Assembly: GCA_024694365.1 (NCBI GenBank)
Contig: JAILJX010000077.1
Location: forward strand, 1-64,000
Source of the DNA: Kiritimatiellia bacterium
GTDB lineage: Bacteria > Verrucomicrobiota > Kiritimatiellia > RFP12 > UBA1067
DNA length: 64,000 nucleotides
Direction: 5' to 3'
The translations under genes were made by a program, and so were the position numbers. Below are positions 1 through 64,000 of the stretch, piece after piece (position 1 is the first letter of the stretch; every line of letters starts with the position of its first letter). A model generated the notes under the pieces. That model was not told the DNA's origin and did no database searches. It was given only the letters and a program-made list of their open reading frames with translations.

Positions 1-824
1 GGGCATGTCCGACGGGTGTTCTGCGTCCCTCTCACAGTGGTCTCACCATAGGTCAGCCGGAGCTGGACTTCGGCAGCGGCGCCTGCAATCCGGACTGCGA
101 CCGGCAGTGCGCCAAGGCGTGTCCAGTCGGCGCGATTGCTCCTCTCGACGGAGTGTTGAGGCGCGATGTTCACGTCGGAAGGGCCGTCTGGCATGCCGAC
201 CGCTGTTTGCGTTCTACGGAGGGCGTCTCATGTTCTCTCTGCGTCAGGAAGTGTCCGGTCGGAGCGATCCACATCGCCGGAGGCGTTCCTGTGGTGGACG
301 AGGTCGCCTGCATTGGATGCGGCGAGTGCGAGAGGCACTGCGCGGCGCGTCCCGAGCCGGCGCTTGTCGTGGAGGGCGACGACGTCCAGCGCGTGGTGCG
401 TCCGATGTCCGAAGACGATCTCGCATCCGAGATGAAGCGGCTTCTCCGTGAGGAAGGCTTCGCAGTCGCCACTGCGCGCGGCGGGGTGATTGCGCGCCGG
501 GAAAAGGGAAGGGGAATCAAGCCTCTCCTGGACCTCCTTGACGCCGGGGCGTTGCGCGGAGCGCTAGTCGTCGATCGAGTGATCGGGCGCGCGGCGGCGG
601 CGATATGCATCGTCGGAGGCGCGCGGAAGGTTGCCGCCGTCCTGGCGAGCGCGGACGCGGCGAAGATGCTCGAGCGCCATGGCATCCCGTTCTCCGCCGA
701 TGAAACCGTCCCGCACATCCTCAACCGCGAGAAGACGGGCGGATGCCCGATGGAGGCCACCGTGGAGGGCCTGGACGATCCGGCCGCCATGGTCTCGGCG
801 TTGCGTGCACGCGTCGCCGGCTGA
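1..824 (+). CDS. 4Fe-4S ferredoxin-type protein fused to DUF1893 (5' partial)
   Basis: The reading frame is open from the left edge (first full codon at 3), so the N-terminus is missing. The visible N-terminal part has clustered Cys motifs of bacterial 4Fe-4S ferredoxin domains: CNPDCDRQCAKACP, CSLCVRKCP and CIGCGECERHC. Their arrangement resembles the NapG/MauM type. The last ~130 residues match DUF1893 in general pattern (REKGRGIKPLLDLLD near the middle, a glycine-rich VGGARK stretch, and GGCPME near the end); that family has a cytidine-deaminase-like fold without known activity. A role in electron transfer is likely for the first half; the function of the fusion is unknown. An inverted repeat and the dnaG promoter follow at once. 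Confidence 0.8.
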   Translation, partial: ACPTGVLRPSHSGLTIGQPELDFGSGACNPDCDRQCAKACPVGAIAPLDGVLRRDVHVGRAVWHADRCLRSTEGVSCSLCVRKCPVGAIHIAGGVPVVDEVACIGCGECERHCAARPEPALVVEGDDVQRVVRPMSEDDLASEMKRLLREEGFAVATARGGVIARREKGRGIKPLLDLLDAGALRGALVVDRVIGRAAAAICIVGGARKVAAVLASADAAKMLERHGIPFSADETVPHILNREKTGGCPMEATVEGLDDPAAMVSALRARVAG

Positions 825-851
825 TTCCGTCCGCTTCCGGACTGATCGTCG

Positions 852-893
852 CATTTCGGGTGTGGGGCCTAGTGTGGCACCGCACCCGAAATG
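852..893. other. 14-bp inverted repeat between the ferredoxin gene and dnaG
   Basis: CATTTCGGGTGTGG (852-865) pairs with CCGCACCCGAAATG (880-893) with a single G-T wobble and a 14-nt loop. It ends 3 bp before the dnaG -10 box and covers the -35 position. No T-tract follows, so it is not a classical intrinsic terminator; it could be an operator or a terminator-like element for the upstream gene. Confidence 0.6.
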
Positions 894-896
894 TGA

Positions 897-902
897 TATA
901 AT
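897..902 (+). promoter_or_regulatory. Extended -10 promoter of dnaG, leaderless
   Basis: TATAAT preceded by TGa (894-896). Only 9 nt separate the box from the ATG at 912 and there is no Shine-Dalgarno sequence, so transcription should start at or next to the start codon. Confidence 0.7.
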
Positions 903-911
903 ATACAGTTC

Positions 912-2833
912 ATGTCGGGAGGAATAACAGATTCGGTGCTTGAGGAGATAAAGGTCCGCACGAGCCTTGCGGACCTCGTCTCCTCCTATGGCGTTCAGGT
1001 TCGCCATGCAGGATCGAGCCTGAAGGCCTGCTGTCCCTTCCACAATGAAAAGACGCCGAGTTTCAACATAAACGAGTCAAAGGGCTTCTACCACTGTTTC
1101 GGATGCGGCGAGTCCGGTGACGCGATCAAGTTCGTCCAGAAGATGGAGGGACTGGAGTTCGTAGACGCCGTGAAGAAGCTTGCGGGGCTTTGCGGGGTGA
1201 CGATCGAGGAGCGTGCCGATCCGGAGGCGGGACGGCGAAAGCGCCTTTACGCGCTCATGGCCGAGCTCACCCAGTTCTACCACCGATGCCTCAATTCGCT
1301 GAAGGATGCCGGGATCGCTCGCGAATACCTTGCCGGGCGAGGCCTGGACGGAGGGGTTTGCGACGACTGGCTGATCGGCTATGCGCCTGTAGGCCTTGCG
1401 CCGATCCGGAAGTGGGCGGCAAAGTACAATTTCACGATGGAGGAGGTGGAGGCGGCAGGCGTGGTCAAGCCTCCGGACCGCCCGGGCGACTCGCCGTACC
1501 ATCGCTTCGGCGGAAGGCTCATGTTCCCGATCAAGGACAGGCAGGGGCGCGTAGTCGCGTTCTCCGGCCGGCAGCTCGTCGAGAACAAGAACTCCGGCAA
1601 GTACGTGAATTCGCCGGAGACGGTGATATTCAGGAAGTCGAACGTCCTGTTCGGCTTCGATCGCGCGTCAGGCGCCATCGCGCGTGCTCCGCACCGCGAG
1701 GTCATATGCTGCGAGGGCCAGATAGATACGATTCGTCTGCACATATGCGGATTCAAGACGGCCGTGGGGTCCCAGGGAACGGCGTTTACCGAGGAGCATG
1801 CGCAGATGGTCAGGCGCGTCGCGGACGCGGCCGTGCTGATGTACGACGACGACAAGGCGGGCCACAAGGCGACGATTCGCGTTGCGGCTATGCTGCTCGG
1901 CATGGAGATGCCGGTGAGGGTGGTTGCACTGCCGGGAGGAGACGACCCCGACTCCTTCCTCCGTGCGCATCCCGCCTCGGACCTCCAGGCGCTCATCGAC
2001 GGCGCCGAGTCCATCGTCAGCTTCCAGTGCCGCGTCGAGCGCGCGAAGGAGGTGAACGCCGAGTCGATCGACGCCGTTTCGCGCGTATCCCGTGCGGTGC
2101 TGCAGACGATTGCGGCATGTCCGTCCGCGATTCTGCGTGCGAGCCTCGTCGACGAGGCCGCGAAGCTGCTGAACCTGCCGGTGGCGGCGCTTACGGAGGA
2201 GCTCGCGAAGACGAAGCCGGTGGAGTTCCGCTCCGTCCGCGCATCCGAGCGGCGTCAACATCCTCCCGCGGAAGCGCCGGACGCCCCTGGCGCGGAGACG
2301 TTCGACGAACCGTGCGAACCCGAGGAAGACGATGTCTTGGAGCCTCCGTCCCAGGTTGTGCCGCCTCCGGAGCTGGAGTTCGCGTTCATGGCCTTTATGA
2401 TGGCGAACGAGAACGACGTCGCGATTGACGGACTCGTTGGCGCGTACCTTCCGCCGTGGACGTTCGCGCACGACTTTACCCGGCGCTTTACGGAGGTCTG
2501 GCGGACGGAGGCTGCGACCGGCGAGGACCGGCTGGCCGAGTTCGCGGATGCGCTGGACAAGGAGGAGCGTCCGTGGTTCGACCGCGTGCTGCTGGAGTCC
2601 GGAGCATCGCAGGCGAGCGGACTTGGACCGGCGGAGATCATGCAGGACTTCATTCGCGCACTGTGGTGCGACAAGTTCAAGCGCGAGCGCGGGAATCTTC
2701 CTGCTGTCGGCTGCGACGAGGCCCGTCTCTTCAAGCTGTCGTGCGACATAAAGCGCCTCCCGCGCCTTTCGTGGGGGAGCGTCACGGATTTAATCAAGGA
2801 CCACATCATGAGACAAGAAGGAGAAACACAGAA

Positions 2834-2837
<4 letters not shown>
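912..2837 (+). CDS. dnaG: DNA primase DnaG
   Basis: Makes RNA primers for DNA replication together with the DnaB helicase. The 641-residue protein has the N-terminal CHC2 zinc finger (C41, H44, C62, C65), a catalytic core, and a TOPRIM domain with the conserved CCEG and YDDDKAG acidic motifs around residues 265-315. A Pro/Glu-rich linker near residues 440-490 leads to the C-terminal helicase-interaction region. Length is normal for DnaG. The ATG at 912 is chosen because the family's N-terminus fits and a -10 box lies just upstream. The stop overlaps the start of the MoxR gene (ATGA). The usual dnaG-rpoD pairing is absent here. Confidence 0.96.
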
Positions 2838-3796
<959 letters not shown>

Positions 3797-3801
3797 TCGC
3801 A

Positions 3802-4692
3802 ATGGCGATGGACGTTAAAGAACTGATGGCGAAGGTGGGGCGCATCCGCATCCTCACCAACCGCCTCATCGACGACCAGCTGGCCGGCGACTACCATTCC
3901 TCCTTCAAGGGCCAGGGCGTCGAATTCGACGAGGTCAGGCCTTATGAGGCGGGGGACGACGTGCGCACGATAGATTGGAACGTGACCGCGCGCACGGGCA
4001 TCCCCTACATCAAGCGCTACAGCGAGGAGCGCGAGCTGACGATCCTGTTTCTCGTCGACGTCTCCGGCTCCCAGAGCTACGGCAGCAGGTCGAAAACGAA
4101 GGCGGAGCTCGCGGCCGAGGTCACGGCGCTCCTGGCGCTTACGGCCATACGCAACCAGGACAAGGTCGGGCTCGTGCTCTTTTCAGACCGCATCGTCAAG
4201 CACATCCCGCCGCGCCGCGGACGCAACTCCGTCATGCGCCTCGCCAGAGAGGTCCTTGCGGCCTCCGAAGACGCATGCGGCGGGACCGACATCGCGGGCG
4301 CGCTGCAGTTTCTCGAGGGCGTGCAGAAGCGCAAGGCCGTGGTGTTCCTCGTCTCCGATTTCCTTCAGCCGCCCGGGGCGTACGAAAAGCTTCTCAGGGC
4401 CGCCGCGCGAAGGCACGACGTGATATGCCTGCCCGTCGGCGATCCTGCGGAGTTCGATCTCCCCGACGCCGGGCTCGTGGAGCTGGAGGACCCGGAGACG
4501 GGCGATCTCGTCCTTGTCGACACCGCCAGCCGCCGGGTCAGGGAGGAGTTCGCCGCGAAGGCCGCCGCCGACCGCGAGGAGCTTGCGAGGTTTTTTCTGC
4601 GTTCGCGCATCGAGACGCTTCCGCTCTCGACCGACCGCCCCTACATCGACGATGTGCGCGCGCTCTTCAAGCGCCGCGCAAGAAAGAGATGA
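3802..4692 (+). CDS. DUF58 / vWA-like protein of the Bat operon
   Basis: A 296-residue DUF58 protein. The signature DEVRPYEAGDDVRTIDWN lies at residues 43-60, followed by a vWA-like fold with a MIDAS-type DVSGS (86-90). DUF58 proteins sit next to MoxR ATPases in most bacteria and are thought to be their partners; the molecular role is not established. The start could be ATG 3802 or ATG 3808. It begins 5 bp after the moxR stop and is followed 6 bp later by the BatD-like gene, so it belongs to the same operon. Confidence 0.9.
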   Translation: MAMDVKELMAKVGRIRILTNRLIDDQLAGDYHSSFKGQGVEFDEVRPYEAGDDVRTIDWNVTARTGIPYIKRYSEERELTILFLVDVSGSQSYGSRSKTKAELAAEVTALLALTAIRNQDKVGLVLFSDRIVKHIPPRRGRNSVMRLAREVLAASEDACGGTDIAGALQFLEGVQKRKAVVFLVSDFLQPPGAYEKLLRAAARRHDVICLPVGDPAEFDLPDAGLVELEDPETGDLVLVDTASRRVREEFAAKAAADREELARFFLRSRIETLPLSTDRPYIDDVRALFKRRARKR

Positions 4693-4698
4693 TGCGAA

Positions 4699-5619
4699 AT
4701 GACGGGATTCTTTCTTTTTGCCGCGGCGCTTGAGATCGCGACCAACGGGGTGACGCTCTCGGTGTCCTCGGATACGTCCGCGGTTGATCCCGGGCGCAGC
4801 GTATTCGTCAAGGTCGAGGCCTCCGCGCCGGCCGGCACCGAAGTGACGCTGCCGGACATCGGTTCGCGCCTTCGCGGGTTTGCCGTCTCCGACAGGATCG
4901 ACGGTGGCGAGACGACCGGCAAGGACGGCCGCAAGACCCTGAGGTCTGAATGGAAGCTTGTGCCGGAGCCCGTGGCGGCGCGATACGGCATAAAGCCTTT
5001 CGCGGTAAAGGCGGCGAGAGGGGCGGAGGACCTCTCTTTCGTCGCGGGCCCCCTGGATTTCGGCCTCCCCGCAGCCGCCGCGCGCGTCGAGGGCGGAATG
5101 GAGATATCCCCCGAGAAGGACAAACCGCCGTTCAGCTTCAAGCGGCTCCTCAAGAGCGTGTGGCGGTGGATGTGCCGCGAGCGGATGAAGATACTCGCCT
5201 TTTTCTGCGCGCTGCTGGCCGCGGCCCTTGTCGCATGCCTTGCCGTCTTCGCGGTGAAGCGGGTCAAGATGCATCTCATGAGCCCCATACAGCGCGCGTG
5301 GCTCGAGCTGGACATGCTTGTCGCCAAGGGGCTGCCGGATCGCGGACGCTACAAGGACTTCTATATCGAGCTTACGATGGTCGTGAGGCGCTACATCCAG
5401 AGAAAGTACGGCGTCAAGGCGCCGCATCTCACGACCGAGGAGTTTTTGCGGGAGATCGGCTCGGGCGGCGGCGGGGCGGTGCCGAACCGTCCGAAGCTGG
5501 CGGAATTCCTGGAAAGCGCCGATCTCGTCAAGTTCGCCGGCGTCGAGGCCTCCCCCGAAATGGCGGCCGGCGCGACGGAGTCCGCCCGTTCGTATCTTAA
5601 GGAGGATTCCCGTCCATGA
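4699..5619 (+). CDS. BatD-like membrane protein
   Basis: A 306-residue protein with an N-terminal signal or anchor, a β-rich extracytoplasmic region (about residues 15-150), one strong transmembrane helix near 172-196, and a cytoplasmic C-terminal domain of ~100 residues. This layout and its place between a DUF58 gene and a vWA gene fit the BatD/DUF4381-type component of Bat operons. Sequence similarity is only recognisable in general terms, so the family call rests mostly on context. Its stop overlaps the next start by 4 bp. Confidence 0.65.
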   Translation: MTGFFLFAAALEIATNGVTLSVSSDTSAVDPGRSVFVKVEASAPAGTEVTLPDIGSRLRGFAVSDRIDGGETTGKDGRKTLRSEWKLVPEPVAARYGIKPFAVKAARGAEDLSFVAGPLDFGLPAAAARVEGGMEISPEKDKPPFSFKRLLKSVWRWMCRERMKILAFFCALLAAALVACLAVFAVKRVKMHLMSPIQRAWLELDMLVAKGLPDRGRYKDFYIELTMVVRRYIQRKYGVKAPHLTTEEFLREIGSGGGGAVPNRPKLAEFLESADLVKFAGVEASPEMAAGATESARSYLKEDSRP

Positions 5620-6659
5620 CGTTCGCCCACCCTTGGCTTTTGCTGCTTTCCCTCCCCGTGGCGTTCGCCGCATGGCGGCTGCTGCGGCACGGCCGCAGAT
5701 CCGGCGTGAGATATCCCGTCGTCGGCCGCCTCCCCGCCAAGACGGCAGGTTGGCGCGCGGCGGTGGCGGCCGCCGCGCCGTTCTTGCTGCTGGCGGGCCT
5801 CATGCTTCTCGTGGCGGCGGCGGCCCGTCCCCGCAGGGCGACGGTCAGGACGGAGGACGTCGTCCGCGAGGCGGGGGACTCCATAGCGATCGTTCTTGCG
5901 GCCGATACGTCCGGCTCCATGAGCGAGATGGACCTGGCGCCGCCGGAGTGCCGCCAGGACGTGCGCAGGCTCGAGTCCATCTTCAGATCGGGCCACAGGC
6001 CGCCGCAGAGCGAAATCGACAGGGTTCTCGGCAAGGCGTCCCGCCTTGCGGCGGTCAAGGAGCGGTTCGCCGCGTTCGTCGCCAGGCGCGAGGGCGACCA
6101 GATCGCCCTCGTCACCTTCGGAACGTTCGCAGACGCCAGATCTCCGCTGACGTTTGACCACCGGACGCTTCTCGGCATCATGGAGGGCGTGAGCCTTCCG
6201 CGCAGGGATGACGAGAGCAGCACCGCCATAGGCGACGGGCTCGCGTATTCGCTGAAGCTCCTGGAGGATGCCAAGCAGAAGACGAAAATCGTCGTGCTGC
6301 TCTCCGACGGCATCAACAACTCCGGGGTCGTCGCGCCCATGGAGGCGGCGGAGATCGCCAAGCGGCGCGGGATCAAGGTATACACGATCGGGGTCGGCCG
6401 CGACGGCGAGTTCGATTGGAGGCTTCTCAAGTCGATAGCCTCCGGGACCGGCGGGAGGTATTTCAGCGTCAGCGACGCCGGAGCCTTCGACAAGGCCATG
6501 GAGGCCATAGACAGGATGGAGAAGTCCCCCGCGCGGGAGGTGCACACGAGGGTGCATACCGATTGGGAGGAGCTTTTCGCGCCGTGGCTCTACGGGGGCG
6601 CCGCGCTTGCCGCCGCGGCGATCCTGCTGTCGCTGGCGGCCTCCCGGCGTTTTGCGTGA
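5616..6659 (+). CDS. BatA-like vWA membrane protein
   Basis: A 347-residue membrane protein: two N-terminal hydrophobic segments (about 5-21 and 52-70), a von Willebrand factor A domain with the MIDAS motif DTSGS at 97-101 and a downstream VVLLSDGINNSG, and a C-terminal transmembrane helix. This is the BatA/BatB architecture, with the vWA domain facing the periplasm. An Arg/Pro-rich insertion of ~35 residues follows the MIDAS motif. It closes the moxR-DUF58-batD-batA run; a new promoter lies directly behind it. Confidence 0.88.
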   Translation: MTFAHPWLLLLSLPVAFAAWRLLRHGRRSGVRYPVVGRLPAKTAGWRAAVAAAAPFLLLAGLMLLVAAAARPRRATVRTEDVVREAGDSIAIVLAADTSGSMSEMDLAPPECRQDVRRLESIFRSGHRPPQSEIDRVLGKASRLAAVKERFAAFVARREGDQIALVTFGTFADARSPLTFDHRTLLGIMEGVSLPRRDDESSTAIGDGLAYSLKLLEDAKQKTKIVVLLSDGINNSGVVAPMEAAEIAKRRGIKVYTIGVGRDGEFDWRLLKSIASGTGGRYFSVSDAGAFDKAMEAIDRMEKSPAREVHTRVHTDWEELFAPWLYGGAALAAAAILLSLAASRRFA

Positions 6660-6686
6660 ATTTTCCACAAGCGCGGTTGTTTATGG

Positions 6687-6692
6687 TATAAT
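6687..6692 (+). promoter_or_regulatory. Extended -10 promoter of the pseudopilin cluster, leaderless
   Basis: TATAAT preceded by TGG; 6 nt (tgattc) separate it from the ATG at 6699, exactly the canonical -10 to +1 distance, so the first nucleotide of the mRNA should be the A of the start codon. Confidence 0.72.
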
Positions 6693-6698
6693 TGATTC

Positions 6699-6854
6699 AT
6701 GGAATTCAAAGCCAGGAAAGGACAGACCATGGTGGAGTACGTGCTCGCGTTCTGTGCGCTCGTCGTGCTGGTCGGCGTCCTCGGGTGGCTTCTGACGGCT
6801 TCGCGCCGCGCTGTCGTGCGCACGGAGTCGCTGGTGACGTCGGAATACCCTTAA
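6699..6854 (+). CDS. Small Flp-like pseudopilin (51 aa)
   Basis: A 51-residue protein starting MEFKARKGQTMVEYVLAF and continuing as one hydrophobic helix. The pattern of positive charge, Gly-Gln, a Glu at +5 of the mature form and a hydrophobic helix is the class III (type IV prepilin) signal used by Flp/Tad pilins. It is probably cleaved after the Gly. The short tail is polar (TESLVTSEYP). The next gene encodes a clear relative with the same RKGQTMVEY block, suggesting a duplication. The gene looks leaderless. Confidence 0.78.
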   Translation: MEFKARKGQTMVEYVLAFCALVVLVGVLGWLLTASRRAVVRTESLVTSEYP

Positions 6855-6868
6855 GGAAAGGACCGGAA

Positions 6869-7024
6869 ATGAAGAAGATGAGAAAAGGTCAGACGATGGT
6901 GGAATACATCCTCATCATCAGCCTTGTCGCGATAGCGCTCATAGCCGTCGTGAAGGTTTTCACCGGCAAGGTCGGCGACAAATTCGACGAAGCCGGCGAT
7001 GCTATAGAAGACGCCGGCAACTGA
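6869..7024 (+). CDS. Flp-like pseudopilin (51 aa)
   Basis: A 51-residue protein with the N-terminus MKKMRKGQTMVEYILIIS, a hydrophobic helix, and an acidic C-terminus ending DAIEDAGN. It is the standard Flp-type small pilin shape: class III signal cleaved after Gly, Glu at +5. A Shine-Dalgarno-like AAGGAAAGG lies just upstream of the ATG. It lies 14 bp after its paralogue. Probably the major structural subunit of a Flp-like fibre or a membrane pseudopilin, but no assembly ATPase or secretin gene is in the window. Confidence 0.82.
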   Translation: MKKMRKGQTMVEYILIISLVAIALIAVVKVFTGKVGDKFDEAGDAIEDAGN

Positions 7025-7029
7025 GCCGT

Positions 7030-7515
7030 TTGCCGGGAATGCGAATGCGCCGCGGACAGGCGATGGTCGAGACGCTGATCGCGCTGCTTGCGGTCACCTT
7101 CATCTTCATGGGCGCGTACAGGCTGTCGCGCCTCGTCGCCGCGCGCACTCTTCTCGATCACGCCGCCGCCCGCGCGGCGCGCGCGAAGAGCGTGGGTTTC
7201 AACGACTGGATGTGCGAAAAGTCGGCCCGCGTGGCCATGATTCCGGTCGCGGGCGAGAGGATCTGGCCGGAGGAGGGCGGGTTCGCCGAATCGTCGCGCA
7301 TCCCGATCTACCTCTCCTCCCCCGACGGCGCGCGCGCGCACGGCATTCTCGATTACGAATGGTGGCACGCGACGGATGTGGATGTGGCGTCGGGCCTCGG
7401 CGTCGCGCCGCGCGTCGAGTCTTCCGTCAGGCTCGCCACGCCCGACATGGACGTCACGGGGCGCGCCGCATTCGAATCCCATTTCCCGTTCTACATGCAC
7501 GATCAGGGGAGATAG
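7030..7515 (+). CDS. TadE-like pseudopilin
   Basis: About 160 residues with a class III signal (MRRGQAMVETLIALLA), one N-terminal hydrophobic helix, and an extracytoplasmic C-terminal domain. TadE-like minor pseudopilins have this form. The start is uncertain: TTG at 7030 or ATG at 7039 (the ATG removes only three residues). It follows the small pilin gene by 5 bp and precedes a TadG-like gene, so the four genes read as one unit. Confidence 0.62.
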   Translation: MPGMRMRRGQAMVETLIALLAVTFIFMGAYRLSRLVAARTLLDHAAARAARAKSVGFNDWMCEKSARVAMIPVAGERIWPEEGGFAESSRIPIYLSSPDGARAHGILDYEWWHATDVDVASGLGVAPRVESSVRLATPDMDVTGRAAFESHFPFYMHDQGR

Positions 7516-7520
7516 CGCAG

Positions 7521-8933
7521 ATGCGGACGCATCGCGGACAGATAGCCGTAGTGCTCGTCTTCGCTCTCGCAGTGCTGGTTCTCCTTACGCTGCTGAACGT
7601 CGACACGTTCCTTGCCGTGCGTGCGAAGAACAGGGTGCAGAACGCCGGCGACGCGGCGGCGCTCGCGGCGGCCAGGAAGCAGGGCTCGCTCCTAAACGAA
7701 ATCGGAAGGCTGAACATCGCCCATCTCATCGCCGCGGCGAGAAGCGAGACGGACGAATGCCGCAGGATCGTCATGGAGCAGCGCAGGCTGGCGCTGCTGG
7801 GGCCGGTGGATGCGCTCGCGCTCGCGAACGACGCCGCCAAGAAGAACGGCATGCAGGCGCGCGACGAGTTCGGCGCGATCCTGAGGGCCCATGTCGCCGA
7901 CATCCGTCTCGTGTACGCGGGCGGGGGCGGCGGGGACGGCGACCCGTATCCTGAGCCGTTCCCCGGAGCGTGGACGGAATATGCGACCAGAATCGAGTCT
8001 GTCGCCGGAGAAGGTCTGGCGACGGGGCCGGACAACATCGAGTTCTACGACGCGGCCGGCGGACATCTTCTTCTGAACCGCGAGTTCTATCACGCGATCG
8101 CAGGGCGCGACTGGTGCTGGTTTTTCTTCCATTGCTACGGCGTACTCTCCTCGTACACAGGTTACGGAGACTGGGCGCCCCTGCCGCTCAGGCGCGACAA
8201 CCCCATGGACAACAGCGAGATATTCTCATTGCATGTCGTCTCCAAGCCTTTCTCGCTCACGGATCTTTTCTCGCGCGACGAGATGCGCAAAATCGTCGAG
8301 CGGTACTCTGAAGTGCGGCTTACCGACGAAGAGCTCGGCAAGTCGGATCTTCTCTCCGACCCGGAAGAGCCGTGGTTCCTTTTCGATTCCGGCATGTGGA
8401 GGCGGTGGTTCAACGGCATGTCGCTTGCGGACGACGAGGACGGCGGAGAATTCCCCCTCGCGGGCGAGATAAAGGAGGAGTACAACGTCCGCGGATGCGC
8501 CGCCGTTTGCCGGTGCCAAAAGGCGATAGGAACGGTCGCCATAGACTCGGAGCCGGATTTCGTATGGTCCGCCGCCGCAAAGCCGTTCGGCACGGTCGAA
8601 GACGTCGAGGGGGTCGGCGGCCCCGTGACGGGGCTCAAGAATTTCATCGTGCCGGGCATGACGGCCGTGAGGCTTGTGCCGCTCGATTCGGTCGGCGGCG
8701 GCAATCTCGCGACGGCGGATTACGGATGGGTCGTCCACATACGCAACCATCTCGGCCCCTATCTCGAGGACGGAAAGTGCGAAAGCGGCTGCTTCTGGTG
8801 CATGCAGCTGAAGACGTGGGAGCGCGACTCCTTCCGCCGCGAGGGCGTGAGATGGCTCAAGTACAACTCCCATACCTGTCGCCGGGGCACTGGCGGCGGC
8901 GGCGGACACGGAGGGACCAGCCATGGCCACTGA
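7521..8933 (+). CDS. TadG-like secreted/membrane protein
   Basis: A 470-residue protein with N-terminus MRTHRGQIAVVLVFALAVLVL, a class III-like signal and anchor helix. It is followed by VQNAGDAAALAAARKQ, the residue pattern of Tad-associated TadG/'putative Flp pilus-assembly' N-termini (RxQxAADAAALAAA). The rest is a large extracytoplasmic domain with many aromatic residues and Cys pairs in the last third (CAAVCRC, CESGCFWC). The end is Gly/His-rich. ATG 7521 is preferred to upstream in-frame starts because it yields the signal. The stop overlaps the next gene by 11 bp. Confidence 0.65.
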   Translation: MRTHRGQIAVVLVFALAVLVLLTLLNVDTFLAVRAKNRVQNAGDAAALAAARKQGSLLNEIGRLNIAHLIAAARSETDECRRIVMEQRRLALLGPVDALALANDAAKKNGMQARDEFGAILRAHVADIRLVYAGGGGGDGDPYPEPFPGAWTEYATRIESVAGEGLATGPDNIEFYDAAGGHLLLNREFYHAIAGRDWCWFFFHCYGVLSSYTGYGDWAPLPLRRDNPMDNSEIFSLHVVSKPFSLTDLFSRDEMRKIVERYSEVRLTDEELGKSDLLSDPEEPWFLFDSGMWRRWFNGMSLADDEDGGEFPLAGEIKEEYNVRGCAAVCRCQKAIGTVAIDSEPDFVWSAAAKPFGTVEDVEGVGGPVTGLKNFIVPGMTAVRLVPLDSVGGGNLATADYGWVVHIRNHLGPYLEDGKCESGCFWCMQLKTWERDSFRREGVRWLKYNSHTCRRGTGGGGGHGGTSHGH

Positions 8934-9225
8934 ACGCCGCGGACAGGCCCTCGTCGAGCTTGCGGTCGGGCTGCTCGCCGTGTCGCTCGTTCTTTCGGGT
9001 CTTTTCGCCTTTACGCGATACATAATAGCCGCAATGGACAATCAGAGGACGATCAGGGCCGAGGCCGGCGTCCCTGCGCTCAATGCCCACGGTGCGGACG
9101 GCGCGTATTCGTCGGCCGTCAAAAGCGCGACGGTGGAGGTTCCGGAGCAGGCCGCCGAGACGGTGTTTGGCGCGACGTCGGTCGAGATAAGGGATGAGGT
9201 GCATCTGCCCGTCATGGGGCTTTGA
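8923..9225 (+). CDS. TadE-like pseudopilin (100 aa)
   Basis: A 100-residue protein with N-terminus MATERRGQALVELAVGLLA, again Arg-Arg-Gly-Gln, Glu at the +5 position and a hydrophobic helix, then a short polar domain. It is the fifth consecutive product with this type of signal. It overlaps the TadG-like gene and ends 3 bp before rnhB. Likely a minor pseudopilin. Confidence 0.62.
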   Translation: MATERRGQALVELAVGLLAVSLVLSGLFAFTRYIIAAMDNQRTIRAEAGVPALNAHGADGAYSSAVKSATVEVPEQAAETVFGATSVEIRDEVHLPVMGL

Positions 9226-9228
9226 ACG

Positions 9229-9867
9229 ATGGGTGTGACGCTCGAATTCGAAAAGGCGGCGGGCGGCGCCGTCATAGGGATTGACGAGGCCGGGCGCGGG
9301 CCTCTCGCTGGGGGCGTCTACGCTGCGGCCGTCACCGTCCCTTTGGACGCCGCGGAGGGTCTGCTCGACGGCGCATGGGCCGGGATGGACGACTCCAAGA
9401 AGCTTTCCGCCGCGAAGCGGGAGGCCCTTGCCGAAACCGTGAAAACCACTCCCGGATGCGTCTGGGCGGTGGCTTTCGCGACGCCGCGGGAGATAGACCG
9501 GCTCAACATTCTCAAGGCGACACATCTTGCCATGCGGCGCGCGGCTGAGGAGGTCGCGGCCCGGCTCGGCGGCGCGGAGGGGGCCTCCATACTCGTGGAT
9601 GGCCTGCCTGTTCCCGGCCTGCCGCTCCCGTCGAAGAATCTCGTGAAAGGCGACGGAAGGTCTCTCTTCATCGCGGCGGCGTCCGTTCTCGCGAAGACGG
9701 CGAGGGATGCGGACTGCATGCGACTCGAGGCGGAATACCCGGGCTACGGCTTCGCAAAGCACAAAGGCTACCCGACGAAGGAGCATCTCGATGCGCTCGC
9801 GAGACTGGGTCCGTGCCCAGAGCACAGGCGCAGTTTCGGCCCTGTCGCCCAACTTTCGCTCTTCTGA
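9229..9867 (+). CDS. rnhB: Ribonuclease HII
   Basis: Cleaves RNA in RNA-DNA hybrids and removes single ribonucleotides from DNA. The 212-residue protein has the active-site motif GIDEAGRGPLAG (Asp19, Glu20), DDSKKLSAAKRE, and the C-terminal block GYGFAKHKGYPTKEH with ENEAR-family features. Length is typical. It begins 3 bp after the last pseudopilin gene, so it may be transcribed with that cluster. The rpsP promoter follows. Confidence 0.95.
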   Translation: MGVTLEFEKAAGGAVIGIDEAGRGPLAGGVYAAAVTVPLDAAEGLLDGAWAGMDDSKKLSAAKREALAETVKTTPGCVWAVAFATPREIDRLNILKATHLAMRRAAEEVAARLGGAEGASILVDGLPVPGLPLPSKNLVKGDGRSLFIAAASVLAKTARDADCMRLEAEYPGYGFAKHKGYPTKEHLDALARLGPCPEHRRSFGPVAQLSLF

Positions 9868-9916
9868 GCCGCGCCGGGGCGGAGAAACGGAATTTTTTCG
9901 TTTATCTTTTTACCCC

Positions 9917-9952
9917 TTGCGCGCCTCGCCGCGATTTGGTATACTACGCGCC
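9917..9952 (+). promoter_or_regulatory. rpsP-rplS promoter with GC-rich discriminator
   Basis: A -35-like TTGCGC (9917-9922), a 17-bp spacer and an extended -10 TGGTATACT (hexamer 9940-9945), followed at once by ACGCGCC (9946-9952). The same seven bases follow the -10 of the tRNA-Met gene. GC-rich discriminators of this kind mark promoters under stringent (ppGpp) control. Confidence 0.65.
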
Positions 9953-9982
9953 AATCATTCACCGAAAAGGAAAACAAAGACT

Positions 9983-10276
9983 ATGGTCAAGATCAGAATG
10001 CGCCGCACCGGATGCCGCAACCACGCGGCCTACCGCATCGTCGCCGCCGACGAGCGCAGTCCGCGCGACGGCAAGTTCCTCGAGATCCTCGGCTGGTACG
10101 ACACCCAGCTCAAGGAGAACAACTTCAAGCTCGATCTCGAGCGCGTCGACCACTGGCTCCAGCACGGCGCCAAGCCCTCGACGACGGTCGCGTCGCTCAT
10201 CCGCCGCGCGAAGAACCCCGCCATCAAGCCTCACCACGCCCGCAAGGCCGTGAAGAAGGATGAGAAGAAGGCTTAA
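9983..10276 (+). CDS. rpsP: 30S ribosomal protein S16
   Basis: Small-subunit ribosomal protein, 97 residues. The N-terminus MVKIRMRRTGCRNHAAYRIV and the following DERSPRDGKFLEILGWYD are the S16 signature. The Lys/Ala-rich tail is usual. An A-rich stretch with AAAGG precedes the ATG. It is followed 11 bp later by rplS; rimM and trmD, which normally lie between the two, are absent. Confidence 0.97.
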   Translation: MVKIRMRRTGCRNHAAYRIVAADERSPRDGKFLEILGWYDTQLKENNFKLDLERVDHWLQHGAKPSTTVASLIRRAKNPAIKPHHARKAVKKDEKKA

Positions 10277-10287
10277 GGAGGCAGATC

Positions 10288-10656
10288 ATGGGTATCAAGA
10301 TTCTCGACAAGATCAATGCGGAGCAGACCGCCAAGCTCGCGGAGAAGAACTTCCCTGAATTCAAGGCCGGCGACATCGTCCGCGTCTCCATCAAGATCAA
10401 GGAAGGCGACAAGTTCCGCATTCAGGATTTCGAGGGCAAGGTTCTCGCCGTCGACAACGGCCGCAAGAACGTCTCCGGCAACTTCACGGTGAGCCGCGAG
10501 AGCTATGGAGTGCGGGTGGAGAAGCTCTTCCCGTTCAACAGCCCGTGGATACAGGCGATCAAGCTCGTCAAGAAGACCCCTTCCTGGCGCGCGAAGCTCT
10601 ATACCGAGCGTACGTTCTGCTCGCACAAGGCGGTCCGCAAGCTCGTCAAGCGCTGA
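10288..10656 (+). CDS. rplS: 50S ribosomal protein L19
   Basis: Large-subunit ribosomal protein at the 30S-50S interface, 122 residues. Conserved segments include FKAGDIVRVSIKIKEGDKFRI and a C-terminal VRRAKLYTER-like block (SWRAKLYTERTF). A strong Shine-Dalgarno AAGGAGG lies 7 bp before the ATG. Cotranscribed with rpsP. Confidence 0.96.
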   Translation: MGIKILDKINAEQTAKLAEKNFPEFKAGDIVRVSIKIKEGDKFRIQDFEGKVLAVDNGRKNVSGNFTVSRESYGVRVEKLFPFNSPWIQAIKLVKKTPSWRAKLYTERTFCSHKAVRKLVKR

Positions 10657-10743
10657 TGCACGCAAGGTGAATGGCAGGGAAATCGGCCGCCACCGGAAGG
10701 GGCGGCCGTTCTTTTGCCGGCGAAACGCGAAAGGGGTCGGAGG

Positions 10744-11418
10744 ATGACAGTTGAAGACATACCGGCCGTGGATCGCGCGCTGAAGCGTGAGTTCAAGGCG
10801 CATCCCTCCCCGGTGATCGAACTCATAGAAGCGCAGACCCGCGATCCGTTTTGCGTCCTCGTGGGCACCATTTTGAGCGCCCGCACAAAGGACGCCTGCA
10901 CCGCCGGTGCGGTGAAGAGGCTTTTCGCCGAGGCGCAGGGCGCCGTTTTCGCGCCGGCCGATCTGGATAGGCTGACCGTCGGCGAACTGGAGCGGCTCAT
11001 ATTTCCCGTCGGATTTTTCAGGGACAAGGCGAAGCATCTCAAAGAACTCCCGCGCGTGCTCAAGGAGCGTTTCGGCGGCGTTCTGCCCGACACGGTGGAG
11101 GAATTGTGCGAACTGCCGGGAGTCGGGCGGAAGACGGCGAACCTCACCGTCGCAGTAGGCTTTGACCTTCCGGCGATATGCGTTGACGTGCACGTCCATC
11201 GCATATGCAATTGGCTGGGGCTTGTGCGCACGAAAAAGCCTGTGGAGACGGAGATGGAGCTCAGGCGGATTCTTCCCGTCCGATACTGGAAGACATGGAA
11301 CAGCCATCTTGTGAGTTTCGGCCAGACGAGGTGCAATCCCGTGCGTCCGAAGTGCACGGGCTGTCCCATAGCCCGCTACTGTCTTTCGCCGAAGAAATCG
11401 GTGAAACCGGCCGGCTGA
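10744..11418 (+). CDS. nth: Endonuclease III
   Basis: DNA glycosylase/AP lyase that removes oxidised pyrimidines. The 224-residue protein has the helix-hairpin-helix LPGVGRKTAN with the catalytic Lys, the catalytic Asp in VDVHVHR, and a 4Fe-4S cluster loop CNPVRPKCTGCPIARYC. ATG 10744 is preferred over an upstream in-frame ATG at 10714 because GGTCGGAGG gives a Shine-Dalgarno and the family N-terminus fits. It lies 87 bp after rplS. Confidence 0.94.
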   Translation: MTVEDIPAVDRALKREFKAHPSPVIELIEAQTRDPFCVLVGTILSARTKDACTAGAVKRLFAEAQGAVFAPADLDRLTVGELERLIFPVGFFRDKAKHLKELPRVLKERFGGVLPDTVEELCELPGVGRKTANLTVAVGFDLPAICVDVHVHRICNWLGLVRTKKPVETEMELRRILPVRYWKTWNSHLVSFGQTRCNPVRPKCTGCPIARYCLSPKKSVKPAG

Positions 11419-11427
11419 CGGCCGGCC
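11409..11427 (+). terminator. GC-rich hairpin at the end of nth
   Basis: GGCCGGC and GCCGGCC flank a 5-nt loop that contains the nth stop codon; TTGCGTTT follows. A weak intrinsic terminator is plausible, just ahead of an extended -10 (TGCTACAAT, hexamer 11451-11456) for the YdbH-like gene. Confidence 0.45.
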
Positions 11428-11467
11428 TTGCGTTTAGCCGCGCGTTTTGCTACAATAAGCCGGAAAT

Positions 11468-12781
11468 ATGGACGAAAAGACGGACAAAAAGCGCGGACGC
11501 TTCCTTAGGCGTACTGCAATCACCATTTTGATGGTTGCGGTTCTTTGCGCCGTTCTTGTTCTGGCGGTACCGTGGCTGCCCGTTCTCATCCCGATTCCCG
11601 AGCTCGAATTCGATTTGGCGGAGAGTCTCGGGGAGAAGGCATCGCTGGTGGACAGCACGAAAATCACGGCTCGACTCGATGTCGAGCGCGGCGAGCCTGA
11701 CGGATACCGCGTCCGCTCCGAGGGGAAACTCCTCGGATGGCCGTATCACGCGGCGGGAATCGTAAGATTCGGTTTGATCAACATGAAAGCCGATTTTTGT
11801 ATAAGCCTTGACGGGACGGATTGGAAGATCGATGCGCATTTCGATGCGAAATCGGGGAAGGACTGGTCTTTCAAGGCGTCGATACCGCCGACGAAGTTCG
11901 GCAGGGCCGATGCGATAGTGGCGGACATCCTGGCCCATATGGACATGGGGTCGGTGACCGATTTGGATGCGGGCGGAATGTTTTCGCTAGATGCGGACGG
12001 GGCATGCGTTCCGGAGCGTCCTGTGGCGGCATGGAATGTCAAAGGATTTCTCAAGGATGCCGACGTCTCGTGCCTGATGGGGGATAAGACTGTCGCCGTC
12101 GACAACCTGCGCGTCAGGTTCGGCGCGAAGGGTGTCGGCGGAATGAAGGAGATGTCGCCGCTTTTCCCGCGGGCCGACTCGGTGTCGATATCGGATTTTG
12201 CGCTGACGAACGTGTTCGCAAGCGCCCGCTCGACCGAGAGGTCGTGGCTCGTCACCGAGGCCGGCGCAGGCTGCTGCGGTGGCGACCTCAGGGTGTATGC
12301 GCTTTTCTTGGATCCCGAAAGGCTCACGGCGGGGGCCACTGTGTTCGTCGATGGAGTCGATGCGGGAGAGGTTCTTTCCCACATCCGCGGATTCGAGGGT
12401 GAGGCCACGGGGCGGATGTACGGAAAGGTTCCGTTTTTCCTGAAGGACAGGCGCATGCTCAGGCTTGGGAACGCATATCTGTTCTCGAAACCAGGCGATA
12501 CGGGGACGCTGAAATTGAGGAAGGCCGGTCCGATTCTCGATTCGCTCGAGAGCGGCGGCGTCGCCCGCGAAGAGATCGACAATCTCGAGAAAGCCCTTGC
12601 CAATCTGGAATACAGGGTGCTGAAGCTCGATCTGAGGAGGGGCGAAGACGAAGCCGAGCTGGAGTTTCTGCTGGACGGCACGGCCACGCGGAAGAAGACG
12701 ACGGTTCCGGTGAATCTCGACGTGACGTACCGCGGGGATCTGGACGAAATCCTCGATCTGGGGATGAAATTTTCAAAATGA
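11468..12781 (+). CDS. YdbH-like inter-membrane lipid transport protein
   Basis: A 437-residue protein: basic N-terminus, one transmembrane anchor (about 16-38), then a long β-rich periplasmic part. The segment around residues 285-350 (VFVDGVDAGEVLSHIRGFEG, then GKVPFF and YLFSKPGDTGTLKL) follows the conserved C-terminal pattern of E. coli YdbH, an AsmA-like bridge protein that moves phospholipids to the outer membrane. It is about half the length of E. coli YdbH. The call is backed by the next gene, which combines the two YdbH partners YnbE and YdbL. The start lies 11 nt after a -10 box, giving a nearly leaderless mRNA. Confidence 0.78.
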   Translation: MDEKTDKKRGRFLRRTAITILMVAVLCAVLVLAVPWLPVLIPIPELEFDLAESLGEKASLVDSTKITARLDVERGEPDGYRVRSEGKLLGWPYHAAGIVRFGLINMKADFCISLDGTDWKIDAHFDAKSGKDWSFKASIPPTKFGRADAIVADILAHMDMGSVTDLDAGGMFSLDADGACVPERPVAAWNVKGFLKDADVSCLMGDKTVAVDNLRVRFGAKGVGGMKEMSPLFPRADSVSISDFALTNVFASARSTERSWLVTEAGAGCCGGDLRVYALFLDPERLTAGATVFVDGVDAGEVLSHIRGFEGEATGRMYGKVPFFLKDRRMLRLGNAYLFSKPGDTGTLKLRKAGPILDSLESGGVAREEIDNLEKALANLEYRVLKLDLRRGEDEAELEFLLDGTATRKKTTVPVNLDVTYRGDLDEILDLGMKFSK

Positions 12782-12800
12782 AAAAAAAGGAGGGCTGAAG

Positions 12801-13256
12801 GTGAAACTTGCGAAGAAGGCGGCGATGCTGGCCGCGGCGACGGCCGCGATCGCGGGAGCGGGATGCATAAAGGTGCAGACCGAGAGCGAGATAAAGCCGA
12901 TACACATCACGATGGACGTGAACCTGAAGGTCGACAAGGAGCTCGACAAGGCTTTCGGCGGACAGGAGCGCGGCGAGGGCGGCAGCTCCTTCAAGGCCGT
13001 GAGGGAAATGGTGGGCCGCGGCGCGGCGGGCATGACGAACAGGGCGATGCTGGAGGAGCGCGAAAACGCCTCCGACGCGGACAGGATACTCATCGCGGAG
13101 GAGAACGCGAGGAGGGTAAGGAGATTCAGCGAGATCGCGAAGTCTTCCGGGACGACGCTCGAAGCCGTGCAGAAGAGGTATGCCGCGCGGATGCTGGAGA
13201 AGATCGCGGCGGGGACATGGTATCAGGACGAGACCGGCGCGTGGCTCAGAAAATGA
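12801..13256 (+). CDS. Fused YnbE-YdbL lipoprotein
   Basis: A 151-residue protein joining two E. coli YdbH partners. Residues 1-55 give a signal peptide ending AGAGC (lipobox-like, Cys23) and then KVQTESEIKPIHITMDVNLK, matching the YnbE core (IEVAAPKEPITINMNVKIE). Residues 70-151 match YdbL/DUF1318: the N-terminal GAAGMTNRAML, central EENARRVRRFSEIAKSSG, and the C-terminal WYQDETGAWLRK resembling YVQGINGKWVRK. In E. coli these are separate proteins: an outer-membrane lipoprotein that binds YdbH and a periplasmic chaperone controlling their oligomer. GTG start with GGAGGGCTGAAG upstream. Confidence 0.8.
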   Translation: MKLAKKAAMLAAATAAIAGAGCIKVQTESEIKPIHITMDVNLKVDKELDKAFGGQERGEGGSSFKAVREMVGRGAAGMTNRAMLEERENASDADRILIAEENARRVRRFSEIAKSSGTTLEAVQKRYAARMLEKIAAGTWYQDETGAWLRK

Positions 13257-13286
13257 TCCGCGCTATGCAGCGGTCCCGGTTTTTGG

Positions 13287-13292
13287 TATAAT
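13287..13292 (+). promoter_or_regulatory. Extended -10 promoter of the thioredoxin-sulfatase pair
   Basis: TATAAT preceded by TTTTGG. It starts a ~25-nt leader ahead of the ATG at 13324. Confidence 0.65.
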
Positions 13293-13293
13293 A

Positions 13294-13313
13294 CCCCTTC
13301 CAACCACAAGGGG
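13294..13313 (+). promoter_or_regulatory. Leader hairpin covering the Shine-Dalgarno
   Basis: CCCCTT (13294-13299) can pair with AAGGGG (13308-13313), leaving an 8-nt loop. The 3' arm is the Shine-Dalgarno (AAGGGGG) of the thioredoxin gene, so folding would block ribosome access. Only six pairs; a regulatory role is a guess. Confidence 0.4.
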
Positions 13314-13323
13314 GATAAGATAA

Positions 13324-14208
13324 ATGAAGCTGAAATTCTCTGGCGCGCTGTGCGCCGTGCTGTCCGCCGCGATCGCGGCAAGTTCATCGGCCACGTCGAC
13401 GCCGGCGGGATTCACCGACGACATGAAAAAGGCCGTCGCGGAGGCGGCGAAGGGGCAAAAGCCCATAATCGCCGTCTTTACGGGAAGCGATTGGTGCAAG
13501 TATTGCAAAATCCTCGAGTCCAACGTCCTCTCCAAGCCGGAATTCGTGCGCGACGCGTCCAAGGAATTCGCGCTCCTTTTCATAGACAATCCGCAGAACA
13601 AGAACCTGCTTTCGCCGGAGGCGAGGGCGGTGAACCCGAAGCTTGCGGAGGATTTCGGCGTGCAGGGTTTCCCCTCGGTGATGCTTCTCGACTGCCTCGG
13701 GCAGAAGGTTGACCGCATAGGGCACGGCTCGGCGGGCCCGGCCGAATTCCTCGTGCAGGCGCGTGCGGCGTGCGAGCGCAATGCGGCGAGGCTCGCGACG
13801 GCGAAAGAGATAGCTTCGATGAAGAAAGGCTCCGCCAAACGGCTCAAGCGAATCGCCGAGGAGATCGACAAGATAGACGTTTCGAAACACAAGGAGTATC
13901 CGGCCTACTGCGCCGAACTTCTCGCCAAGGGAGGGGTGTGGAAGAAGCATCTTCCTTACCAGTCGCTCGTCCAGCCTCTCGAGAGGGAATTCTACAAGCT
14001 TGCGATCGACGCGGGGACGGGGAGATCGGGCGGCAACCCCTCGACATACATCCGCAAGGCGAAGGCGATCCTCAGGAAAATCGACGCCATGCAAGGCGAC
14101 GCACCGGCCGGGCTCAAGGGCGAGATCGACAAGCTCAAGAGCAATGTCGACGATCTGATCAAGCGCCTCGAAGAGGCCAAGGCAAGCAAAAAAGGCGCGA
14201 AGAAGTGA
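13324..14208 (+). CDS. Secreted thioredoxin-family protein
   Basis: A 294-residue protein with a signal peptide (about 1-23) and a thioredoxin fold at 35-135: VFTGSDWCKYCKILE carries the CxxC pair and GVQGFPSVMLLD the cis-Pro loop. This resembles the periplasmic Thioredoxin_7/DUF255-type proteins. The C-terminal ~150 residues are helical and Lys-rich, with no recognised domain. It probably acts on disulfides or as a redox-linked chaperone outside the cytoplasm. Its TGA overlaps the GTG start of the sulfatase gene, so the two are translationally coupled. Confidence 0.8.
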   Translation: MKLKFSGALCAVLSAAIAASSSATSTPAGFTDDMKKAVAEAAKGQKPIIAVFTGSDWCKYCKILESNVLSKPEFVRDASKEFALLFIDNPQNKNLLSPEARAVNPKLAEDFGVQGFPSVMLLDCLGQKVDRIGHGSAGPAEFLVQARAACERNAARLATAKEIASMKKGSAKRLKRIAEEIDKIDVSKHKEYPAYCAELLAKGGVWKKHLPYQSLVQPLEREFYKLAIDAGTGRSGGNPSTYIRKAKAILRKIDAMQGDAPAGLKGEIDKLKSNVDDLIKRLEEAKASKKGAKK

Positions 14209-15737
14209 GTTGCGGCCTGGAGAGAAGGGAATTTCTCGCCGGGCTCGCGGCCGCGCTCGCGTCGGCGGGCGCCGCTGGCGCTCCGGCGATCGCCGGAGGG
14301 CTTCGCCGCAAGCCGAAGGCTGTCGTTGTCTTTTATGCGGACGATCTCGGCTACGGAGACACGTCCACATACGGGCAGAAAAGGGTGCCGTGTCCGAACC
14401 TGGACAGACTCGCCGCGGAAGGATGCAGATTCACCGATGCGCATTCGCCGACGTCCGTATGCACGCCGAGCCGTTATTCGCTCCTTACCGGAGACTATTC
14501 GTTCAGACGCCCCGGGACGACCATTCTCGACGGCGACGCGAAACTCATCCTGCCGCTTGCGGGAGGGGCGAAGCTTACGCTGCCGGAGATGATGCGTCGC
14601 GCGGGCTACAGGACGGCCGCGATCGGCAAGTGGCATCTGGGGCTCGGCGCTGGCGGCGCGCCGACCGACTGGAATGGGAAAGTCGGGCCCGGGCCGAACG
14701 AAGTCGGCTTCGACCATTCCTTCATAATGGCGGCGACGGCCGACCGCGTGCCGTGCGTCTTTCTGCGGAACGGACGCGTCGTGGGGCTGGATCCGGCGGA
14801 TCCGATAGAGATATCCTACGAGAACGTCCCCGAGAAATGGCCGGGCGAGGAGACGCCGCGGACGGCGTCCGCGCTGCTGAAGGAGTGGGGTCGGCCGAGC
14901 GACAGCCAGCACGACAAGACGATCATAGACGGCATATCCAGAATAGGGCACATGAGAGGCGGGAAGTCCGCCTGCTGGCGCGATCAGGAGATAAGCGACA
15001 CGCTTTGCCGCGAGGCGGACGGTTTTCTCGAGTCGTCCGGCGGCAGACCCGTTTTCCTCTATTTCTGCACGAGCGACGTGCACGTGCCGAGAGATCCGCA
15101 CATGCGTTTCCGCGGGAAATCGGATCTCGGCATCCGCGGCGATGCCGCCGTCGAGATGGACGATGCGCTCGGGCAGCTGAGATCGAGTCTCAAGAAACAC
15201 GGATACGGCGATACGCTGTTCATATTCACGAGCGACAACGGGCCCTACATCCCCGACGGGTATGAGGACGGCGCCCCCGAGGCATGGGCCGGGGTGAATC
15301 CGGCGCATCCGTTCAGAGGCGGGAAGTACGGTCCGTACGAAGGCGGCACGCGCGTTCCGTTCGTGGTCTCCTGGCCGAGGGAGATAAAGCCGGGCACGGT
15401 TTCGGACGCGCTCGTTTCGCAGACGGACATAGCGCGTACGCTCGCCGGCATAATCGGCGCGACTGTTCCCGAGGGGTCGATGACGGACTCTCTCGACCTC
15501 GGCGATGTCATCGTGGACGGGGCGAAGGGCGGACGCGCGGAGCTTGTCGAAGAGCCGGGGTGGGGCCCGGGAGGGTTCCGCTACGGGAAATGGAAATTGG
15601 TGGCGGACGGCAAGGGCAATGCCCAGCTTTACGACCTTGCCGACGATATCGCCGAGACGAGAGATCTCGCGAAGGATAAGCCGGAGCTTGTTGCAAAGAT
15701 GATCAAGCGTCTGGCGGAAATCAAGAGCGGAAAGTGA
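14205..15737 (+). CDS. Sulfatase (formylglycine-dependent)
   Basis: Hydrolyses a sulfate ester, probably of a host or algal glycan. The 510-residue protein has the metal-binding FYADDLGYGD near residue 45 and the maturation motif SVCTPSRYSLLTG (CxPSR), where Cys becomes formylglycine. KWHLGLG and FTSDNGPYIPDG supply further active-site residues. The N-terminus has RREFLAG followed by an Ala-rich hydrophobic segment, like a Tat-type signal. GTG 14205 overlaps the upstream stop by 4 bp. Sulfatases are numerous in Kiritimatiellota and Lentisphaerae. The substrate cannot be read from sequence. Confidence 0.9.
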   Translation: MSCGLERREFLAGLAAALASAGAAGAPAIAGGLRRKPKAVVVFYADDLGYGDTSTYGQKRVPCPNLDRLAAEGCRFTDAHSPTSVCTPSRYSLLTGDYSFRRPGTTILDGDAKLILPLAGGAKLTLPEMMRRAGYRTAAIGKWHLGLGAGGAPTDWNGKVGPGPNEVGFDHSFIMAATADRVPCVFLRNGRVVGLDPADPIEISYENVPEKWPGEETPRTASALLKEWGRPSDSQHDKTIIDGISRIGHMRGGKSACWRDQEISDTLCREADGFLESSGGRPVFLYFCTSDVHVPRDPHMRFRGKSDLGIRGDAAVEMDDALGQLRSSLKKHGYGDTLFIFTSDNGPYIPDGYEDGAPEAWAGVNPAHPFRGGKYGPYEGGTRVPFVVSWPREIKPGTVSDALVSQTDIARTLAGIIGATVPEGSMTDSLDLGDVIVDGAKGGRAELVEEPGWGPGGFRYGKWKLVADGKGNAQLYDLADDIAETRDLAKDKPELVAKMIKRLAEIKSGK

Positions 15738-15742
15738 CATTC

Positions 15743-15760
15743 TGTCCCTAAGCAGGGACA
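15743..15760. other. Short inverted repeat downstream of the sulfatase gene
   Basis: TGTCCCT and AGGGACA form a perfect 7-bp stem with a 4-nt loop (AAGC), followed by AAAA rather than T residues. It lies in the 98-bp gap before clpB. Possibly a weak terminator or processing site. Confidence 0.35.
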
Positions 15761-15835
15761 AAACGGCCCGGATTCCACGCCAGAATGGCGTTGGCACCGA
15801 ATCTGCTCACAGTTTGCCGAATGGAGGAATGAACC

Positions 15836-17902
15836 ATGAACGCAAACTATGTACCGCCTGAAGACAACGAGAAGTGCCTTGAGAAATACGGCACCGACCT
15901 GACGGCTCTCGCCAAGTCGGGGAAGCTTGATCCTGTCATAGGACGCGATACGGAAATCCGCGACGTGATAAGGATACTTTCGAGAAAGACGAAGAACAAC
16001 CCCGTCCTGATAGGAGAGCCGGGCGTAGGCAAGACGGCCATCGTTGAAGGACTCGCGCAGCGCATAAACCGCGGGGATGTTCCCGAGGGGCTGAAGGACA
16101 GGACCGTCTTTTCGCTCGACATGACCGCTCTCATGGCCGGCGCCATGTACCGCGGGCAGTTCGAGGAAAGGCTGAAGGCCGTCCTGAAGAAAATAAAGGA
16201 GTCGGACGGGAAGATCATCCTTTTCATAGACGAGATACACACCATCGTCGGCGCGGGGAAGACCGAAGGCTCTTCAGACGCCGGAAACATGCTGAAGCCG
16301 CTTCTGGCCCGCGGCGAACTCCACTGCGTAGGGGCGACCACGCTCGACGAGTACAGAAAGTACATGGAGTCCGACGCGGCGCTCGAGCGAAGGTTTCAGC
16401 CGGTGACGGTCGACCCGCCGGACGAAGAGGACGCGATCTCGATTCTGCGCGGACTCAAGGAGCGGTTTGAAAAGTACCACAACGTGCACATCCGCGACGA
16501 GGCGCTCGTAAGCGCCGTCGCGCTGTCGTCGAGATACATCCAGGACAGGTTCCTCCCCGACAAGGCCATAGACCTTCTGGACGAGGCCTGCGCAAGGATC
16601 AGGACGGAGATGGATTCGTGTCCGCAGGAGCTGGACGAGATTTCGCGCCATGTGAGAAGGCTTGAGATCGAAGAGATCGCCCTCAAGAAAGAGAAGGATG
16701 AAGCGTCGAAAAAGCGCCTTGCGGAGCTGCAGGCGGAACTGAAGGGTCTGAAGGCGCGGTCGGACGAGATGACCGCAAAGTGGAAAAAGGAGAAAGCCGC
16801 GCTGGAAGAGGTGAGGAAAGTAAGGACAAAACTGGAGGAGGCCAGGACAAGATATGAAAACTCCCTTGCAAGAGGTGACAACGAGACGGCCGCCCGTCTC
16901 AAATACGGCGTCATACCGGAACTCGAGCGAGAGCTCAAGGCCCATGAAGACGATAAGGCTAAAGACGATTCCGAGGCCCTTCTCAGGGAAGAGGTGACGA
17001 GCGACGAAATCGCGGAAGTGGTTTCGAGGTGGTCCGGAATACCCGTGACCAAGCTGGTCGAAGGGGAGCGCGAAAAGCTCGCCAGGCTCGCCGAGACGCT
17101 GCACAGGCGCGTCATAGGGCAGGACAGGGCTGTCGATGCCGTGGCGGACGCCGTTCTCAGATCGCGCGCCGGAATAAACAATCCGCACCGGCCCGTGGGG
17201 GCGTTCCTTTTTCTCGGGCCCACGGGCGTCGGCAAGACCGAGCTCGCCAAGGCGCTCGCGCAGGAGCTCTTCGACGACGAAAACGCGATGGTGAGGCTGG
17301 ACATGTCGGAGTACATGGAGAAATTCGCCGTCTCCCGCCTCGTCGGCGCGCCTCCCGGATACGTGGGGTTCGAAGACGGCGGGCAGCTCACTGAGGCGGT
17401 CAGGCGAAAACAGTTCTCGGTCGTCCTTCTCGACGAAATCGAAAAGGCCCATCCGGACGTGTTCAACATGCTGCTGCAGGTCCTGGACGACGGGCGGCTC
17501 ACCGACAGCCACGGGCGGACGGTATCGTTCAAGAACACCGTCGTCATAATGACGTCGAACGCCCCGAAGGATTCCCTCAAGGACATATTCCGGCCGGAGT
17601 TCCTGAACAGGCTGGACGAAATCCTGGAGTTCGATCCGCTGAACGAAGGGCAGATACGCGAAATAGTCAAGCTGCAGCTGCGCGAATTCGAGAAGAGGCT
17701 TGCGGAGCAGAACATCAGGCTCGAGGTCGACGGCGCGTCTCTCGACGCGCTTGTCAAGAAGGGGTACGACCCGGCGTTCGGCGCCAGGCCCGTGAAGCGC
17801 GCGATACAGCGCGAGCTCGAGAACCCGATCGCCAAGGCGATAATCGCGGGGAGGTATCCGCCCGGCTCCACGATAAAAGCAGCCGACGTCATGGCGGAAT
17901 AA
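15836..17902 (+). CDS. clpB: ClpB-type disaggregase lacking the N-terminal domain
   Basis: Hexameric AAA+ chaperone that, with DnaK, dissolves protein aggregates. Two AAA+ modules are present: Walker A GEPGVGKT (60-67) and GPTGVGKT (461-468). They are separated by a coiled-coil middle domain (about 255-390) of the ClpB type. The C-terminal [17 protein letters not shown] block is conserved. The usual ~145-residue Clp N-domain is missing; the protein starts directly at the linker to AAA-1 (688 residues against ~860). E. coli makes a similar short form from an internal start, but here no N-domain coding sequence lies upstream. GGAGG precedes the ATG. Confidence 0.92.
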
Positions 17903-17906
17903 ATGG

Positions 17907-17912
17907 TATAAT
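17907..17912 (+). promoter_or_regulatory. Extended -10 promoter of the response regulator, leaderless
   Basis: TATAAT preceded by TGG; 7 nt (gggcggc) before ATG 17920. An in-frame ATG at 17911 lies inside the box and cannot be transcribed from it, which fixes 17920 as the start. Confidence 0.72.
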
Positions 17913-17919
17913 GGGCGGC

Positions 17920-18561
17920 ATGCCGGACGCAAAGATATTCATAGTCGAGGACGACACGACGATAAGGACGGTCCTGGAGCTGGCCCTCGCGGGGGCGGAG
18001 TACCGGGACGTGTCCTCGTTCGGCCGCGGCGACGATGCCTTGGAGGCGATCCGGGCACAACGGCCCGATCTGGTGCTTCTCGATCTGATGCTCCCGGGAG
18101 TGGACGGATTGACGATCGCGCGGCGCGTGAGGGAAGAGCCGGGGCTCTCGGCCACGCGGATCGTCATGCTTACGGCGAAGACGCGGCCGGACGATGTAGT
18201 TCGCGGACTAGAAGCCGGGGCGGACGACTACGTGACCAAGCCTTTCGACAGGCGCATCCTCCTCGCCCGCATCGCGGCGGTGCTGAGACGCTCGCTGCCG
18301 GCGGCGGACGGGGTGGAGATGGACGGGCTTGTGCTGGACGTCCCCAACCGCGCGGCGAAGCTCGACGGCGCCGAGGTCAAGCTGCCGGCGGGCGAGTTCG
18401 ACCTTCTGGCGCGGCTCGTCTCCCGCCGGGGGCGGATAATCGTGCGGCACGCCGACGAAAGGAGCATGGACGTGCAGATAGCGAATCTCAGGAAAAAACT
18501 GGGGGCCTGGGCGTCTCGCATCGAGACGATAAGGGGAATAGGATACAGGGTCTGCGGATGA
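17920..18561 (+). CDS. OmpR-family response regulator
   Basis: A 213-residue two-component regulator. The receiver domain has the acidic pair E10-D11-D12, the phospho-acceptor Asp55 (LVLLDLMLPG), and the conserved Lys in YVTKPFD. The C-terminal winged-helix domain resembles Trans_reg_C (ETIRGIGYRVCG at the end) but is shortened: the usual segment between the recognition helix region and the second wing is compact (RHADERSMDVQIANLRKKLG). It overlaps the following kinase-like gene by 4 bp. The 11-bp repeats before the next operon are a plausible target. Confidence 0.9.
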   Translation: MPDAKIFIVEDDTTIRTVLELALAGAEYRDVSSFGRGDDALEAIRAQRPDLVLLDLMLPGVDGLTIARRVREEPGLSATRIVMLTAKTRPDDVVRGLEAGADDYVTKPFDRRILLARIAAVLRRSLPAADGVEMDGLVLDVPNRAAKLDGAEVKLPAGEFDLLARLVSRRGRIIVRHADERSMDVQIANLRKKLGAWASRIETIRGIGYRVCG

Positions 18562-19271
18562 AAGCGAGAGCGATGGATTTCATGGCTCCGGCCGCTGCCG
18601 CTGCGGCGTTTGCCGTCGCGATCTTCGCCCTCGCGGCGGAGCGCACGTCGTTCCGCGAGGACGTCATCGCGCGCGCCAGGCACGATCTCGCCGAACGCGC
18701 GACGCTGGCTTCGCTGAGGCTAGGGGACATGCTGGAGACTAGCGACTTCGCGGCCATTGCGTCGTTCGGGTCCGACTGCTCGTCTGACGGAGTGCGCCTT
18801 ACGGTGACGAGCGCGGCGGGAGGGTTGGTCTACGACTCGGTCCCGGGAGGCGCAGAAGTCCCGGAGGCGATATACGAGACGCGTCCGTGCGGAGAGTGGA
18901 GGGTTAGGCTCGGCCTTCCGATGGAGCGCGTCCTCGCGCCGTATTCCAGGGCGGGGTACGGCTTCATCCTGGCGGCGGCGGCCGGTGCGGCCGGCGTCGG
19001 ATTCTTTTTCTTTTCGCTGTACCGCCAGCGCGTCAGGTACCGCGAACTGGTGCGGGCCGAAAAATTCCGCCGCGACTTCCTTGCGGACGTTGCGCACGGG
19101 ATAAAGACGCCGCTCGCCGGGATACTCGGTTCGGCCGACATGCTCGGGGATTCGACGGGGGATCCGGATGCGGTAAAGCGCCTTTCGGAGATGATCGTCC
19201 GCGAATCGTGGAAATTGGATTCGATCGCCGAGGATTTCATAAGGCTTGCGGGGGAATCTTCATCGCGTTAA
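18558..19271 (+). CDS. Sensor-kinase-like protein with DHp domain only
   Basis: A 237-residue membrane protein with transmembrane helices near 9-27 and 134-156, a periplasmic loop between them, and a HisKA-like segment FLADVAHGIKTPLAG with His180. The protein ends ~55 residues after this histidine; no N, G1, F or G2 box of a HATPase domain follows in any frame. The residue after the His is Gly instead of the usual Glu. It cannot autophosphorylate alone by known mechanisms; it might act as a phosphatase, a phosphotransfer partner, or need another kinase. Coupled to the upstream regulator gene. Confidence 0.78.
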   Translation: MKARAMDFMAPAAAAAAFAVAIFALAAERTSFREDVIARARHDLAERATLASLRLGDMLETSDFAAIASFGSDCSSDGVRLTVTSAAGGLVYDSVPGGAEVPEAIYETRPCGEWRVRLGLPMERVLAPYSRAGYGFILAAAAGAAGVGFFFFSLYRQRVRYRELVRAEKFRRDFLADVAHGIKTPLAGILGSADMLGDSTGDPDAVKRLSEMIVRESWKLDSIAEDFIRLAGESSSR

Positions 19272-19299
19272 CAATCCGTTAACAAAAGAGTGGTATCAT
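19266..19299 (+). promoter_or_regulatory. Promoter with two 11-bp direct repeats replacing the -35
   Basis: CGTTAACAA occurs at 19266-19274 and 19277-19285, an exact 11-bp period. The extended -10 TGGTATCAT (hexamer 19294-19299) starts 8 bp after the second copy. This is the layout of PhoB/OmpR-type activated promoters. The first copy overlaps the end of the kinase-like gene. The promoter serves the gene at 19358; a hairpin TTCCCG...CGGGAA (19301-19317) follows in the leader. Confidence 0.6.
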
Positions 19300-19357
19300 A
19301 TTCCCGTGCCGCGGGAAAGTCCCCGCGGGCGAAAAGCAGCAAAGAAAGGAAACGAAA

Positions 19358-20212
19358 ATGAACGGGAAATACAGGAAAGTCGTAGCCGGGGGCCTGGTGC
19401 TCGCGGCGGCCATCGCAGGTTTCTGCTCCTTCGCGCAGGGAGAGAAGACGGACACCACGGCGAAGACCACGGAATCTTCGGTCGTGACGAACGACAACGG
19501 CAGCGTGACGCGGTACTACACCGAGTCGAACGTCTCCACGAACGGAAGTCTCGTGACGGAGCGCCGCAGGGAGACGCGCACGACGACGGACGCCTCGGGC
19601 AACGTTCTGGCGACTTCGACAAGCGAGTACCTGCAGAGCTATCCGGCTGGAGCGGGCGGTTTTGCCGTGTCGGCGCAGACGGCGTCGGTGCAGGACATGG
19701 AAGAGCCCGTGGATTCGTCGGGCTTTCTCGGCCTCAGATTCGGCGACGTGTGGTCCGGAGACGTGTTCGCAGCCGATCCCGCCGAGCCGACTTTGCTCAA
19801 GGCGGCGTTCACGCCTGCGAAAGCTCTCGCGGGGTTCGGTTCGTACACGGTGTACGTCACGCCGACGACGAAGCGCATAGCGAAGATTGTCGCGGGGGCG
19901 AAGGAGGCGGTCGAGCCGCAGGCACGAGGCAGGCGCAACTATCTGATCGAGGCTCTTGAGAAACGCTACCGCACGTGGGCGAGACCATGCCATCACTTCA
20001 GGCCGATATACCGCTTCGACATAGGGAATGGACGGTCTGTCGTCGCGTGTCTCAGGGGCGCGTCGAACGAGAACGAGACGGAAATCGTCGCATGGGACGG
20101 GGAGATGCTGACCCTTGCCGCGGACGAGACGGAGGCGAAGCGCAACGAAGCGCGCAAGGCTGCGGCCGAAAGGCGCGCGAAGCGCATCGAGGATGCCGCG
20201 GAAGCCTTTTGA
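19358..20212 (+). CDS. Secreted protein of unknown function
   Basis: A 284-residue protein with an N-terminal signal peptide (about 1-27). A Thr/Ser/Asn-rich stretch follows (30-90, e.g. VVTNDNGSVTRYYTESN). A compact domain comes next (FLGLRFGDVWSG near 125, YTVYVTPTTKRIAKI near 165), and the C-terminus is a charged Ala/Arg/Glu helix. I do not recognise the family. The downstream LRFGDVW...KIVAGA pattern suggests a substrate-binding-like or inhibitor-like fold but this is not firm. Its promoter carries the 11-bp repeats, so it is probably a target of the neighbouring regulator. AAGAAAGGAAA precedes the ATG. Confidence 0.7.
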   Translation: MNGKYRKVVAGGLVLAAAIAGFCSFAQGEKTDTTAKTTESSVVTNDNGSVTRYYTESNVSTNGSLVTERRRETRTTTDASGNVLATSTSEYLQSYPAGAGGFAVSAQTASVQDMEEPVDSSGFLGLRFGDVWSGDVFAADPAEPTLLKAAFTPAKALAGFGSYTVYVTPTTKRIAKIVAGAKEAVEPQARGRRNYLIEALEKRYRTWARPCHHFRPIYRFDIGNGRSVVACLRGASNENETEIVAWDGEMLTLAADETEAKRNEARKAAAERRAKRIEDAAEAF

Positions 20213-20231
20213 GAAATGCGTCCGGAAATGA

Positions 20232-20237
20232 TATAAT
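20232..20237 (+). promoter_or_regulatory. Extended -10 promoter of rnc, leaderless
   Basis: TATAAT preceded by TGa; 7 nt (acgccgc) before ATG 20245, with no Shine-Dalgarno. Confidence 0.72.
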
Positions 20238-20244
20238 ACGCCGC

Positions 20245-20898
20245 ATGACGGATACCATTTTCGGCTATGCATTCAAAAACCCCGCGCTTCTCGAGGAGGC
20301 GCTGACGACCCCGGCGTACCGCATGACGGTGCCCGGGGCCCGCGACAACCAGAGGCTCGAGTTCCTGGGCGACGCGGTCCTCGATTTCCTCGCCGCGGAC
20401 CGCCTATACTCCGAGTCGCCAGGCCTCGACGAGGGGACGCTCACGGTACGGCGTACGCACATGGTTTCGACCCCGGCGCTCTGCGCGGCGGCGGCGCGCC
20501 ATTCGATCGCGCCTCTCCTCAGACGGAACAAGGGCGCCGGGCCTTTGGCGGAGAATGCCAAAACGCTTGCGGATGCGATAGAGGCCGTCATAGGGGCCGC
20601 GTGGATCGACGGAGGGCTTGAAGCGGCAAAAACAGTATTCAACGCGTTGGATCTCGAATCGAACGCCGAGAACGGGTCGTGGAGCGGCAATCCGAAAGGG
20701 GATCTGCAGATCAAGGCGCAGTCGATGACGCCGCCGAGACATCCGAAATACACCCTTGTCGCGACCGGAGGTAAGGCGCACGAGCCCGTATTCACGGTCA
20801 AGGTCGAGGTCGACGGCCTTGGGGAGGCCGAGGCGTCTGCCGGGAGCCGCAAAGAGGCGGATGCGGCGGCGGCGGCGAAGCTGCTGGCGTCAATCTGA
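20245..20898 (+). CDS. rnc: Ribonuclease III
   Basis: Cuts double-stranded RNA in rRNA processing and mRNA decay. The 217-residue protein has the signature NQRLEFLGDAVLDFL (residues 36-50), the second metal-site motif ADAIEAVIGAAWIDGG, and a C-terminal double-stranded RNA-binding domain (PKGDLQIKAQSM to EADAAAAAKLL). The start at 20245 follows from the leaderless promoter and the family N-terminus. It converges with dtd, overlapping it by 9 bp. Confidence 0.94.
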   Translation: MTDTIFGYAFKNPALLEEALTTPAYRMTVPGARDNQRLEFLGDAVLDFLAADRLYSESPGLDEGTLTVRRTHMVSTPALCAAAARHSIAPLLRRNKGAGPLAENAKTLADAIEAVIGAAWIDGGLEAAKTVFNALDLESNAENGSWSGNPKGDLQIKAQSMTPPRHPKYTLVATGGKAHEPVFTVKVEVDGLGEAEASAGSRKEADAAAAAKLLASI

Positions 20899-21348
20899 AG
20901 GGGGATCCTCGGCAAGCTCTACGGAGAAGGGCCCGTCGTTTTCAAGCGACACTTTCATGTACGCCCCGAAGCGGCCTGTTTTGACGCGATCCTCCCCGAG
21001 CAGATCCTTCAGCCGTTTCACGAAAAGTTCGTACAGCGGGATTGCCTTCTCGGGCCTTGCGGCGGCGGAGAATCCGGGGCGGTTGCCGTGCCTGGTGTCG
21101 GCATAGAGCGTAAACTGCGAGACTACCAGGGCGCAGCCGCCGATGTCTGCAAGAGACAGGTTTGTCTTTCCGTTCGAATCTTCGAACAGCCTGAGTTTCG
21201 CCGTGCGGGCGGCGAGGCGTTCCGCCATGGCGGGCGTATCGGTATGGGTGACCGAGAAGAGTATCATGAAGCCCCTGCCGATGGAGCTTCCCGGATGGCC
21301 TTCAATCTCAACTTTTGCGCTGTTTACGCGTTGGATCCATGCTTTCAT
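20890..21348 (-). CDS. dtd: D-aminoacyl-tRNA deacylase
   Basis: Removes D-amino acids (and glycine) wrongly attached to tRNA. The 152-residue protein starts MKAWIQRVNSAKVEI and carries the conserved cores SQFTLYADTRHGNRPGF and TGRFGAYMKVSLENDGPF (the Gly-x-Pro loop of Dtd appears as NRPGF). ATG at 21348 fits the family; upstream in-frame codons are rejected because the promoter -10 lies 7 nt upstream. Divergent from ribH. Confidence 0.95.
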   Translation of the reverse strand: MKAWIQRVNSAKVEIEGHPGSSIGRGFMILFSVTHTDTPAMAERLAARTAKLRLFEDSNGKTNLSLADIGGCALVVSQFTLYADTRHGNRPGFSAAARPEKAIPLYELFVKRLKDLLGEDRVKTGRFGAYMKVSLENDGPFSVELAEDPPSD

Positions 21349-21355
21349 GGGGAAG

Positions 21356-21361
21356 ATTATA
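21356..21361 (-). promoter_or_regulatory. Extended -10 promoter of dtd, leaderless
   Basis: On the minus strand the sequence reads TTTGGTATAATCTTCCCC and then ATG: hexamer TATAAT, 7 nt to the start codon. Confidence 0.72.
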
Positions 21362-21399
21362 CCAAATATCCGCGTCCGGCGCCGCGCAAATATTGGCAA

Positions 21400-21429
21400 T
21401 TGACATAAACGGCCGAAAATTGGTATAAT
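21400..21429 (+). promoter_or_regulatory. Promoter of ribH
   Basis: Consensus TTGACA (21400-21405), 18-bp spacer, extended -10 TGGTATAAT (hexamer 21424-21429). The best -35/-10 pair in the window. It lies back to back with the dtd promoter. Confidence 0.75.
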
Positions 21430-21445
21430 TCACGCCGTTTTATCC

Positions 21446-21934
21446 ATGAACGGAAAAGAAAGCGAGTTGGAAGACATGAAAGAAATCAATGGAGAGCTCA
21501 CGGCGGCGGGTCTCAAGATAGGCATTGCCGTCAGCCGCTTCAACAGTTTTCTCGTGGAGCAGCTCGTGAAGGGCGCGCATGATGCGTTCACTCGCATGGG
21601 CGGAGACGAAGACTCTTTGACGCTTGTCAGGGTTCCCGGCGCATACGAACTACCCTTGGCGGCGCAGAAGCTGGCATCCCTGGGGGTCGACGCGGTCGTG
21701 TGCCTCGGCGCGGTGGTGCAGGGGGCGACGGCGCACGCGGGGCTGATCAACGGTACGACGAGCGAGGCGTTCGGCCGCATTTCCCTCAAGACGGGCGTGC
21801 CGGTGCTGGACGGCGTGGTCGCCGCGGAGAATCTCGAGCAGGCGGTCGAGCGCTGCGGGACGAAGCAGGGCAACAAGGGCTTCGCCGCAATGCAGAGCGC
21901 CGTCGAGATGGCGAACGTCATGAAGAAGATATGA
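21446..21934 (+). CDS. ribH: 6,7-dimethyl-8-ribityllumazine synthase
   Basis: Penultimate enzyme of riboflavin synthesis. The 162-residue protein has the lumazine synthase motifs AVSRFNSFLVEQL, VRVPGAYELPLAAQKLA, and CLGAVVQGATAH with the catalytic His. The common Arg in GxVIRGAT is Gln here. It is not accompanied by ribD, ribE or ribBA, and no FMN riboswitch is visible. ATG 21446 and ATG 21476 are both possible; the second gives a more typical N-terminus. Confidence 0.93.
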   Translation: MNGKESELEDMKEINGELTAAGLKIGIAVSRFNSFLVEQLVKGAHDAFTRMGGDEDSLTLVRVPGAYELPLAAQKLASLGVDAVVCLGAVVQGATAHAGLINGTTSEAFGRISLKTGVPVLDGVVAAENLEQAVERCGTKQGNKGFAAMQSAVEMANVMKKI

Positions 21935-21966
21935 CCGATTTCTAAAACCTAAGGAGAAGAATCGAG

Positions 21967-23196
21967 ATGAAAGAAGTGAAGAAGGTTGCATTTCTGACCG
22001 CCGGCGGGCTCGCCCCGTGCCTGAGCTCGTCGATAGGATTTCTGATCGACGAATACACGAAGACGGCGCCCGGCGTGGAAATGATCGGATATGTCAACGG
22101 GTACATGGGCCTTTTGAAGGGGGAGTCGATCCCCGTCACGGATGAAGTGCGCAAGAACGCGCTCGTGCTCACGAGGCACGGCGGCTCGCCGATCGGCAAC
22201 AGCCGCGTCAAGCTGACGAACGTGAAGGATTGCGTGAAGCGCGGACTCGTCAAAGAGGGCGAAGATCCCCTCAAAGTCGCGGCCGACCAGCTTGTGGCCG
22301 ACGGCGTCGACGTTCTCCACACGATCGGCGGCGACGACACGAACACGACCGCGGCCGATCTTGCGGCCTATCTCGCGACGAACAACTATCCGCTGATCGT
22401 CGTGGGGCTTCCCAAGACGATCGACAACGACGTCTATCCCATCAAGCAGTCGCTCGGCGCGTGGACCGCGGCCGAGGAGGGCGCGAAGTTCTTCATGAAC
22501 GTCGTGAAGGAGAACAGCGCAAACCCGCGCGCGCTTACGATACACGAGGTCATGGGCCGCAACTGCGGATGGCTCACCTACAAGACGGCGCAGGTCTACC
22601 GAAAGATGCTCCGCAAGGTGAAATTCCTGCCCGGGTTCATGCTCACGCGCGAGCGCCAGGACGTGCATGCGGTGTACGTGCCGGAGGCGAGGATCGATTT
22701 CCGCGCAGAGGCCGAGCGCCTCAACAAGATCATGGACAAGTGCGACGCCGTGAACATTTTCGTGAGCGAAGGCGCCGGAGTAGCCGACATCATCAAGGAA
22801 ATGCGCAGGCGCGGCGAAGATGTACCCGTCGACGCATTCGGCCATCCCCGTCTCGACAAGGTCAATGTTGGGCAGTACGTCGGCAGGCGGTTCGGGGAGC
22901 TGCTCAATGCCGAGAAGGTCCAGGTTTTCAAGTCGGGGTATTTCGCGCGCAGCGCGGCGCCCTGCAAGAAGGATCTGAAGCTTATAGAGAAGTGCGCCCG
23001 CGCGGCTGTCGCGTGCGCCCTCAGGGGGGAGTCGGGGGTCGTCGGGCCGGACGAGGACCACAGCGCCGCGATACGCGCGTGCGAATTCCCGCGCATCAAG
23101 GGCGGCAAGCCTTTCAACGTCCGCAAGGGTTCGTTCCGCAAGATGCTGACCGAGATCGGGCAGCCCAATCCGCGCAAGAAGCGCACCGCCAAGTGA
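21967..23196 (+). CDS. pfp: Pyrophosphate-dependent phosphofructokinase
   Basis: Phosphorylates fructose 6-phosphate with PPi in place of ATP, reversibly; a mark of energy-saving glycolysis in anaerobes. The 409-residue protein has FLTAGGLAPCLSS at the N-terminus, TIGGDDTNTTA (the GGDD that specifies PPi use), the catalytic GLPKTIDNDV, and the substrate loop EVMGRNCGWL. ATG 21967 has AAGGAGA upstream. The pgk gene at 32328 is another glycolytic gene in the window. Confidence 0.95.
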   Translation: MKEVKKVAFLTAGGLAPCLSSSIGFLIDEYTKTAPGVEMIGYVNGYMGLLKGESIPVTDEVRKNALVLTRHGGSPIGNSRVKLTNVKDCVKRGLVKEGEDPLKVAADQLVADGVDVLHTIGGDDTNTTAADLAAYLATNNYPLIVVGLPKTIDNDVYPIKQSLGAWTAAEEGAKFFMNVVKENSANPRALTIHEVMGRNCGWLTYKTAQVYRKMLRKVKFLPGFMLTRERQDVHAVYVPEARIDFRAEAERLNKIMDKCDAVNIFVSEGAGVADIIKEMRRRGEDVPVDAFGHPRLDKVNVGQYVGRRFGELLNAEKVQVFKSGYFARSAAPCKKDLKLIEKCARAAVACALRGESGVVGPDEDHSAAIRACEFPRIKGGKPFNVRKGSFRKMLTEIGQPNPRKKRTAK

Positions 23197-23236
23197 TTCG
23201 AGGGGGACCGATCTGTACGAATATGGAGGGATGACA

Positions 23237-23917
23237 ATGGCTGAAGAAGAGCAGAAGACAAAGGGAGTGGTCGTGGAGTTCGATTTCGCCGCGATGGACG
23301 GAGCCGGGCTTCTCTACAAGACGATGTCGCGCATCCTTGCCGACGGGGACATCCCGTTCGACACGCGCGCGGAGGCGCAATACCTGGCGGGCGGCAACTA
23401 CCAGGGCGGCCTGGCCGAGTATTTCGCGGCCGTCAAGACGAAGAAGACGGCCGCAAAGGCGGCGAAAGACGTCGCGGAAGGATTCCGCCGTGCCCTCAAC
23501 ACCGCGGTTCCCGCCGCAGTCTCGCCGGATTTCTCCGCATTCGTCAAGGCTCTTGACGCGAAAGGCGTCAAGGTCGTGATATCGACGAGAGCCGACGTCG
23601 AAACGGTCAAGGGCGCGTTCTCGGACCTTCTCGGCGACAACGTCTCGCTCTATCAGGAAACGTCGTCCACCTACGGCAGCGTGAAGTGGGACGCATGGCG
23701 CAGGGCGTGCGTCGCCAACCATCTGCGGAATTTCATGACCCTCGCGGTCACGGGGTCCGGATATGGCGTAAAGAGCGCGCTTCTCGCGGGGATGGGCGCC
23801 GTCGCCGTCGCAACCGCCCATGTCGCATACCAGGACTTCGGCGGCGCCGACGACATTGTCGAAAAGCTCGACGCGGACGCCGCGAAGAAGATCGCCGCGA
23901 TCCTCCGCGCCGATTGA
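23237..23917 (+). CDS. HAD-superfamily-like protein with degenerate active site
   Basis: A 226-residue protein with the overall layout of β-phosphoglucomutase-like HAD hydrolases. Motif I reads VVEFDFAAMDG, keeping the nucleophile Asp but with Ala at the +2 acid/base Asp. Motif II (KVVISTRAD) and the motif III Lys are kept. Motif IV (VTGSGYGVKSALLAGMG) lacks the metal-binding Asp pair. It is therefore unlikely to be an ordinary phosphatase. ATG 23237 is chosen because the Shine-Dalgarno GGAGGG touches the alternative ATG at 23231. It sits between pfp and mazG. Confidence 0.68.
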   Translation: MAEEEQKTKGVVVEFDFAAMDGAGLLYKTMSRILADGDIPFDTRAEAQYLAGGNYQGGLAEYFAAVKTKKTAAKAAKDVAEGFRRALNTAVPAAVSPDFSAFVKALDAKGVKVVISTRADVETVKGAFSDLLGDNVSLYQETSSTYGSVKWDAWRRACVANHLRNFMTLAVTGSGYGVKSALLAGMGAVAVATAHVAYQDFGGADDIVEKLDADAAKKIAAILRAD

Positions 23918-23931
23918 CGGGGCGTTGGCCT

Positions 23932-24729
23932 GTGAGTGGAATAGAACGCCTGCATGAGATAATGGCCCGTCTCAGGGATCCCGTCACGGGATGCCCGTGG
24001 GATCGCGTGCAGACGCTCGAGTCGCTGAAGCCCTGCGTCCTCGAGGAGACCTACGAGCTTCTCGCCGCCATGGACCGCCCGGAGGACAAGGCGAACTACG
24101 TGGAGGAGCTCGGGGACGTGCTGCTGCAGATAATGTTCCAAAGCGTGATGGCGGAGGCTGAAGGCCGGTTCACGTTCGACGATGTCGCGAACGCGGTAGC
24201 GGACAAGCTGGTGCATCGCCATCCGCATGTATTCGGCGACGTCAAGGCGGACGATCCGGCGACGGTTCTCAGGAATTGGGAGCAGATCAAGCAGCTCGAA
24301 CACAGGAAGGAGTCTCGCCACTCCGCCCTGGACGGAGTCCCCGCGGCGCTGCCGGGGCTTTTGAAGGCCCAAAGGACCCAGGAGAAGGCGGCGAGAGTCG
24401 GCTTCGACTGGCCGGATTCGGCGGGTCCGCTCGCCAAGATCAAGGAGGAGCTGGCCGAGCTTGAAACCGAGATCGCCGCGAGGAAAAGCGACGATCCCGC
24501 AGATTCCGCCGCCGTCAAGAGGGAGCTCGGCGATCTGGCGTTTTCGGTCGCGAATCTCGCGCGCCATCTAAAGGTCGACGCCGAGTCGGCGGTTGAACTT
24601 TCGACGGCGAAGTTCTCGCGGCGCTTCCGCGCCGTCGAGAGGGGGGCGAAGGAATCGGGCCGTCAGCTCAAGGACATGACGCTTGAAGAGATGGATTCGC
24701 TCTGGGAGAGGGCGAAGGCTCAAGAGTGA
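23932..24729 (+). CDS. mazG: Nucleoside triphosphate pyrophosphohydrolase MazG
   Basis: Hydrolyses NTPs and dNTPs to monophosphates, house-cleaning aberrant nucleotides. The 265-residue protein has two MazG repeats: CPWDRVQTLESLKPCVLEETYEL with VEELGDVLLQIMF (N-terminal EExxE and ExxD), and a second KIKEELAELE with KRELGDLAFSVANLARHL. GTG 23932 is the in-frame start that fits the family N-terminus. The stop overlaps ispH by 4 bp. Confidence 0.93.
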   Translation: MSGIERLHEIMARLRDPVTGCPWDRVQTLESLKPCVLEETYELLAAMDRPEDKANYVEELGDVLLQIMFQSVMAEAEGRFTFDDVANAVADKLVHRHPHVFGDVKADDPATVLRNWEQIKQLEHRKESRHSALDGVPAALPGLLKAQRTQEKAARVGFDWPDSAGPLAKIKEELAELETEIAARKSDDPADSAAVKRELGDLAFSVANLARHLKVDAESAVELSTAKFSRRFRAVERGAKESGRQLKDMTLEEMDSLWERAKAQE

Positions 24730-25523
24730 AAATCGAAGTTCTCAATCCACACGGTTTCTGCGCCGGCGTTACTGCGGCGCTCAAGACAGCGCAATCCATC
24801 CTTGCCGGCGGCGAGGCGTGGTGCCTTCATGAAATCGTGCACAATGAACTCGTGGTGGCCTCCTTGAAGGCGGCGGGGATGCGTTTCACGGACGATCTGT
24901 CCCTCGTCCCGGAAGGCGCGACCGTAGTCTTTTCCGCGCACGGGGTTTCGCCCGCGGTGCGCCGCGAGGCAGAAGGCCGCAAGCTCAAGATAGTCGACGC
25001 GACGTGTCCGTTCGTCAAGAAGGTGCATACGGCGGCAAGGGCGTTTTCGGATAAAGGCCTGCCTGTCGTCGTCATCGGCAAGAGGGATCACGCCGAGGTG
25101 AAGGGGATAGTGGGCGAGGCCGAAAGGGCGTTCATATATCCCGAACTGCCGGAGGACGGACCTCTCGGCGTCGTTTCGCAGACTACGATGAACGCCGATG
25201 AGGTCGGCGCGATAACGGCGGAGCTGGCCAAGACGCGCGAGCTGGAGACGATGGCCGAGGTGTGCCGCGCGACAAAGGAGCGGCAGGATGCGGTGAAGGC
25301 CTTCCAAGGGGACGCGCTGCTCGTGCTCGGGAGCGCCACTTCGTCGAACACGCGCAGGCTCTGCGAGGTGGCGCGCTGCCGCACTTTCCTCGCCGGGACG
25401 ATGGATGAAGTCTGCGCGATGGATTTTGCGGGCGTTGAGCATCTCGGCGTCACGAGTGGAGCATCGACTCCGGAAGAATTTTTCAACAAAGTCATAGACC
25501 GTTTAAGGGGGAAAACAAAATGA
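24726..25523 (+). CDS. ispH: 4-hydroxy-3-methylbut-2-enyl diphosphate reductase
   Basis: Last enzyme of the non-mevalonate isoprenoid pathway; a 4Fe-4S protein. The three cluster cysteines are in NPHGFCAGV, VDATCPFVKK and LVLGSATSSN-adjacent positions (first two clearly, the third near the C-terminal RRLCEVA). IVHNELVVASL and SAHGVSPAVR supply substrate residues. The 265-residue length is slightly short for the family. GTG start overlapping mazG; its own stop overlaps the DsbD-like gene. Confidence 0.92.
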   Translation: MKIEVLNPHGFCAGVTAALKTAQSILAGGEAWCLHEIVHNELVVASLKAAGMRFTDDLSLVPEGATVVFSAHGVSPAVRREAEGRKLKIVDATCPFVKKVHTAARAFSDKGLPVVVIGKRDHAEVKGIVGEAERAFIYPELPEDGPLGVVSQTTMNADEVGAITAELAKTRELETMAEVCRATKERQDAVKAFQGDALLVLGSATSSNTRRLCEVARCRTFLAGTMDEVCAMDFAGVEHLGVTSGASTPEEFFNKVIDRLRGKTK

Positions 25524-27061
25524 AAAAACTGGCGATATGTTTCGGCGCCGCTCTGATCGCGGCTTCAGCCTTGGCGGCGAGGCAGTTCATAGGGGACGAA
25601 GTCTGGGAATGCGATGACGACGCGGGCGTATGCAAGCGCATAGGCACGATCGCGGAGCTCGGCCTCGAGAAGGAGGCCGCCGCGGCGAGAGCCTCCACCG
25701 AAGCGGAGAGTGATTCGCTCGCCGACGAGGAGGATGCGCCTGAGTCCGCAAAGACGTCCGCTGCCGATGAAACGCCCGCCGTCGAACCGGAGGCGTCCGA
25801 TGGCGCGCCGGCCGCCCACACCAGGCAGTTCATAGGCGACCAGGTTTGGGAATGCGACGACGAGTCCGGAACTTGCAGATGCATCGGCACGATCGCCGAG
25901 CTCGGACTGGAGAAAGAGGCCGCCGCTGCGAGAGCCTCCTCCGAAGCGGAGATTGCTCAGGCGCAAACCCCGGCCGCCGCGGAGAAGCCTGGGGCGGTGC
26001 AAGGGTCTGCTCTCATGCCTGCACGCCAGTTGATAGGCTATGCCGAGGCCGACAAATTCCTCGCATTCCTCGAGGGCCATCAGGCCGAGGCCAACACACT
26101 AGCCGGGAAAACGCTTTGGCTTGTGCTCGTGCTCGTTCTTCTGGGCGGTCTCGCGATGAATCTGACGCCGTGCGTGCTTCCGATGATGCCGATCAATCTG
26201 ATGATAATAGGCCGCTCGGCGCTGAGGGGGACCCTGTACGGGCTCGGGCTTGCGCTTGCATACGGGATACTGGGCCTCGCGGCCGCATTTTTCGGTCTCA
26301 CCTTCGGTGCAATACAGGGAAGTCCTTGGTTCAATGCCGTGATTTGCCTCATATTCGTGATTTTGGGGCTGGCGCTTTCGGGGGCGTTCATGATCGACCT
26401 CTCGAAAAAGAGGGGCGGGGCGTCGGCTCTCAAATCTCGTCTTTTCCCGGGGCTCTTCGCGTTCTTCATGGGCATCGTGAGCGCCGTTCTTGCAGGGGCT
26501 TGCGTAGCGCCCATACTGATAGCTGTTCTTTTGCAGTCGGCAGCCCTCTCGGCTGAAGGCCATACGGCTCTCGCAGTGGCGCTCCCGTTCGTGCTCGGGG
26601 TTGGAATGGCGCTTCCCTGGCCGATTCTCGGCGCGGGCATACAGGTTCTTCCCAAGCCCGGGAACTGGATGAAATGGGTCAACCGCGTTTTCGCGGTGAT
26701 CGTATTCGGCTTTGCCGCGTGGTACGCATTCCTTGCATGGAAAGGTTTCGCCCCCGCCGGCGAACCTGCCGTCGCCGCCAAGACGGACGGCGTCTTTTCC
26801 GCGACCCCCGCCACCGCCCTCGAAACTCTCGACAAGGCGCGCAAGGAGGGGAAGCCGGTCTTCGTCGACTGCTGGGCCACATGGTGCAAGAACTGCCTGG
26901 CGATGGAGGATTCCACCCTCAAGGACCCCAAAGTGAAGAAGGCCCTCGAAGGATTCACCATCCTGAAGATAGACGTCACGAACGATCCTTCAGGTCTCGG
27001 CTCCATTCCGGGGTTCGGAGAGACCAAGAAGGGATACCCGGCCTTCTTCGTGTTCGAATGA
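25520..27061 (+). CDS. DsbD/CcdA-like thiol-disulfide transporter with duplicated N-terminal Cys modules
   Basis: A 513-residue membrane protein. After a signal peptide come two near-identical 43-residue modules (residues 21-63 and 102-144; 36 of 43 identical), each with a Cys pair (WECDDxxGxC). The central eight-helix region has the two DsbD cysteines in NLTPCVLPMMP and LAGACVAPIL. A C-terminal thioredoxin-like domain carries CWATWCKNC. It should carry electrons from the cytoplasm to periplasmic thioredoxin-like proteins such as the one at 13324. The usual DsbD alpha domain is replaced by the repeats. The C-terminus stops at PAFFVFE, earlier than in typical DsbD. Confidence 0.85.
   Translation: MKKLAICFGAALIAASALAARQFIGDEVWECDDDAGVCKRIGTIAELGLEKEAAAARASTEAESDSLADEEDAPESAKTSAADETPAVEPEASDGAPAAHTRQFIGDQVWECDDESGTCRCIGTIAELGLEKEAAAARASSEAEIAQAQTPAAAEKPGAVQGSALMPARQLIGYAEADKFLAFLEGHQAEANTLAGKTLWLVLVLVLLGGLAMNLTPCVLPMMPINLMIIGRSALRGTLYGLGLALAYGILGLAAAFFGLTFGAIQGSPWFNAVICLIFVILGLALSGAFMIDLSKKRGGASALKSRLFPGLFAFFMGIVSAVLAGACVAPILIAVLLQSAALSAEGHTALAVALPFVLGVGMALPWPILGAGIQVLPKPGNWMKWVNRVFAVIVFGFAAWYAFLAWKGFAPAGEPAVAAKTDGVFSATPATALETLDKARKEGKPVFVDCWATWCKNCLAMEDSTLKDPKVKKALEGFTILKIDVTNDPSGLGSIPGFGETKKGYPAFFVFE
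25580..25951 (+). repeat. Duplicated 129-bp coding module in the DsbD-like gene
   Basis: 25580-25708 and 25823-25951 encode RQFIGD(E/Q)VWECDD...GTIAELGLEKEAAAARAS and so on, with 36 of 43 residues identical. The segment between them encodes a Ser/Asp/Glu/Pro-rich linker. A further RQLIG follows after the second copy. Confidence 0.85.
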
Positions 27062-27097
27062 CGTAAATTTCACTGTTCTAACAAGCTCCTCCTGTGC

Positions 27098-27103
27098 TAT
27101 AAT
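27098..27103 (+). promoter_or_regulatory. Extended -10 promoter of the ferredoxin gene
   Basis: TATAAT preceded by TGC. It leaves a ~35-nt leader with a strong Shine-Dalgarno AAGGAGGA (27130-27137) before ATG 27145. Confidence 0.65.
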
Positions 27104-27144
27104 ACGTGCATACGAATTCATAACCAACCAAGGAGGAACATAAA

Positions 27145-27315
27145 ATGGCTCACAAAATCGACGGCGAAAAGTGCGTGGCGTGCGGCGGATGCAAAGCGGC
27201 TTGCCCTGCGGATGCGATCAATGAGGGCACTCCCTATACGATCGATCCCGACAAGTGCCTTGATTGCGGCGCTTGCGCGGCCCAGTGCCCGTGCGAGGCT
27301 ATTGCCGCCGCCTAA
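27145..27315 (+). CDS. 2[4Fe-4S] ferredoxin (56 aa)
   Basis: A 56-residue clostridial-type ferredoxin with two motifs, CVACGGCKAACP and CLDCGACAAQCP, each CxxCxxCxxxCP. An eight-iron electron carrier in the cytoplasm, in keeping with anaerobic metabolism. One extra Cys follows the second motif (CPCEA). Strong promoter and Shine-Dalgarno suggest high expression. The permease gene starts 6 bp downstream. Confidence 0.95.
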   Translation: MAHKIDGEKCVACGGCKAACPADAINEGTPYTIDPDKCLDCGACAAQCPCEAIAAA

Positions 27316-27321
27316 GGCAAG

Positions 27322-28179
27322 ATGACGGAATTCATACTAGAAACGCTCGCTCTCCTTCCTTTCCTGTTCGTCACCTTCCTGATTCTGGAAGCGGTGGAGG
27401 CGCGCGCTAACGGGGCGCTCGAGAGATTTCTCGAGCGCTCGCGTTCTGTAGGCCCATTCGCCGGCGGTGTCGCCGGGGCCATTCCGCAGTGCGGCGTTTC
27501 CGCCGCCGCCGCATCGTTTTATGCGGGGGGCGTCATATCGGTAGGGACGCTTCTCGCAGTGTTTCTCTCTACATCCGACGAGTTGATGCCTGTGCTTCTT
27601 TCGTCACGCATGCCGGCTGGGCTCATGATGAAAATAGTGCTGCTGAAAGTCGCCTTCGCGATAGCCGTCGGGTTTACGGCGAACGGCATTCTGGCGTTTT
27701 TCCGGCACCGCAGAAGGCCTGTCTCCGTCGAAGATCTCTGCAAGCACAGCAGGTGTCGTTGCCATGGGGGGAATGGCATTTTCGTTTCGGCGCTCATCCA
27801 TACGGCCGAGATATTCCTTTTCATCGTCATCGTCTCAGGGGCGATAGAGTTGACGATGCATTATTTCGGCGAGGATTCGCTTCAGAGCCTCCGTCTCACA
27901 AGACCGGTCTTCGGCGAGATTGCGGCGGGAGCGGTAGGGATGATACCGAATTGCGCCGTTTCCGTGGCCGGCGCGGAGCTGTACATGAAAGGGGCCATGA
28001 GCCCGGGCGCCCTGATGGCGTCGTCCTTCGCAGGCTCCGGGCTAGGACTGCTTGTGCTGTTCCGCACGAACCGCAATCTCAGAGAGAACATTCTGATTCT
28101 TCTGACAGTGTACGTCACAGGCGTCATTCTCGGCATGTTGGCCGGTCCGTTCATAGGTCCCGCGCCTGCCGCGGGTTAA
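27322..28179 (+). CDS. ArsP_2-type putative heavy-metal/manganese exporter
   Basis: A 285-residue membrane protein with about eight hydrophobic helices in two inverted halves. Each half has the same motif: GAIPQCGVSAAAASFYAGG near residue 52 and GMIPNCAVSVAGAELYMKG near 211. That repeat is the hallmark of the 'putative 10TM heavy-metal exporter' (ArsP_2) family. A central cytoplasmic loop contains CKHSRCRCHGG, a possible metal-binding stretch. No yybP-ykoY riboswitch is visible upstream. Probably cotranscribed with the ferredoxin gene. A perfect Shine-Dalgarno for the next gene overlaps its stop. Confidence 0.8.
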   Translation: MTEFILETLALLPFLFVTFLILEAVEARANGALERFLERSRSVGPFAGGVAGAIPQCGVSAAAASFYAGGVISVGTLLAVFLSTSDELMPVLLSSRMPAGLMMKIVLLKVAFAIAVGFTANGILAFFRHRRRPVSVEDLCKHSRCRCHGGNGIFVSALIHTAEIFLFIVIVSGAIELTMHYFGEDSLQSLRLTRPVFGEIAAGAVGMIPNCAVSVAGAELYMKGAMSPGALMASSFAGSGLGLLVLFRTNRNLRENILILLTVYVTGVILGMLAGPFIGPAPAAG

Positions 28180-28189
28180 GGAGGTGACC

Positions 28190-29380
28190 ATGAAAGCAAG
28201 GGTGAAGAAAGTCTGGTCCTGGATTTGGGGCGTGATAACGACTTTCAACGACAGTCGTTGCTCCATGCATGCAGCCGGTCTTACATACTATGTGCTTTTG
28301 GCCATAGTTCCGGTTCTCTGCGTTCTTCTGACAGGCGCCAAGGCGCTCGGTGCGGACCGCATCGCGCGCGACAAGATACATGCCATGTTCGAGAAGCAGA
28401 TCAGCAGGTTCGAAGTCGACGCGGGGCTTCTTGCGGCTCCTGCGGCTTCGAAGAACGGTGCAGACGGAGAGGGGGAGGACGGCGCGCCCGCTGCGCAAGG
28501 CGAAAAAGCTGCGGATGGCGAGGCGGCGGCGCAAAATGACGCCACGGCGGAGAACGCCCAGGCGGAGACGGATAATGCCGCAGACGGCGAGCGGCCCGCG
28601 TCCGTCACGGAGACGCTGCCGGCGGATGAGGAAAAAGCCGCAGAAGAAGCGGCCGCAGCAGAGAAAGCCGCCGAGGAGGCCGCGGAAAGGGAGGAGGCGG
28701 CAAGAAAAGTCGCCGCAACGCAAGATTTCATAAAACAGTGGAGGGAGATCGAAAAGGGTCTTTTGGACAAAGTTGAGCAGTTCAACGTAGCTACATTGGG
28801 GTGGATAGGCTTTGCGATGCTGGTGTGGACGGTCATAAGCTCCATAGGAATGATTGAGCTGAGTTTCAACGAAATATGGGGGGTCCCGGGGCAGCGGCCG
28901 TTCTTCAGGCGCGCCATGCTTGATTTCTTTGTTGCGCTCGTAATGCCGGTTTTGGCGTCGCTTGCGCTTTCGGTGCCTCTGCTGAAGTTTGCCAAGGATA
29001 TAATAATATCCACCGCCGGAGCGTTGTGGTTGACGAAATGGGTGTCGGACGGTGCGATATGGCTGCTCGATTCCTGGCTGTTCCGCACGTCGGTCACGCT
29101 TTTCTTCTCGACTTTCGTTTTTGCGTTCCTTTTCAAGATAATGCCCAACCGCCCTGTTAAATGGAAGCCAGCCATGTGGTCCGGGCTTTTCACGGCGATT
29201 CTGTTCGGCGGCTGGCTCAAGCTTTGTGCCGTCGCCCAGATCGGAATTGCGAAGTCGTCCGCAATCTACGGTTCGTTCGCATTTCTTCCCATTGTGCTGG
29301 CGTGGAATTACGTGAGCTGGCAGATTGTCCTTCTGGGATGCTGTATTGTCCGCAAATCGTCACAATCGAGTGACAATTGA
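28190..29380 (+). CDS. YihY/BrkB-family membrane protein with long acidic insertion
   Basis: A 396-residue inner-membrane protein of the YihY/UPF0761 family (once named RNase BN). MHAAGLTYYVLLAIVPVLCVLL near residue 27 and the C-terminal helices ending AFLPIVLAWNYVSWQIVLLG are characteristic. Between the first helix and the rest lies an Ala/Glu/Lys-rich low-complexity stretch of ~95 residues (about 80-175), not usual for the family. ATG 28190 is chosen because TAAGGAGGTGA (28177-28187) is a perfect anti-16S match; a GTG at 28184 lies inside it. Function of the family is unknown. Confidence 0.85.
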   Translation: MKARVKKVWSWIWGVITTFNDSRCSMHAAGLTYYVLLAIVPVLCVLLTGAKALGADRIARDKIHAMFEKQISRFEVDAGLLAAPAASKNGADGEGEDGAPAAQGEKAADGEAAAQNDATAENAQAETDNAADGERPASVTETLPADEEKAAEEAAAAEKAAEEAAEREEAARKVAATQDFIKQWREIEKGLLDKVEQFNVATLGWIGFAMLVWTVISSIGMIELSFNEIWGVPGQRPFFRRAMLDFFVALVMPVLASLALSVPLLKFAKDIIISTAGALWLTKWVSDGAIWLLDSWLFRTSVTLFFSTFVFAFLFKIMPNRPVKWKPAMWSGLFTAILFGGWLKLCAVAQIGIAKSSAIYGSFAFLPIVLAWNYVSWQIVLLGCCIVRKSSQSSDN

Positions 29381-29401
29381 CGGAGAAAAATATGACATAA
29401 T
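29360..29401 (+). promoter_or_regulatory. Promoter with 11-bp repeats ahead of the Cys-rich/TCS operon
   Basis: TCACAATCGAG (29360-29370) and TGACAATTGAC (29371-29381) are adjacent and agree at 8 of 11 positions. An extended -10 TGaCATAAT (hexamer 29396-29401) follows. The repeats overlap the 3' end of the YihY gene. Possible site for the OmpR-type regulator encoded at 31157. Confidence 0.42.
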
Positions 29402-29476
29402 ATTCACCGTTCCCTCCGCAAAAGGCCGCAGGGTGCGACCGCACGCGACAGGGACGCCAAAGAAAGGAACAAAGAC

Positions 29477-30046
29477 ATGAAGAAATCACTGATCGTTCTC
29501 TGCGGCGCGCTCTCGATCGCCGCTTTCGCCGAACCTGCGGCCCCCGCGCCGGCAGCTTCCGGAAATTGCGAGTGCGGTTGCCTCGTAAACGCCCCTGCCG
29601 GCGCCGTCTGCGGATGTCCGAAGACCTCCGCGTGCTGCGGTGCGAAAAAGACTCCCAAGGGCCCTGCTTGCGGATGCAAGGGCAAGGCGGAACGCGGACC
29701 TCTCGTCCTCAATCTCGACGCCGGAACGACTCCCGACCAGATTGACGCGTTCAAAAAGGATGTGCTCGCGAAGATCGATGCGGCCGTCGCTTCGAAGCCT
29801 GCCGAGTGCAAGTGCGGCATGGCTGACTGCAAGTGCGCCAAGGCCCAGAAGAAGATTGTCGTTTTTGTCGGGGAGGGCATGGGCGCGATGGACCGCCGCC
29901 GCGGGCAGGGCATGGGCCGCCGCGGGCAGGGCATGGGCCGCCCTCAAGGGGGCCGTCCGCAGGGTCAGCCCGGCAGAATGCGCGGTCCGATGAACGGCAT
30001 GCGCGCTCCCGAGGCCGCTCCCGAGGCCGCCGCCGAGACCAAGTGA
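29477..30046 (+). CDS. Secreted Cys-rich protein, possibly metal-binding
   Basis: A 189-residue protein with a signal peptide (about 1-18). It then shows dense Cys clusters like those of metallothioneins: NCECGCL, VCGCP, ACCGAK, ACGCKGK, and ECKCGMADCKCAK. The C-terminal third is Arg/Gly/Gln/Met/Pro-rich with two copies of RRGQGMG from a 21-bp DNA repeat. No family recognised. Clustered CxC and CC motifs suggest binding of Cu, Zn or a similar soft metal in the periplasm. It heads an operon with a histidine kinase (13 bp downstream) and a regulator. Confidence 0.72.
   Translation: MKKSLIVLCGALSIAAFAEPAAPAPAASGNCECGCLVNAPAGAVCGCPKTSACCGAKKTPKGPACGCKGKAERGPLVLNLDAGTTPDQIDAFKKDVLAKIDAAVASKPAECKCGMADCKCAKAQKKIVVFVGEGMGAMDRRRGQGMGRRGQGMGRPQGGRPQGQPGRMRGPMNGMRAPEAAPEAAAETK
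29896..29937 (+). repeat. Two perfect 21-bp tandem copies
   Basis: Two identical 21-bp copies, 29896-29916 and 29917-29937, each ending in GGGCAGGGCATGGG, inside the Cys-rich protein gene. They add RRGQGMG twice; a likely replication-slippage site. Confidence 0.9.
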
Positions 30047-30059
30047 ACGCGACACTGCC

Positions 30060-31160
30060 ATGGGCAAAGATCTGAGGCTCTTTCTCCTGGCGGTCGCCCT
30101 GCCCGCGCTGGCTGTCGCCGGCGCGGGCATCTATCTCATACGTTGCGAAGTCCAGCGCGAGCACGAACGCAAGGAGGAGCTCAGGCAGGAGCTGGAGGCC
30201 GAAGAGAAGGAGGCCCAGAACCAGGCGGAGCGCCTTGGACAGCAGCGCATGCGTGCGGAGCGGAAGAACCACAGGTGGAACAGGCGCCGCCAGTACGGCG
30301 CGCCCCAGTGCATGCCCCATCCGCACGAGGCGGGGACGCGATTCTTTCCGCGGCTTTTCTCCCCCGAGCAATCCGTCGCCACGGAACGGATACTCTGGAT
30401 CGGCGGCTGCATGTTCGCGCTGCTTCTGCTTTCTTTCGGCGCCGGCGGATGGCTCCTTCTGCGCGATGCGAGGCGCGCCCGAGAAGAAGCCCTCAAGAAA
30501 ACAGATTTCCTTTCAAATATCTCGCATGAATTCAAGACTCCCCTTACGACGATATGCCTTTGTGCCGAACTGGCGCAGGATGACGGGTTGAGCCCTGAGA
30601 GACGCAAGAAGGCGCTTGGCTCGATCTGCTCCGAGGCGAACCGCCTCAAGGGGCTTGTTCTCGCCGCGCTCGATTTCAGCCGGCTCGAGAAGAACAGGCG
30701 CGCGTTCAGCCTAGGGCCGTGCGATCTGCGGCGGCTCCTCAAAGATGTCGCCGAACCGCTTGCGCCAAGATTCGCCAACGGCCTTGTCCTCCCGGAGGGG
30801 GCGGACGAGGTCGCAGCCGTCGTCGACGCCGGCGCCTTCAAGCAGATATGCGTGATCATTCTGGACAATGCCGCGAAGTATGCATCGGCAGGCGGACCGG
30901 TAGAAGTCGGTTTCCTCTCTCCAAGGCCTGGCAGAGTCGCCATGACGGTTTCTGATCACGGCCCCGGGCTTGACAAGGACGGCATCAAACACATTTTCGA
31001 CAGATTCTGGAGAGGCGACAACGCGACGACTGCGGAAACGGGCGGTTCCGGGCTTGGCCTCGCGATAGCACGCGGCCTTGCCCGGGGCATGGGAGGGGCC
31101 CTTTCGGTTGCTTTGCGCAAGGGAGGCGGGCTCGTGTTCACGCTGGAGATGAAATCGTGA
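30060..31160 (+). CDS. Sensor histidine kinase
   Basis: A 366-residue membrane kinase. Transmembrane helices near 7-26 and 118-140 flank a periplasmic region rich in Glu, Arg and Gln (probably coiled) with a CMPHPHEAG cluster near residue 84 that could bind metal. HisKA has SHEFKTPL with His156. The HATPase domain has ILDNAAKYAS (N box), SDHGPGLD (G1), HIFDRFWRG (F) and GGSGLGLAIA (G2). It is complete, unlike the kinase at 18558. It overlaps its regulator gene by 4 bp and follows the Cys-rich gene, suggesting it senses a metal or envelope redox state. Confidence 0.93.
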   Translation: MGKDLRLFLLAVALPALAVAGAGIYLIRCEVQREHERKEELRQELEAEEKEAQNQAERLGQQRMRAERKNHRWNRRRQYGAPQCMPHPHEAGTRFFPRLFSPEQSVATERILWIGGCMFALLLLSFGAGGWLLLRDARRAREEALKKTDFLSNISHEFKTPLTTICLCAELAQDDGLSPERRKKALGSICSEANRLKGLVLAALDFSRLEKNRRAFSLGPCDLRRLLKDVAEPLAPRFANGLVLPEGADEVAAVVDAGAFKQICVIILDNAAKYASAGGPVEVGFLSPRPGRVAMTVSDHGPGLDKDGIKHIFDRFWRGDNATTAETGGSGLGLAIARGLARGMGGALSVALRKGGGLVFTLEMKS

Positions 31161-31843
31161 CGGACATTCTTTTCGCAGAGGACGATGCGGATATCCGCGA
31201 ATGGGTGCAAGTCGCACTGGAGCGCGACACATGCCGGATAAGGGCTGTCGCGGATGGAGCCGCTGCGGTGGTGGCGTACGAGGAGAAAATCCCGGATTTG
31301 ATGATTTTGGACGTGATGATGCCGAAAATGTCAGGATGGGACGTCGTGAACGAAATACGCCGCCGCGACAAGGTTGTTCCGATTCTCATGCTCACGGCAA
31401 AATCGGCCGAGCAGGACAAGGTTCTTGGGCTTGGGCTCGGGGCGGACGACTACCTCACGAAGCCATTCGGACTTTCCGAGCTGCGGGCCAGGGTCGCCGC
31501 TCTTCTCAGGCGTGCGGGGATATCGGCGGCTACGACGCGCGAAGGGGATGTTTTCGGGTTTGGGGAGTTCAAGGTGAATGCGCCGAGGTCCGTTCTGGTG
31601 TCCAAAGACGGCGCGGAGACGGAACTTACGGCGCTTGAGCTCGGGATACTCAAGTTCCTCGCGGCTCATCCGGGGGACGTGGTGTCGCGGGAGGCTCTTT
31701 TGAACGGCCTGTGGGGCATATCATATTCCGGGACGACGCGCACCATAGACACGCGGGTTGCGGCGCTCAGGCAGAAGCTTGGAGCGCACGGCTCTCTCAT
31801 CGAAACGGTCTACGGCTCGGGCTACCGGTACCGTCCGGCGTGA
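31157..31843 (+). CDS. OmpR-family response regulator
   Basis: A 228-residue regulator with a full receiver domain (E8-D9-D10, Asp52 in LMILDVMMPKMSG, YLTKPF) and a winged-helix Trans_reg_C domain ending TVYGSGYRYRPA. GTG start overlaps the kinase stop (GTGA), the usual two-component coupling. Likely autoregulates its operon through the 11-bp repeats at 29360-29381; that link is inferred. Confidence 0.94.
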   Translation: MTDILFAEDDADIREWVQVALERDTCRIRAVADGAAAVVAYEEKIPDLMILDVMMPKMSGWDVVNEIRRRDKVVPILMLTAKSAEQDKVLGLGLGADDYLTKPFGLSELRARVAALLRRAGISAATTREGDVFGFGEFKVNAPRSVLVSKDGAETELTALELGILKFLAAHPGDVVSREALLNGLWGISYSGTTRTIDTRVAALRQKLGAHGSLIETVYGSGYRYRPA

Positions 31844-31862
31844 TTTTCGCCTGCCGCACCCC

Positions 31863-31892
31863 TTGACAGAGAGGGGGTAAATTCGGTAAAAT
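31863..31892 (+). promoter_or_regulatory. Promoter of rpsT
   Basis: TTGACA (31863-31868), 18-bp spacer, -10 TAAAAT (31887-31892), followed by ACGCGTC, a GC-rich discriminator nearly the same as at rpsP and tRNA-Met. Confidence 0.7.
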
Positions 31893-31927
31893 ACGCGTCG
31901 AACATTCCCAAAAAAGGAAAATACAAA

Positions 31928-32206
31928 ATGGCTAACATCAAGGGCGGCCGCGCCGCCAGGAAACGTGACCGTCAGAACGCCAAGGCGAACAAGCGCAATT
32001 CCGTCGCCAAGGCCAAGCTTCACGATGCGCACAAGAAGCTCTTCAAGCTTGCCGACGCAGGCTCCAAAGAAGACGCAGAGAAGAAGTTCAAGGAGTTCGT
32101 CTCCGGTCTCGACAAGGCCGTGAAGAAGGGCATCATCACAAAGAACACGGCCGACCGCAAGAAATCCCGCGCCCAGCTCAAGCTCAACAAGACGGTCGCC
32201 AAGTAA
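31928..32206 (+). CDS. rpsT: 30S ribosomal protein S20
   Basis: Small-subunit protein of 92 residues, Lys/Ala-rich. The N-terminus [20 protein letters not shown] and the C-terminal [20 protein letters not shown] fit S20. AAAAAAGGAAAA precedes the ATG. It has its own promoter and precedes a stem-loop and pgk. Confidence 0.96.
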
Positions 32207-32237
32207 AAACGAAAAGGCAATACGGGAATGTGATTGT

Positions 32238-32275
32238 CAAGGGCATCGGACTGAAAAGCCTCTCCGGTGCCCTTG
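32238..32275 (+). other. 12-bp stem-loop between rpsT and pgk
   Basis: CAAGGGCATCGG (32238-32249) pairs with CCGGTGCCCTTG (32264-32275) over 12 bp with one G-T, loop 14 nt. No U-tract follows, so it is more likely an RNA processing or stabilising element, or an attenuator, than an intrinsic terminator. Confidence 0.55.
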
Positions 32276-32327
32276 GTGCTTGAAACAAAGACGGAAAGAA
32301 GATTTTCACAAGAAAGGAAACAGAAAA

Positions 32328-33641
32328 ATGGCAAAGAAGACTCTCCGCGACGTCGAGCTCAAAGGCAAGCGCGTCGTCATGCGTGTTGATTTCAACGTCC
32401 CCATGGCCAAGGACGGCTCCGGAAAAATCACCGACGACACCCGCATCGTCGCGGCGCTGCCCTCGATCAAGTATGTGCTCGAGCAGGGCGGCAGCCTCGT
32501 TCTCATGAGCCACCTCGGCCGCCCGAAGGGGGTCAAGCTCGGCAAACCGGCGGATCCCGCAAATGCGGCGTTCACGCTCAAGCCTGTCGCCGAAGCGCTC
32601 GCCGAAAAGCTCGGTATCCCGGTGAAGTTCGTCCCCGACTGCCTCGCGGCCGACGATGTCGTCAAGGCTCTCCGGCCCGGCGAAGTCGCCCTCCTCGAGA
32701 ACACCCGCTTCTACAAGGCGGAGGACGGCAAGGTCAAGAAGGACGACGAGAAGAAGGGCATCCACCTCACCGACGAAGAGTTCGCCGCCAAGAAGGCCGA
32801 GCTCAAGGCCGACCGCGCCGAAATGGCGAAGAAGCTCGCCTCCTACGGCGACATCTACTGCAACGACGCGTTCGGCACGGCGCATCGCGCCCACGCCTCC
32901 ACGGCGGTCGTTGCGGACTACCTCCAGCCCGCGGTCAGCGGTTTCCTCCTCGAGAAGGAAATCAAGTTCCTCGGAGACGCGGTGGAGAATCCGGTGCGTC
33001 CTTTCGTCGCCATCCTCGGCGGCGCCAAGGTTTCGGACAAGCTCGCGGTCGTCAAGAGCCTGCTCAACAAGGTCGACACGCTCATCATCGGCGGCGGAAT
33101 GGCCTACACCTTCAAGAAGGCGCAGGGCGTTAAGATTGGGTCCTCCCTCTGCGAGGACGAGCAGGTTGCCTACTGCAAGGAGATGCTCGAAACGGCCGCC
33201 GCCAAGGGCATCAAGATTCTTCTGCCCGTCGATGACGTCATAGCCGACAAGTTCCCGTCCGAGAAGGACGCGAGCGACATCCAGACGAAGGTCGTCGAAG
33301 GCGACATCCCCGACGGCTGGATGGGTCTCGACATCGGGCCGAAGTCCGTCGAACTTTTCGGCGAGGCGGTGAAGGGCGCCAAGACGGTGGTATGGAACGG
33401 TCCGATGGGCTGCTTCGAGTTCGCGCCTCTCTCCAAGGGCACATACGGCGTCTGCGACGCGGTCGCCTGCGTCAAGGCCAACGGCGGCACATCGATCATC
33501 GGCGGCGGCGACAGCGTGAGCGCGGTCAAGAAATCCGGCAAGGCAGCCGAGATGAGCCACGTCTCCACGGGCGGCGGCGCCTCCCTCGAATTCCTTGAGG
33601 GCAAGGTGCTCCCTGGCGTCGCGGCTCTCAACGATAGGTAA
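32328..33641 (+). CDS. pgk: Phosphoglycerate kinase
   Basis: Transfers phosphate from 1,3-bisphosphoglycerate to ADP in glycolysis. The 437-residue protein has [36 protein letters not shown], and the C-terminal nucleotide loop [14 protein letters not shown] with [14 protein letters not shown] Lys-rich insertion after [19 protein letters not shown] makes it longer than the ~390-415 norm. ATG 32328 is preferred to an in-frame ATG at 32280 because AGAAAGGAAA is placed correctly and the family N-terminus fits. Confidence 0.96.
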
Positions 33642-33657
33642 AAAAGGCATTTTGCCG

Positions 33658-33694
33658 TTGACAACGGGCGCGTAGTTATGGTAAACTACGCGCC
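33658..33694 (+). promoter_or_regulatory. tRNA-Met promoter within an 11-bp palindrome
   Basis: TTGACA (33658-33663), 18-bp spacer, -10 TAAACT (33682-33687), discriminator ACGCGCC. GGCGCGTAGTT (33667-33677) and AACTACGCGCC (33684-33694) form a perfect inverted repeat with a 6-nt loop, covering the -10 and the discriminator. Confidence 0.65.
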
Positions 33695-33717
33695 TGTTGT
33701 GCCTTTCAAGGCTCTTT

Positions 33718-33793
33718 GGCGAGATAGCTCAGTTGGTAGAGCGCAGGACTCATAAGCCTAAGGTCAAGGGTTCGATCCCCTTTCTCGCCACCA
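33718..33793 (+). tRNA. tRNA-Met (CAU), elongator type
   Basis: A full cloverleaf of 76 nt with encoded CCA. Acceptor GGCGAGA pairs with TCTCGCC; D arm GCTCAGTTGGTAGAGC; T arm AAGGGTTCGATCCCCTT; anticodon loop CTCATAA. The anticodon stem (CAGGA/GCCTA) has mismatches at both ends, leaving three pairs. Bases G4 and A5 of the acceptor differ from the C4-C5 seen in tRNA-Ile2, so elongator Met is preferred. No initiator features (acceptor is paired; no GGG-CCC anticodon stem). Confidence 0.9.
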
Positions 33794-33806
33794 TTTTCAG
33801 CAGGAC

Positions 33807-34511
33807 ATGCTTCACGTAATCGCAACACCGATCGGGAATCTTGGGGATCTGTCGCCCCGCGCCATCGATCAATTCAAATCGGCCTCGCTAATAGCATGCG
33901 AGGACACCCGCAGAACCTGGCAACTTCTCTCGCATTTCGGAATACCGAGGCCAGACATGATTTCATACCGGCAGGGCAACGAGGAGCGGACCACGGAGCA
34001 TGTTCTCGAGGCGGTGAAGGCCGGGCGGGAGGTCGCGCTCTGCTCCGACGGGGGCTATCCGGCAATATCCGATCCGGGCTACAGGCTTGTGAGGGCGTGC
34101 GCGAAGGAGGGCGTCCCCTATGAAGTCATACCCGGGGCGAGCGCGGTGAACGTCGCGCTTTTGATGAGCGGGCTCTCCACGAGCTCCTTCACTTTCCGCG
34201 GATTCCCCCCGCGGGGGCCGGGCGCGCTGAGAAACTGGTTCGCGGAGGATGCGGACAAGGAGCATACGCTCGTCTGCTACGAGTCCCCCTTCAGGATAGG
34301 CGCGACGCTTGCGGCGGCCCTGGACGCTCTCGGCGACAGGGAAGCGGCCGTATGCATAGAGCTCACGAAGATGCACGAGCGCGTCTCGCGGGGCTATCTT
34401 TCTGATCTTGCAAAGGAATACGCCGACGCGAAGGTGAAGGGCGAGGTCGCCCTCGTTATAGCGGGCTCCAACCCGAAATTCCGCCGCGACGCGGGGGAGG
34501 CGGCGAAATGA
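33807..34511 (+). CDS. rsmI: 16S rRNA (cytidine1402-2'-O)-methyltransferase
   Basis: Methylates C1402 of 16S rRNA in the decoding centre. The 234-residue protein has the SAM-binding tetrapyrrole-methylase fold: HVIATPIGNLGDLSPRA, ACEDTRRTWQLL, SDGGYPAISDPGYRLV and VIPGASAVNVALLMSG, all typical of RsmI. Somewhat shorter than the usual ~280 residues at the C-terminus. It starts 13 bp after the tRNA gene and overlaps the next start by 4 bp. Confidence 0.95.
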   Translation: MLHVIATPIGNLGDLSPRAIDQFKSASLIACEDTRRTWQLLSHFGIPRPDMISYRQGNEERTTEHVLEAVKAGREVALCSDGGYPAISDPGYRLVRACAKEGVPYEVIPGASAVNVALLMSGLSTSSFTFRGFPPRGPGALRNWFAEDADKEHTLVCYESPFRIGATLAAALDALGDREAAVCIELTKMHERVSRGYLSDLAKEYADAKVKGEVALVIAGSNPKFRRDAGEAAK

Positions 34512-35554
34512 GCTGCTGCGCCCTGATCTGCGCGGCGGCGTCGATGGTGAACGTCTCGAACGCCGATCTCGCAGGGCTTTCGGTGGACCCGACGGCAATG
34601 GTGGAGGGCGCAAGGCTTTTCATGCAGGGTGCGGCCGTGTGGCGAAACGTCAGGGCGCGCGAGGCCAGGCACGCGGCTGATCTCGCAAGGCGCGGCGTCG
34701 CGGAAGTCCCGCCGTCGAAGGCGGCCGTCAGGTACAGCATAGACACGGGCGGATTCGGAAACCTTCTAGTCGACGACTGGGGCGAGCTTTACATCGACCG
34801 CAGATTCATCACGGACGACGAGATGAAGACCGTCAAGGAGATAGAATCGTTCGTGTGGCGGCATGTCATAACCCCGTTGCAGGAGGCGAAGGTGCTGCCG
34901 GACGCGGGCAGGCAAAAGCCCGTGCGGCCGGCGAAGAGGCAGCCTCCCGCGAAACGCAAGCCCAGGGAGCATGCGGGAGGGGCTGGGCTGCCGGTGTTCC
35001 GCGGGTTCGAGGACGAACGCTACCAGAGGCATGACGCCCTGATCGCGAGGATGACGGCGGAATTCAATGCCGGCAAGGCGAAATGGTGCGGGGGGACGGC
35101 TGCGCAGGCCGGGAAAATCGCCGACTTGACGCCCGCCCAGGTGAAGTCTCACATGATAGAGGAGTCTGGCGGGAACGGGCCAAGGTCTCTCGCTGCGTGG
35201 AAGGTCGATCCTCTGCAGGTCAACGTTCCCGGGGATTGGGGAGCGGAGAAGGAGCTTCTCGGACTCAAAAAGCCCTCGAAACGCAACGAAGGGACGGCCG
35301 AGGGGAACGTGCGCGCGGCGATAATGTATCTTTCGAGAAAAGGTTTCGGCGCATCGGGACTCCCCGCCGCGAAACGTCCGAAGGGCTTCTTCGACGGATG
35401 GCGCGACGCTTTGAGACGCTACAACGGACGTCGAGACAGGACGGAGACCGACAGGTACTACAGCGACGAGTACGCCGACAAGATAATGCGCCGCGCGGCC
35501 AATCCCGACACGTTCGTCCCCATCGAGATAAAACTCGCCCCCAAGAAGAAATGA
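34508..35554 (+). CDS. Protein with a lytic-transglycosylase-like C-terminal domain
   Basis: A 348-residue protein with no clear signal peptide, although residues 3-17 are mildly hydrophobic. The middle has a Pro/Lys/Arg-rich linker (near 135-165). The C-terminal half resembles muramidase/transglycosylase domains: HMIEESGGNGP near residue 219 (a plausible catalytic Glu followed by Ser-Gly), an AIMYLSRKGFG helix, and a C-terminal DALRRYNG...YADKIM, where such enzymes often have ALxxYN and YxxxVL. The call is from this pattern only. It overlaps both neighbours by 4 bp, so it is cotranscribed with rsmI and the radical SAM gene. Confidence 0.5.
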   Translation: MSCCALICAAASMVNVSNADLAGLSVDPTAMVEGARLFMQGAAVWRNVRAREARHAADLARRGVAEVPPSKAAVRYSIDTGGFGNLLVDDWGELYIDRRFITDDEMKTVKEIESFVWRHVITPLQEAKVLPDAGRQKPVRPAKRQPPAKRKPREHAGGAGLPVFRGFEDERYQRHDALIARMTAEFNAGKAKWCGGTAAQAGKIADLTPAQVKSHMIEESGGNGPRSLAAWKVDPLQVNVPGDWGAEKELLGLKKPSKRNEGTAEGNVRAAIMYLSRKGFGASGLPAAKRPKGFFDGWRDALRRYNGRRDRTETDRYYSDEYADKIMRRAANPDTFVPIEIKLAPKKK

Positions 35555-36444
35555 GCGGGGCATGCGAGCTTTGCCCCCGCCGTTGCATGGCGAACCGTTT
35601 CGGAGAAGGCGGCGCGAAGGGCTGGTGCGGGGCGGCGAACCTTCCGAGGGTGTTCAGGTGGGGTCCGCACTTCGGCGAAGAGCCCCCCGTGACAGGCGAG
35701 AGGGGGAGCGGATGCATATTCTTCTCCCGTTGCACGATGAAGTGCATATATTGCCAGAATTCCCCTTGGAGTTGGCGCGGGGAGGGAACCGACAAGTCGG
35801 TCGCGGAGCTCGCCGGCATGATGAGAGATCTTGCGCTGAAGGACGGCGTCGAGAACTGGAATCTGGTCTCGCCGACGCCGTATCTTCCGTTCATACGCGA
35901 AGCGGCGGCGATTCTCGCCAAGGAGGGCGTCAGACTGCCGTTCGTCTGGAATTCGTCAGGCTACGAGCGGGTCGAGACGCTCGAGGAATACGCGGAACTC
36001 TGCGGAACGGCGCTCTTCGACCTGAGGTATTCGAGCGACGAGACGGCCCGGAAGGCGAGTGCCGCGCCGGGATATGTCGAAGCGTCCCGCAGGGCTGTGA
36101 AGTGGGCTTGCGGTAGGCGGAAAGCCGGACCATACGGGACGATCGTGAGGCTGCTGGTCCTTCCCGGCCACGCCGAAGAGGCGATCGAGAACCTCGCCTG
36201 GCTTGCGACCGAAATCTCCAATGAAGTGCCGGTTTCGATAATGGCGCAATATACGCCTGCCTATCTCGCATTGAAAACGCCTCCTTTCGACCGGCCTGTG
36301 ACGGAAGAGGAATACGAGAGCGTAATGGAGGCAGCGGCCGATTTCGGCTTCGAAAACGGCTGGATCCAAGGATACGAGGCGAGCGACCCCAAACTCGCGC
36401 TTCTGGGCGAGAATATGGGGGCGGATCATGGAGTGGTCAGATGA
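35551..36444 (+). CDS. Radical SAM protein, PflX-like
   Basis: A 297-residue radical SAM protein. N-terminal Cys-rich stretch CELCPRRC followed by GWCG, then the 4Fe-4S SAM motif FFSRCTMKCIYCQN (CxxxCxxC) at about residues 58-71. This layout matches the YgiQ-unrelated 'pyruvate formate-lyase activating enzyme-like' PflX family, whose substrate is not known. Starts and stops overlap both neighbours (ATGA), so it is in one operon with the muramidase-like and TatD genes. Confidence 0.85.
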   Translation: MSGACELCPRRCMANRFGEGGAKGWCGAANLPRVFRWGPHFGEEPPVTGERGSGCIFFSRCTMKCIYCQNSPWSWRGEGTDKSVAELAGMMRDLALKDGVENWNLVSPTPYLPFIREAAAILAKEGVRLPFVWNSSGYERVETLEEYAELCGTALFDLRYSSDETARKASAAPGYVEASRRAVKWACGRRKAGPYGTIVRLLVLPGHAEEAIENLAWLATEISNEVPVSIMAQYTPAYLALKTPPFDRPVTEEEYESVMEAAADFGFENGWIQGYEASDPKLALLGENMGADHGVVR

Positions 36445-37142
36445 CGGATGCGCATTGCCATATCGCGAGAGGGGAAAAAAGGCATTTCTTGTGCGAACCG
36501 CTCGATTCGGGAGTCGGCGAGGGGGACGTGGCGTTTGCGGGATTGCATCCATGGAAGTTTCTGGCGCCGAATATGGTCGAGGCGGATGATGTCTGCGGAA
36601 CGGCGCAGAAGGCGATTGAGGGCTTAAGAGAGAGGTTGAAGGCGAGTTCCAGGCTTGGCGTGGGGGAAATCGGCCTGGACAGGCTGAAGGAGCGCACGAT
36701 TTCCGCCGCAATGCGCTCGGCGTTCATCCGTCAGCTTGAGCTGGCCGCCGAATTCGGCCGCCCGGCGGTCTTGCATGGCGCGAAGTGCTGGGGCGAAGTG
36801 GTGGCGGCGTGCCGCACTCGCAAAGGCAGAATCCCGGCGTTCCTCTTCCATGGTTTTTCGCGCTCCGGCGGGCTGATTCCCGACATCATCGATCTCAACG
36901 GCTTCATTTCGATAGGACCCGCGCTTCTCAACGACCATGCGGTGAACTACCGGGAGCTGGCGAAGACGATTCCCGCCGGGCGCATTCTCGTAGAGAGCGA
37001 CGCGACCGCCGAAAACGCCCAAACCGTTGCCAAAGTGGACGAAATTGCGGGCAAACTCGCAGAAATTAGAGGCGTTCCTTTTGAAGAACTGGAAAAAACG
37101 CTGGAAGAGAACGCAACACGTTTCACGGAATCTTTGATATAA
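36441..37142 (+). CDS. TatD-family metal-dependent hydrolase
   Basis: A short (233-residue) TatD-type hydrolase. The metal ligands are recognisable: DAHCHIARG (HxH), GEIGLD (Glu), VLHGAK and FLFHGFSRSGG (His), and RILVESDA (Asp). TatD proteins are Mg-dependent 3'-5' exonucleases or related phosphoesterases. About 25 residues shorter than usual, with a divergent N-terminal half. Promoter of the next gene overlaps its stop. Confidence 0.85.
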   Translation: MTDAHCHIARGEKRHFLCEPLDSGVGEGDVAFAGLHPWKFLAPNMVEADDVCGTAQKAIEGLRERLKASSRLGVGEIGLDRLKERTISAAMRSAFIRQLELAAEFGRPAVLHGAKCWGEVVAACRTRKGRIPAFLFHGFSRSGGLIPDIIDLNGFISIGPALLNDHAVNYRELAKTIPAGRILVESDATAENAQTVAKVDEIAGKLAEIRGVPFEELEKTLEENATRFTESLI

Positions 37143-37143
37143 T
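37138..37143 (+). promoter_or_regulatory. Extended -10 promoter of the RluB-like gene, leaderless
   Basis: TATAAT preceded by TTTGa; 6 nt (ctacac) before ATG 37150. It overlaps the TatD stop codon. Confidence 0.72.
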
Positions 37144-37149
37144 CTACAC

Positions 37150-37872
37150 ATGGCTTTGGAACGTCTGCAGAACATACTTTCACACGCTGGTGTCGCATCG
37201 AGGCGCCATGCGGCGGAACTCATCGAAGCGGGCCGCGTGACGGTGGACGGGCTCGTGGTCAAAGAGGCCGGCGCAAGGTTCGATCCCGGTTCGGTCAAGG
37301 TTGCGGTGGACGGATCGCCCGTCGTCCGAGAGGAGAGAAAGAGGACGATCGTCCTCTACAAACCGGCCGGGGTGCTTTCCACCATGAGCGATCCGTTCGG
37401 CGGGGCGACCGTCGCAGAGCTTGTAAGGGGGGTCTCCGAACGGGTCGTGCCTGTCGGGCGACTGGACAAGGACAGCGAAGGGTTGCTTCTGCTGTCAAAC
37501 GACGGAGATTTGACCCTGAAGCTTACGCATCCGAGGTACGAGCATGAAAAGACATACATTGTCGAGGCGGCCGGGAGATGGAGCGACGAGAAGCTCTCCA
37601 TATTGCGCGGATCCGTTGAAATGCCCGACGGGTACAAGACCAGGCCTGTTCCGGTGAAGATTGTGAAAGGCCCCGAAAGAAACGTCACCACGCTCGAATT
37701 CCGCCTTCGTGAGGGCAGGAAGCGGCAGATCCGGTACATGTGCTCGGCGGCGCATCTCGTGGTATTGACCCTGAAGCGCGTTGCGGTCGGGAGCTTCGTC
37801 CTCCCTGCGGACTTGAAGCCGGGCGAATGGAGGGATTTGAGCGGGGAGGAGCTCGATGGACTTCTTCAGTGA
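37150..37872 (+). CDS. 23S/16S rRNA pseudouridine synthase (RluB/RsuA family)
   Basis: Isomerises a uridine in rRNA. The 240-residue protein has an N-terminal S4 RNA-binding domain (ERLQNILSHAGVASRRHAAELI) and the catalytic Asp motif VPVGRLDKDSEGLLLLSNDG, with KTYIVE and REGRKRQIRYM downstream. RluB, RluE, RluF and RsuA share this layout, so the exact target base is not certain; RluB-like is the best guess. It overlaps the DUF167 gene by 17 bp. Confidence 0.92.
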   Translation: MALERLQNILSHAGVASRRHAAELIEAGRVTVDGLVVKEAGARFDPGSVKVAVDGSPVVREERKRTIVLYKPAGVLSTMSDPFGGATVAELVRGVSERVVPVGRLDKDSEGLLLLSNDGDLTLKLTHPRYEHEKTYIVEAAGRWSDEKLSILRGSVEMPDGYKTRPVPVKIVKGPERNVTTLEFRLREGRKRQIRYMCSAAHLVVLTLKRVAVGSFVLPADLKPGEWRDLSGEELDGLLQ

Positions 37873-38143
37873 GACGCCGGAAGGCGTGGTGCTGAACGTC
37901 AGGGCGCAGCCGAGGAGTTCGCGCGCCGGTATAGACTCCATAATGGGCGATGCCCTCAAGGTGCGCATACGCTCGGCCCCTGTCGACGGCAAGGCCAACA
38001 AGGAGCTCATAGAGACTCTCGCCGACGCCTTCAAGCTGCCGAAATCGTCCGTTTCCTTCAAATCCGGCGAGACATCCAAGACGAAACGCATTTTTCTCAA
38101 GGGCGTGACGGCCGCCATGGTGCACAAGACGGTCAATATTTGA
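37856..38143 (+). CDS. DUF167/UPF0235 (YggU-like) protein
   Basis: A 95-residue protein with the DUF167 core: VRAQPRSSRAGIDSI, VRIRSAPVDGKANKELIETLA and SGETSKTKRIFLKG. Function unknown. The family is often found near pseudouridine synthase or YggT/ProC genes. The promoter of parE overlaps its stop codon. Confidence 0.93.
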   Translation: MDFFSETPEGVVLNVRAQPRSSRAGIDSIMGDALKVRIRSAPVDGKANKELIETLADAFKLPKSSVSFKSGETSKTKRIFLKGVTAAMVHKTVNI

Positions 38144-38149
38144 TATAAT
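38144..38149 (+). promoter_or_regulatory. Extended -10 promoter of parE, leaderless
   Basis: TATAAT preceded by TGa, where TGa is the stop codon of the DUF167 gene. Seven nt (ctcccaa) precede ATG 38157. Confidence 0.72.
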
Positions 38150-38156
38150 CTCCCAA

Positions 38157-40004
38157 ATGGCAAAAGAGACTTACGGAGCAGACAGCATAAAGACCCTCGA
38201 TCCCGTGACGCACATCAGGATGCGTCCCGGGATGTACGTGGGCGAGCCCGGAACGGGCGCGATGTATCACGATTGCATCTACATCCTCATGAAGGAGGTC
38301 ATCGACAACTCGGTTGACGAGTATGTCATGGGATGCGGCAAGAAGATAGACGTCAAGGTCAACTACGACACCGGCGAAACGAGCGTAAGGGATTACGGAC
38401 GGGGCATCCCGCTCGAGAAGGTGGTCGACTGCGTCAGCCAGATGAACACCGGCGGCAAGTTCGATTCCGACAATTTCCAGTTTTCCGCCGGCATGAACGG
38501 CGTCGGCACGAAGGCGGTCAATGCGCTTTCGGAATTTTTCGAGGTGCGCTCGTTCCGCGACGGGGAATTCTCGGAGGCGTATTTCGAGGAGGGGCGCATA
38601 AAGTCGAAGAAGCGCGGGAAATGCGCCTCGAGAGAGCCGAACGGTACGTTCATAAGGTACAAGCCCGACATCAAGGTGCTCAAGAAATTCAAGGTCCGCG
38701 AGGAGCACGTCCTGCGCAGGATGAAGATGTACTGCTATGTCAACGCGGGGCTGACGATAAACCTCAACGGGCAGCCCATCTGTTCGGACCGCGGGCTTGC
38801 GGACCTGATTTCCGACGAAGCGCAGTTCGAGAAGCTCTATTCCCCGTTCCACATAAAGACGAAAAACCTCGAGATAATCTTCACCCACACGAACCGCTTC
38901 GGTGAGGAATACCACTCTTTCGTCAACGGGCAGTACACCACCGACGGCGGAACGCACCTTACGGCGTTCAAGGAGGCGCTCACAAAAGCCCTCAACGACT
39001 ACGACCCGAAGAAGAAGTTCGACGGCGACGACATACGCGACGGACTCATCGGCGCGGTGTCGATCAGGATAATGAATCCCGTTTTCGAAGGCCAGACGAA
39101 GATCAAGTTCGTGATGAACGACATAAAGAGCGATCTCGTCCAGCAGATGAAGAAGGAGATCGAGGCCGCGCTGCACAGGTCTTCGTCCGAAACGGAGAAG
39201 CTTATTTCGAAAATCGAGGAGACGGGCAAGATACGCTCGCAGCTCAACACGATAAAGAAGCAGGCCAGGGAGAGGGCTCAGGCGACACAGGTACGCGTCC
39301 GCCAGCTCAAGGACTGCAAGAACCATCTGAAGCTCGACAAGCTCGACAAGAAGACCGGCCGCCCGGAAGGGGCTGATACGATGATATTCCTGACGGAGGG
39401 GCAGTCGGCGGGAGGCACTCTCGGCAATGCGCGTGACGCGCTCAACCAGGCTGTGTTCTTTCTTCGCGGAAAGCCGCTCAACACCGTGTCGTCCAACAAG
39501 TCCACGCTTTACCAGAACGAGGAGTTCTTCAATCTCATCAAAACGCTGGACATCGAAGACAACCTCGAGCATCTCAGGTACGGCAAAATCATCTTCGCGA
39601 CGGATGCCGATGTGGACGGGCTTCACATCAGGATGCTGCTCACGACATTCTTCATGAGGTTCTTCCGCCAGCTTGTGACCGACGGGCGCGTTTTCATACT
39701 CGAAACGCCGCTTTTCCGCGTGCGCAACAAGAAGGAGCAGCACTATTGCTTCTCCGACGAGGAGCGCGAGGAGGCGATACGCAAGTGCGGGAAGGGCTGC
39801 GAGATAACGCGATTCAAGGGATTGGGCGAGCTCAACGCAAACGAGTTCAAGGACTTCATCGGCCCCGGCATGCGCCTGACGCCCGTCACGTGCTCCGACG
39901 ACCGCGATGTCGAGAAGACGATAAAATTCTACATGGGCGCCAACACGCCCGAGCGCAAGGACTACATCATGGATTCGCTCGTCTGCGACGCGAGCGATTT
40001 CTGA
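38157..40004 (+). CDS. parE: DNA topoisomerase IV subunit B (ParE type)
   Basis: ATPase subunit of a type IIA topoisomerase that separates linked chromosomes. The 615-residue protein has the GHKL ATPase motifs EVIDNSVDEYV and GRGIPLEKV, the ATP lid SAGMNGVGTKAVNALS, and the TOPRIM motifs LTEGQSAGG and ATDADVDGLHI (GyrB/ParE). The text resembles the Bacteroidota/PVC 'second' topoisomerase type more than GyrB. It pairs with parC at 42968; the four genes between them encode a lipid transporter. Confidence 0.93.
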   Translation: MAKETYGADSIKTLDPVTHIRMRPGMYVGEPGTGAMYHDCIYILMKEVIDNSVDEYVMGCGKKIDVKVNYDTGETSVRDYGRGIPLEKVVDCVSQMNTGGKFDSDNFQFSAGMNGVGTKAVNALSEFFEVRSFRDGEFSEAYFEEGRIKSKKRGKCASREPNGTFIRYKPDIKVLKKFKVREEHVLRRMKMYCYVNAGLTINLNGQPICSDRGLADLISDEAQFEKLYSPFHIKTKNLEIIFTHTNRFGEEYHSFVNGQYTTDGGTHLTAFKEALTKALNDYDPKKKFDGDDIRDGLIGAVSIRIMNPVFEGQTKIKFVMNDIKSDLVQQMKKEIEAALHRSSSETEKLISKIEETGKIRSQLNTIKKQARERAQATQVRVRQLKDCKNHLKLDKLDKKTGRPEGADTMIFLTEGQSAGGTLGNARDALNQAVFFLRGKPLNTVSSNKSTLYQNEEFFNLIKTLDIEDNLEHLRYGKIIFATDADVDGLHIRMLLTTFFMRFFRQLVTDGRVFILETPLFRVRNKKEQHYCFSDEEREEAIRKCGKGCEITRFKGLGELNANEFKDFIGPGMRLTPVTCSDDRDVEKTIKFYMGANTPERKDYIMDSLVCDASDF

Positions 40005-40021
40005 GGAAAGGAGGAGGGACG

Positions 40022-40597
40022 ATGGACTTCAAGTTTGCGTCGACGATGCTGGTCGGGACGGCGATGCTCGCGGGGTGTCTCGGCTCCCATCCGGCCGAAC
40101 CGTTCTCCTGGACGGTTGAGGCCGACGGGGCGCTTCTCCATTGTGCGCCGCAGGACGCGAAGAGGGTGAAGGCGAGGCTCAGGGATCTGTCTGTAAGGGC
40201 TCCATACGATGGCGCGCGGATCGTCGTGATGCGCGCCGACGGCTCGTTTGCGTTCGATCCGTGCAATTCGTTCGCGGCAAGGCCGCCGCTTCTCCTCAAG
40301 GGGATCGCAAAGGATGCCCTGGAGGCGGCCGTGCCGGCAGATTTCGCGGTAGAGCCGTCCCGCGCCGAGGTGACGTTCGATGTGGAGGTGTCCCGCATCG
40401 CATTGGATTGCCGCAGCGAAGGATCCCGCAAGGCCAGAGTGTCGCTTGCGCTTACGGCGTTTCCGCGCGGAGGCGAGGGACGTGCGTTCAAATCGGAGGC
40501 GTCGGCAGACGCAGCCGACGGGAATTACACCAAGGCGTTTTCGCAGGCGTTTGCGGACGCGCTCGGCAAGGCCGCCGGAGATTTCACCGGGGAATGA
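40022..40597 (+). CDS. ABC-transport auxiliary lipoprotein (PqiC-like)
   Basis: A 191-residue lipoprotein: the signal peptide ends with a perfect lipobox LAGC (Cys19). The mature part has a β-rich layout with EVTFDVEVSRIALDC near residue 120 and an Ala-rich C-terminal helix, like the ABC_trans_aux/PqiC (DUF330) family. Such proteins sit in the outer membrane and work with MCE-type lipid transporters. The identification is by layout and by position ahead of MlaE, F and D genes. Strong Shine-Dalgarno AGGAGGAGGG. Confidence 0.66.
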   Translation: MDFKFASTMLVGTAMLAGCLGSHPAEPFSWTVEADGALLHCAPQDAKRVKARLRDLSVRAPYDGARIVVMRADGSFAFDPCNSFAARPPLLLKGIAKDALEAAVPADFAVEPSRAEVTFDVEVSRIALDCRSEGSRKARVSLALTAFPRGGEGRAFKSEASADAADGNYTKAFSQAFADALGKAAGDFTGE

Positions 40598-41388
40598 GAC
40601 GTTTCTTCGAGAGCGTGGGTAGGCGCACGGTCGACGGATGGCGCGCGCAGCGCGACAATCTCGAGTTTCTCGGGGAGACTTTCGCCGCGTTCGGCTCGAT
40701 ACTCGTCCATCCGCGCCGTTTCCGTTTCGGCGACGCGGCCCTTGCGTTTCAGCGGGCCGCGTTCGATGGGCTTCCCGTGACGACGGGGATAGGCTTTCTC
40801 CTGGGCGTGATCCTCGCCTTCGAAAGCGCCGCGGCGCTGCAGATGTTCGGGGTGGAGGTGTACGTGGCGGATCTTCTGGCGATCGGTCTTTTCCGGGAGC
40901 TGGGTCCGCTAGTGACCGCCATCGTCCTTGCGGGGCGATCAGGAAGCGCGTTTGCCGCGGAAATCGCATCGATGAAGGCTGACGAGGAACTTGACGCGCT
41001 GACCACGATGGGGCTGCCGCCGGTGCGGTTCCTGGTCCCCCCACGGATAGCGGCCGGCGTTTTTGCGATGCCCATCCTGACGATAGCCGCGGAACTTGCG
41101 GGACTTGTCGGAGGCGCTGTCGTTCTGCAGATGATGGACGTTCCGACAGCGGTTTTCTGGGAGCATGTCACCGATACCGCCGACGCTTTCATGATTTCGT
41201 TCGGACTGGTCAAGTCGGCGATATTCGGGTTCATCGTCGGAATCGTCGGATGTGCGGCCGGCATGCGCACGGCTCCCACCGCCGACGGTGTCGGAACCGC
41301 TGCGACGCGGGCTGTCGTCGGCGGGATCGTATCCATCGCCGTCGCCGACGGGCTCATCGCCGTTCTTTGCCATCTGTGGGGGGTGTAG
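40594..41388 (+). CDS. mlaE: MlaE-family ABC permease
   Basis: Inner-membrane permease of an MCE-type phospholipid transporter. The 264-residue protein has an amphipathic N-terminus, five or six hydrophobic helices, and the family signature FRELGPLVTAIVLAGRSGSAFAAEIASMK followed by EELDALTTMGLPPVRFLVPPR. ATG 40594 overlaps the lipoprotein stop. It is followed by the ATPase gene with a 2-bp gap. Confidence 0.95.
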   Translation: MRRFFESVGRRTVDGWRAQRDNLEFLGETFAAFGSILVHPRRFRFGDAALAFQRAAFDGLPVTTGIGFLLGVILAFESAAALQMFGVEVYVADLLAIGLFRELGPLVTAIVLAGRSGSAFAAEIASMKADEELDALTTMGLPPVRFLVPPRIAAGVFAMPILTIAAELAGLVGGAVVLQMMDVPTAVFWEHVTDTADAFMISFGLVKSAIFGFIVGIVGCAAGMRTAPTADGVGTAATRAVVGGIVSIAVADGLIAVLCHLWGV

Positions 41389-41390
41389 AG

Positions 41391-42146
41391 GTGTCCGGTG
41401 CGAACATGATAGAGCTCAAGAACGTGGACGCCGGCTACCCCGGGGCGACGATCCTGAAAAACGTGTCGTTCGAAATCCGGAAAGGCGAGGTTTTCATACT
41501 CCTTGGCGGTTCCGGATGCGGGAAATCGACGATAATGAAGCATATGATAGGCCTCAATCCGGTCCTCGCGGGGGAATTGAGGGTGGCGGGAATGGAATGG
41601 TCCCGCGCCACGAGAGATTCGCTTTGCCGGAAGATTGGCGTGATGTACCAGTCGGGGGCGTTGTTCGGGACCATGACATGCCTTGAAAACGTTCTTCTGC
41701 CGCTGGAAGAGTTTTCCGATCTCGGCCGTTCAGCCCGCCGCGACAAGGCCATGAAGCTTCTTTCTGACGTCGAGCTTGCCGATGCGGCCGGGAAGATGCC
41801 TGCCGAGATATCCGGCGGGATGCGCAAGCGGGTCGCGATAGCCAGAGCCCTTGCGCTGGATCCCGAGATACTTTTCCTCGACGAGCCCAGTGCCGGACTC
41901 GACCCCATAACGTCATCGGCGCTTGACGATCTGATTCTAAGGCTCAAGAAAGAGACGGGGAAGACGTTTGTCGTGGTCTCCCACGAGCTTCCGAGCATAT
42001 TCAAGATAGCCGACCGCTGCGCAATGTTCGACAAATCGCGGCGTGCGATGGTGGCGCTTGGGTCGCCTGGAGAGCTAAGAGATTCGTCAAAAGATCCGTT
42101 TGTGGTGAAATTCTTCAACAGAGGGGAGGTCCGTCATGGCGTCTGA
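41391..42146 (+). CDS. mlaF: MlaF-family ABC ATPase
   Basis: ATP-binding subunit of the MCE transporter. Walker A is LLGGSGCGKST, the signature is EISGGMRKRVAIARALA (with GGM, as in MlaF), and Walker B is ILFLDEPSAGLDP. GTG 41391 or ATG 41406 could be the start; the difference is five residues. It overlaps mlaD by 11 bp. Confidence 0.94.
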   Translation: MSGANMIELKNVDAGYPGATILKNVSFEIRKGEVFILLGGSGCGKSTIMKHMIGLNPVLAGELRVAGMEWSRATRDSLCRKIGVMYQSGALFGTMTCLENVLLPLEEFSDLGRSARRDKAMKLLSDVELADAAGKMPAEISGGMRKRVAIARALALDPEILFLDEPSAGLDPITSSALDDLILRLKKETGKTFVVVSHELPSIFKIADRCAMFDKSRRAMVALGSPGELRDSSKDPFVVKFFNRGEVRHGV

Positions 42147-42936
42147 CACGAAAGCAAACTACTTCCGCATAGGCCTCGCGGTAGTCTTGGGCGTCGCGGC
42201 GATTGCGGGGGCGCTCGTGTACATAGGAGGCGTGCGCGGACGCGAGTCGGAGGTGTACGCGGAGACGTATTCCGACAAGCCGGTCAGCGGACTTTCCGTG
42301 GGCAGCGCAGTGAACTTCCGCGGGGTGAAAATAGGCGAGGTAAGGCGCATATCGTTCGTCCGTTCCGACTACGGGGTGCGCGGCAGGGGAGGGTCCAGAA
42401 TCAGGATCGTGATGGCCATCAAAGAGAAGTTCATGAAGTTCGGCGCCGATGACGACGCAAAAGCCAACCTCTCTTCGCAGATAGAGCATGGCTTGCGGGC
42501 GACCGTGACCGCGAGCGGAATAACGGGGCTGTCGCATATAGAGCTCGATTTCATCCATGCCGATGTCTCCAAACCGGCGGAGATAACGTGGCATCCCGAG
42601 AATCTGTACATTCCGCCGGGGATTTCTTTCCTGGACAACTTCTCGGATTCCGCCACGCGCGTGATGAACGAGATAGAGAAAATCGATTTTGAGGCTTTCC
42701 GGTCCGATTTCGCGGGAATCATGCGGGGAGCGGCCGAAACGGTGTCCAACGCAAACGCACTTGTGTCGTCAGTCAACACGCTTGTGGATTCCCGCAAATC
42801 CGACATGGAGGCGATTGTGGACGATTTGAGAGCTGCGAGCGGCAACCTGCGCGAAGCAACCGACCGGATCGCGACCGATCCGTCGCTGCTGCTGCGGCCC
42901 GCGCAAACCGAACCCTTGGAAGAAACGCGCCGGTGA
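42136..42936 (+). CDS. mlaD: MlaD-family MCE-domain protein
   Basis: Substrate-binding subunit anchored in the inner membrane. The 266-residue protein has one N-terminal transmembrane helix (about 10-30) and an MCE domain with VSGLSVGSAVNFRGVKIGEV, then a long helical C-terminal part. With MlaE, MlaF and the lipoprotein it forms a complete ABC-type lipid transporter; no MlaC-like periplasmic carrier is present. It ends 31 bp before parC. Confidence 0.93.
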   Translation: MASDTKANYFRIGLAVVLGVAAIAGALVYIGGVRGRESEVYAETYSDKPVSGLSVGSAVNFRGVKIGEVRRISFVRSDYGVRGRGGSRIRIVMAIKEKFMKFGADDDAKANLSSQIEHGLRATVTASGITGLSHIELDFIHADVSKPAEITWHPENLYIPPGISFLDNFSDSATRVMNEIEKIDFEAFRSDFAGIMRGAAETVSNANALVSSVNTLVDSRKSDMEAIVDDLRAASGNLREATDRIATDPSLLLRPAQTEPLEETRR

Positions 42937-42967
42937 CAGGCGCATAAGCAAAGAACCGCAAAGAAAT

Positions 42968-45148
42968 ATGGCAAAGAAGAATGACCGGCAGAGCGGACGG
43001 GAACCGCCAAGCCTTTTCGACAGTCTCGATCTTTTCGCTCCAGGCGAGGGCAAGGAGCGGCAATCCGCGGCATCCGTTCCGGAGCCTGCAGCGAAGGGCC
43101 TTACTGGATACGGCCCCATGCGCGACCTCTTCGACTTCAACTTCAGGCAGTATTCCGCGTACGTGATCTGCTCGCGTGCGATCCCGTCGGTCGAGGACGG
43201 TCTAAAGCCCGTGCAGAGGCGAATCATGCATTCGCTCTGGGAGAAGGACGACGGGCGGTACACAAAGGTCGCGAACATCGTAGGCCATGCGATGCAGTAC
43301 CATCCTCACGGCGACGCTTCGATAGGCGACGCGATATGCGTTCTCGCGAACAAGCTTTGGGGCGAGGGGAAGGGCTATCTAATCGACGGGCAGGGAAACT
43401 ACGGCTCGCTCTACACCGGGATGCCGCACGCCGCAACGAGGTACATAGAGTGCCGGCTCACCGAACTTGCCCGCAAAGAGGTGTTCAACAGGAAGACCAC
43501 GTCGTTCGTCCCCAACTACGACGGCCGCAAGGAGGAGCCGGTGTATCTTCCCGCCAAGATTCCGCTTCTTCTCATGCTCGGCGCCGAGGGAATCGCGGTA
43601 GGCCTTTCGACCGCCATTCTCCCGCACAATTTCATCGAACTTCTCGAGGCGGAGATAGCGGTTCTGCAGAAGAAGCCGTTTCGTCTGCTGCCGGATTTCC
43701 AGCTCGGCGGGATAATGGACGCGTCCGACTACCAGGACGGCCTCGGAAAGGTCAAGGTGAGGGCGCGCATCGCCAAGGAGGACAAGAACAGGCTCGTGAT
43801 AACCGAGCTCCCATGGGGCGAGACGACAGACTCCATTTCGGAATCGATCGAGGACGCCATCAAGAAGAAAAAGGTGCCCGTCCGGAAGATACACGATCTG
43901 ACCGGCGCGGACGTCAGAATCGAGCTTGAACTCCAGGCCGGCGCGAGCCAGGAGAAGGCGATCGTCGCGCTCTATGCGTTCACGTCCTGCGAGAAGTCCC
44001 TGTCGTCGCGTCCGATAGTGCTGGAAAACGGGCGCCCCAGGATGATGAGCGTCTCGGATATACTGAAGAAAAACGTCGAGCGCCTAACGGAACTGACGAA
44101 GCGCGAGCAGGAGATACGCCTCGGAGAGCTTGACGACCTTTTTCATGCGCGCACGCTCGACCGCATATTCATCGAGGAGAGGATATACAAGCGCATAGAG
44201 GAGGAGAAGACGATGGAGGGCGTGAAGAACGCCATCGTCACGGGCTTCAAGCCGTTCCTCAAAGAGCTTCGCCGCGGGATAACGGATGAAGACATCGAGA
44301 GGCTGCTTAAACTCCAGATCCGCCGCATCTCCCAGTTCGACATAAACAAGAACCGCGAGGAGATCGAGGGCATCCTGAAAGAGGAGGCGTCGGTCAAGGA
44401 CAACATCGTCCATCTGAGGGCGTTCGTCGTCAAGTATCTGAAGGGGCTCGTGAAGGAGTACTCCAAGAAGTATCCCCGCTGCACCGAGATCGAGGAGAAC
44501 GGATTCAAGGAGGTGGACGTAAGGGCCATCACGGCGAGCGAGCTGACCATAAAGTGGGACAAGGAGAACAACTATGTCGGTTCCGGGCTCAGAAACGGAG
44601 ATGAACTTTTCAAGTGCTCTTCGCTCGACGAGCTCATTCTCGTGTGGAAGAGCGGACGCTTCAGGAAGGTGCAGCCGGAGGAGAAGATATTCGTCGACAA
44701 GGATCTTCTCGCCGTCATGCGCTACAACCAGGAGAAAGACCGCGACGCGCTTGATTTCACCTGCATCTACGAAGAAGGCGCATACGGCTTCAGCTACATC
44801 AAGCGTTTCCGTTTCGGAGGGCTCATCCGGAACAAGGACTACCGGCTCGCTCCTGAGAAGCCCAAGTCAAAGATACTCCTTCTCCAGAAGGGATGCCCGG
44901 ATGTAATATACGTAAAGTACAAGCCCGCGAAAGGCCAGCGCATAAACCAGCAGTACTTCCTGCCGAAGGAGCAGGTCGATCGCATAAGCCGGGAAACAGG
45001 AAAGTCCGAGAAAAAGGATGTCGTCGAGATACGCTCGGCCACTGCGAAGGGGAAGCAGCTCACCACCAAACCTATCGCCCGCGTCTCGGGGACGAAAGGC
45101 AGCTGGTGGGACGAGAAGGAGTCGCCATCCAAGGGTGTTCTGGACTGA
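42968..45148 (+). CDS. parC: DNA topoisomerase IV subunit A (ParC type)
   Basis: DNA-cleaving subunit, partner of ParE. The 726-residue protein has a ~50-residue N-terminal extension, the winged-helix region YHPHGDASIGDAI and the catalytic Tyr159 in HAATRYIECRL, and the tower/coiled-coil and C-gate regions. The β-pinwheel C-terminal domain is short. The quinolone-determining site corresponding to GyrA Ser83 is Ala here (HPHGDASIGD), as is usual in Bacteroidota-type ParC. Followed by proC with a strong Shine-Dalgarno. Confidence 0.92.
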   Translation: MAKKNDRQSGREPPSLFDSLDLFAPGEGKERQSAASVPEPAAKGLTGYGPMRDLFDFNFRQYSAYVICSRAIPSVEDGLKPVQRRIMHSLWEKDDGRYTKVANIVGHAMQYHPHGDASIGDAICVLANKLWGEGKGYLIDGQGNYGSLYTGMPHAATRYIECRLTELARKEVFNRKTTSFVPNYDGRKEEPVYLPAKIPLLLMLGAEGIAVGLSTAILPHNFIELLEAEIAVLQKKPFRLLPDFQLGGIMDASDYQDGLGKVKVRARIAKEDKNRLVITELPWGETTDSISESIEDAIKKKKVPVRKIHDLTGADVRIELELQAGASQEKAIVALYAFTSCEKSLSSRPIVLENGRPRMMSVSDILKKNVERLTELTKREQEIRLGELDDLFHARTLDRIFIEERIYKRIEEEKTMEGVKNAIVTGFKPFLKELRRGITDEDIERLLKLQIRRISQFDINKNREEIEGILKEEASVKDNIVHLRAFVVKYLKGLVKEYSKKYPRCTEIEENGFKEVDVRAITASELTIKWDKENNYVGSGLRNGDELFKCSSLDELILVWKSGRFRKVQPEEKIFVDKDLLAVMRYNQEKDRDALDFTCIYEEGAYGFSYIKRFRFGGLIRNKDYRLAPEKPKSKILLLQKGCPDVIYVKYKPAKGQRINQQYFLPKEQVDRISRETGKSEKKDVVEIRSATAKGKQLTTKPIARVSGTKGSWWDEKESPSKGVLD

Positions 45149-45161
45149 AAGGAGGTTCGCA

Positions 45162-45947
45162 TTGAAGAAGATCGGATTTTTCGGCGCCGGCAAGATGGCG
45201 GAGGGCATCCTTTCGGCCATTCCGTCAAAGCGGGGCGTTTTCATGGCGGAGAAGGTCGCTTCGCGCAGAGCGGAACTTCGCGGGAAATACGGCGTGAAGA
45301 CGACAGCCGACGCGAAGGAGGTTGCGAAGGCTTCGCGGCTCGTGTTTCTGGCCGTCCGCCCGCAGGATGTGGACGGCCTTGCGGCCGAGGTGAAGCCTTT
45401 CTTGACTGCGGAGCACACCATAGTCTCCATCGTCGCGGGAAAAACTCTCGCGAAACTGCGCAAGGCGTTCGGTCCGAAGGCAAGGCTCGTGCGAGTCATG
45501 CCGAACCTCGCCCTGCGGGCAGGCGCCGGGATGTGCGCGATAACGGCTCCGGCATCGACTCCGGCGGAGGACGTGGCCGCAGTCGAGAAGATACTCGGCG
45601 GCGCAGGCGAGACCGTAATACTGAAAGAAAAGGAATTCGACGCGGTGACGGCGCTTTCCGGCTCGGGGCCCGCCTATTTCGCCTACATGGAGGAGGCGAT
45701 GGTCGAAGGGGGCGTCGCTCTCGGCCTCGCCCCGAAAACGGCCAGGCTCCTTGCGGAGCAGACGATGTACGGAACCGCTAAATTCCTGCGCGAAAGCGGA
45801 ATGGAGCTCAGGCCTTTCATAGAGGGCGTGTGCACAAAGGGCGGAACGACGGCCGCGGGCATGGAGAAGCTGGACGTGCCTCTGTTCAAGGAAACGGTCA
45901 GGGCTGCGCTCAAAGCGGCTGCGGACCGAAGCCGGGACCTTGCATGA
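45162..45947 (+). CDS. proC: Pyrroline-5-carboxylate reductase
   Basis: Makes proline from 1-pyrroline-5-carboxylate with NAD(P)H. The 261-residue protein has the Rossmann start KKIGFFGAGKMAEGIL, the conserved LVRVMPNLALRAGAG, and ALSGSGPAYFAYMEEAMVEGGVALGL with the C-terminal CTKGGTTAAGME. TTG 45162 is chosen because AAAGGAGGT (45148-45156) is a perfect Shine-Dalgarno and the family N-terminus fits. It overlaps nadD by 4 bp. Confidence 0.94.
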   Translation: MKKIGFFGAGKMAEGILSAIPSKRGVFMAEKVASRRAELRGKYGVKTTADAKEVAKASRLVFLAVRPQDVDGLAAEVKPFLTAEHTIVSIVAGKTLAKLRKAFGPKARLVRVMPNLALRAGAGMCAITAPASTPAEDVAAVEKILGGAGETVILKEKEFDAVTALSGSGPAYFAYMEEAMVEGGVALGLAPKTARLLAEQTMYGTAKFLRESGMELRPFIEGVCTKGGTTAAGMEKLDVPLFKETVRAALKAAADRSRDLA

Positions 45948-46459
45948 CGATAGGGATATTCGGCGGGAGCTTCGATCCTGTCCACAACGGACATGTCGGA
46001 ATCGCGAAAAAGGCGATGGCTTCGTTCGGGCTTGATCGCCTGATCGTCGTGCCTGCCGCGGTTTCCCCGTTCAAGACAGGTTCTGCCCCCAAGGGCGACT
46101 ACGACAGGCTTGAACTTTTGCGCCTTGCCTTTGCCGATGTCCCGGGGGCCGTTGTGGACGACAGGGAGCTCAAGCGCGGGGGCGTGTCGTACGCGATAGA
46201 TACCGTAAAGGAGATCGCCGCTGAAAATCCCGGCGTAAAAATCGTGTTTCTCGTAGGGGAGGATTCTGTGGAGGGGCTTCCGAGGTGGAAGGATTGGGAT
46301 GAATTGCGCAAACTTTGCGAGTTCAGATCGTTCCCCCGAACTCCTGAATCATCCACGGAGGTCCGGCGGCGTCTTGCAGCCGGGGAAGACGTTTCGTCTT
46401 TGGTCCCGCCTGCGACGCTGGATGGTCTTCTCGCATCCCGCCAGACTGGCCGGATGTGA
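45944..46459 (+). CDS. nadD: Nicotinate-nucleotide adenylyltransferase, internally shortened
   Basis: Makes nicotinic acid adenine dinucleotide in NAD synthesis. The 171-residue protein has the nucleotidyltransferase motif IFGGSFDPVHNGHVGIA and the C-terminal SSTEVRRRL (family ISSTxIR). Between the end of the substrate domain and this motif about 35 residues found in other NadD proteins are missing (CEFRSFPRTPESST joins directly). Stop is normal, so the enzyme may still work with a reduced loop or may be damaged. The CCGCGG palindrome array starts 40 bp behind the stop. Confidence 0.85.
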   Translation: MTIGIFGGSFDPVHNGHVGIAKKAMASFGLDRLIVVPAAVSPFKTGSAPKGDYDRLELLRLAFADVPGAVVDDRELKRGGVSYAIDTVKEIAAENPGVKIVFLVGEDSVEGLPRWKDWDELRKLCEFRSFPRTPESSTEVRRRLAAGEDVSSLVPPATLDGLLASRQTGRM

Positions 46460-46498
46460 ATGCGGTTCCCGGAATTTTTTCACCACGGTCGCTATGCG

Positions 46499-46648
46499 CT
46501 ATATCCGCGGATCTGCATTTCTGGCTTCGCGGAGCTATACAGTTAACTCCGCGGTTAAATTATTTAAGTCCGCGGAGTTATCTTTTATCTCCGCGGACTT
46601 AGCATCTTATCTCCGCGGAGTTATCGTGTTAAATCCGCGGACTTACAT
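46499..46648. repeat. Seven CCGCGG-centred palindromes at 21-22 bp spacing
   Basis: CCGCGG (or TCGCGG in copy 2) occurs at 46505, 46527, 46549, 46570, 46591, 46613 and 46635: spacings 22, 22, 21, 21, 22, 22. Copies 3-7 share the longer palindrome TTAwnTCCGCGGAsTTA (copy 3 has GGTTAA), with AT-rich 4-6-nt spacers. Two turns of DNA per unit place all centres on one helix face. In RNA, neighbouring units can pair: AAGTCCGCGGAG (46566-46577) with CTCCGCGGACTT (46589-46600). Function unknown. Confidence 0.9.
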
Positions 46649-46775
46649 CCATGTGAACGCGGTCGGTTTTTCCGCACATCCGGGGGCGCCGCCATGCGTC
46701 GCGATCGAGATTTGCGGAGAATCGCCTGAAGTCCGGTCGGTTCGCGGCCATGTAGACCTCCGGTCCGATTTTTGG

Positions 46776-46781
46776 TACAAT
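46776..46781 (+). promoter_or_regulatory. Extended -10 promoter of alaS
   Basis: TTTGGTACAAT with hexamer TACAAT. The leader is ~20 nt, with GGAAAGAAGG as Shine-Dalgarno before ATG 46809. Confidence 0.6.
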
Positions 46782-46808
46782 ATGCGGCTACGGAAAGAAG
46801 GAGACACA

Positions 46809-48632
46809 ATGAAGAATCTCACTGCGGATGAACTCCGCGACATGTATCTGAAGTTTTTCGAGTCGAAGGGGCATGCCATCATCCCCGGGGCGTCCGTGAT
46901 ACCCGAGAACGATCCGACCGTCCTCTTCACCACGGCCGGGATGCATCCGCTCGTCCCGTATCTCATGGGGCAGATGCCGCACCCTGCGGGGACGCGATTG
47001 ACGGATGTTCAGAAGTGCGTTAGAACGGGCGACATCGACGAAGTCGGCGATTCCGCCCATCTTACCTTCTTCGAGATGCTCGGAAACTGGTCCTTGAACG
47101 ACTATTTCAAGCGTGAAGCCATAAGCTGGTCGTACGAGTTTCTTACGGAGAAGCTCGGCTTCAAGCCGGAGCAGCTCAACGTGACGGTATTCCGCGGCGA
47201 GGGGAAAGAAGGCGAGGAGGGCTACATTCCTGCCGATGAAGAGGCAGTCGAAATCTGGAAATCCCTGGGGCTCCCCGACGAGCGCATCTTCCGCCTGCCG
47301 AGGGAGGACAACTGGTGGGGACCTGCGGGGACGACGGGTCCGTGCGGACCCGACACCGAGATGTTCATCGACACCGGCAAGGAGAAGTGCGGCGCGGAGT
47401 GCCGTCCCGGCTGCCACTGCGGAAAATACATCGAAATATGGAACGATGTCTTCATGCAGTACAACAAGAACGAAGAGGGCAAGTTCGTTCCGCTCGGACG
47501 CCACAATGTGGATACGGGAATGGGCGTGGAGCGCACCATATGCATGATGAGCGGCGCGCCGACGGTGTACGATACGGAGATTTTCGCGCCGATAATGGCG
47601 AAGATAGAGGAACTGTCCGCCGAGAGTCAGCTTTCAGGCGAGGAGCGTCTCAGGGCGAAGCGCATCGTCGCAGACCACATGAGGACGGCCACATTCATCC
47701 TCTGCGACCCCAAGGGCGGCGTGAAGCCGGGCAACATCGGCGCCAACTACGTCCTGCGCAGGCTTATCCGCCGCGCGGTGCGCTATGCCCGCCAACTTGG
47801 CATAGGTCCCGGCTTCACCGTGAAACTCGCTGAAGTGATCTGCGAGAAATACAGGCACGTATACCCGGAGCTCGGCGCCAATCTCGAGCAGTGCAGGCTG
47901 GATCTCGAGGCCGAGGAGAACCGCTTCAATGCGACGCTCGACAAAGGCGAGGCGATGTACAGGAAGGTGGCGGAACAGCTCAAGCTCCACGGACAGAGCC
48001 AGATAAGCGGAAAAACGGCCTTCAAACTGTACGATACGTTCGGCTTTCCGCTTGAGATGACGGTTGAAATGGCGACGAAGGACGGGCTTTCCGTCGACAA
48101 GGAGGGATTCGACGAGGCGAACCGCAAGCATCAGGAACTCTCCCGCACGACTTCGGCGGGTTCGTTCAAGGCGGGGCTTCAAGACAACTCCGAGGTCGTT
48201 ACACGCATGCACACGGCCACGCACCTTCTCCATGCGGCACTCCACAAGGTGCTGGGTCCGACGGCCAACCAGAAAGGCTCCAACATCACGGCGGAGCGGC
48301 TGAGATTCGATTTCACCTGGCCCGAGAAGATGACCGACGGGCAGATAAAGGAGACGGAGAAGCTCGTCAACGACTGGATTTCGCAGGGAATCGAGGTCAC
48401 GAAGAAGACGACCACGGTTGAAGAGGCGAAGAACGAAGGCGCGATGGCTCTTTTCGGCTCCAAGTACGGCGACCAGGTCTCGCTGTATTCGATCGGCGAC
48501 GTCTCGAAGGAAATCTGCTGCGGCCCCCACGTCTCCAACACGAAGGAGCTCGGAAGTTTCAAGATTGTGAAGGAGCAGTCGAGCTCCGCCGGAGTGAGGC
48601 GCATAAAGGCCGTAATCGGAAACATGGGCTGA
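46809..48632 (+). CDS. alaS: Alanyl-tRNA synthetase lacking the C-terminal domain
   Basis: Charges tRNA-Ala. The 607-residue protein has the class II catalytic domain (GMHPLVPYL, FFEMLGNWSLNDYF, CGPDTEMFID, VDTGMGVER), the tRNA-recognition helices, and an editing domain with TATHLLHAAL (HxxxH) and CCGPHVSN (CxxxH). It ends right after the editing domain (GVRRIKAVIGNMG). The linker and C-Ala domain of ~250 residues present in most bacterial AlaRS are missing and no remnant follows. The full ORF is intact, so this looks like a natural short form. Confidence 0.94.
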   Translation: MKNLTADELRDMYLKFFESKGHAIIPGASVIPENDPTVLFTTAGMHPLVPYLMGQMPHPAGTRLTDVQKCVRTGDIDEVGDSAHLTFFEMLGNWSLNDYFKREAISWSYEFLTEKLGFKPEQLNVTVFRGEGKEGEEGYIPADEEAVEIWKSLGLPDERIFRLPREDNWWGPAGTTGPCGPDTEMFIDTGKEKCGAECRPGCHCGKYIEIWNDVFMQYNKNEEGKFVPLGRHNVDTGMGVERTICMMSGAPTVYDTEIFAPIMAKIEELSAESQLSGEERLRAKRIVADHMRTATFILCDPKGGVKPGNIGANYVLRRLIRRAVRYARQLGIGPGFTVKLAEVICEKYRHVYPELGANLEQCRLDLEAEENRFNATLDKGEAMYRKVAEQLKLHGQSQISGKTAFKLYDTFGFPLEMTVEMATKDGLSVDKEGFDEANRKHQELSRTTSAGSFKAGLQDNSEVVTRMHTATHLLHAALHKVLGPTANQKGSNITAERLRFDFTWPEKMTDGQIKETEKLVNDWISQGIEVTKKTTTVEEAKNEGAMALFGSKYGDQVSLYSIGDVSKEICCGPHVSNTKELGSFKIVKEQSSSAGVRRIKAVIGNMG

Positions 48633-48642
48633 GAATGCCGGG

Positions 48643-49266
48643 GTGAGAGTCGTCGTAACAGCCGGTCCGACGAGAGAATATCTCGATCCGGTGAGATTCC
48701 TCTCCAATCCATCGACGGGGAAGATGGGCTTTGCGGTCGCCAGGGCCGCCGCGGAGCGCGGACACGATGTCACGCTGATTGCGGGCCCGGTATCCCTCAA
48801 GACGCCGAAAGGCGTCAGGAGAGTCGATGTCACAAGCGCGCGGGATATGGAGCGGGCTGTCAAGGCGGCGCTTTGCGGGGCCGGAGAGTCGGACGCGTTG
48901 ATCGCGACAGCCGCAGTGGCGGATTGGCGTCCGGCGATGTGCGCGAAGCGGAAGCTGAAGAAGTCGCAGATGGAAAGCGTGCTCAAGCTCGCGAGGAATC
49001 CGGACATCCTGAAGGGCGCAAAAGGAGTGAGAAAAGTCGGTTTCGCCGCTGAAACCGACAATATTCTCGCGGAGGCCGCGCGCAAGTGCCGTGAAAAGAG
49101 GCTTGAATTCGTCGTCGCGAACGATGTGGGCGAGGCTGGCTGCGGATTCGGGACCGACACGAACCGTGTCTCTTTCGTGTCTGCGGACGGGTCGGTCGAG
49201 AGTCTCCCGCTTATGGGCAAGCTTGCGGTTGCGCGCCGGATTGTGCGAAGGTTGGAGGGCAGATGA
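48643..49266 (+). CDS. coaB: Phosphopantothenoylcysteine synthetase (CoaB domain only)
   Basis: Second half of the usual CoaBC protein; joins cysteine to phosphopantothenate in CoA synthesis. The 207-residue protein starts VVVTAGPTREYLDPVRFLSN, has NPSTGKMGFAVARAAAERGH, AAVADWRP and VVANDVG, all typical of CoaB. No flavoprotein CoaC (decarboxylase) domain is attached or adjacent; it must be elsewhere. GTG 48643 start, 10 bp after alaS. It overlaps the hydrolase gene by 4 bp. Confidence 0.92.
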   Translation: MRVVVTAGPTREYLDPVRFLSNPSTGKMGFAVARAAAERGHDVTLIAGPVSLKTPKGVRRVDVTSARDMERAVKAALCGAGESDALIATAAVADWRPAMCAKRKLKKSQMESVLKLARNPDILKGAKGVRKVGFAAETDNILAEAARKCREKRLEFVVANDVGEAGCGFGTDTNRVSFVSADGSVESLPLMGKLAVARRIVRRLEGR

Positions 49267-49913
49267 AAACTCTCATACTCAACGGGTGGGCGGCGAGCAA
49301 AGCCGCTTGGAGCCTTTGCGGCTTCGCGAAGGATGAAGACTCTCGCATATTGACCTATATCGAGCAGCTTGACGGCGAAGCGGAGAAGGCGCTTGACGAG
49401 GCCGGCAAGGCGATCGTTGTCGGATGGTCCATGGGCGGAAGTTCGGCGCTGAGGCTGGCGATGACAAGGCCAGGGAAAATCAAGGGACTCGTACTCGTCG
49501 CGGCGACGGCGAGGATGATGGAGGCGAACAACTGGTCCGGAATGAGCGAACGCAGGCTCAAGGCCTTTGAGGCGGGATTCAAACTCACCGGCGGCGAGGG
49601 ACTCTTCGGCACTCCCGAGGGGCGGCCCAATCCGTATGAAAGAGATACGGACGAGCGCCTCGCGAGGGGGCTGGCGTATTTGAAGGAGACGGATCTGAGG
49701 CTCGGCCTCATCGACCTTCTGTCTTCCGGGAAGGCAAAGTTTCCCGTATGGATTTTCCAAAGCGAAAAGGACGGCATCGTAAGGCCGGAGAACGCGAAAT
49801 TCCTCGCCGCCGTCTTCCCGCAGGCGAAGGTCGAGATGATATCCGGCACGGAGCATGCCCTCCCCGTGGCAATTCCGGAGAGGATAGACGCGGCGGTAAG
49901 ATCCATAGGATAG
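49263..49913 (+). CDS. Alpha/beta hydrolase, BioH/BioG-like
   Basis: A 216-residue α/β hydrolase. The N-terminus has LILNGWAASKAAW (oxyanion-type loop), the nucleophile elbow is VVGWSMGGSSAL (Ser), and the C-terminal catalytic His is in SGTEHALPVAIPE; the Asp is likely in FQSEKDGIVRP. The pattern is close to pimeloyl-ACP methyl ester esterases (BioH, BioG) of biotin synthesis, but no bio genes are nearby. Function beyond ester hydrolysis is unknown. Confidence 0.72.
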   Translation: MKTLILNGWAASKAAWSLCGFAKDEDSRILTYIEQLDGEAEKALDEAGKAIVVGWSMGGSSALRLAMTRPGKIKGLVLVAATARMMEANNWSGMSERRLKAFEAGFKLTGGEGLFGTPEGRPNPYERDTDERLARGLAYLKETDLRLGLIDLLSSGKAKFPVWIFQSEKDGIVRPENAKFLAAVFPQAKVEMISGTEHALPVAIPERIDAAVRSIG

Positions 49914-49920
49914 AAACCAC

Positions 49921-51207
49921 ATGGCGAAGACGCTTTACAAAAACGCGGTGCTCGTGCTTCCCGGGAGAAAAACCGGAAGGGGCGACATCCTTGTGGACGA
50001 GAACGGCAAAATCGCGGCGATCGGGAAAGTTGCCGAAGATGTCGAGAGGCTTTGCGCCGTATCGGACGTTTCGGATTTCCTCATAATGCCCGGACTCGTG
50101 AATTGCCACGGGCATACGGCCATGACGCTGGTGCGAGGCCTCGGCGGCGGCCTTCCCCTGCAGCGCTGGCTCGAGGAGGCGATTTTCCCCGTCGAGGCCA
50201 AGATGACCGCGGAAGACGTCCATGCCGGGGCGATCTGGGGGATAAGGGAGATGCTTGCGGGCGGGACCACCTGCGTCGCCGACATGTACGATTTCCCGGG
50301 AGAAGGGATGGGCAGGGCCTTGCGGGAGACGGGGATGAAGGGCAGGGTCTGCAGGGTCGGGCTCGGATTCGTCCCGGGGAGGCTTGAAGACTGCATTTCT
50401 TTCACCCGCGAATTCAACAAGGGCGCGGAGGAGTCGGTGCTGGCCGATATTTGCATACATTCGGAATATCTGACGGACGAACCATTCTGCCGCGCGCTTG
50501 CCGAGGCGAACAAGGAACTGAAAAGGCCGGTCCATCTCCATGCGAGCGAGACAGAGAAGGAGCATGAAGAATGCATCGCGCGCCATGGCAAGACGCCTAT
50601 CGCCTATCTTGCCGAAACCGGACTTCTCGACTGCGGCGGCTACGTCGCGCATTGCGTATGGGCGACGGACGACGACTTCCGGATCATGGCCGACAAAAAC
50701 GTGACCCTCGTCCACAACCCGACGAGCAACATGAAACTCGGCAGCGGTTTCGCGAGAATTCCGAGGGCCATGGAGCTGGGGGTCAATGTGGCCCTTGGCA
50801 CGGACGGGTGCGCGTCGAACGACAATCTCGACATGTTCGAGGAGATGCATCTTGCGTCCCTCATCCACAAGGGCGTCGCGCACGACCCTACGGTTCTTTC
50901 TCCGTGGGACGTCATCGAGATGGCGACGATCAACGGTGCGAAAGCGCTCGGGGCGGAAAAGACGACCGGCAGCCTGGAGGTCGGCAAAGACGCCGATTTC
51001 GCCGTCATAAGCCTCCTGGCGCCGCATCTGACGCCATGCCTGGATGTAGCGAACCTGATCGTCAATTCAATGCATTCCTCCGATGTCGCCGCGACATATG
51101 TGAAGGGGAAATGCGTCTCCATGCGCGGGATTCTTCCGTCGCGGAGCGAAGAGCAAGCGTTCAATTCGGCGGTATCGCGTCTCGGGCTTGCCGAAAATAT
51201 GGTATAA
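49921..51207 (+). CDS. mtaD: 5-methylthioadenosine/S-adenosylhomocysteine deaminase
   Basis: Amidohydrolase of 428 residues that deaminates SAH, MTA or adenosine. Metal and catalytic residues are in LVNCHGHTAM (HxH), VHLHASETEKE, AHCVWATD and GTDGCASNDNLDM, the TRZ/ATZ-MtaD signature. The C-terminal GSLEVGKDADFAVI is standard. It lies before metY, so the pair probably serves the methionine/SAM cycle. The -10 box of metY overlaps its last codon and stop. Confidence 0.88.
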   Translation: MAKTLYKNAVLVLPGRKTGRGDILVDENGKIAAIGKVAEDVERLCAVSDVSDFLIMPGLVNCHGHTAMTLVRGLGGGLPLQRWLEEAIFPVEAKMTAEDVHAGAIWGIREMLAGGTTCVADMYDFPGEGMGRALRETGMKGRVCRVGLGFVPGRLEDCISFTREFNKGAEESVLADICIHSEYLTDEPFCRALAEANKELKRPVHLHASETEKEHEECIARHGKTPIAYLAETGLLDCGGYVAHCVWATDDDFRIMADKNVTLVHNPTSNMKLGSGFARIPRAMELGVNVALGTDGCASNDNLDMFEEMHLASLIHKGVAHDPTVLSPWDVIEMATINGAKALGAEKTTGSLEVGKDADFAVISLLAPHLTPCLDVANLIVNSMHSSDVAATYVKGKCVSMRGILPSRSEEQAFNSAVSRLGLAENMV

Positions 51208-51208
51208 T
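51203..51208 (+). promoter_or_regulatory. Extended -10 promoter of metY
   Basis: TATAAT preceded by TGG, overlapping the mtaD stop codon. The leader is ~27 nt with Shine-Dalgarno AAAGGAGA. No room for a SAM riboswitch. Confidence 0.65.
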
Positions 51209-51240
51209 AGAAAGAAATTTTTCTGCGAAAGGAGATTCTT

Positions 51241-52518
51241 GTGACAATAGACACGAAATGCGTCCAGGGAGGATGGCAACCCAAGCGCGGCGAACCGCGC
51301 CAGCCGCCGATCGTGGCTTCCACGACATTCCGCTACGAGACTACGCAGCAGATGGCGGACCTCTTCGACCTCAAGGCCGCCGGATATTTCTACACCAGGC
51401 TTCAGAATCCAACGAACGACCATGTGGCCGGAAAGATATGCGCCCTCGAGGGAGGCGTCGCGGCGATGCTCACGTCGTCCGGGCAGGCCGCATCGACATA
51501 CTGCATACTGAACCTCTGCCAGGCGGGCGACCATGTCGTCTCCAGCGCCCAGATATACGGGGGGACGTACAACCTCTTCAACGTTTCGCTGAAGAAGCTG
51601 GGGATCGAGTTCACGTTCGTCGACCCCGACGCGGATGAAGAGACTCTGGCGAGCGCATTCAGGCCGAACACGAAGTGCGTCTTCGGCGAAACTGTCGCGA
51701 ATCCGTCCGGAGCCGTGCTTGACATAGAGAAGTTCGCCAGGCTCGCGCATGCCCACGGGGTGCCGCTCATCGTCGACAACACGTTCCCGACGCCGGTACT
51801 GTGCCGTCCGATCGAATTCGGCGCCGACATCGTCATGCACTCGACGACGAAGTACATGGACGGACACGCCGCGCAGGTCGGCGGCGCGATAGTCGACAGC
51901 GGCAATTTCGACTGGGAGAAATATCCGGAGCGTTTCGCGGGGCTCGTCTCGCCCGATCCCTCCTATCACGGGCTCAGCTACACCAAAACCTTCGGCAAGG
52001 CAGCTTTCATCGTCAAGGCTACGGCGCAGCTCATGAGAGACTACGGGTCCATACCGAGCCCGTTCAACGCTTTCATCCTCAATCTCGGCCTCGAGAGCCT
52101 CCACCTGAGAATCCGCCGGCACGCGGAAAACGCCCTCGCCGCGGCGAAGTGGCTAAGGTCGCGTCCGGAGGTGGCGTGGGTCAACTATGCAGGGCTCGAG
52201 GATTCTCCGTATTACGGACTCTGCCGCAAGCAGTTCGAAGGCGCGCTCCCTTCGGGCGTTCTCACGTTCGGCATCAAAGGCGGACGCGAGAAGAGCATCA
52301 AGTTCATGGATTCTCTCAAGATGATAGAGATCGTGACCCATGTCGCCGATGCGAGAAGCTGCGTCCTGCACCCTGCGTCGCACACGCATAGGCAGCTCAC
52401 CGACGAACAGCTCGCGGCGGCAGGCATCCCTCCGGACCTGATACGGTTCAGCTGCGGACTGGAGTCGGCCGAAGACATCATCGCCGACCTTGAGCAGGCT
52501 TTCGCCGCCATCTCGTAA
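51241..52518 (+). CDS. metY: O-acetylhomoserine sulfhydrylase
   Basis: PLP enzyme that makes homocysteine from O-acetylhomoserine and sulfide. The 425-residue protein has the PLP Lys204 in HSTTKYMDGHAAQVGGA and TLIVDNTF-type residues (VPLIVDNTFPTP), RLQNPTNDHVAGKICALEGG, and the C-terminal RFSCGLESAEDIIADLEQA. It belongs to the Cys/Met-metabolism family; MetY is preferred over cystathionine enzymes because of length (~425) and the YTRLQNPT start. GTG 51241. Confidence 0.9.
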   Translation: MTIDTKCVQGGWQPKRGEPRQPPIVASTTFRYETTQQMADLFDLKAAGYFYTRLQNPTNDHVAGKICALEGGVAAMLTSSGQAASTYCILNLCQAGDHVVSSAQIYGGTYNLFNVSLKKLGIEFTFVDPDADEETLASAFRPNTKCVFGETVANPSGAVLDIEKFARLAHAHGVPLIVDNTFPTPVLCRPIEFGADIVMHSTTKYMDGHAAQVGGAIVDSGNFDWEKYPERFAGLVSPDPSYHGLSYTKTFGKAAFIVKATAQLMRDYGSIPSPFNAFILNLGLESLHLRIRRHAENALAAAKWLRSRPEVAWVNYAGLEDSPYYGLCRKQFEGALPSGVLTFGIKGGREKSIKFMDSLKMIEIVTHVADARSCVLHPASHTHRQLTDEQLAAAGIPPDLIRFSCGLESAEDIIADLEQAFAAIS

Positions 52519-52539
52519 CACGTGGAGGAGGAGAGGATC

Positions 52540-52965
52540 ATGGCGAAAGACGGGGGCGGTCTCAAGGTGCTGGTGTTCGAGTTTCTGCGTTACGCGGTCG
52601 TCGGCGGAATAGCCACGGTCGCGGACTGGGGGACGTTGTGGATTGCGCAGGAGCTTTTCTTCAAGGATGTCGCCGGCGGTCTCTACATCTCCACGGCGCT
52701 GGGATTCGCGGCCGGGCTTACGGTAAACTACCTTCTTTCGCTCTGGTTCGTCTTCACTCAGACGAAAGATCGCGGCAAGGGCAGGAGCGTCGGGGCGTTT
52801 CTGGTGTTTGGCGTGATAGGTCTGATGGGACTTGGATGGACGGAGCTCGGCATGTGGATAGGAGTCGAACTCCTCGGGTGGCACTATATGATCGTCAAGG
52901 CGTTCATGACGGCCGCGGTGCTAGTGTGGAATTATCTCGGACGGAAAATACTGATTTTCAGATAA
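52540..52965 (+). CDS. GtrA-family membrane protein
   Basis: A 141-residue protein with four transmembrane helices. FLRYAVVGGIATVADWGTLW at the N-terminus and ALGFAAGLTVNYLLSLWFVF are characteristic of GtrA. GtrA proteins are thought to move polyprenyl-linked sugars across the inner membrane. GTG 52522 is rejected because GGAGGAGAGG between it and ATG 52540 is the Shine-Dalgarno. It leads a small cluster with an FAD protein and a glycosyltransferase. Confidence 0.88.
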   Translation: MAKDGGGLKVLVFEFLRYAVVGGIATVADWGTLWIAQELFFKDVAGGLYISTALGFAAGLTVNYLLSLWFVFTQTKDRGKGRSVGAFLVFGVIGLMGLGWTELGMWIGVELLGWHYMIVKAFMTAAVLVWNYLGRKILIFR

Positions 52966-52983
52966 CGGAAGGAGACCGAAAAC

Positions 52984-54510
52984 ATGAAAACGGCGATAAT
53001 CATTGGTGCAGGACCTGCCGGACTCACGGCTGCGTACGAAATGAACCGCATTGCGAAGAAAGACTGGAAAGTCGTCGTTCTGGAGGAGTCGTCCGAAATA
53101 GGCGGCATCTCGCGCACCGCCGTGCATGGAGCGTCAAGGATTGACATCGGCGGACACAGGTTCTTCTCCAAATCACAGGAAGTGAACGATCTTTGGGGCA
53201 GGCTCATGCCGGTGCAGGGCGTCCCCTCCAAGGATGACAGGCTCCTTGACCGGCCCTGCAACGTGGTCCCCGGCGGACCCGACCCGGAGAAGGAGGATCG
53301 CGTGATGCTTCGCCGCCGTCGCGTAAGCCGCATATACTATCTGCGCCATTTCTTCGACTATCCGATCTCCATAAAGCCTGCGACCTTTCTTGCGATGGGA
53401 CTCGTCCGTACCTGGAAAGCTGGATGGAGCTATCTGTACTCGGCGTTTTTCAAGCGTCCGGAGAAGTCGCTCGAGGATTTCTACATCAACCGTTTCGGCA
53501 AGGTCCTGTATTCGATGTTCTTCGAAGACTACACCGAAAAGCTCTGGGGGGTGCATCCATCGAAGATATCGCCGGAGTGGGGGGCGCAGCGCGTCAAAGG
53601 CCTTTCGCTCTGGAAAGCCCTTCTCAACGTCTTCATCCCCAAAGGCGGCAAAAAGGAGACGTCGCTCATAGAGGAGTTCATTTATCCGAAGAAGGGCCCC
53701 GGACAGCTGTGGGAGACGCTTGCGGACGATCTGCGCGCGTCCGGAGTGGAAATCCGGATGCAGTCTTGCGTGACGGGGGTGGAGTCGTCTGAAGGGCGCG
53801 TCACCGGAGTGGTGCTCGCCGACGGCACCAGGCTTTCGTGCGATGCGGTTTTCTCTTCGATGCCCGTAAAGGATCTCGTTGCGTCCTTCAGTGGAGTGCC
53901 GGCCGACGTTGCCGGGATAGCCGCCGAGTTGCCGTACCGCGATTTCATAACGGTCGGACTGCTCGTCGACAAGCTCGCCATCAAGAACGGCACCAAGCTC
54001 AAGACCGTGAACGACATAGTCCCGGATACATGGATATACGTGCAGGAGCGCGAGGTCAGAATGGGCCGCATACAGATATTCAACAACTGGTCGCCCTATA
54101 TGGTGGACGACGTTACGAAACACGTCTGGGTCGGGCTTGAGTACTTCTGCACGGAAGGCGACCGTTTCTGGACCATGACAGACCGGGAGTTCACCGACAT
54201 GGCGGTCGGGGAGCTCAGGAAGATCGGCGTCCTTGGCGAGGATACCCCCGTTCTCGACTCCGTGCGGATCAAGGTCAAGAAGGCCTATCCCGCGTATTTC
54301 GGCACGTATTCCGAGTTCGGCAAGGTTCGCGCCTGGCTTGACGGATTCTCGAATCTGTATTGCATCGGGCGCAACGGACAGCACAGATACAACAACATGG
54401 ACCATTCCATGCTTTGCGGACTCGAGGCCGCGCGTTCCCTGGTCAACGGCACCGGCAAGGACGCGGTCTGGAATGTGAACACCGAAGAAGAGTACCATGA
54501 GAGCAAGTAG
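52984..54510 (+). CDS. FAD-dependent oxidoreductase, UDP-galactopyranose mutase/amine-oxidase-like
   Basis: A 508-residue flavoprotein. N-terminal FAD site [16 protein letters not shown], then [12 protein letters not shown] and [12 protein letters not shown]; the C-terminus has [24 protein letters not shown]. The GGHRFF segment is typical of the NAD(P)/FAD proteins found beside GtrA and glycosyltransferase genes. The reaction is unknown; a sugar-nucleotide or polyprenyl-sugar role is likely from context. It overlaps the next gene by 14 bp. Confidence 0.82.
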
Positions 54511-55762
54511 GCGCAATGCCGTCTGGGCCTTGGCATTTTCGGCGCTTCTGTTGCTCGGGGCGACGCTTGGGCTGTTGTTTGAGGTCGAGCAGGGCAGGTA
54601 CTTTTGGAATATTCGTCCATTTGAATGGTTTTGCGGCGATCTTGGCGTACGGCATGCCGAAATCGGGCTTGCCCACCGCGGGATCAATTCCTTCCGCATA
54701 TGGAATTGCGACATCGTGGTTCCCGGCTATACGGGGATGTCCAGGCCCGACAAGGAGCCGCCGCCTGGCGCAGGCGGGCAGCCTGTTCACGCCTATCCGG
54801 CCTGGCATACGTGTTTCTGCTGGTTCTACGGATGGATTTCCATGCCCGCGCTGGAAAACGCCGCCAAGGCGCTTTTTGCGCTTGCTGTCGTTTTTCTGTT
54901 CTTCGAATTCCGGCGGGTCGATGCGGAATATCCGTCTGCCGTTTCGCTGGCGGTTCTCGCTTCAGCCTCGATTCCGGCCGCGCAATGCTGGTATTGGATG
55001 AATTATGGGGTTTTAATTGTCGCCCTGTTCGCACTGGTTGAACGTTGCCGCGCTTCCGGCAAGGATATTATGGCCGGGCTTTTATGGGCGTTGGCGATGA
55101 TAAAGCCGCAAATGGCGATTTTGGCGTTTTGGCCGTTGTTTTTCGCCAAAGCCTACCGTACGATAGCTGTTGCCGTTCTGGCATGCTTGGCGGGGACGTG
55201 TTTTACTGCATGGCAGGTCCACGAGTCTCCCGTTGAGCTTCTTCTTCAGTTGCCTCAAATAGGCGCTCCGTATTTCGGTGCCCATCCGATGTACTTTATT
55301 GCGCGGCATCTGCAGGGAGGGCTTGCGATGAAGTTGTTCAGTTTCGCGTGGATGGGACTTTGCTTTGTGTCATGTGGTTGGCTTTGCTTCAGAATGCGCG
55401 GCAATAAGGAATGGTGGTACAGGTGGGCTCCTGTTGCACTGATTGTGCCGATATGGAATTACAGCCAGTCGCACGACAAAGCCATTTTGGCGATATGGTT
55501 TGCGGTTGTCGCATCGGAGATCATGCGAAGCGGACATCTGCGACGCAGCATATGGACAGTCTATGCGGCGATGAGCGGAATCGTTCTTGCTTCAAGACCG
55601 ACGTTGCTTTTGCTGCAGTTCAGGGGTATTGTTTCTCCAGAGGCCGTGGGATTTGTGCCTGACGTACTTTTTGCTTCGTGGATCGGCGTTTCGCTTGCAT
55701 TTCTTTTGTGTGTATCAGGAAAGGATCAGAAAAGGGAGAATGTCCAATGTTCATTAAACTGA
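54497..55762 (+). CDS. GT87/DUF2029-type polyprenol-dependent glycosyltransferase
   Basis: A 421-residue membrane protein with about ten hydrophobic helices. The first periplasmic loop has [16 protein letters not shown] and an YPAWHTCF segment, and the middle [20 protein letters not shown] is the signature of the DUF2029/GT87 family (polyprenyl-phosphate-mannose-using transferases). Base use is visibly less GC-biased than in neighbouring genes (many TTG and TTT codons), a possible sign of transfer. It overlaps FlbD-like by 16 bp. Likely acts with GtrA in surface glycan modification. Confidence 0.78.
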
Positions 55763-56199
55763 CCAGGCTTGACAATGCGCCCATATGGTTTAACGCATCC
55801 TTGATCGTCACCGTCGAGCCCCGCAAAGGTGGCGGCACGACTGTCGTGCCCGTGGGGGACGGCCTGGATTACGACGTGCGCGAAAAGGCTGAGGATGTAA
55901 TCAAGCTTCTGGAGGCCGCTCCTGCGCCGTGCGTCATCCCTGTTCCCAGCGGAGATTCTCTCGCTCCGGCGCCTGCGGACGTTTCCCCGGACGATGATCC
56001 GATCCGCGAGGGCAGGCCGGAGCGTCCGGCAGAAGCCAAAAACCCCGTTCCCGTGCAGAAGAAGCCCGCGCAGGAAAAGGAGAAACCAGCGGTGGAGCAG
56101 AAGAATTCCGCGCCCGAACAGAAGAAAAGCCATCGCAGGCGCGGACGCAGAAAGGGGAATGGAGTGGTGGACCGGGCGGGACTTGAACCCACGACCTAG
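55747..56199 (+). CDS. FlbD-like protein with Pro/Lys tail, ending inside an antisense tRNA gene
   Basis: A 150-residue protein. Residues 1-58 ([20 protein letters not shown] to DVIKLLE) match the small FlbD family, known from flagellar operons. The rest is Pro/Glu/Lys-rich and ends in SHRRRGRRKGNG and a short VDRAGLEPTT. The last 35 bp lie antisense to the tRNA at 56165-56241, so the final residues come from tRNA complement. No other flagellar gene is in the window; the family may have another role here. The start overlaps the transferase gene. Confidence 0.7.
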   Translation: MFIKLTRLDNAPIWFNASLIVTVEPRKGGGTTVVPVGDGLDYDVREKAEDVIKLLEAAPAPCVIPVPSGDSLAPAPADVSPDDDPIREGRPERPAEAKNPVPVQKKPAQEKEKPAVEQKNSAPEQKKSHRRRGRRKGNGVVDRAGLEPTT

Positions 56200-56241
56200 G
56201 GATTATGAGTCCCCAGCTCTGACCGACTGAGCTACCGGTCC
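56165..56241 (-). tRNA. tRNA with CAU anticodon, probably tRNA-Ile2
   Basis: Minus-strand tRNA of 77 nt with encoded CCA. Acceptor GGACCGG/CCGGTCC, D arm GCTCAGTCGGTCAGAGC, anticodon stem GGGGA/TCCCT with loop CTCATAA, T arm GTGGGTTCAAGTCCCGC. Acceptor C4-C5 (paired with G69-G68) is the TilS recognition pattern of tRNA-Ile2, in contrast to the Met tRNA at 33718. The anticodon C34 would then be modified to lysidine to read AUA. Elongator Met is the alternative. Confidence 0.88.
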
Positions 56242-56257
56242 AAAAACAACGCCGTAT

Positions 56258-56263
56258 ATTTTA
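56258..56263 (-). promoter_or_regulatory. Extended -10 promoter of the minus-strand tRNA
   Basis: Minus strand reads TTTGGTAAAATATACGGCG: hexamer TAAAAT, TGG extension. It lies 16 bp before the mature tRNA 5' end. Confidence 0.6.
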
Positions 56264-56272
56264 CCAAATTTG

Positions 56273-56299
56273 CCCCCTTGCAATCAAGGGGGAATTTTT
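56273..56299 (+). terminator. Intrinsic terminator before rpoB, overlapping its promoter
   Basis: CCCCCTTG and CAAGGGGG form an 8-bp stem with a CAAT loop (56273-56292), followed by AATTTTT. It faces the + strand and would stop transcripts from the glycosyltransferase/FlbD genes that have crossed the tRNA in antisense. Confidence 0.75.
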
Positions 56300-56307
56300 G
56301 ATAAAAT
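56279..56307 (+). promoter_or_regulatory. rpoBC promoter
   Basis: TTGCAA (56279-56284), 17-bp spacer, extended -10 TGaTAAAAT (hexamer 56302-56307). The -35 lies in the loop of the terminator hairpin. The leader is ~115 nt and contains a small hairpin GTGGTcgcttACCAC (56346-56360). Confidence 0.62.
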
Positions 56308-56430
56308 ATACTTTCAAACTACCCAGATTGCGGACAGTTAACAAAGTGGTCGCTTACCACACTTCAGGCGCAGGACCGGGGTCAAGAAGTCCACGTCGTA
56401 TTTTGCACAACCAATCAGAGGTCAACCAAG

Positions 56431-59400
56431 ATGAGCGCAGAACGCAAAGTTTTCGGCAAGCTTCAGGGCATGGTCGAAACTCCGCCGGATCTTATCGAGA
56501 TCCAGACCAAGTCGTATCAAGACTTCCTTCAGCCTGACGTGCCGCCGGCAAAGCGCGAAGACAAGGGTCTGCAGGCGATTTTCAAGGAGATATTCCCGGT
56601 CCAGTCCTACGACGGGCGCTATTCGCTCGACTTCGCGAGCTATACGCTCGATGCGCCGAAGAAAAGCTACCTGCAGGCGCTCATAGACGGAGAGACGTAT
56701 GCGCGGCCTTTGAGGGCGAATTTCCGCCTCCGCGACGGAGAGGACGTCCGCGAGGAGGAGGTCTTCCTGGGCGATATGCCCGTCATGACGCCCGACGGCG
56801 CGTTCGTGATCAATGGCGCGGAGCGCGTTATCGTGTCGCAGCTGCACAGGAGCCCCGGCATATCGACCGAGCGCCAGGTCCACGCCAACGGCCAGCCGCT
56901 GCTGTCCGTCCGCATCATTCCCGACCGCGGAAGCTGGATCGAGGTGATGTTCGACACTAACGATGTCATGTGGTGCTTCATGGACCAGCGCCGCCGCCGC
57001 CGCAAATTCTATGCTACGACCCTTCTCAGGGCGTTCGGCTACGGCTCCGACGAGCAGCTGATGAATCTTTTCTACGACTTCAAGAAGCTCCCGACGGATA
57101 CGGCGTACGCCGACAAGGATCTTCGCATGCTCGTCATGAAGGACGATCTTGTCGACACCGATTCCCAGGCCGTCATAGCCCGCAGGTACGATCCCGTGAC
57201 GCCTGCGATGATGGAGCAGATCGCCGCGGCGGGCATTGCGCAGGTCGAGGTAGTCGACGTCTCCGTCGACAACGGCACGCTCATCAAGACGCTCCGCGAA
57301 GACGCCAAGGCCGGCATCCACAACGAGGAAGACGCGCTCAAGGAGATCTACCGCAGGATGCGCCCCGGCGATCCGCCCACGGCGACGAACTCCAAGCAGA
57401 TGATCCACCGCCTTTTCTTCGAGCTCGCCCATTACGATCTCGGATACGTCGGGCGCCACAAGATCAACAAGAAGCTGGGCCTCACTGGCAAGGTGGACGA
57501 AAACCTCCGCACTCTCCACGAGTCCGGCATCGACGTGATAGAGGCGATACGCCTTCTTCTCAAGATATACGTCGGGCGCGAGCAGGTCGACGACATCGAC
57601 CACCTCGGCAACCGCCGCGTCAGGACGACCGGAGAGCTTCTCGAGAACCAGTGCCGCGTTGGCCTCGCCCGCACCGAGCGCCTCATCCGCGAGCGCATGA
57701 CGATACACGATCCGAATTCGGGCGCGCTGTCGCCGAGCCGTCTCGTCAATTCCAAGACGTTCAGCGCCGTCGTGGCGGACTTCTTCGCCCGTTCGCAGCT
57801 TTCCCAGTTCATGGACCAGACGAATCCGCTCTCGGCCCTCGCCCACAAGCGCCGTCTTTCGGCTCTCGGCCCCGGCGGCCTTTCCCGCGAGCGCGCAGGA
57901 TTCGAGGTCCGCGACGTCCATCCTTCCCACTACGGCAGGATATGCCCGATCGAAACGCCTGAAGGCCCGAACATCGGTCTCATTTCGTCTCTCGGCATCT
58001 ATGCGCAGATCAACAGGTTCGGTTTCATCGAGACCCCCTACCGCAAGGTTATCGGCGGCAAGGTCACCGACGAAGTCGAATATCTCCCCGCGGACACGGA
58101 GGAGCAGTTCGTCATTGCGCAGGCCAACGCGCCGCTCAAGGCGAACCGCATGTTCGCCGAGGAGAAGGTCACGTGCCGTTTCCGCACGGAATTCTGCGAG
58201 AAGCCCGCGCGCGAGGTCCAGTACATGGACGTCGCCCCGATGCAGGTCATCTCCATCGCGGCCGGCCTCATCCCGTTCCTGGAGCATGACGACGCGAACC
58301 GCGCGCTCATGGGCGCAAACATGATGCGCCAGGGCGTGCCGCTCATGACGACGGAGCGCCCCTACGTCGGAACCGGCCTCGAGGCCGCAAGCGCGAAGGA
58401 TTCGCGCGTGATCGTCACGGCTCTCCACGACGGAACCGTCGCGTACGTTTCCGCCGAGACGGTCGTCGTGACGGACGACGGCAAGCTCCCCGCCGGCGAT
58501 GTCCCCCCGGCGCACAATCCCGAGAAGGGCGTCTGGAGATACGATCTGCAGAAATTCCGCCGCTGCAACGCAGGCACGTGCTTCAACCAGAAGCCCATCG
58601 TCAAGAAAGGCCAGAAGGTCGCGTTCGGCGACTGCCTGGCCGACGGCCCCGCGACCGATCAGGGCGAGCTGGCCCTCGGCAAGAATCTTCTTGTCGCGTT
58701 CATGAGCTGGCGCGGCTACAACTTCGAGGACGCCATCCTCATAAACGAGCGCATCGTCCGCGAGGACATGCTTACGTCGCTCCACATAATCACGTTTGAA
58801 TGCGGCGCCAGGGACACCAAGCTCGGCCCCGAGGAGATCACCCGCGACATCCCCAACGTCAGCGAGGACGCTCTCAAGAATCTCGGCCCCGACGGCATCG
58901 TGCGCGTCGGCGCCGAGGTCAAGCCCGGCGACATTCTCGTCGGCAAGGTGACGCCCAAGGGCGAAACAGAACTCTCCCCCGAGGAGAGGCTTCTCAGGGC
59001 GATCTTCGGCGAGAAGGCCGCCGATGTCCGCGACACTTCTCTGACCGTTCCGCCCGGGACGGCCGGCGTGGTCATGGGCGTTCAGGTGTCCACGAGCCAG
59101 GATGTCGCCGCCGCGGACGACAAGACGACCAAGAAGGCCAAGAAGGACGCCGAGAGAAAGCGCAAGAATCAGATCGCCAAACTCGAGAAGGACGTCACGG
59201 CGAAGCTCGCCAGCGAGCTCATGAACGAGAAGCTCTCGGTCGACGTGACGGATACCGAAACCGGCGACGTGATCATCCCCGCGAACAAGAAGATCAAGAA
59301 GGGCCAGCTTGCGATGCTGGCGAGAGCCCACGCCCATTGGGATATGGATGAAGGTCCCGCCAAGGACAAGGTCATGTCCATCCTCGAGCCTTTCGAGATG

Positions 59401-60348
59401 GAGTTCGCCGCGATCGAGGACGCGGCGGCGGAGGCCGACGGCGGTCTCTTCGGCGACTTCGGCGGCGAGGGTGAGGTCGTGAAATCGGTCCGCGTGTTCC
59501 TCGTGGACAAGAAAAACCTCTCTGTCGGCGACAAGATGGCCGGCCGTCACGGAAACAAGGGCGTCGTCTCCAGGATCCTTCCGAGCTGCGACATGCCGTT
59601 CCTTCCCGACGGACGTCCCGTCGACATCGTCCTGAACCCGCTTGGCGTGCCTTCCCGAATGAACCTCGGGCAGCTGTTCGAGACGTACCTCGGGCTTGCC
59701 TGCCGGTACCTCAATTTCCACGCGGCGACGCCGGTGTTCGACGGCGTCCAGGAGACCGAAATCGACGAGCTTCTGCGCCAGGCGCGTGCGGTTCAGGAGA
59801 AGAGCGAGGGCGCCCAGAGCTGGATATGCCCCGAGGGCAAGACGGTTCTCTATGACGGTCTCACCGGCGAGCCCTTCGCGCAGAAGGTCGTCGTGGGCGT
59901 CATATACATGCTCAAGCTCCACCACCTCGTCACCGACAAGATCCACGCCCGCGCGATCGGCCCCTATTCGCTCGTCACGCAGCAGCCTCTCGGCGGCAAG
60001 GCCCAGCTCGGCGGCCAGCGCATGGGCGAAATGGAGGTTTGGGCCCTTGAAGCCTACGGCGTCGCATACGCCCTGCAGGAGCTCCTCACCGTCAAGTCGG
60101 ACGATGTCCAGGGCAGGACGAGAATATACGAGTCCATCGTCAAGGGGACAAACATCCTCGATTCGGGCATGCCGGAATCGTTCTCGGTCCTCATCCACGA
60201 GCTGCGCGGACTCTGCCTCGACACCCAGCTTCTGGGCGGAGGGCAGGATGGGCGCAGAAAGGCCGACGGTCCCGCGGCGTCCGCGTCGACGCCCGTTCCG
60301 CAGGCCGTGGCCAGCGACGATCTGCTCGCCGGCGCGCTTAACGTCTAA
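56431..60348 (+). CDS. rpoB: RNA polymerase subunit beta
   Basis: Catalytic subunit of RNA polymerase, 1305 residues. Hallmarks: [18 protein letters not shown], the rifampicin-site cluster [20 protein letters not shown] (about residues 455-475) with the sensitive-type Asp, His and Ser, [13 protein letters not shown], and [18 protein letters not shown] near the C-terminus. A Lys-rich insertion ([16 protein letters not shown]) lies near residue 900. It has its own promoter and is not preceded by rplL, as it is in most bacteria. rpoC starts 26 bp downstream. Confidence 0.98.
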
Positions 60349-60374
60349 GGGCAACTTTCTGGGAGATTCCAAAA

Positions 60375-64000
<3,626 letters not shown>

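Follow-up and report, generated by a model that had tools for sequence, protein, structure and literature searches.

HU proteins are textbook sequence-independent DNA benders, and we know of no DNA targets for the many additional HU-like paralogs found in gut Bacteroidota and related bacteria. For the HU-HIG and HU-DNA_bdg expansions of Bacteroidota (PF18291, PF14848, DUF4469), to which the array-linked proteins described here belong, comparative work has reportedly proposed partition or anti-mobile-element roles. To our knowledge, no cognate phased palindrome arrays have been reported for these expansions, and our literature search found no description of cognate arrays for HU families. Repeats placed upstream of a DNA-binding gene that they would repress are familiar from single-protein partition loci and autoregulated centromere arrays, such as pSK1 Par and ParR-parC; the arrays described here differ from these in that there is no plasmid, no motor protein and no evidence of segregation, and in the presence of dispersed solo arrays. 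In the ERIC/RU palindromic MITEs we know of neither phased sub-palindromes nor a linked HU gene.

In the RAYT–REPIN/BIME systems a protein gene lies beside its own palindromic repeats, gene-less copies of which are dispersed, and each group of repeats has its own protein (PMC3116915, PMC3733652). In our case, however, the gene belongs to the HU superfamily and does not encode a Y1 transposase, the GTAG/CGTC tag is lacking, the arrays consist of 4–8 units in a 22/23-bp phase, and the copies are few. RAYT–REPIN pairs (PMC3116915), together with single-protein centromere/operator arrays, are the closest systems in logic. In E. coli, HU itself acts with an extragenic palindromic repeat, REP325/naRNA4, and prefers cruciform DNA (PMC6907758), but the HU involved there is canonical and there is no sequence pairing, whereas here a private repeat lies beside each HU-like paralog gene. 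The ERIC/RU elements resemble the array analysed here in being intergenic imperfect palindromes of ~130 bp (127 bp for RU-1, PMC2759123). The BrickBuilt MITE of Porphyromonas gingivalis is likewise intergenic and dispersed, and combines a 23-nt repeat with long stem-loops (PMC4596501). Its repeats are direct, arranged head to tail and variable in number, and it has IS5-like ends, a leader and a tail, whereas the units here are palindromes and each family examined has a constant number of them; BrickBuilt was rejected as a counterpart.

Architecture of the array in the window

The window (the whole stretch of DNA analysed, 64,000 nucleotides) lies on contig C24 (76.6 kb) of a fragmented MAG of 2.46 Mb in 129 contigs, designated G000. 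The gap between nadD and alaS in the window contains seven quasi-palindromes, the computed centres of which are spaced by 22, 22, 21, 21, 22 and 22 bp, exactly as the first-pass annotation had claimed (Table 1). The CCGCGG core that it ascribed to all seven is present in six of them, the exception being unit 2 with TCGCGG (CTTCGCGGAG). Its statement that the array is not a CRISPR holds, since the units diverge, the period is 21–22 bp and the spacers are 5–6 bp long. With up to two mismatches, TTANNTCCGCGGANNTA occurs 11 times in the window, always within the array, while shuffled sequences gave a mean of 0.75 and a maximum of 4; this clustering is far beyond chance. Having at least four quasi-palindromes in steps of 21–23 bp, the array falls into a class that we propose here, the HU-linked phased palindrome arrays. 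Two degenerate units probably flank it, one on each side, and the GGTCG beside the left one is common to the flanks of the two related arrays described below. The T-tracts further out, 24 and 26 nt from the nearest CCGCGG, each have a background of 1% in the window.

Table 1. Coordinates of the array, its units and the adjacent features in the window.
Feature	Position	Strand	Remarks
nadD	45944..46459	+	neighbour outside the system; ends 38 bp before the array; ORF and homologs in 48/58 congeners
T6 tract	46475..46480	.	ends 24 nt before the first CCGCGG
Degenerate outer unit CCACGG	46483..46488	.	22 bp before unit 1; read from the sequence
Seven-unit phased palindrome array	46498..46647	.	overall dyad at unit 4 (46572.5); solo copy
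Unit 1 TATATCCGCGGATCTG	46500..46515	.	centre 46507.5
Unit 2 TGGCTTCGCGGAGCTA	46522..46537	.	centre 46529.5
Unit 3 TAACTCCGCGGTTAAA	46544..46559	.	centre 46551.5
Unit 4 TAAGTCCGCGGAGTTA	46565..46580	.	centre 46572.5; dyad centre of the whole array
Unit 5 TATCTCCGCGGACTTA	46586..46601	.	centre 46593.5
Unit 6 TATCTCCGCGGAGTTA	46608..46623	.	centre 46615.5
Unit 7 TAAATCCGCGGACTTA	46630..46645	.	centre 46637.5
Degenerate outer unit ACGCGG	46657..46662	.	centre 46659.5; 22 bp after unit 7
T5 tract on + (A5 read inward)	46667..46671	.	26 nt outside the last CCGCGG
alaS	46809..48632	+	neighbour; likely TACAAT -10 at 46776-46781, outside the array

The array as a whole is symmetric about unit 4, the dyad symmetry being 60% compared with ~25% for the background and 28–47% when the axis is shifted by one unit. 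As a single strand it folds preferentially into one long, imperfect hairpin that has unit 4 at its centre (−75.4 kcal/mol, z −6.6) and not, as had been supposed, into alternating short RNA hairpins of adjacent units. The stability of the folds, which is very high in all three arrays of this genome (z −6.6, −10.5 and −7.9), and the location directly after nadD would suit an element acting in transcripts as a terminator, an RNase III substrate or a stabiliser. Such a role is nevertheless very unlikely: the array is nearly strand-symmetric and lacks the terminator consensus, several inner hairpin pairs are broken in the window copy while the units and their phase are kept, and the arrays at HU loci precede promoter-like sequence. 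An Rfam search gave nothing above the gathering score, and a curated structured RNA was rejected on these grounds.

The array fills the nadD–alaS gap and lies ~165 bp before the alaS start, which may suggest a local operator serving alaS or nadD only. We consider this extremely improbable, as two further arrays occur at unrelated loci, the likely alaS promoter is downstream of the array, and nadD–alaS adjacency was not found by motif search in 29 congener loci; the alaS operator suggested in the first-pass annotation is likewise not supported. An identical 21-bp promoter-like sequence, ATTTTTGGTACAATATGCGGC, is present upstream of alaS (46767–46787 of the window) and upstream of a phosphomannomutase-like gene (L022:5833–5853).

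Related arrays in the same genome

Two more arrays were found in G000, on contigs C58 and C96, both with seven units and the identical 22-22-21-21-22-22 spacing. The window array aligns with them without gaps over 150 bp, on the minus strand. In the comparison with C96, 70 of 84 bases are identical at distances 0–3, 6 and 7 from the unit centres, while the spacer centres, with 12/38, are near random (Fisher p 4e-8); the units and their phase have therefore outlasted the spacers. The C58 and C96 arrays share 86% identity over ~280 bp, flanks included, and neither has A/T tracts 23–29 nt beyond the first core. Near each of these two arrays there is a duplicate of the beginning of a lipoprotein gene (Lcl_C-like; L021:1522–1574 and L022:4149–4201), in differing relative positions.

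A scan for phased arrays in 781 kb of G000 returned only the three arrays already named, and a covariance model matched only these and one different phased foldback in the congener G014. The search for the CCGCGG array in exact and degenerate form, covering 57 relatives, 388 genomes of the phylum, IMG/VR, phages and plasmids, gave only G000, the Bacteroidales genome G081 and chance matches. An Elusimicrobia match (L113) was set aside, having only two direct copies. That no array is found by sequence in other congeners is expected if the cores are private. Confinement to one site in one genome, which had been named as the observation that would speak against a dedicated system, does not apply in view of the C58, C96 and Bacteroidales arrays.

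Arrays upstream of HU-superfamily genes

The C58 array ends ~55 bp before an HU-like gene (L021:2959–3798). Its product is only a weak match to PF14848 (HU-DNA_bdg, E 5e-4, below the cut-off), which counts against the HU reading. The PF14848 cut-off was exceeded by 9 of 10 further HU proteins tested, several of which also contain the Ig-like PF14734. Phased palindrome arrays are also present upstream of a paralog of the C58 gene on contig C116 of G000, with the core ATTAAT, and upstream of a homolog in the congener G006, with the core TAGTACTA. The private cores of arrays before PF14848-type HU genes include CCGCGG, ATTAAT, TAGTACTA, TCGTACGA, GCCTTAGGC, ATGCAT, TGTCTGACA and others; CCGCGG, initially taken for the conserved motif, proved to be one of a number of cores, each private to its HU lineage.

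HU-like matches were obtained in 20/61 congeners by profile search, and 29 HU loci had enough upstream sequence for a dyad test (40-bp arms, score ≥0.62, within 480 bp). The threshold was reached by 14/29 HU upstream windows, compared with 7/279 general windows (p 1e-11) and 4/193 matched windows from G000 and G022 that precede ordinary genes (p ~3e-11), figures which are to be read with the score thresholds having been chosen after the first examples were seen, with the 14 hits representing ~11 lineages (orthologs are not independent), and with the first three hits having formed the hypothesis (11/26 without them). Two of the four positive controls were the C58 array and a solo array of G022, and a third was a CCCTAGGG array before ftsH. 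No array could be detected upstream of roughly half of the HU genes that were tested. The CCCTAGGG array, found blind in the control set, lies on contig C26 of G022 (L382, ~14.4–14.7 kb) directly upstream of ftsH, and no HU gene that might be its partner was found.

Nearly every HU-linked array of the congeners has a unit spacing of 22 or 23 bp, with 4–8 units, the one 44-bp gap being a missed unit; the two HU-linked arrays of G000 mix 21 and 22 bp. At most HU loci a -10-like TATAAT/TACAAT is found between the array and the start codon, and at L304 one unit overlaps the expected start of transcription, an arrangement that suggests autoregulation. Co-occurrence of a DNA-binding gene with the array, which the first-pass annotation had put forward as a check, is what we observed: HU-superfamily genes follow arrays in G000, in many congeners and in G081. 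The first-pass interpretation is partly supported: its central idea, that a dimeric DNA-binding protein occupies phased sites (as an operator or a nucleoid- or partition-like site), gains independent support from these arrays of the same build, while an alaS operator and a conserved CCGCGG are not supported. HU-like relatives were not found in viral contigs, PADLOC gave no defence match for the three proteins tested, and a PDB search by sequence gave no match.

Core sequences and solo arrays

The HU proteins L297–L299, which are 81–92% identical, have the common core TAGTACTA; L303 and L317, 60% identical, have TGTCTGACA in common, and L314 and L315, 39% identical, AAAGGT..ACCTTT. The C58 and C116 paralogs, 40% identical, differ (CCGCGG vs ATTAAT), and HU proteins that are ~40% identical or less mostly have different cores. 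Orthologs thus have their core in common and distant paralogs mostly do not, which fits a co-evolving protein–site pair in this small and informal comparison.

In three genomes an HU-linked array is accompanied by solo arrays of the same core at unrelated intergenic loci: G000 (the window and C96), G022 and G081 (~11). The 391 kb of G022 (~28% of the genome) contain two TAGTACTA arrays away from HU genes (L376 and L387); beyond the array itself and a few bases, these show essentially no similarity to the HU-linked copy. No HU-like gene was found on the 76.6 kb of the window contig, near the C96 array or near the solo arrays of G022. The window array has the same core as the HU-linked C58 array and no HU gene of its own beside it; it is a solo, gene-less copy.

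Arrays in a Bacteroidales genome

A scan of 84,980 species genomes gave a match in one Bacteroidales MAG (G081), on three contigs. At least 12 arrays are dispersed over the intergenic regions of this genome; they share the TTANNTCCGCGGANNTA consensus with the window array but are built of four units spaced by 22 bp. The seven copies that are complete are of one length and have sharp inverted ends, approximately GTTTATTATTTCCGCG...CGCGGAAATAATAAAC. A/T tracts end 23–29 nt outside the first core at 13/19 array ends (background 2.6%). In the flanks (L147–L158), A5-8/T5-8 tracts lie ~23–29 nt out and often again at ~50–53 nt, in either orientation. An HU-HIG gene (PF18291, E 4e-24) follows one of the arrays at a distance of 47 bp. 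The core shared by the G081 and G000 arrays may reflect convergence, since G081 was found by searching for that core, and the HU–array association is weaker in Bacteroidales (5/23 vs 3/109) than in the genus. On a Bacteroides finegoldii plasmid (NZ_OY725913.1, L326:3830–4006), CTTATCA...TGATAAG inverted repeats (dyad 0.675) are present just upstream of an HU family gene and are possibly an array in a cultured genus.

The discrete, intergenic nature of the solo arrays, their inverted ends and their unrelated flanks, seen in the equal-length copies of G081 and in G022, together with the ~280 bp shared by C58 and C96 and the proximity of a G014 array of TGACGTCA units to a phage-integrase-like gene, might also be expected of a MITE- or REPIN-like mobile foldback, in which the palindromes would be recognised by a trans-acting transposase or recombinase and the HU genes would be mere frequent neighbours or passengers. 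Clean terminal inverted repeats are indeed present in the G081 and G022 copies, while the window array shows an overall dyad only. Target duplications were not seen at the G081 copies, the best nadD match, at 71% identity, was too distant for a comparison with an empty site, and none of the arrays examined was noticed to have a transposase gene next to it. A RAYT link was rejected, as the sole Y1 (RAYT-like) gene of G000 is bounded by 40-bp inverted ends of its own that are unrelated to the arrays, and no such gene is present in G081; of the REP/BIME tag expected at the palindrome foot, GTAG was seen beside the C96 array only and was absent from C58, the window and the G081 ends. Mobility of this kind leaves unexplained why the cores track HU orthology and why the arrays are concentrated upstream of HU genes. 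We regard it as rather unlikely; it is partly compatible with a pairing of HU-like proteins and arrays.

Possible mode of action of the HU–array pairs

HU-type genes each preceded by a private palindrome array phased at 22–23 bp, with loose copies elsewhere, constitute an arrangement that was previously unnoticed. Judging from the sequence comparisons, the window array is probably a solo copy of the private binding array of the HU-like protein encoded on C58. In diversified HU-like families (PF14848, often with PF14734, and PF18291 in Bacteroidales), 4–8 private quasi-palindromes lie upstream of the promoter. Each palindrome would be bound by one HU-like dimer; owing to the two-turn phasing, the dimers would all lie on the same side of the helix and assemble a nucleoprotein array, whether or not the foldback is extruded as a cruciform. 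In cis, such an array may autoregulate its HU gene, while the solo arrays may serve in trans as dispersed nucleoid or gene-regulatory sites. The arrays may have spread as discrete foldback elements of 90–95 bp with four units or ~150 bp with seven.

HU proteins are classically not sequence-specific (PMC6907758), which counts against sequence-specific binding of this kind. A possible alternative is that the HU-like proteins bind extruded palindromes rather than read the sequence, since HU prefers cruciform DNA and partners REP325 in E. coli (PMC6907758). A more far-reaching proposal, to which we give only tentative credence, is that HU paralogs have become sequence-specific and form many mutually orthogonal protein–array pairs in at least two phyla, with every pair propagating its own phased array in its host, as self-propagating nucleoid or centromere-like systems or as a means of self/non-self marking.

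Private phased arrays beside HU-like genes would directly supply DNA targets for the expanded HU families, and the question of what these families bind and do would come down to simple binding and reporter tests. The pairing of HU proteins with arrays would also suggest a new route for the spread of palindromic repeats in genomes.

Other palindromic elements

The foldback of G014 is located on contig C92 (L181:1450–1760); it is of giant size, contains four TGACGTCA palindromes that are spaced by 22 bp within tandem units of 22 bp, and lies ~450 bp from the start of the phage-integrase-like gene (L181:199–984, minus strand). Pairs of TGACGTCA occur in viral contigs in about the number expected by chance, with a few phased arrays among them. 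Four-unit TGACGTCA palindrome arrays with 20–21 bp spacing were seen in the IMG/VR contigs L186, L187, L200, L202 and L224 and may be phage operators or centromeres. On contig C29 of G000 (L258, ~5255–5905), the RAYT-like Y1 transposase gene is flanked by 40-bp inverted repeats with tandem TACTCCACCACT, and beside it lies a 23-nt tandem repeat, CATTCGGCAGTTTGGACGGTTTC, in three copies.
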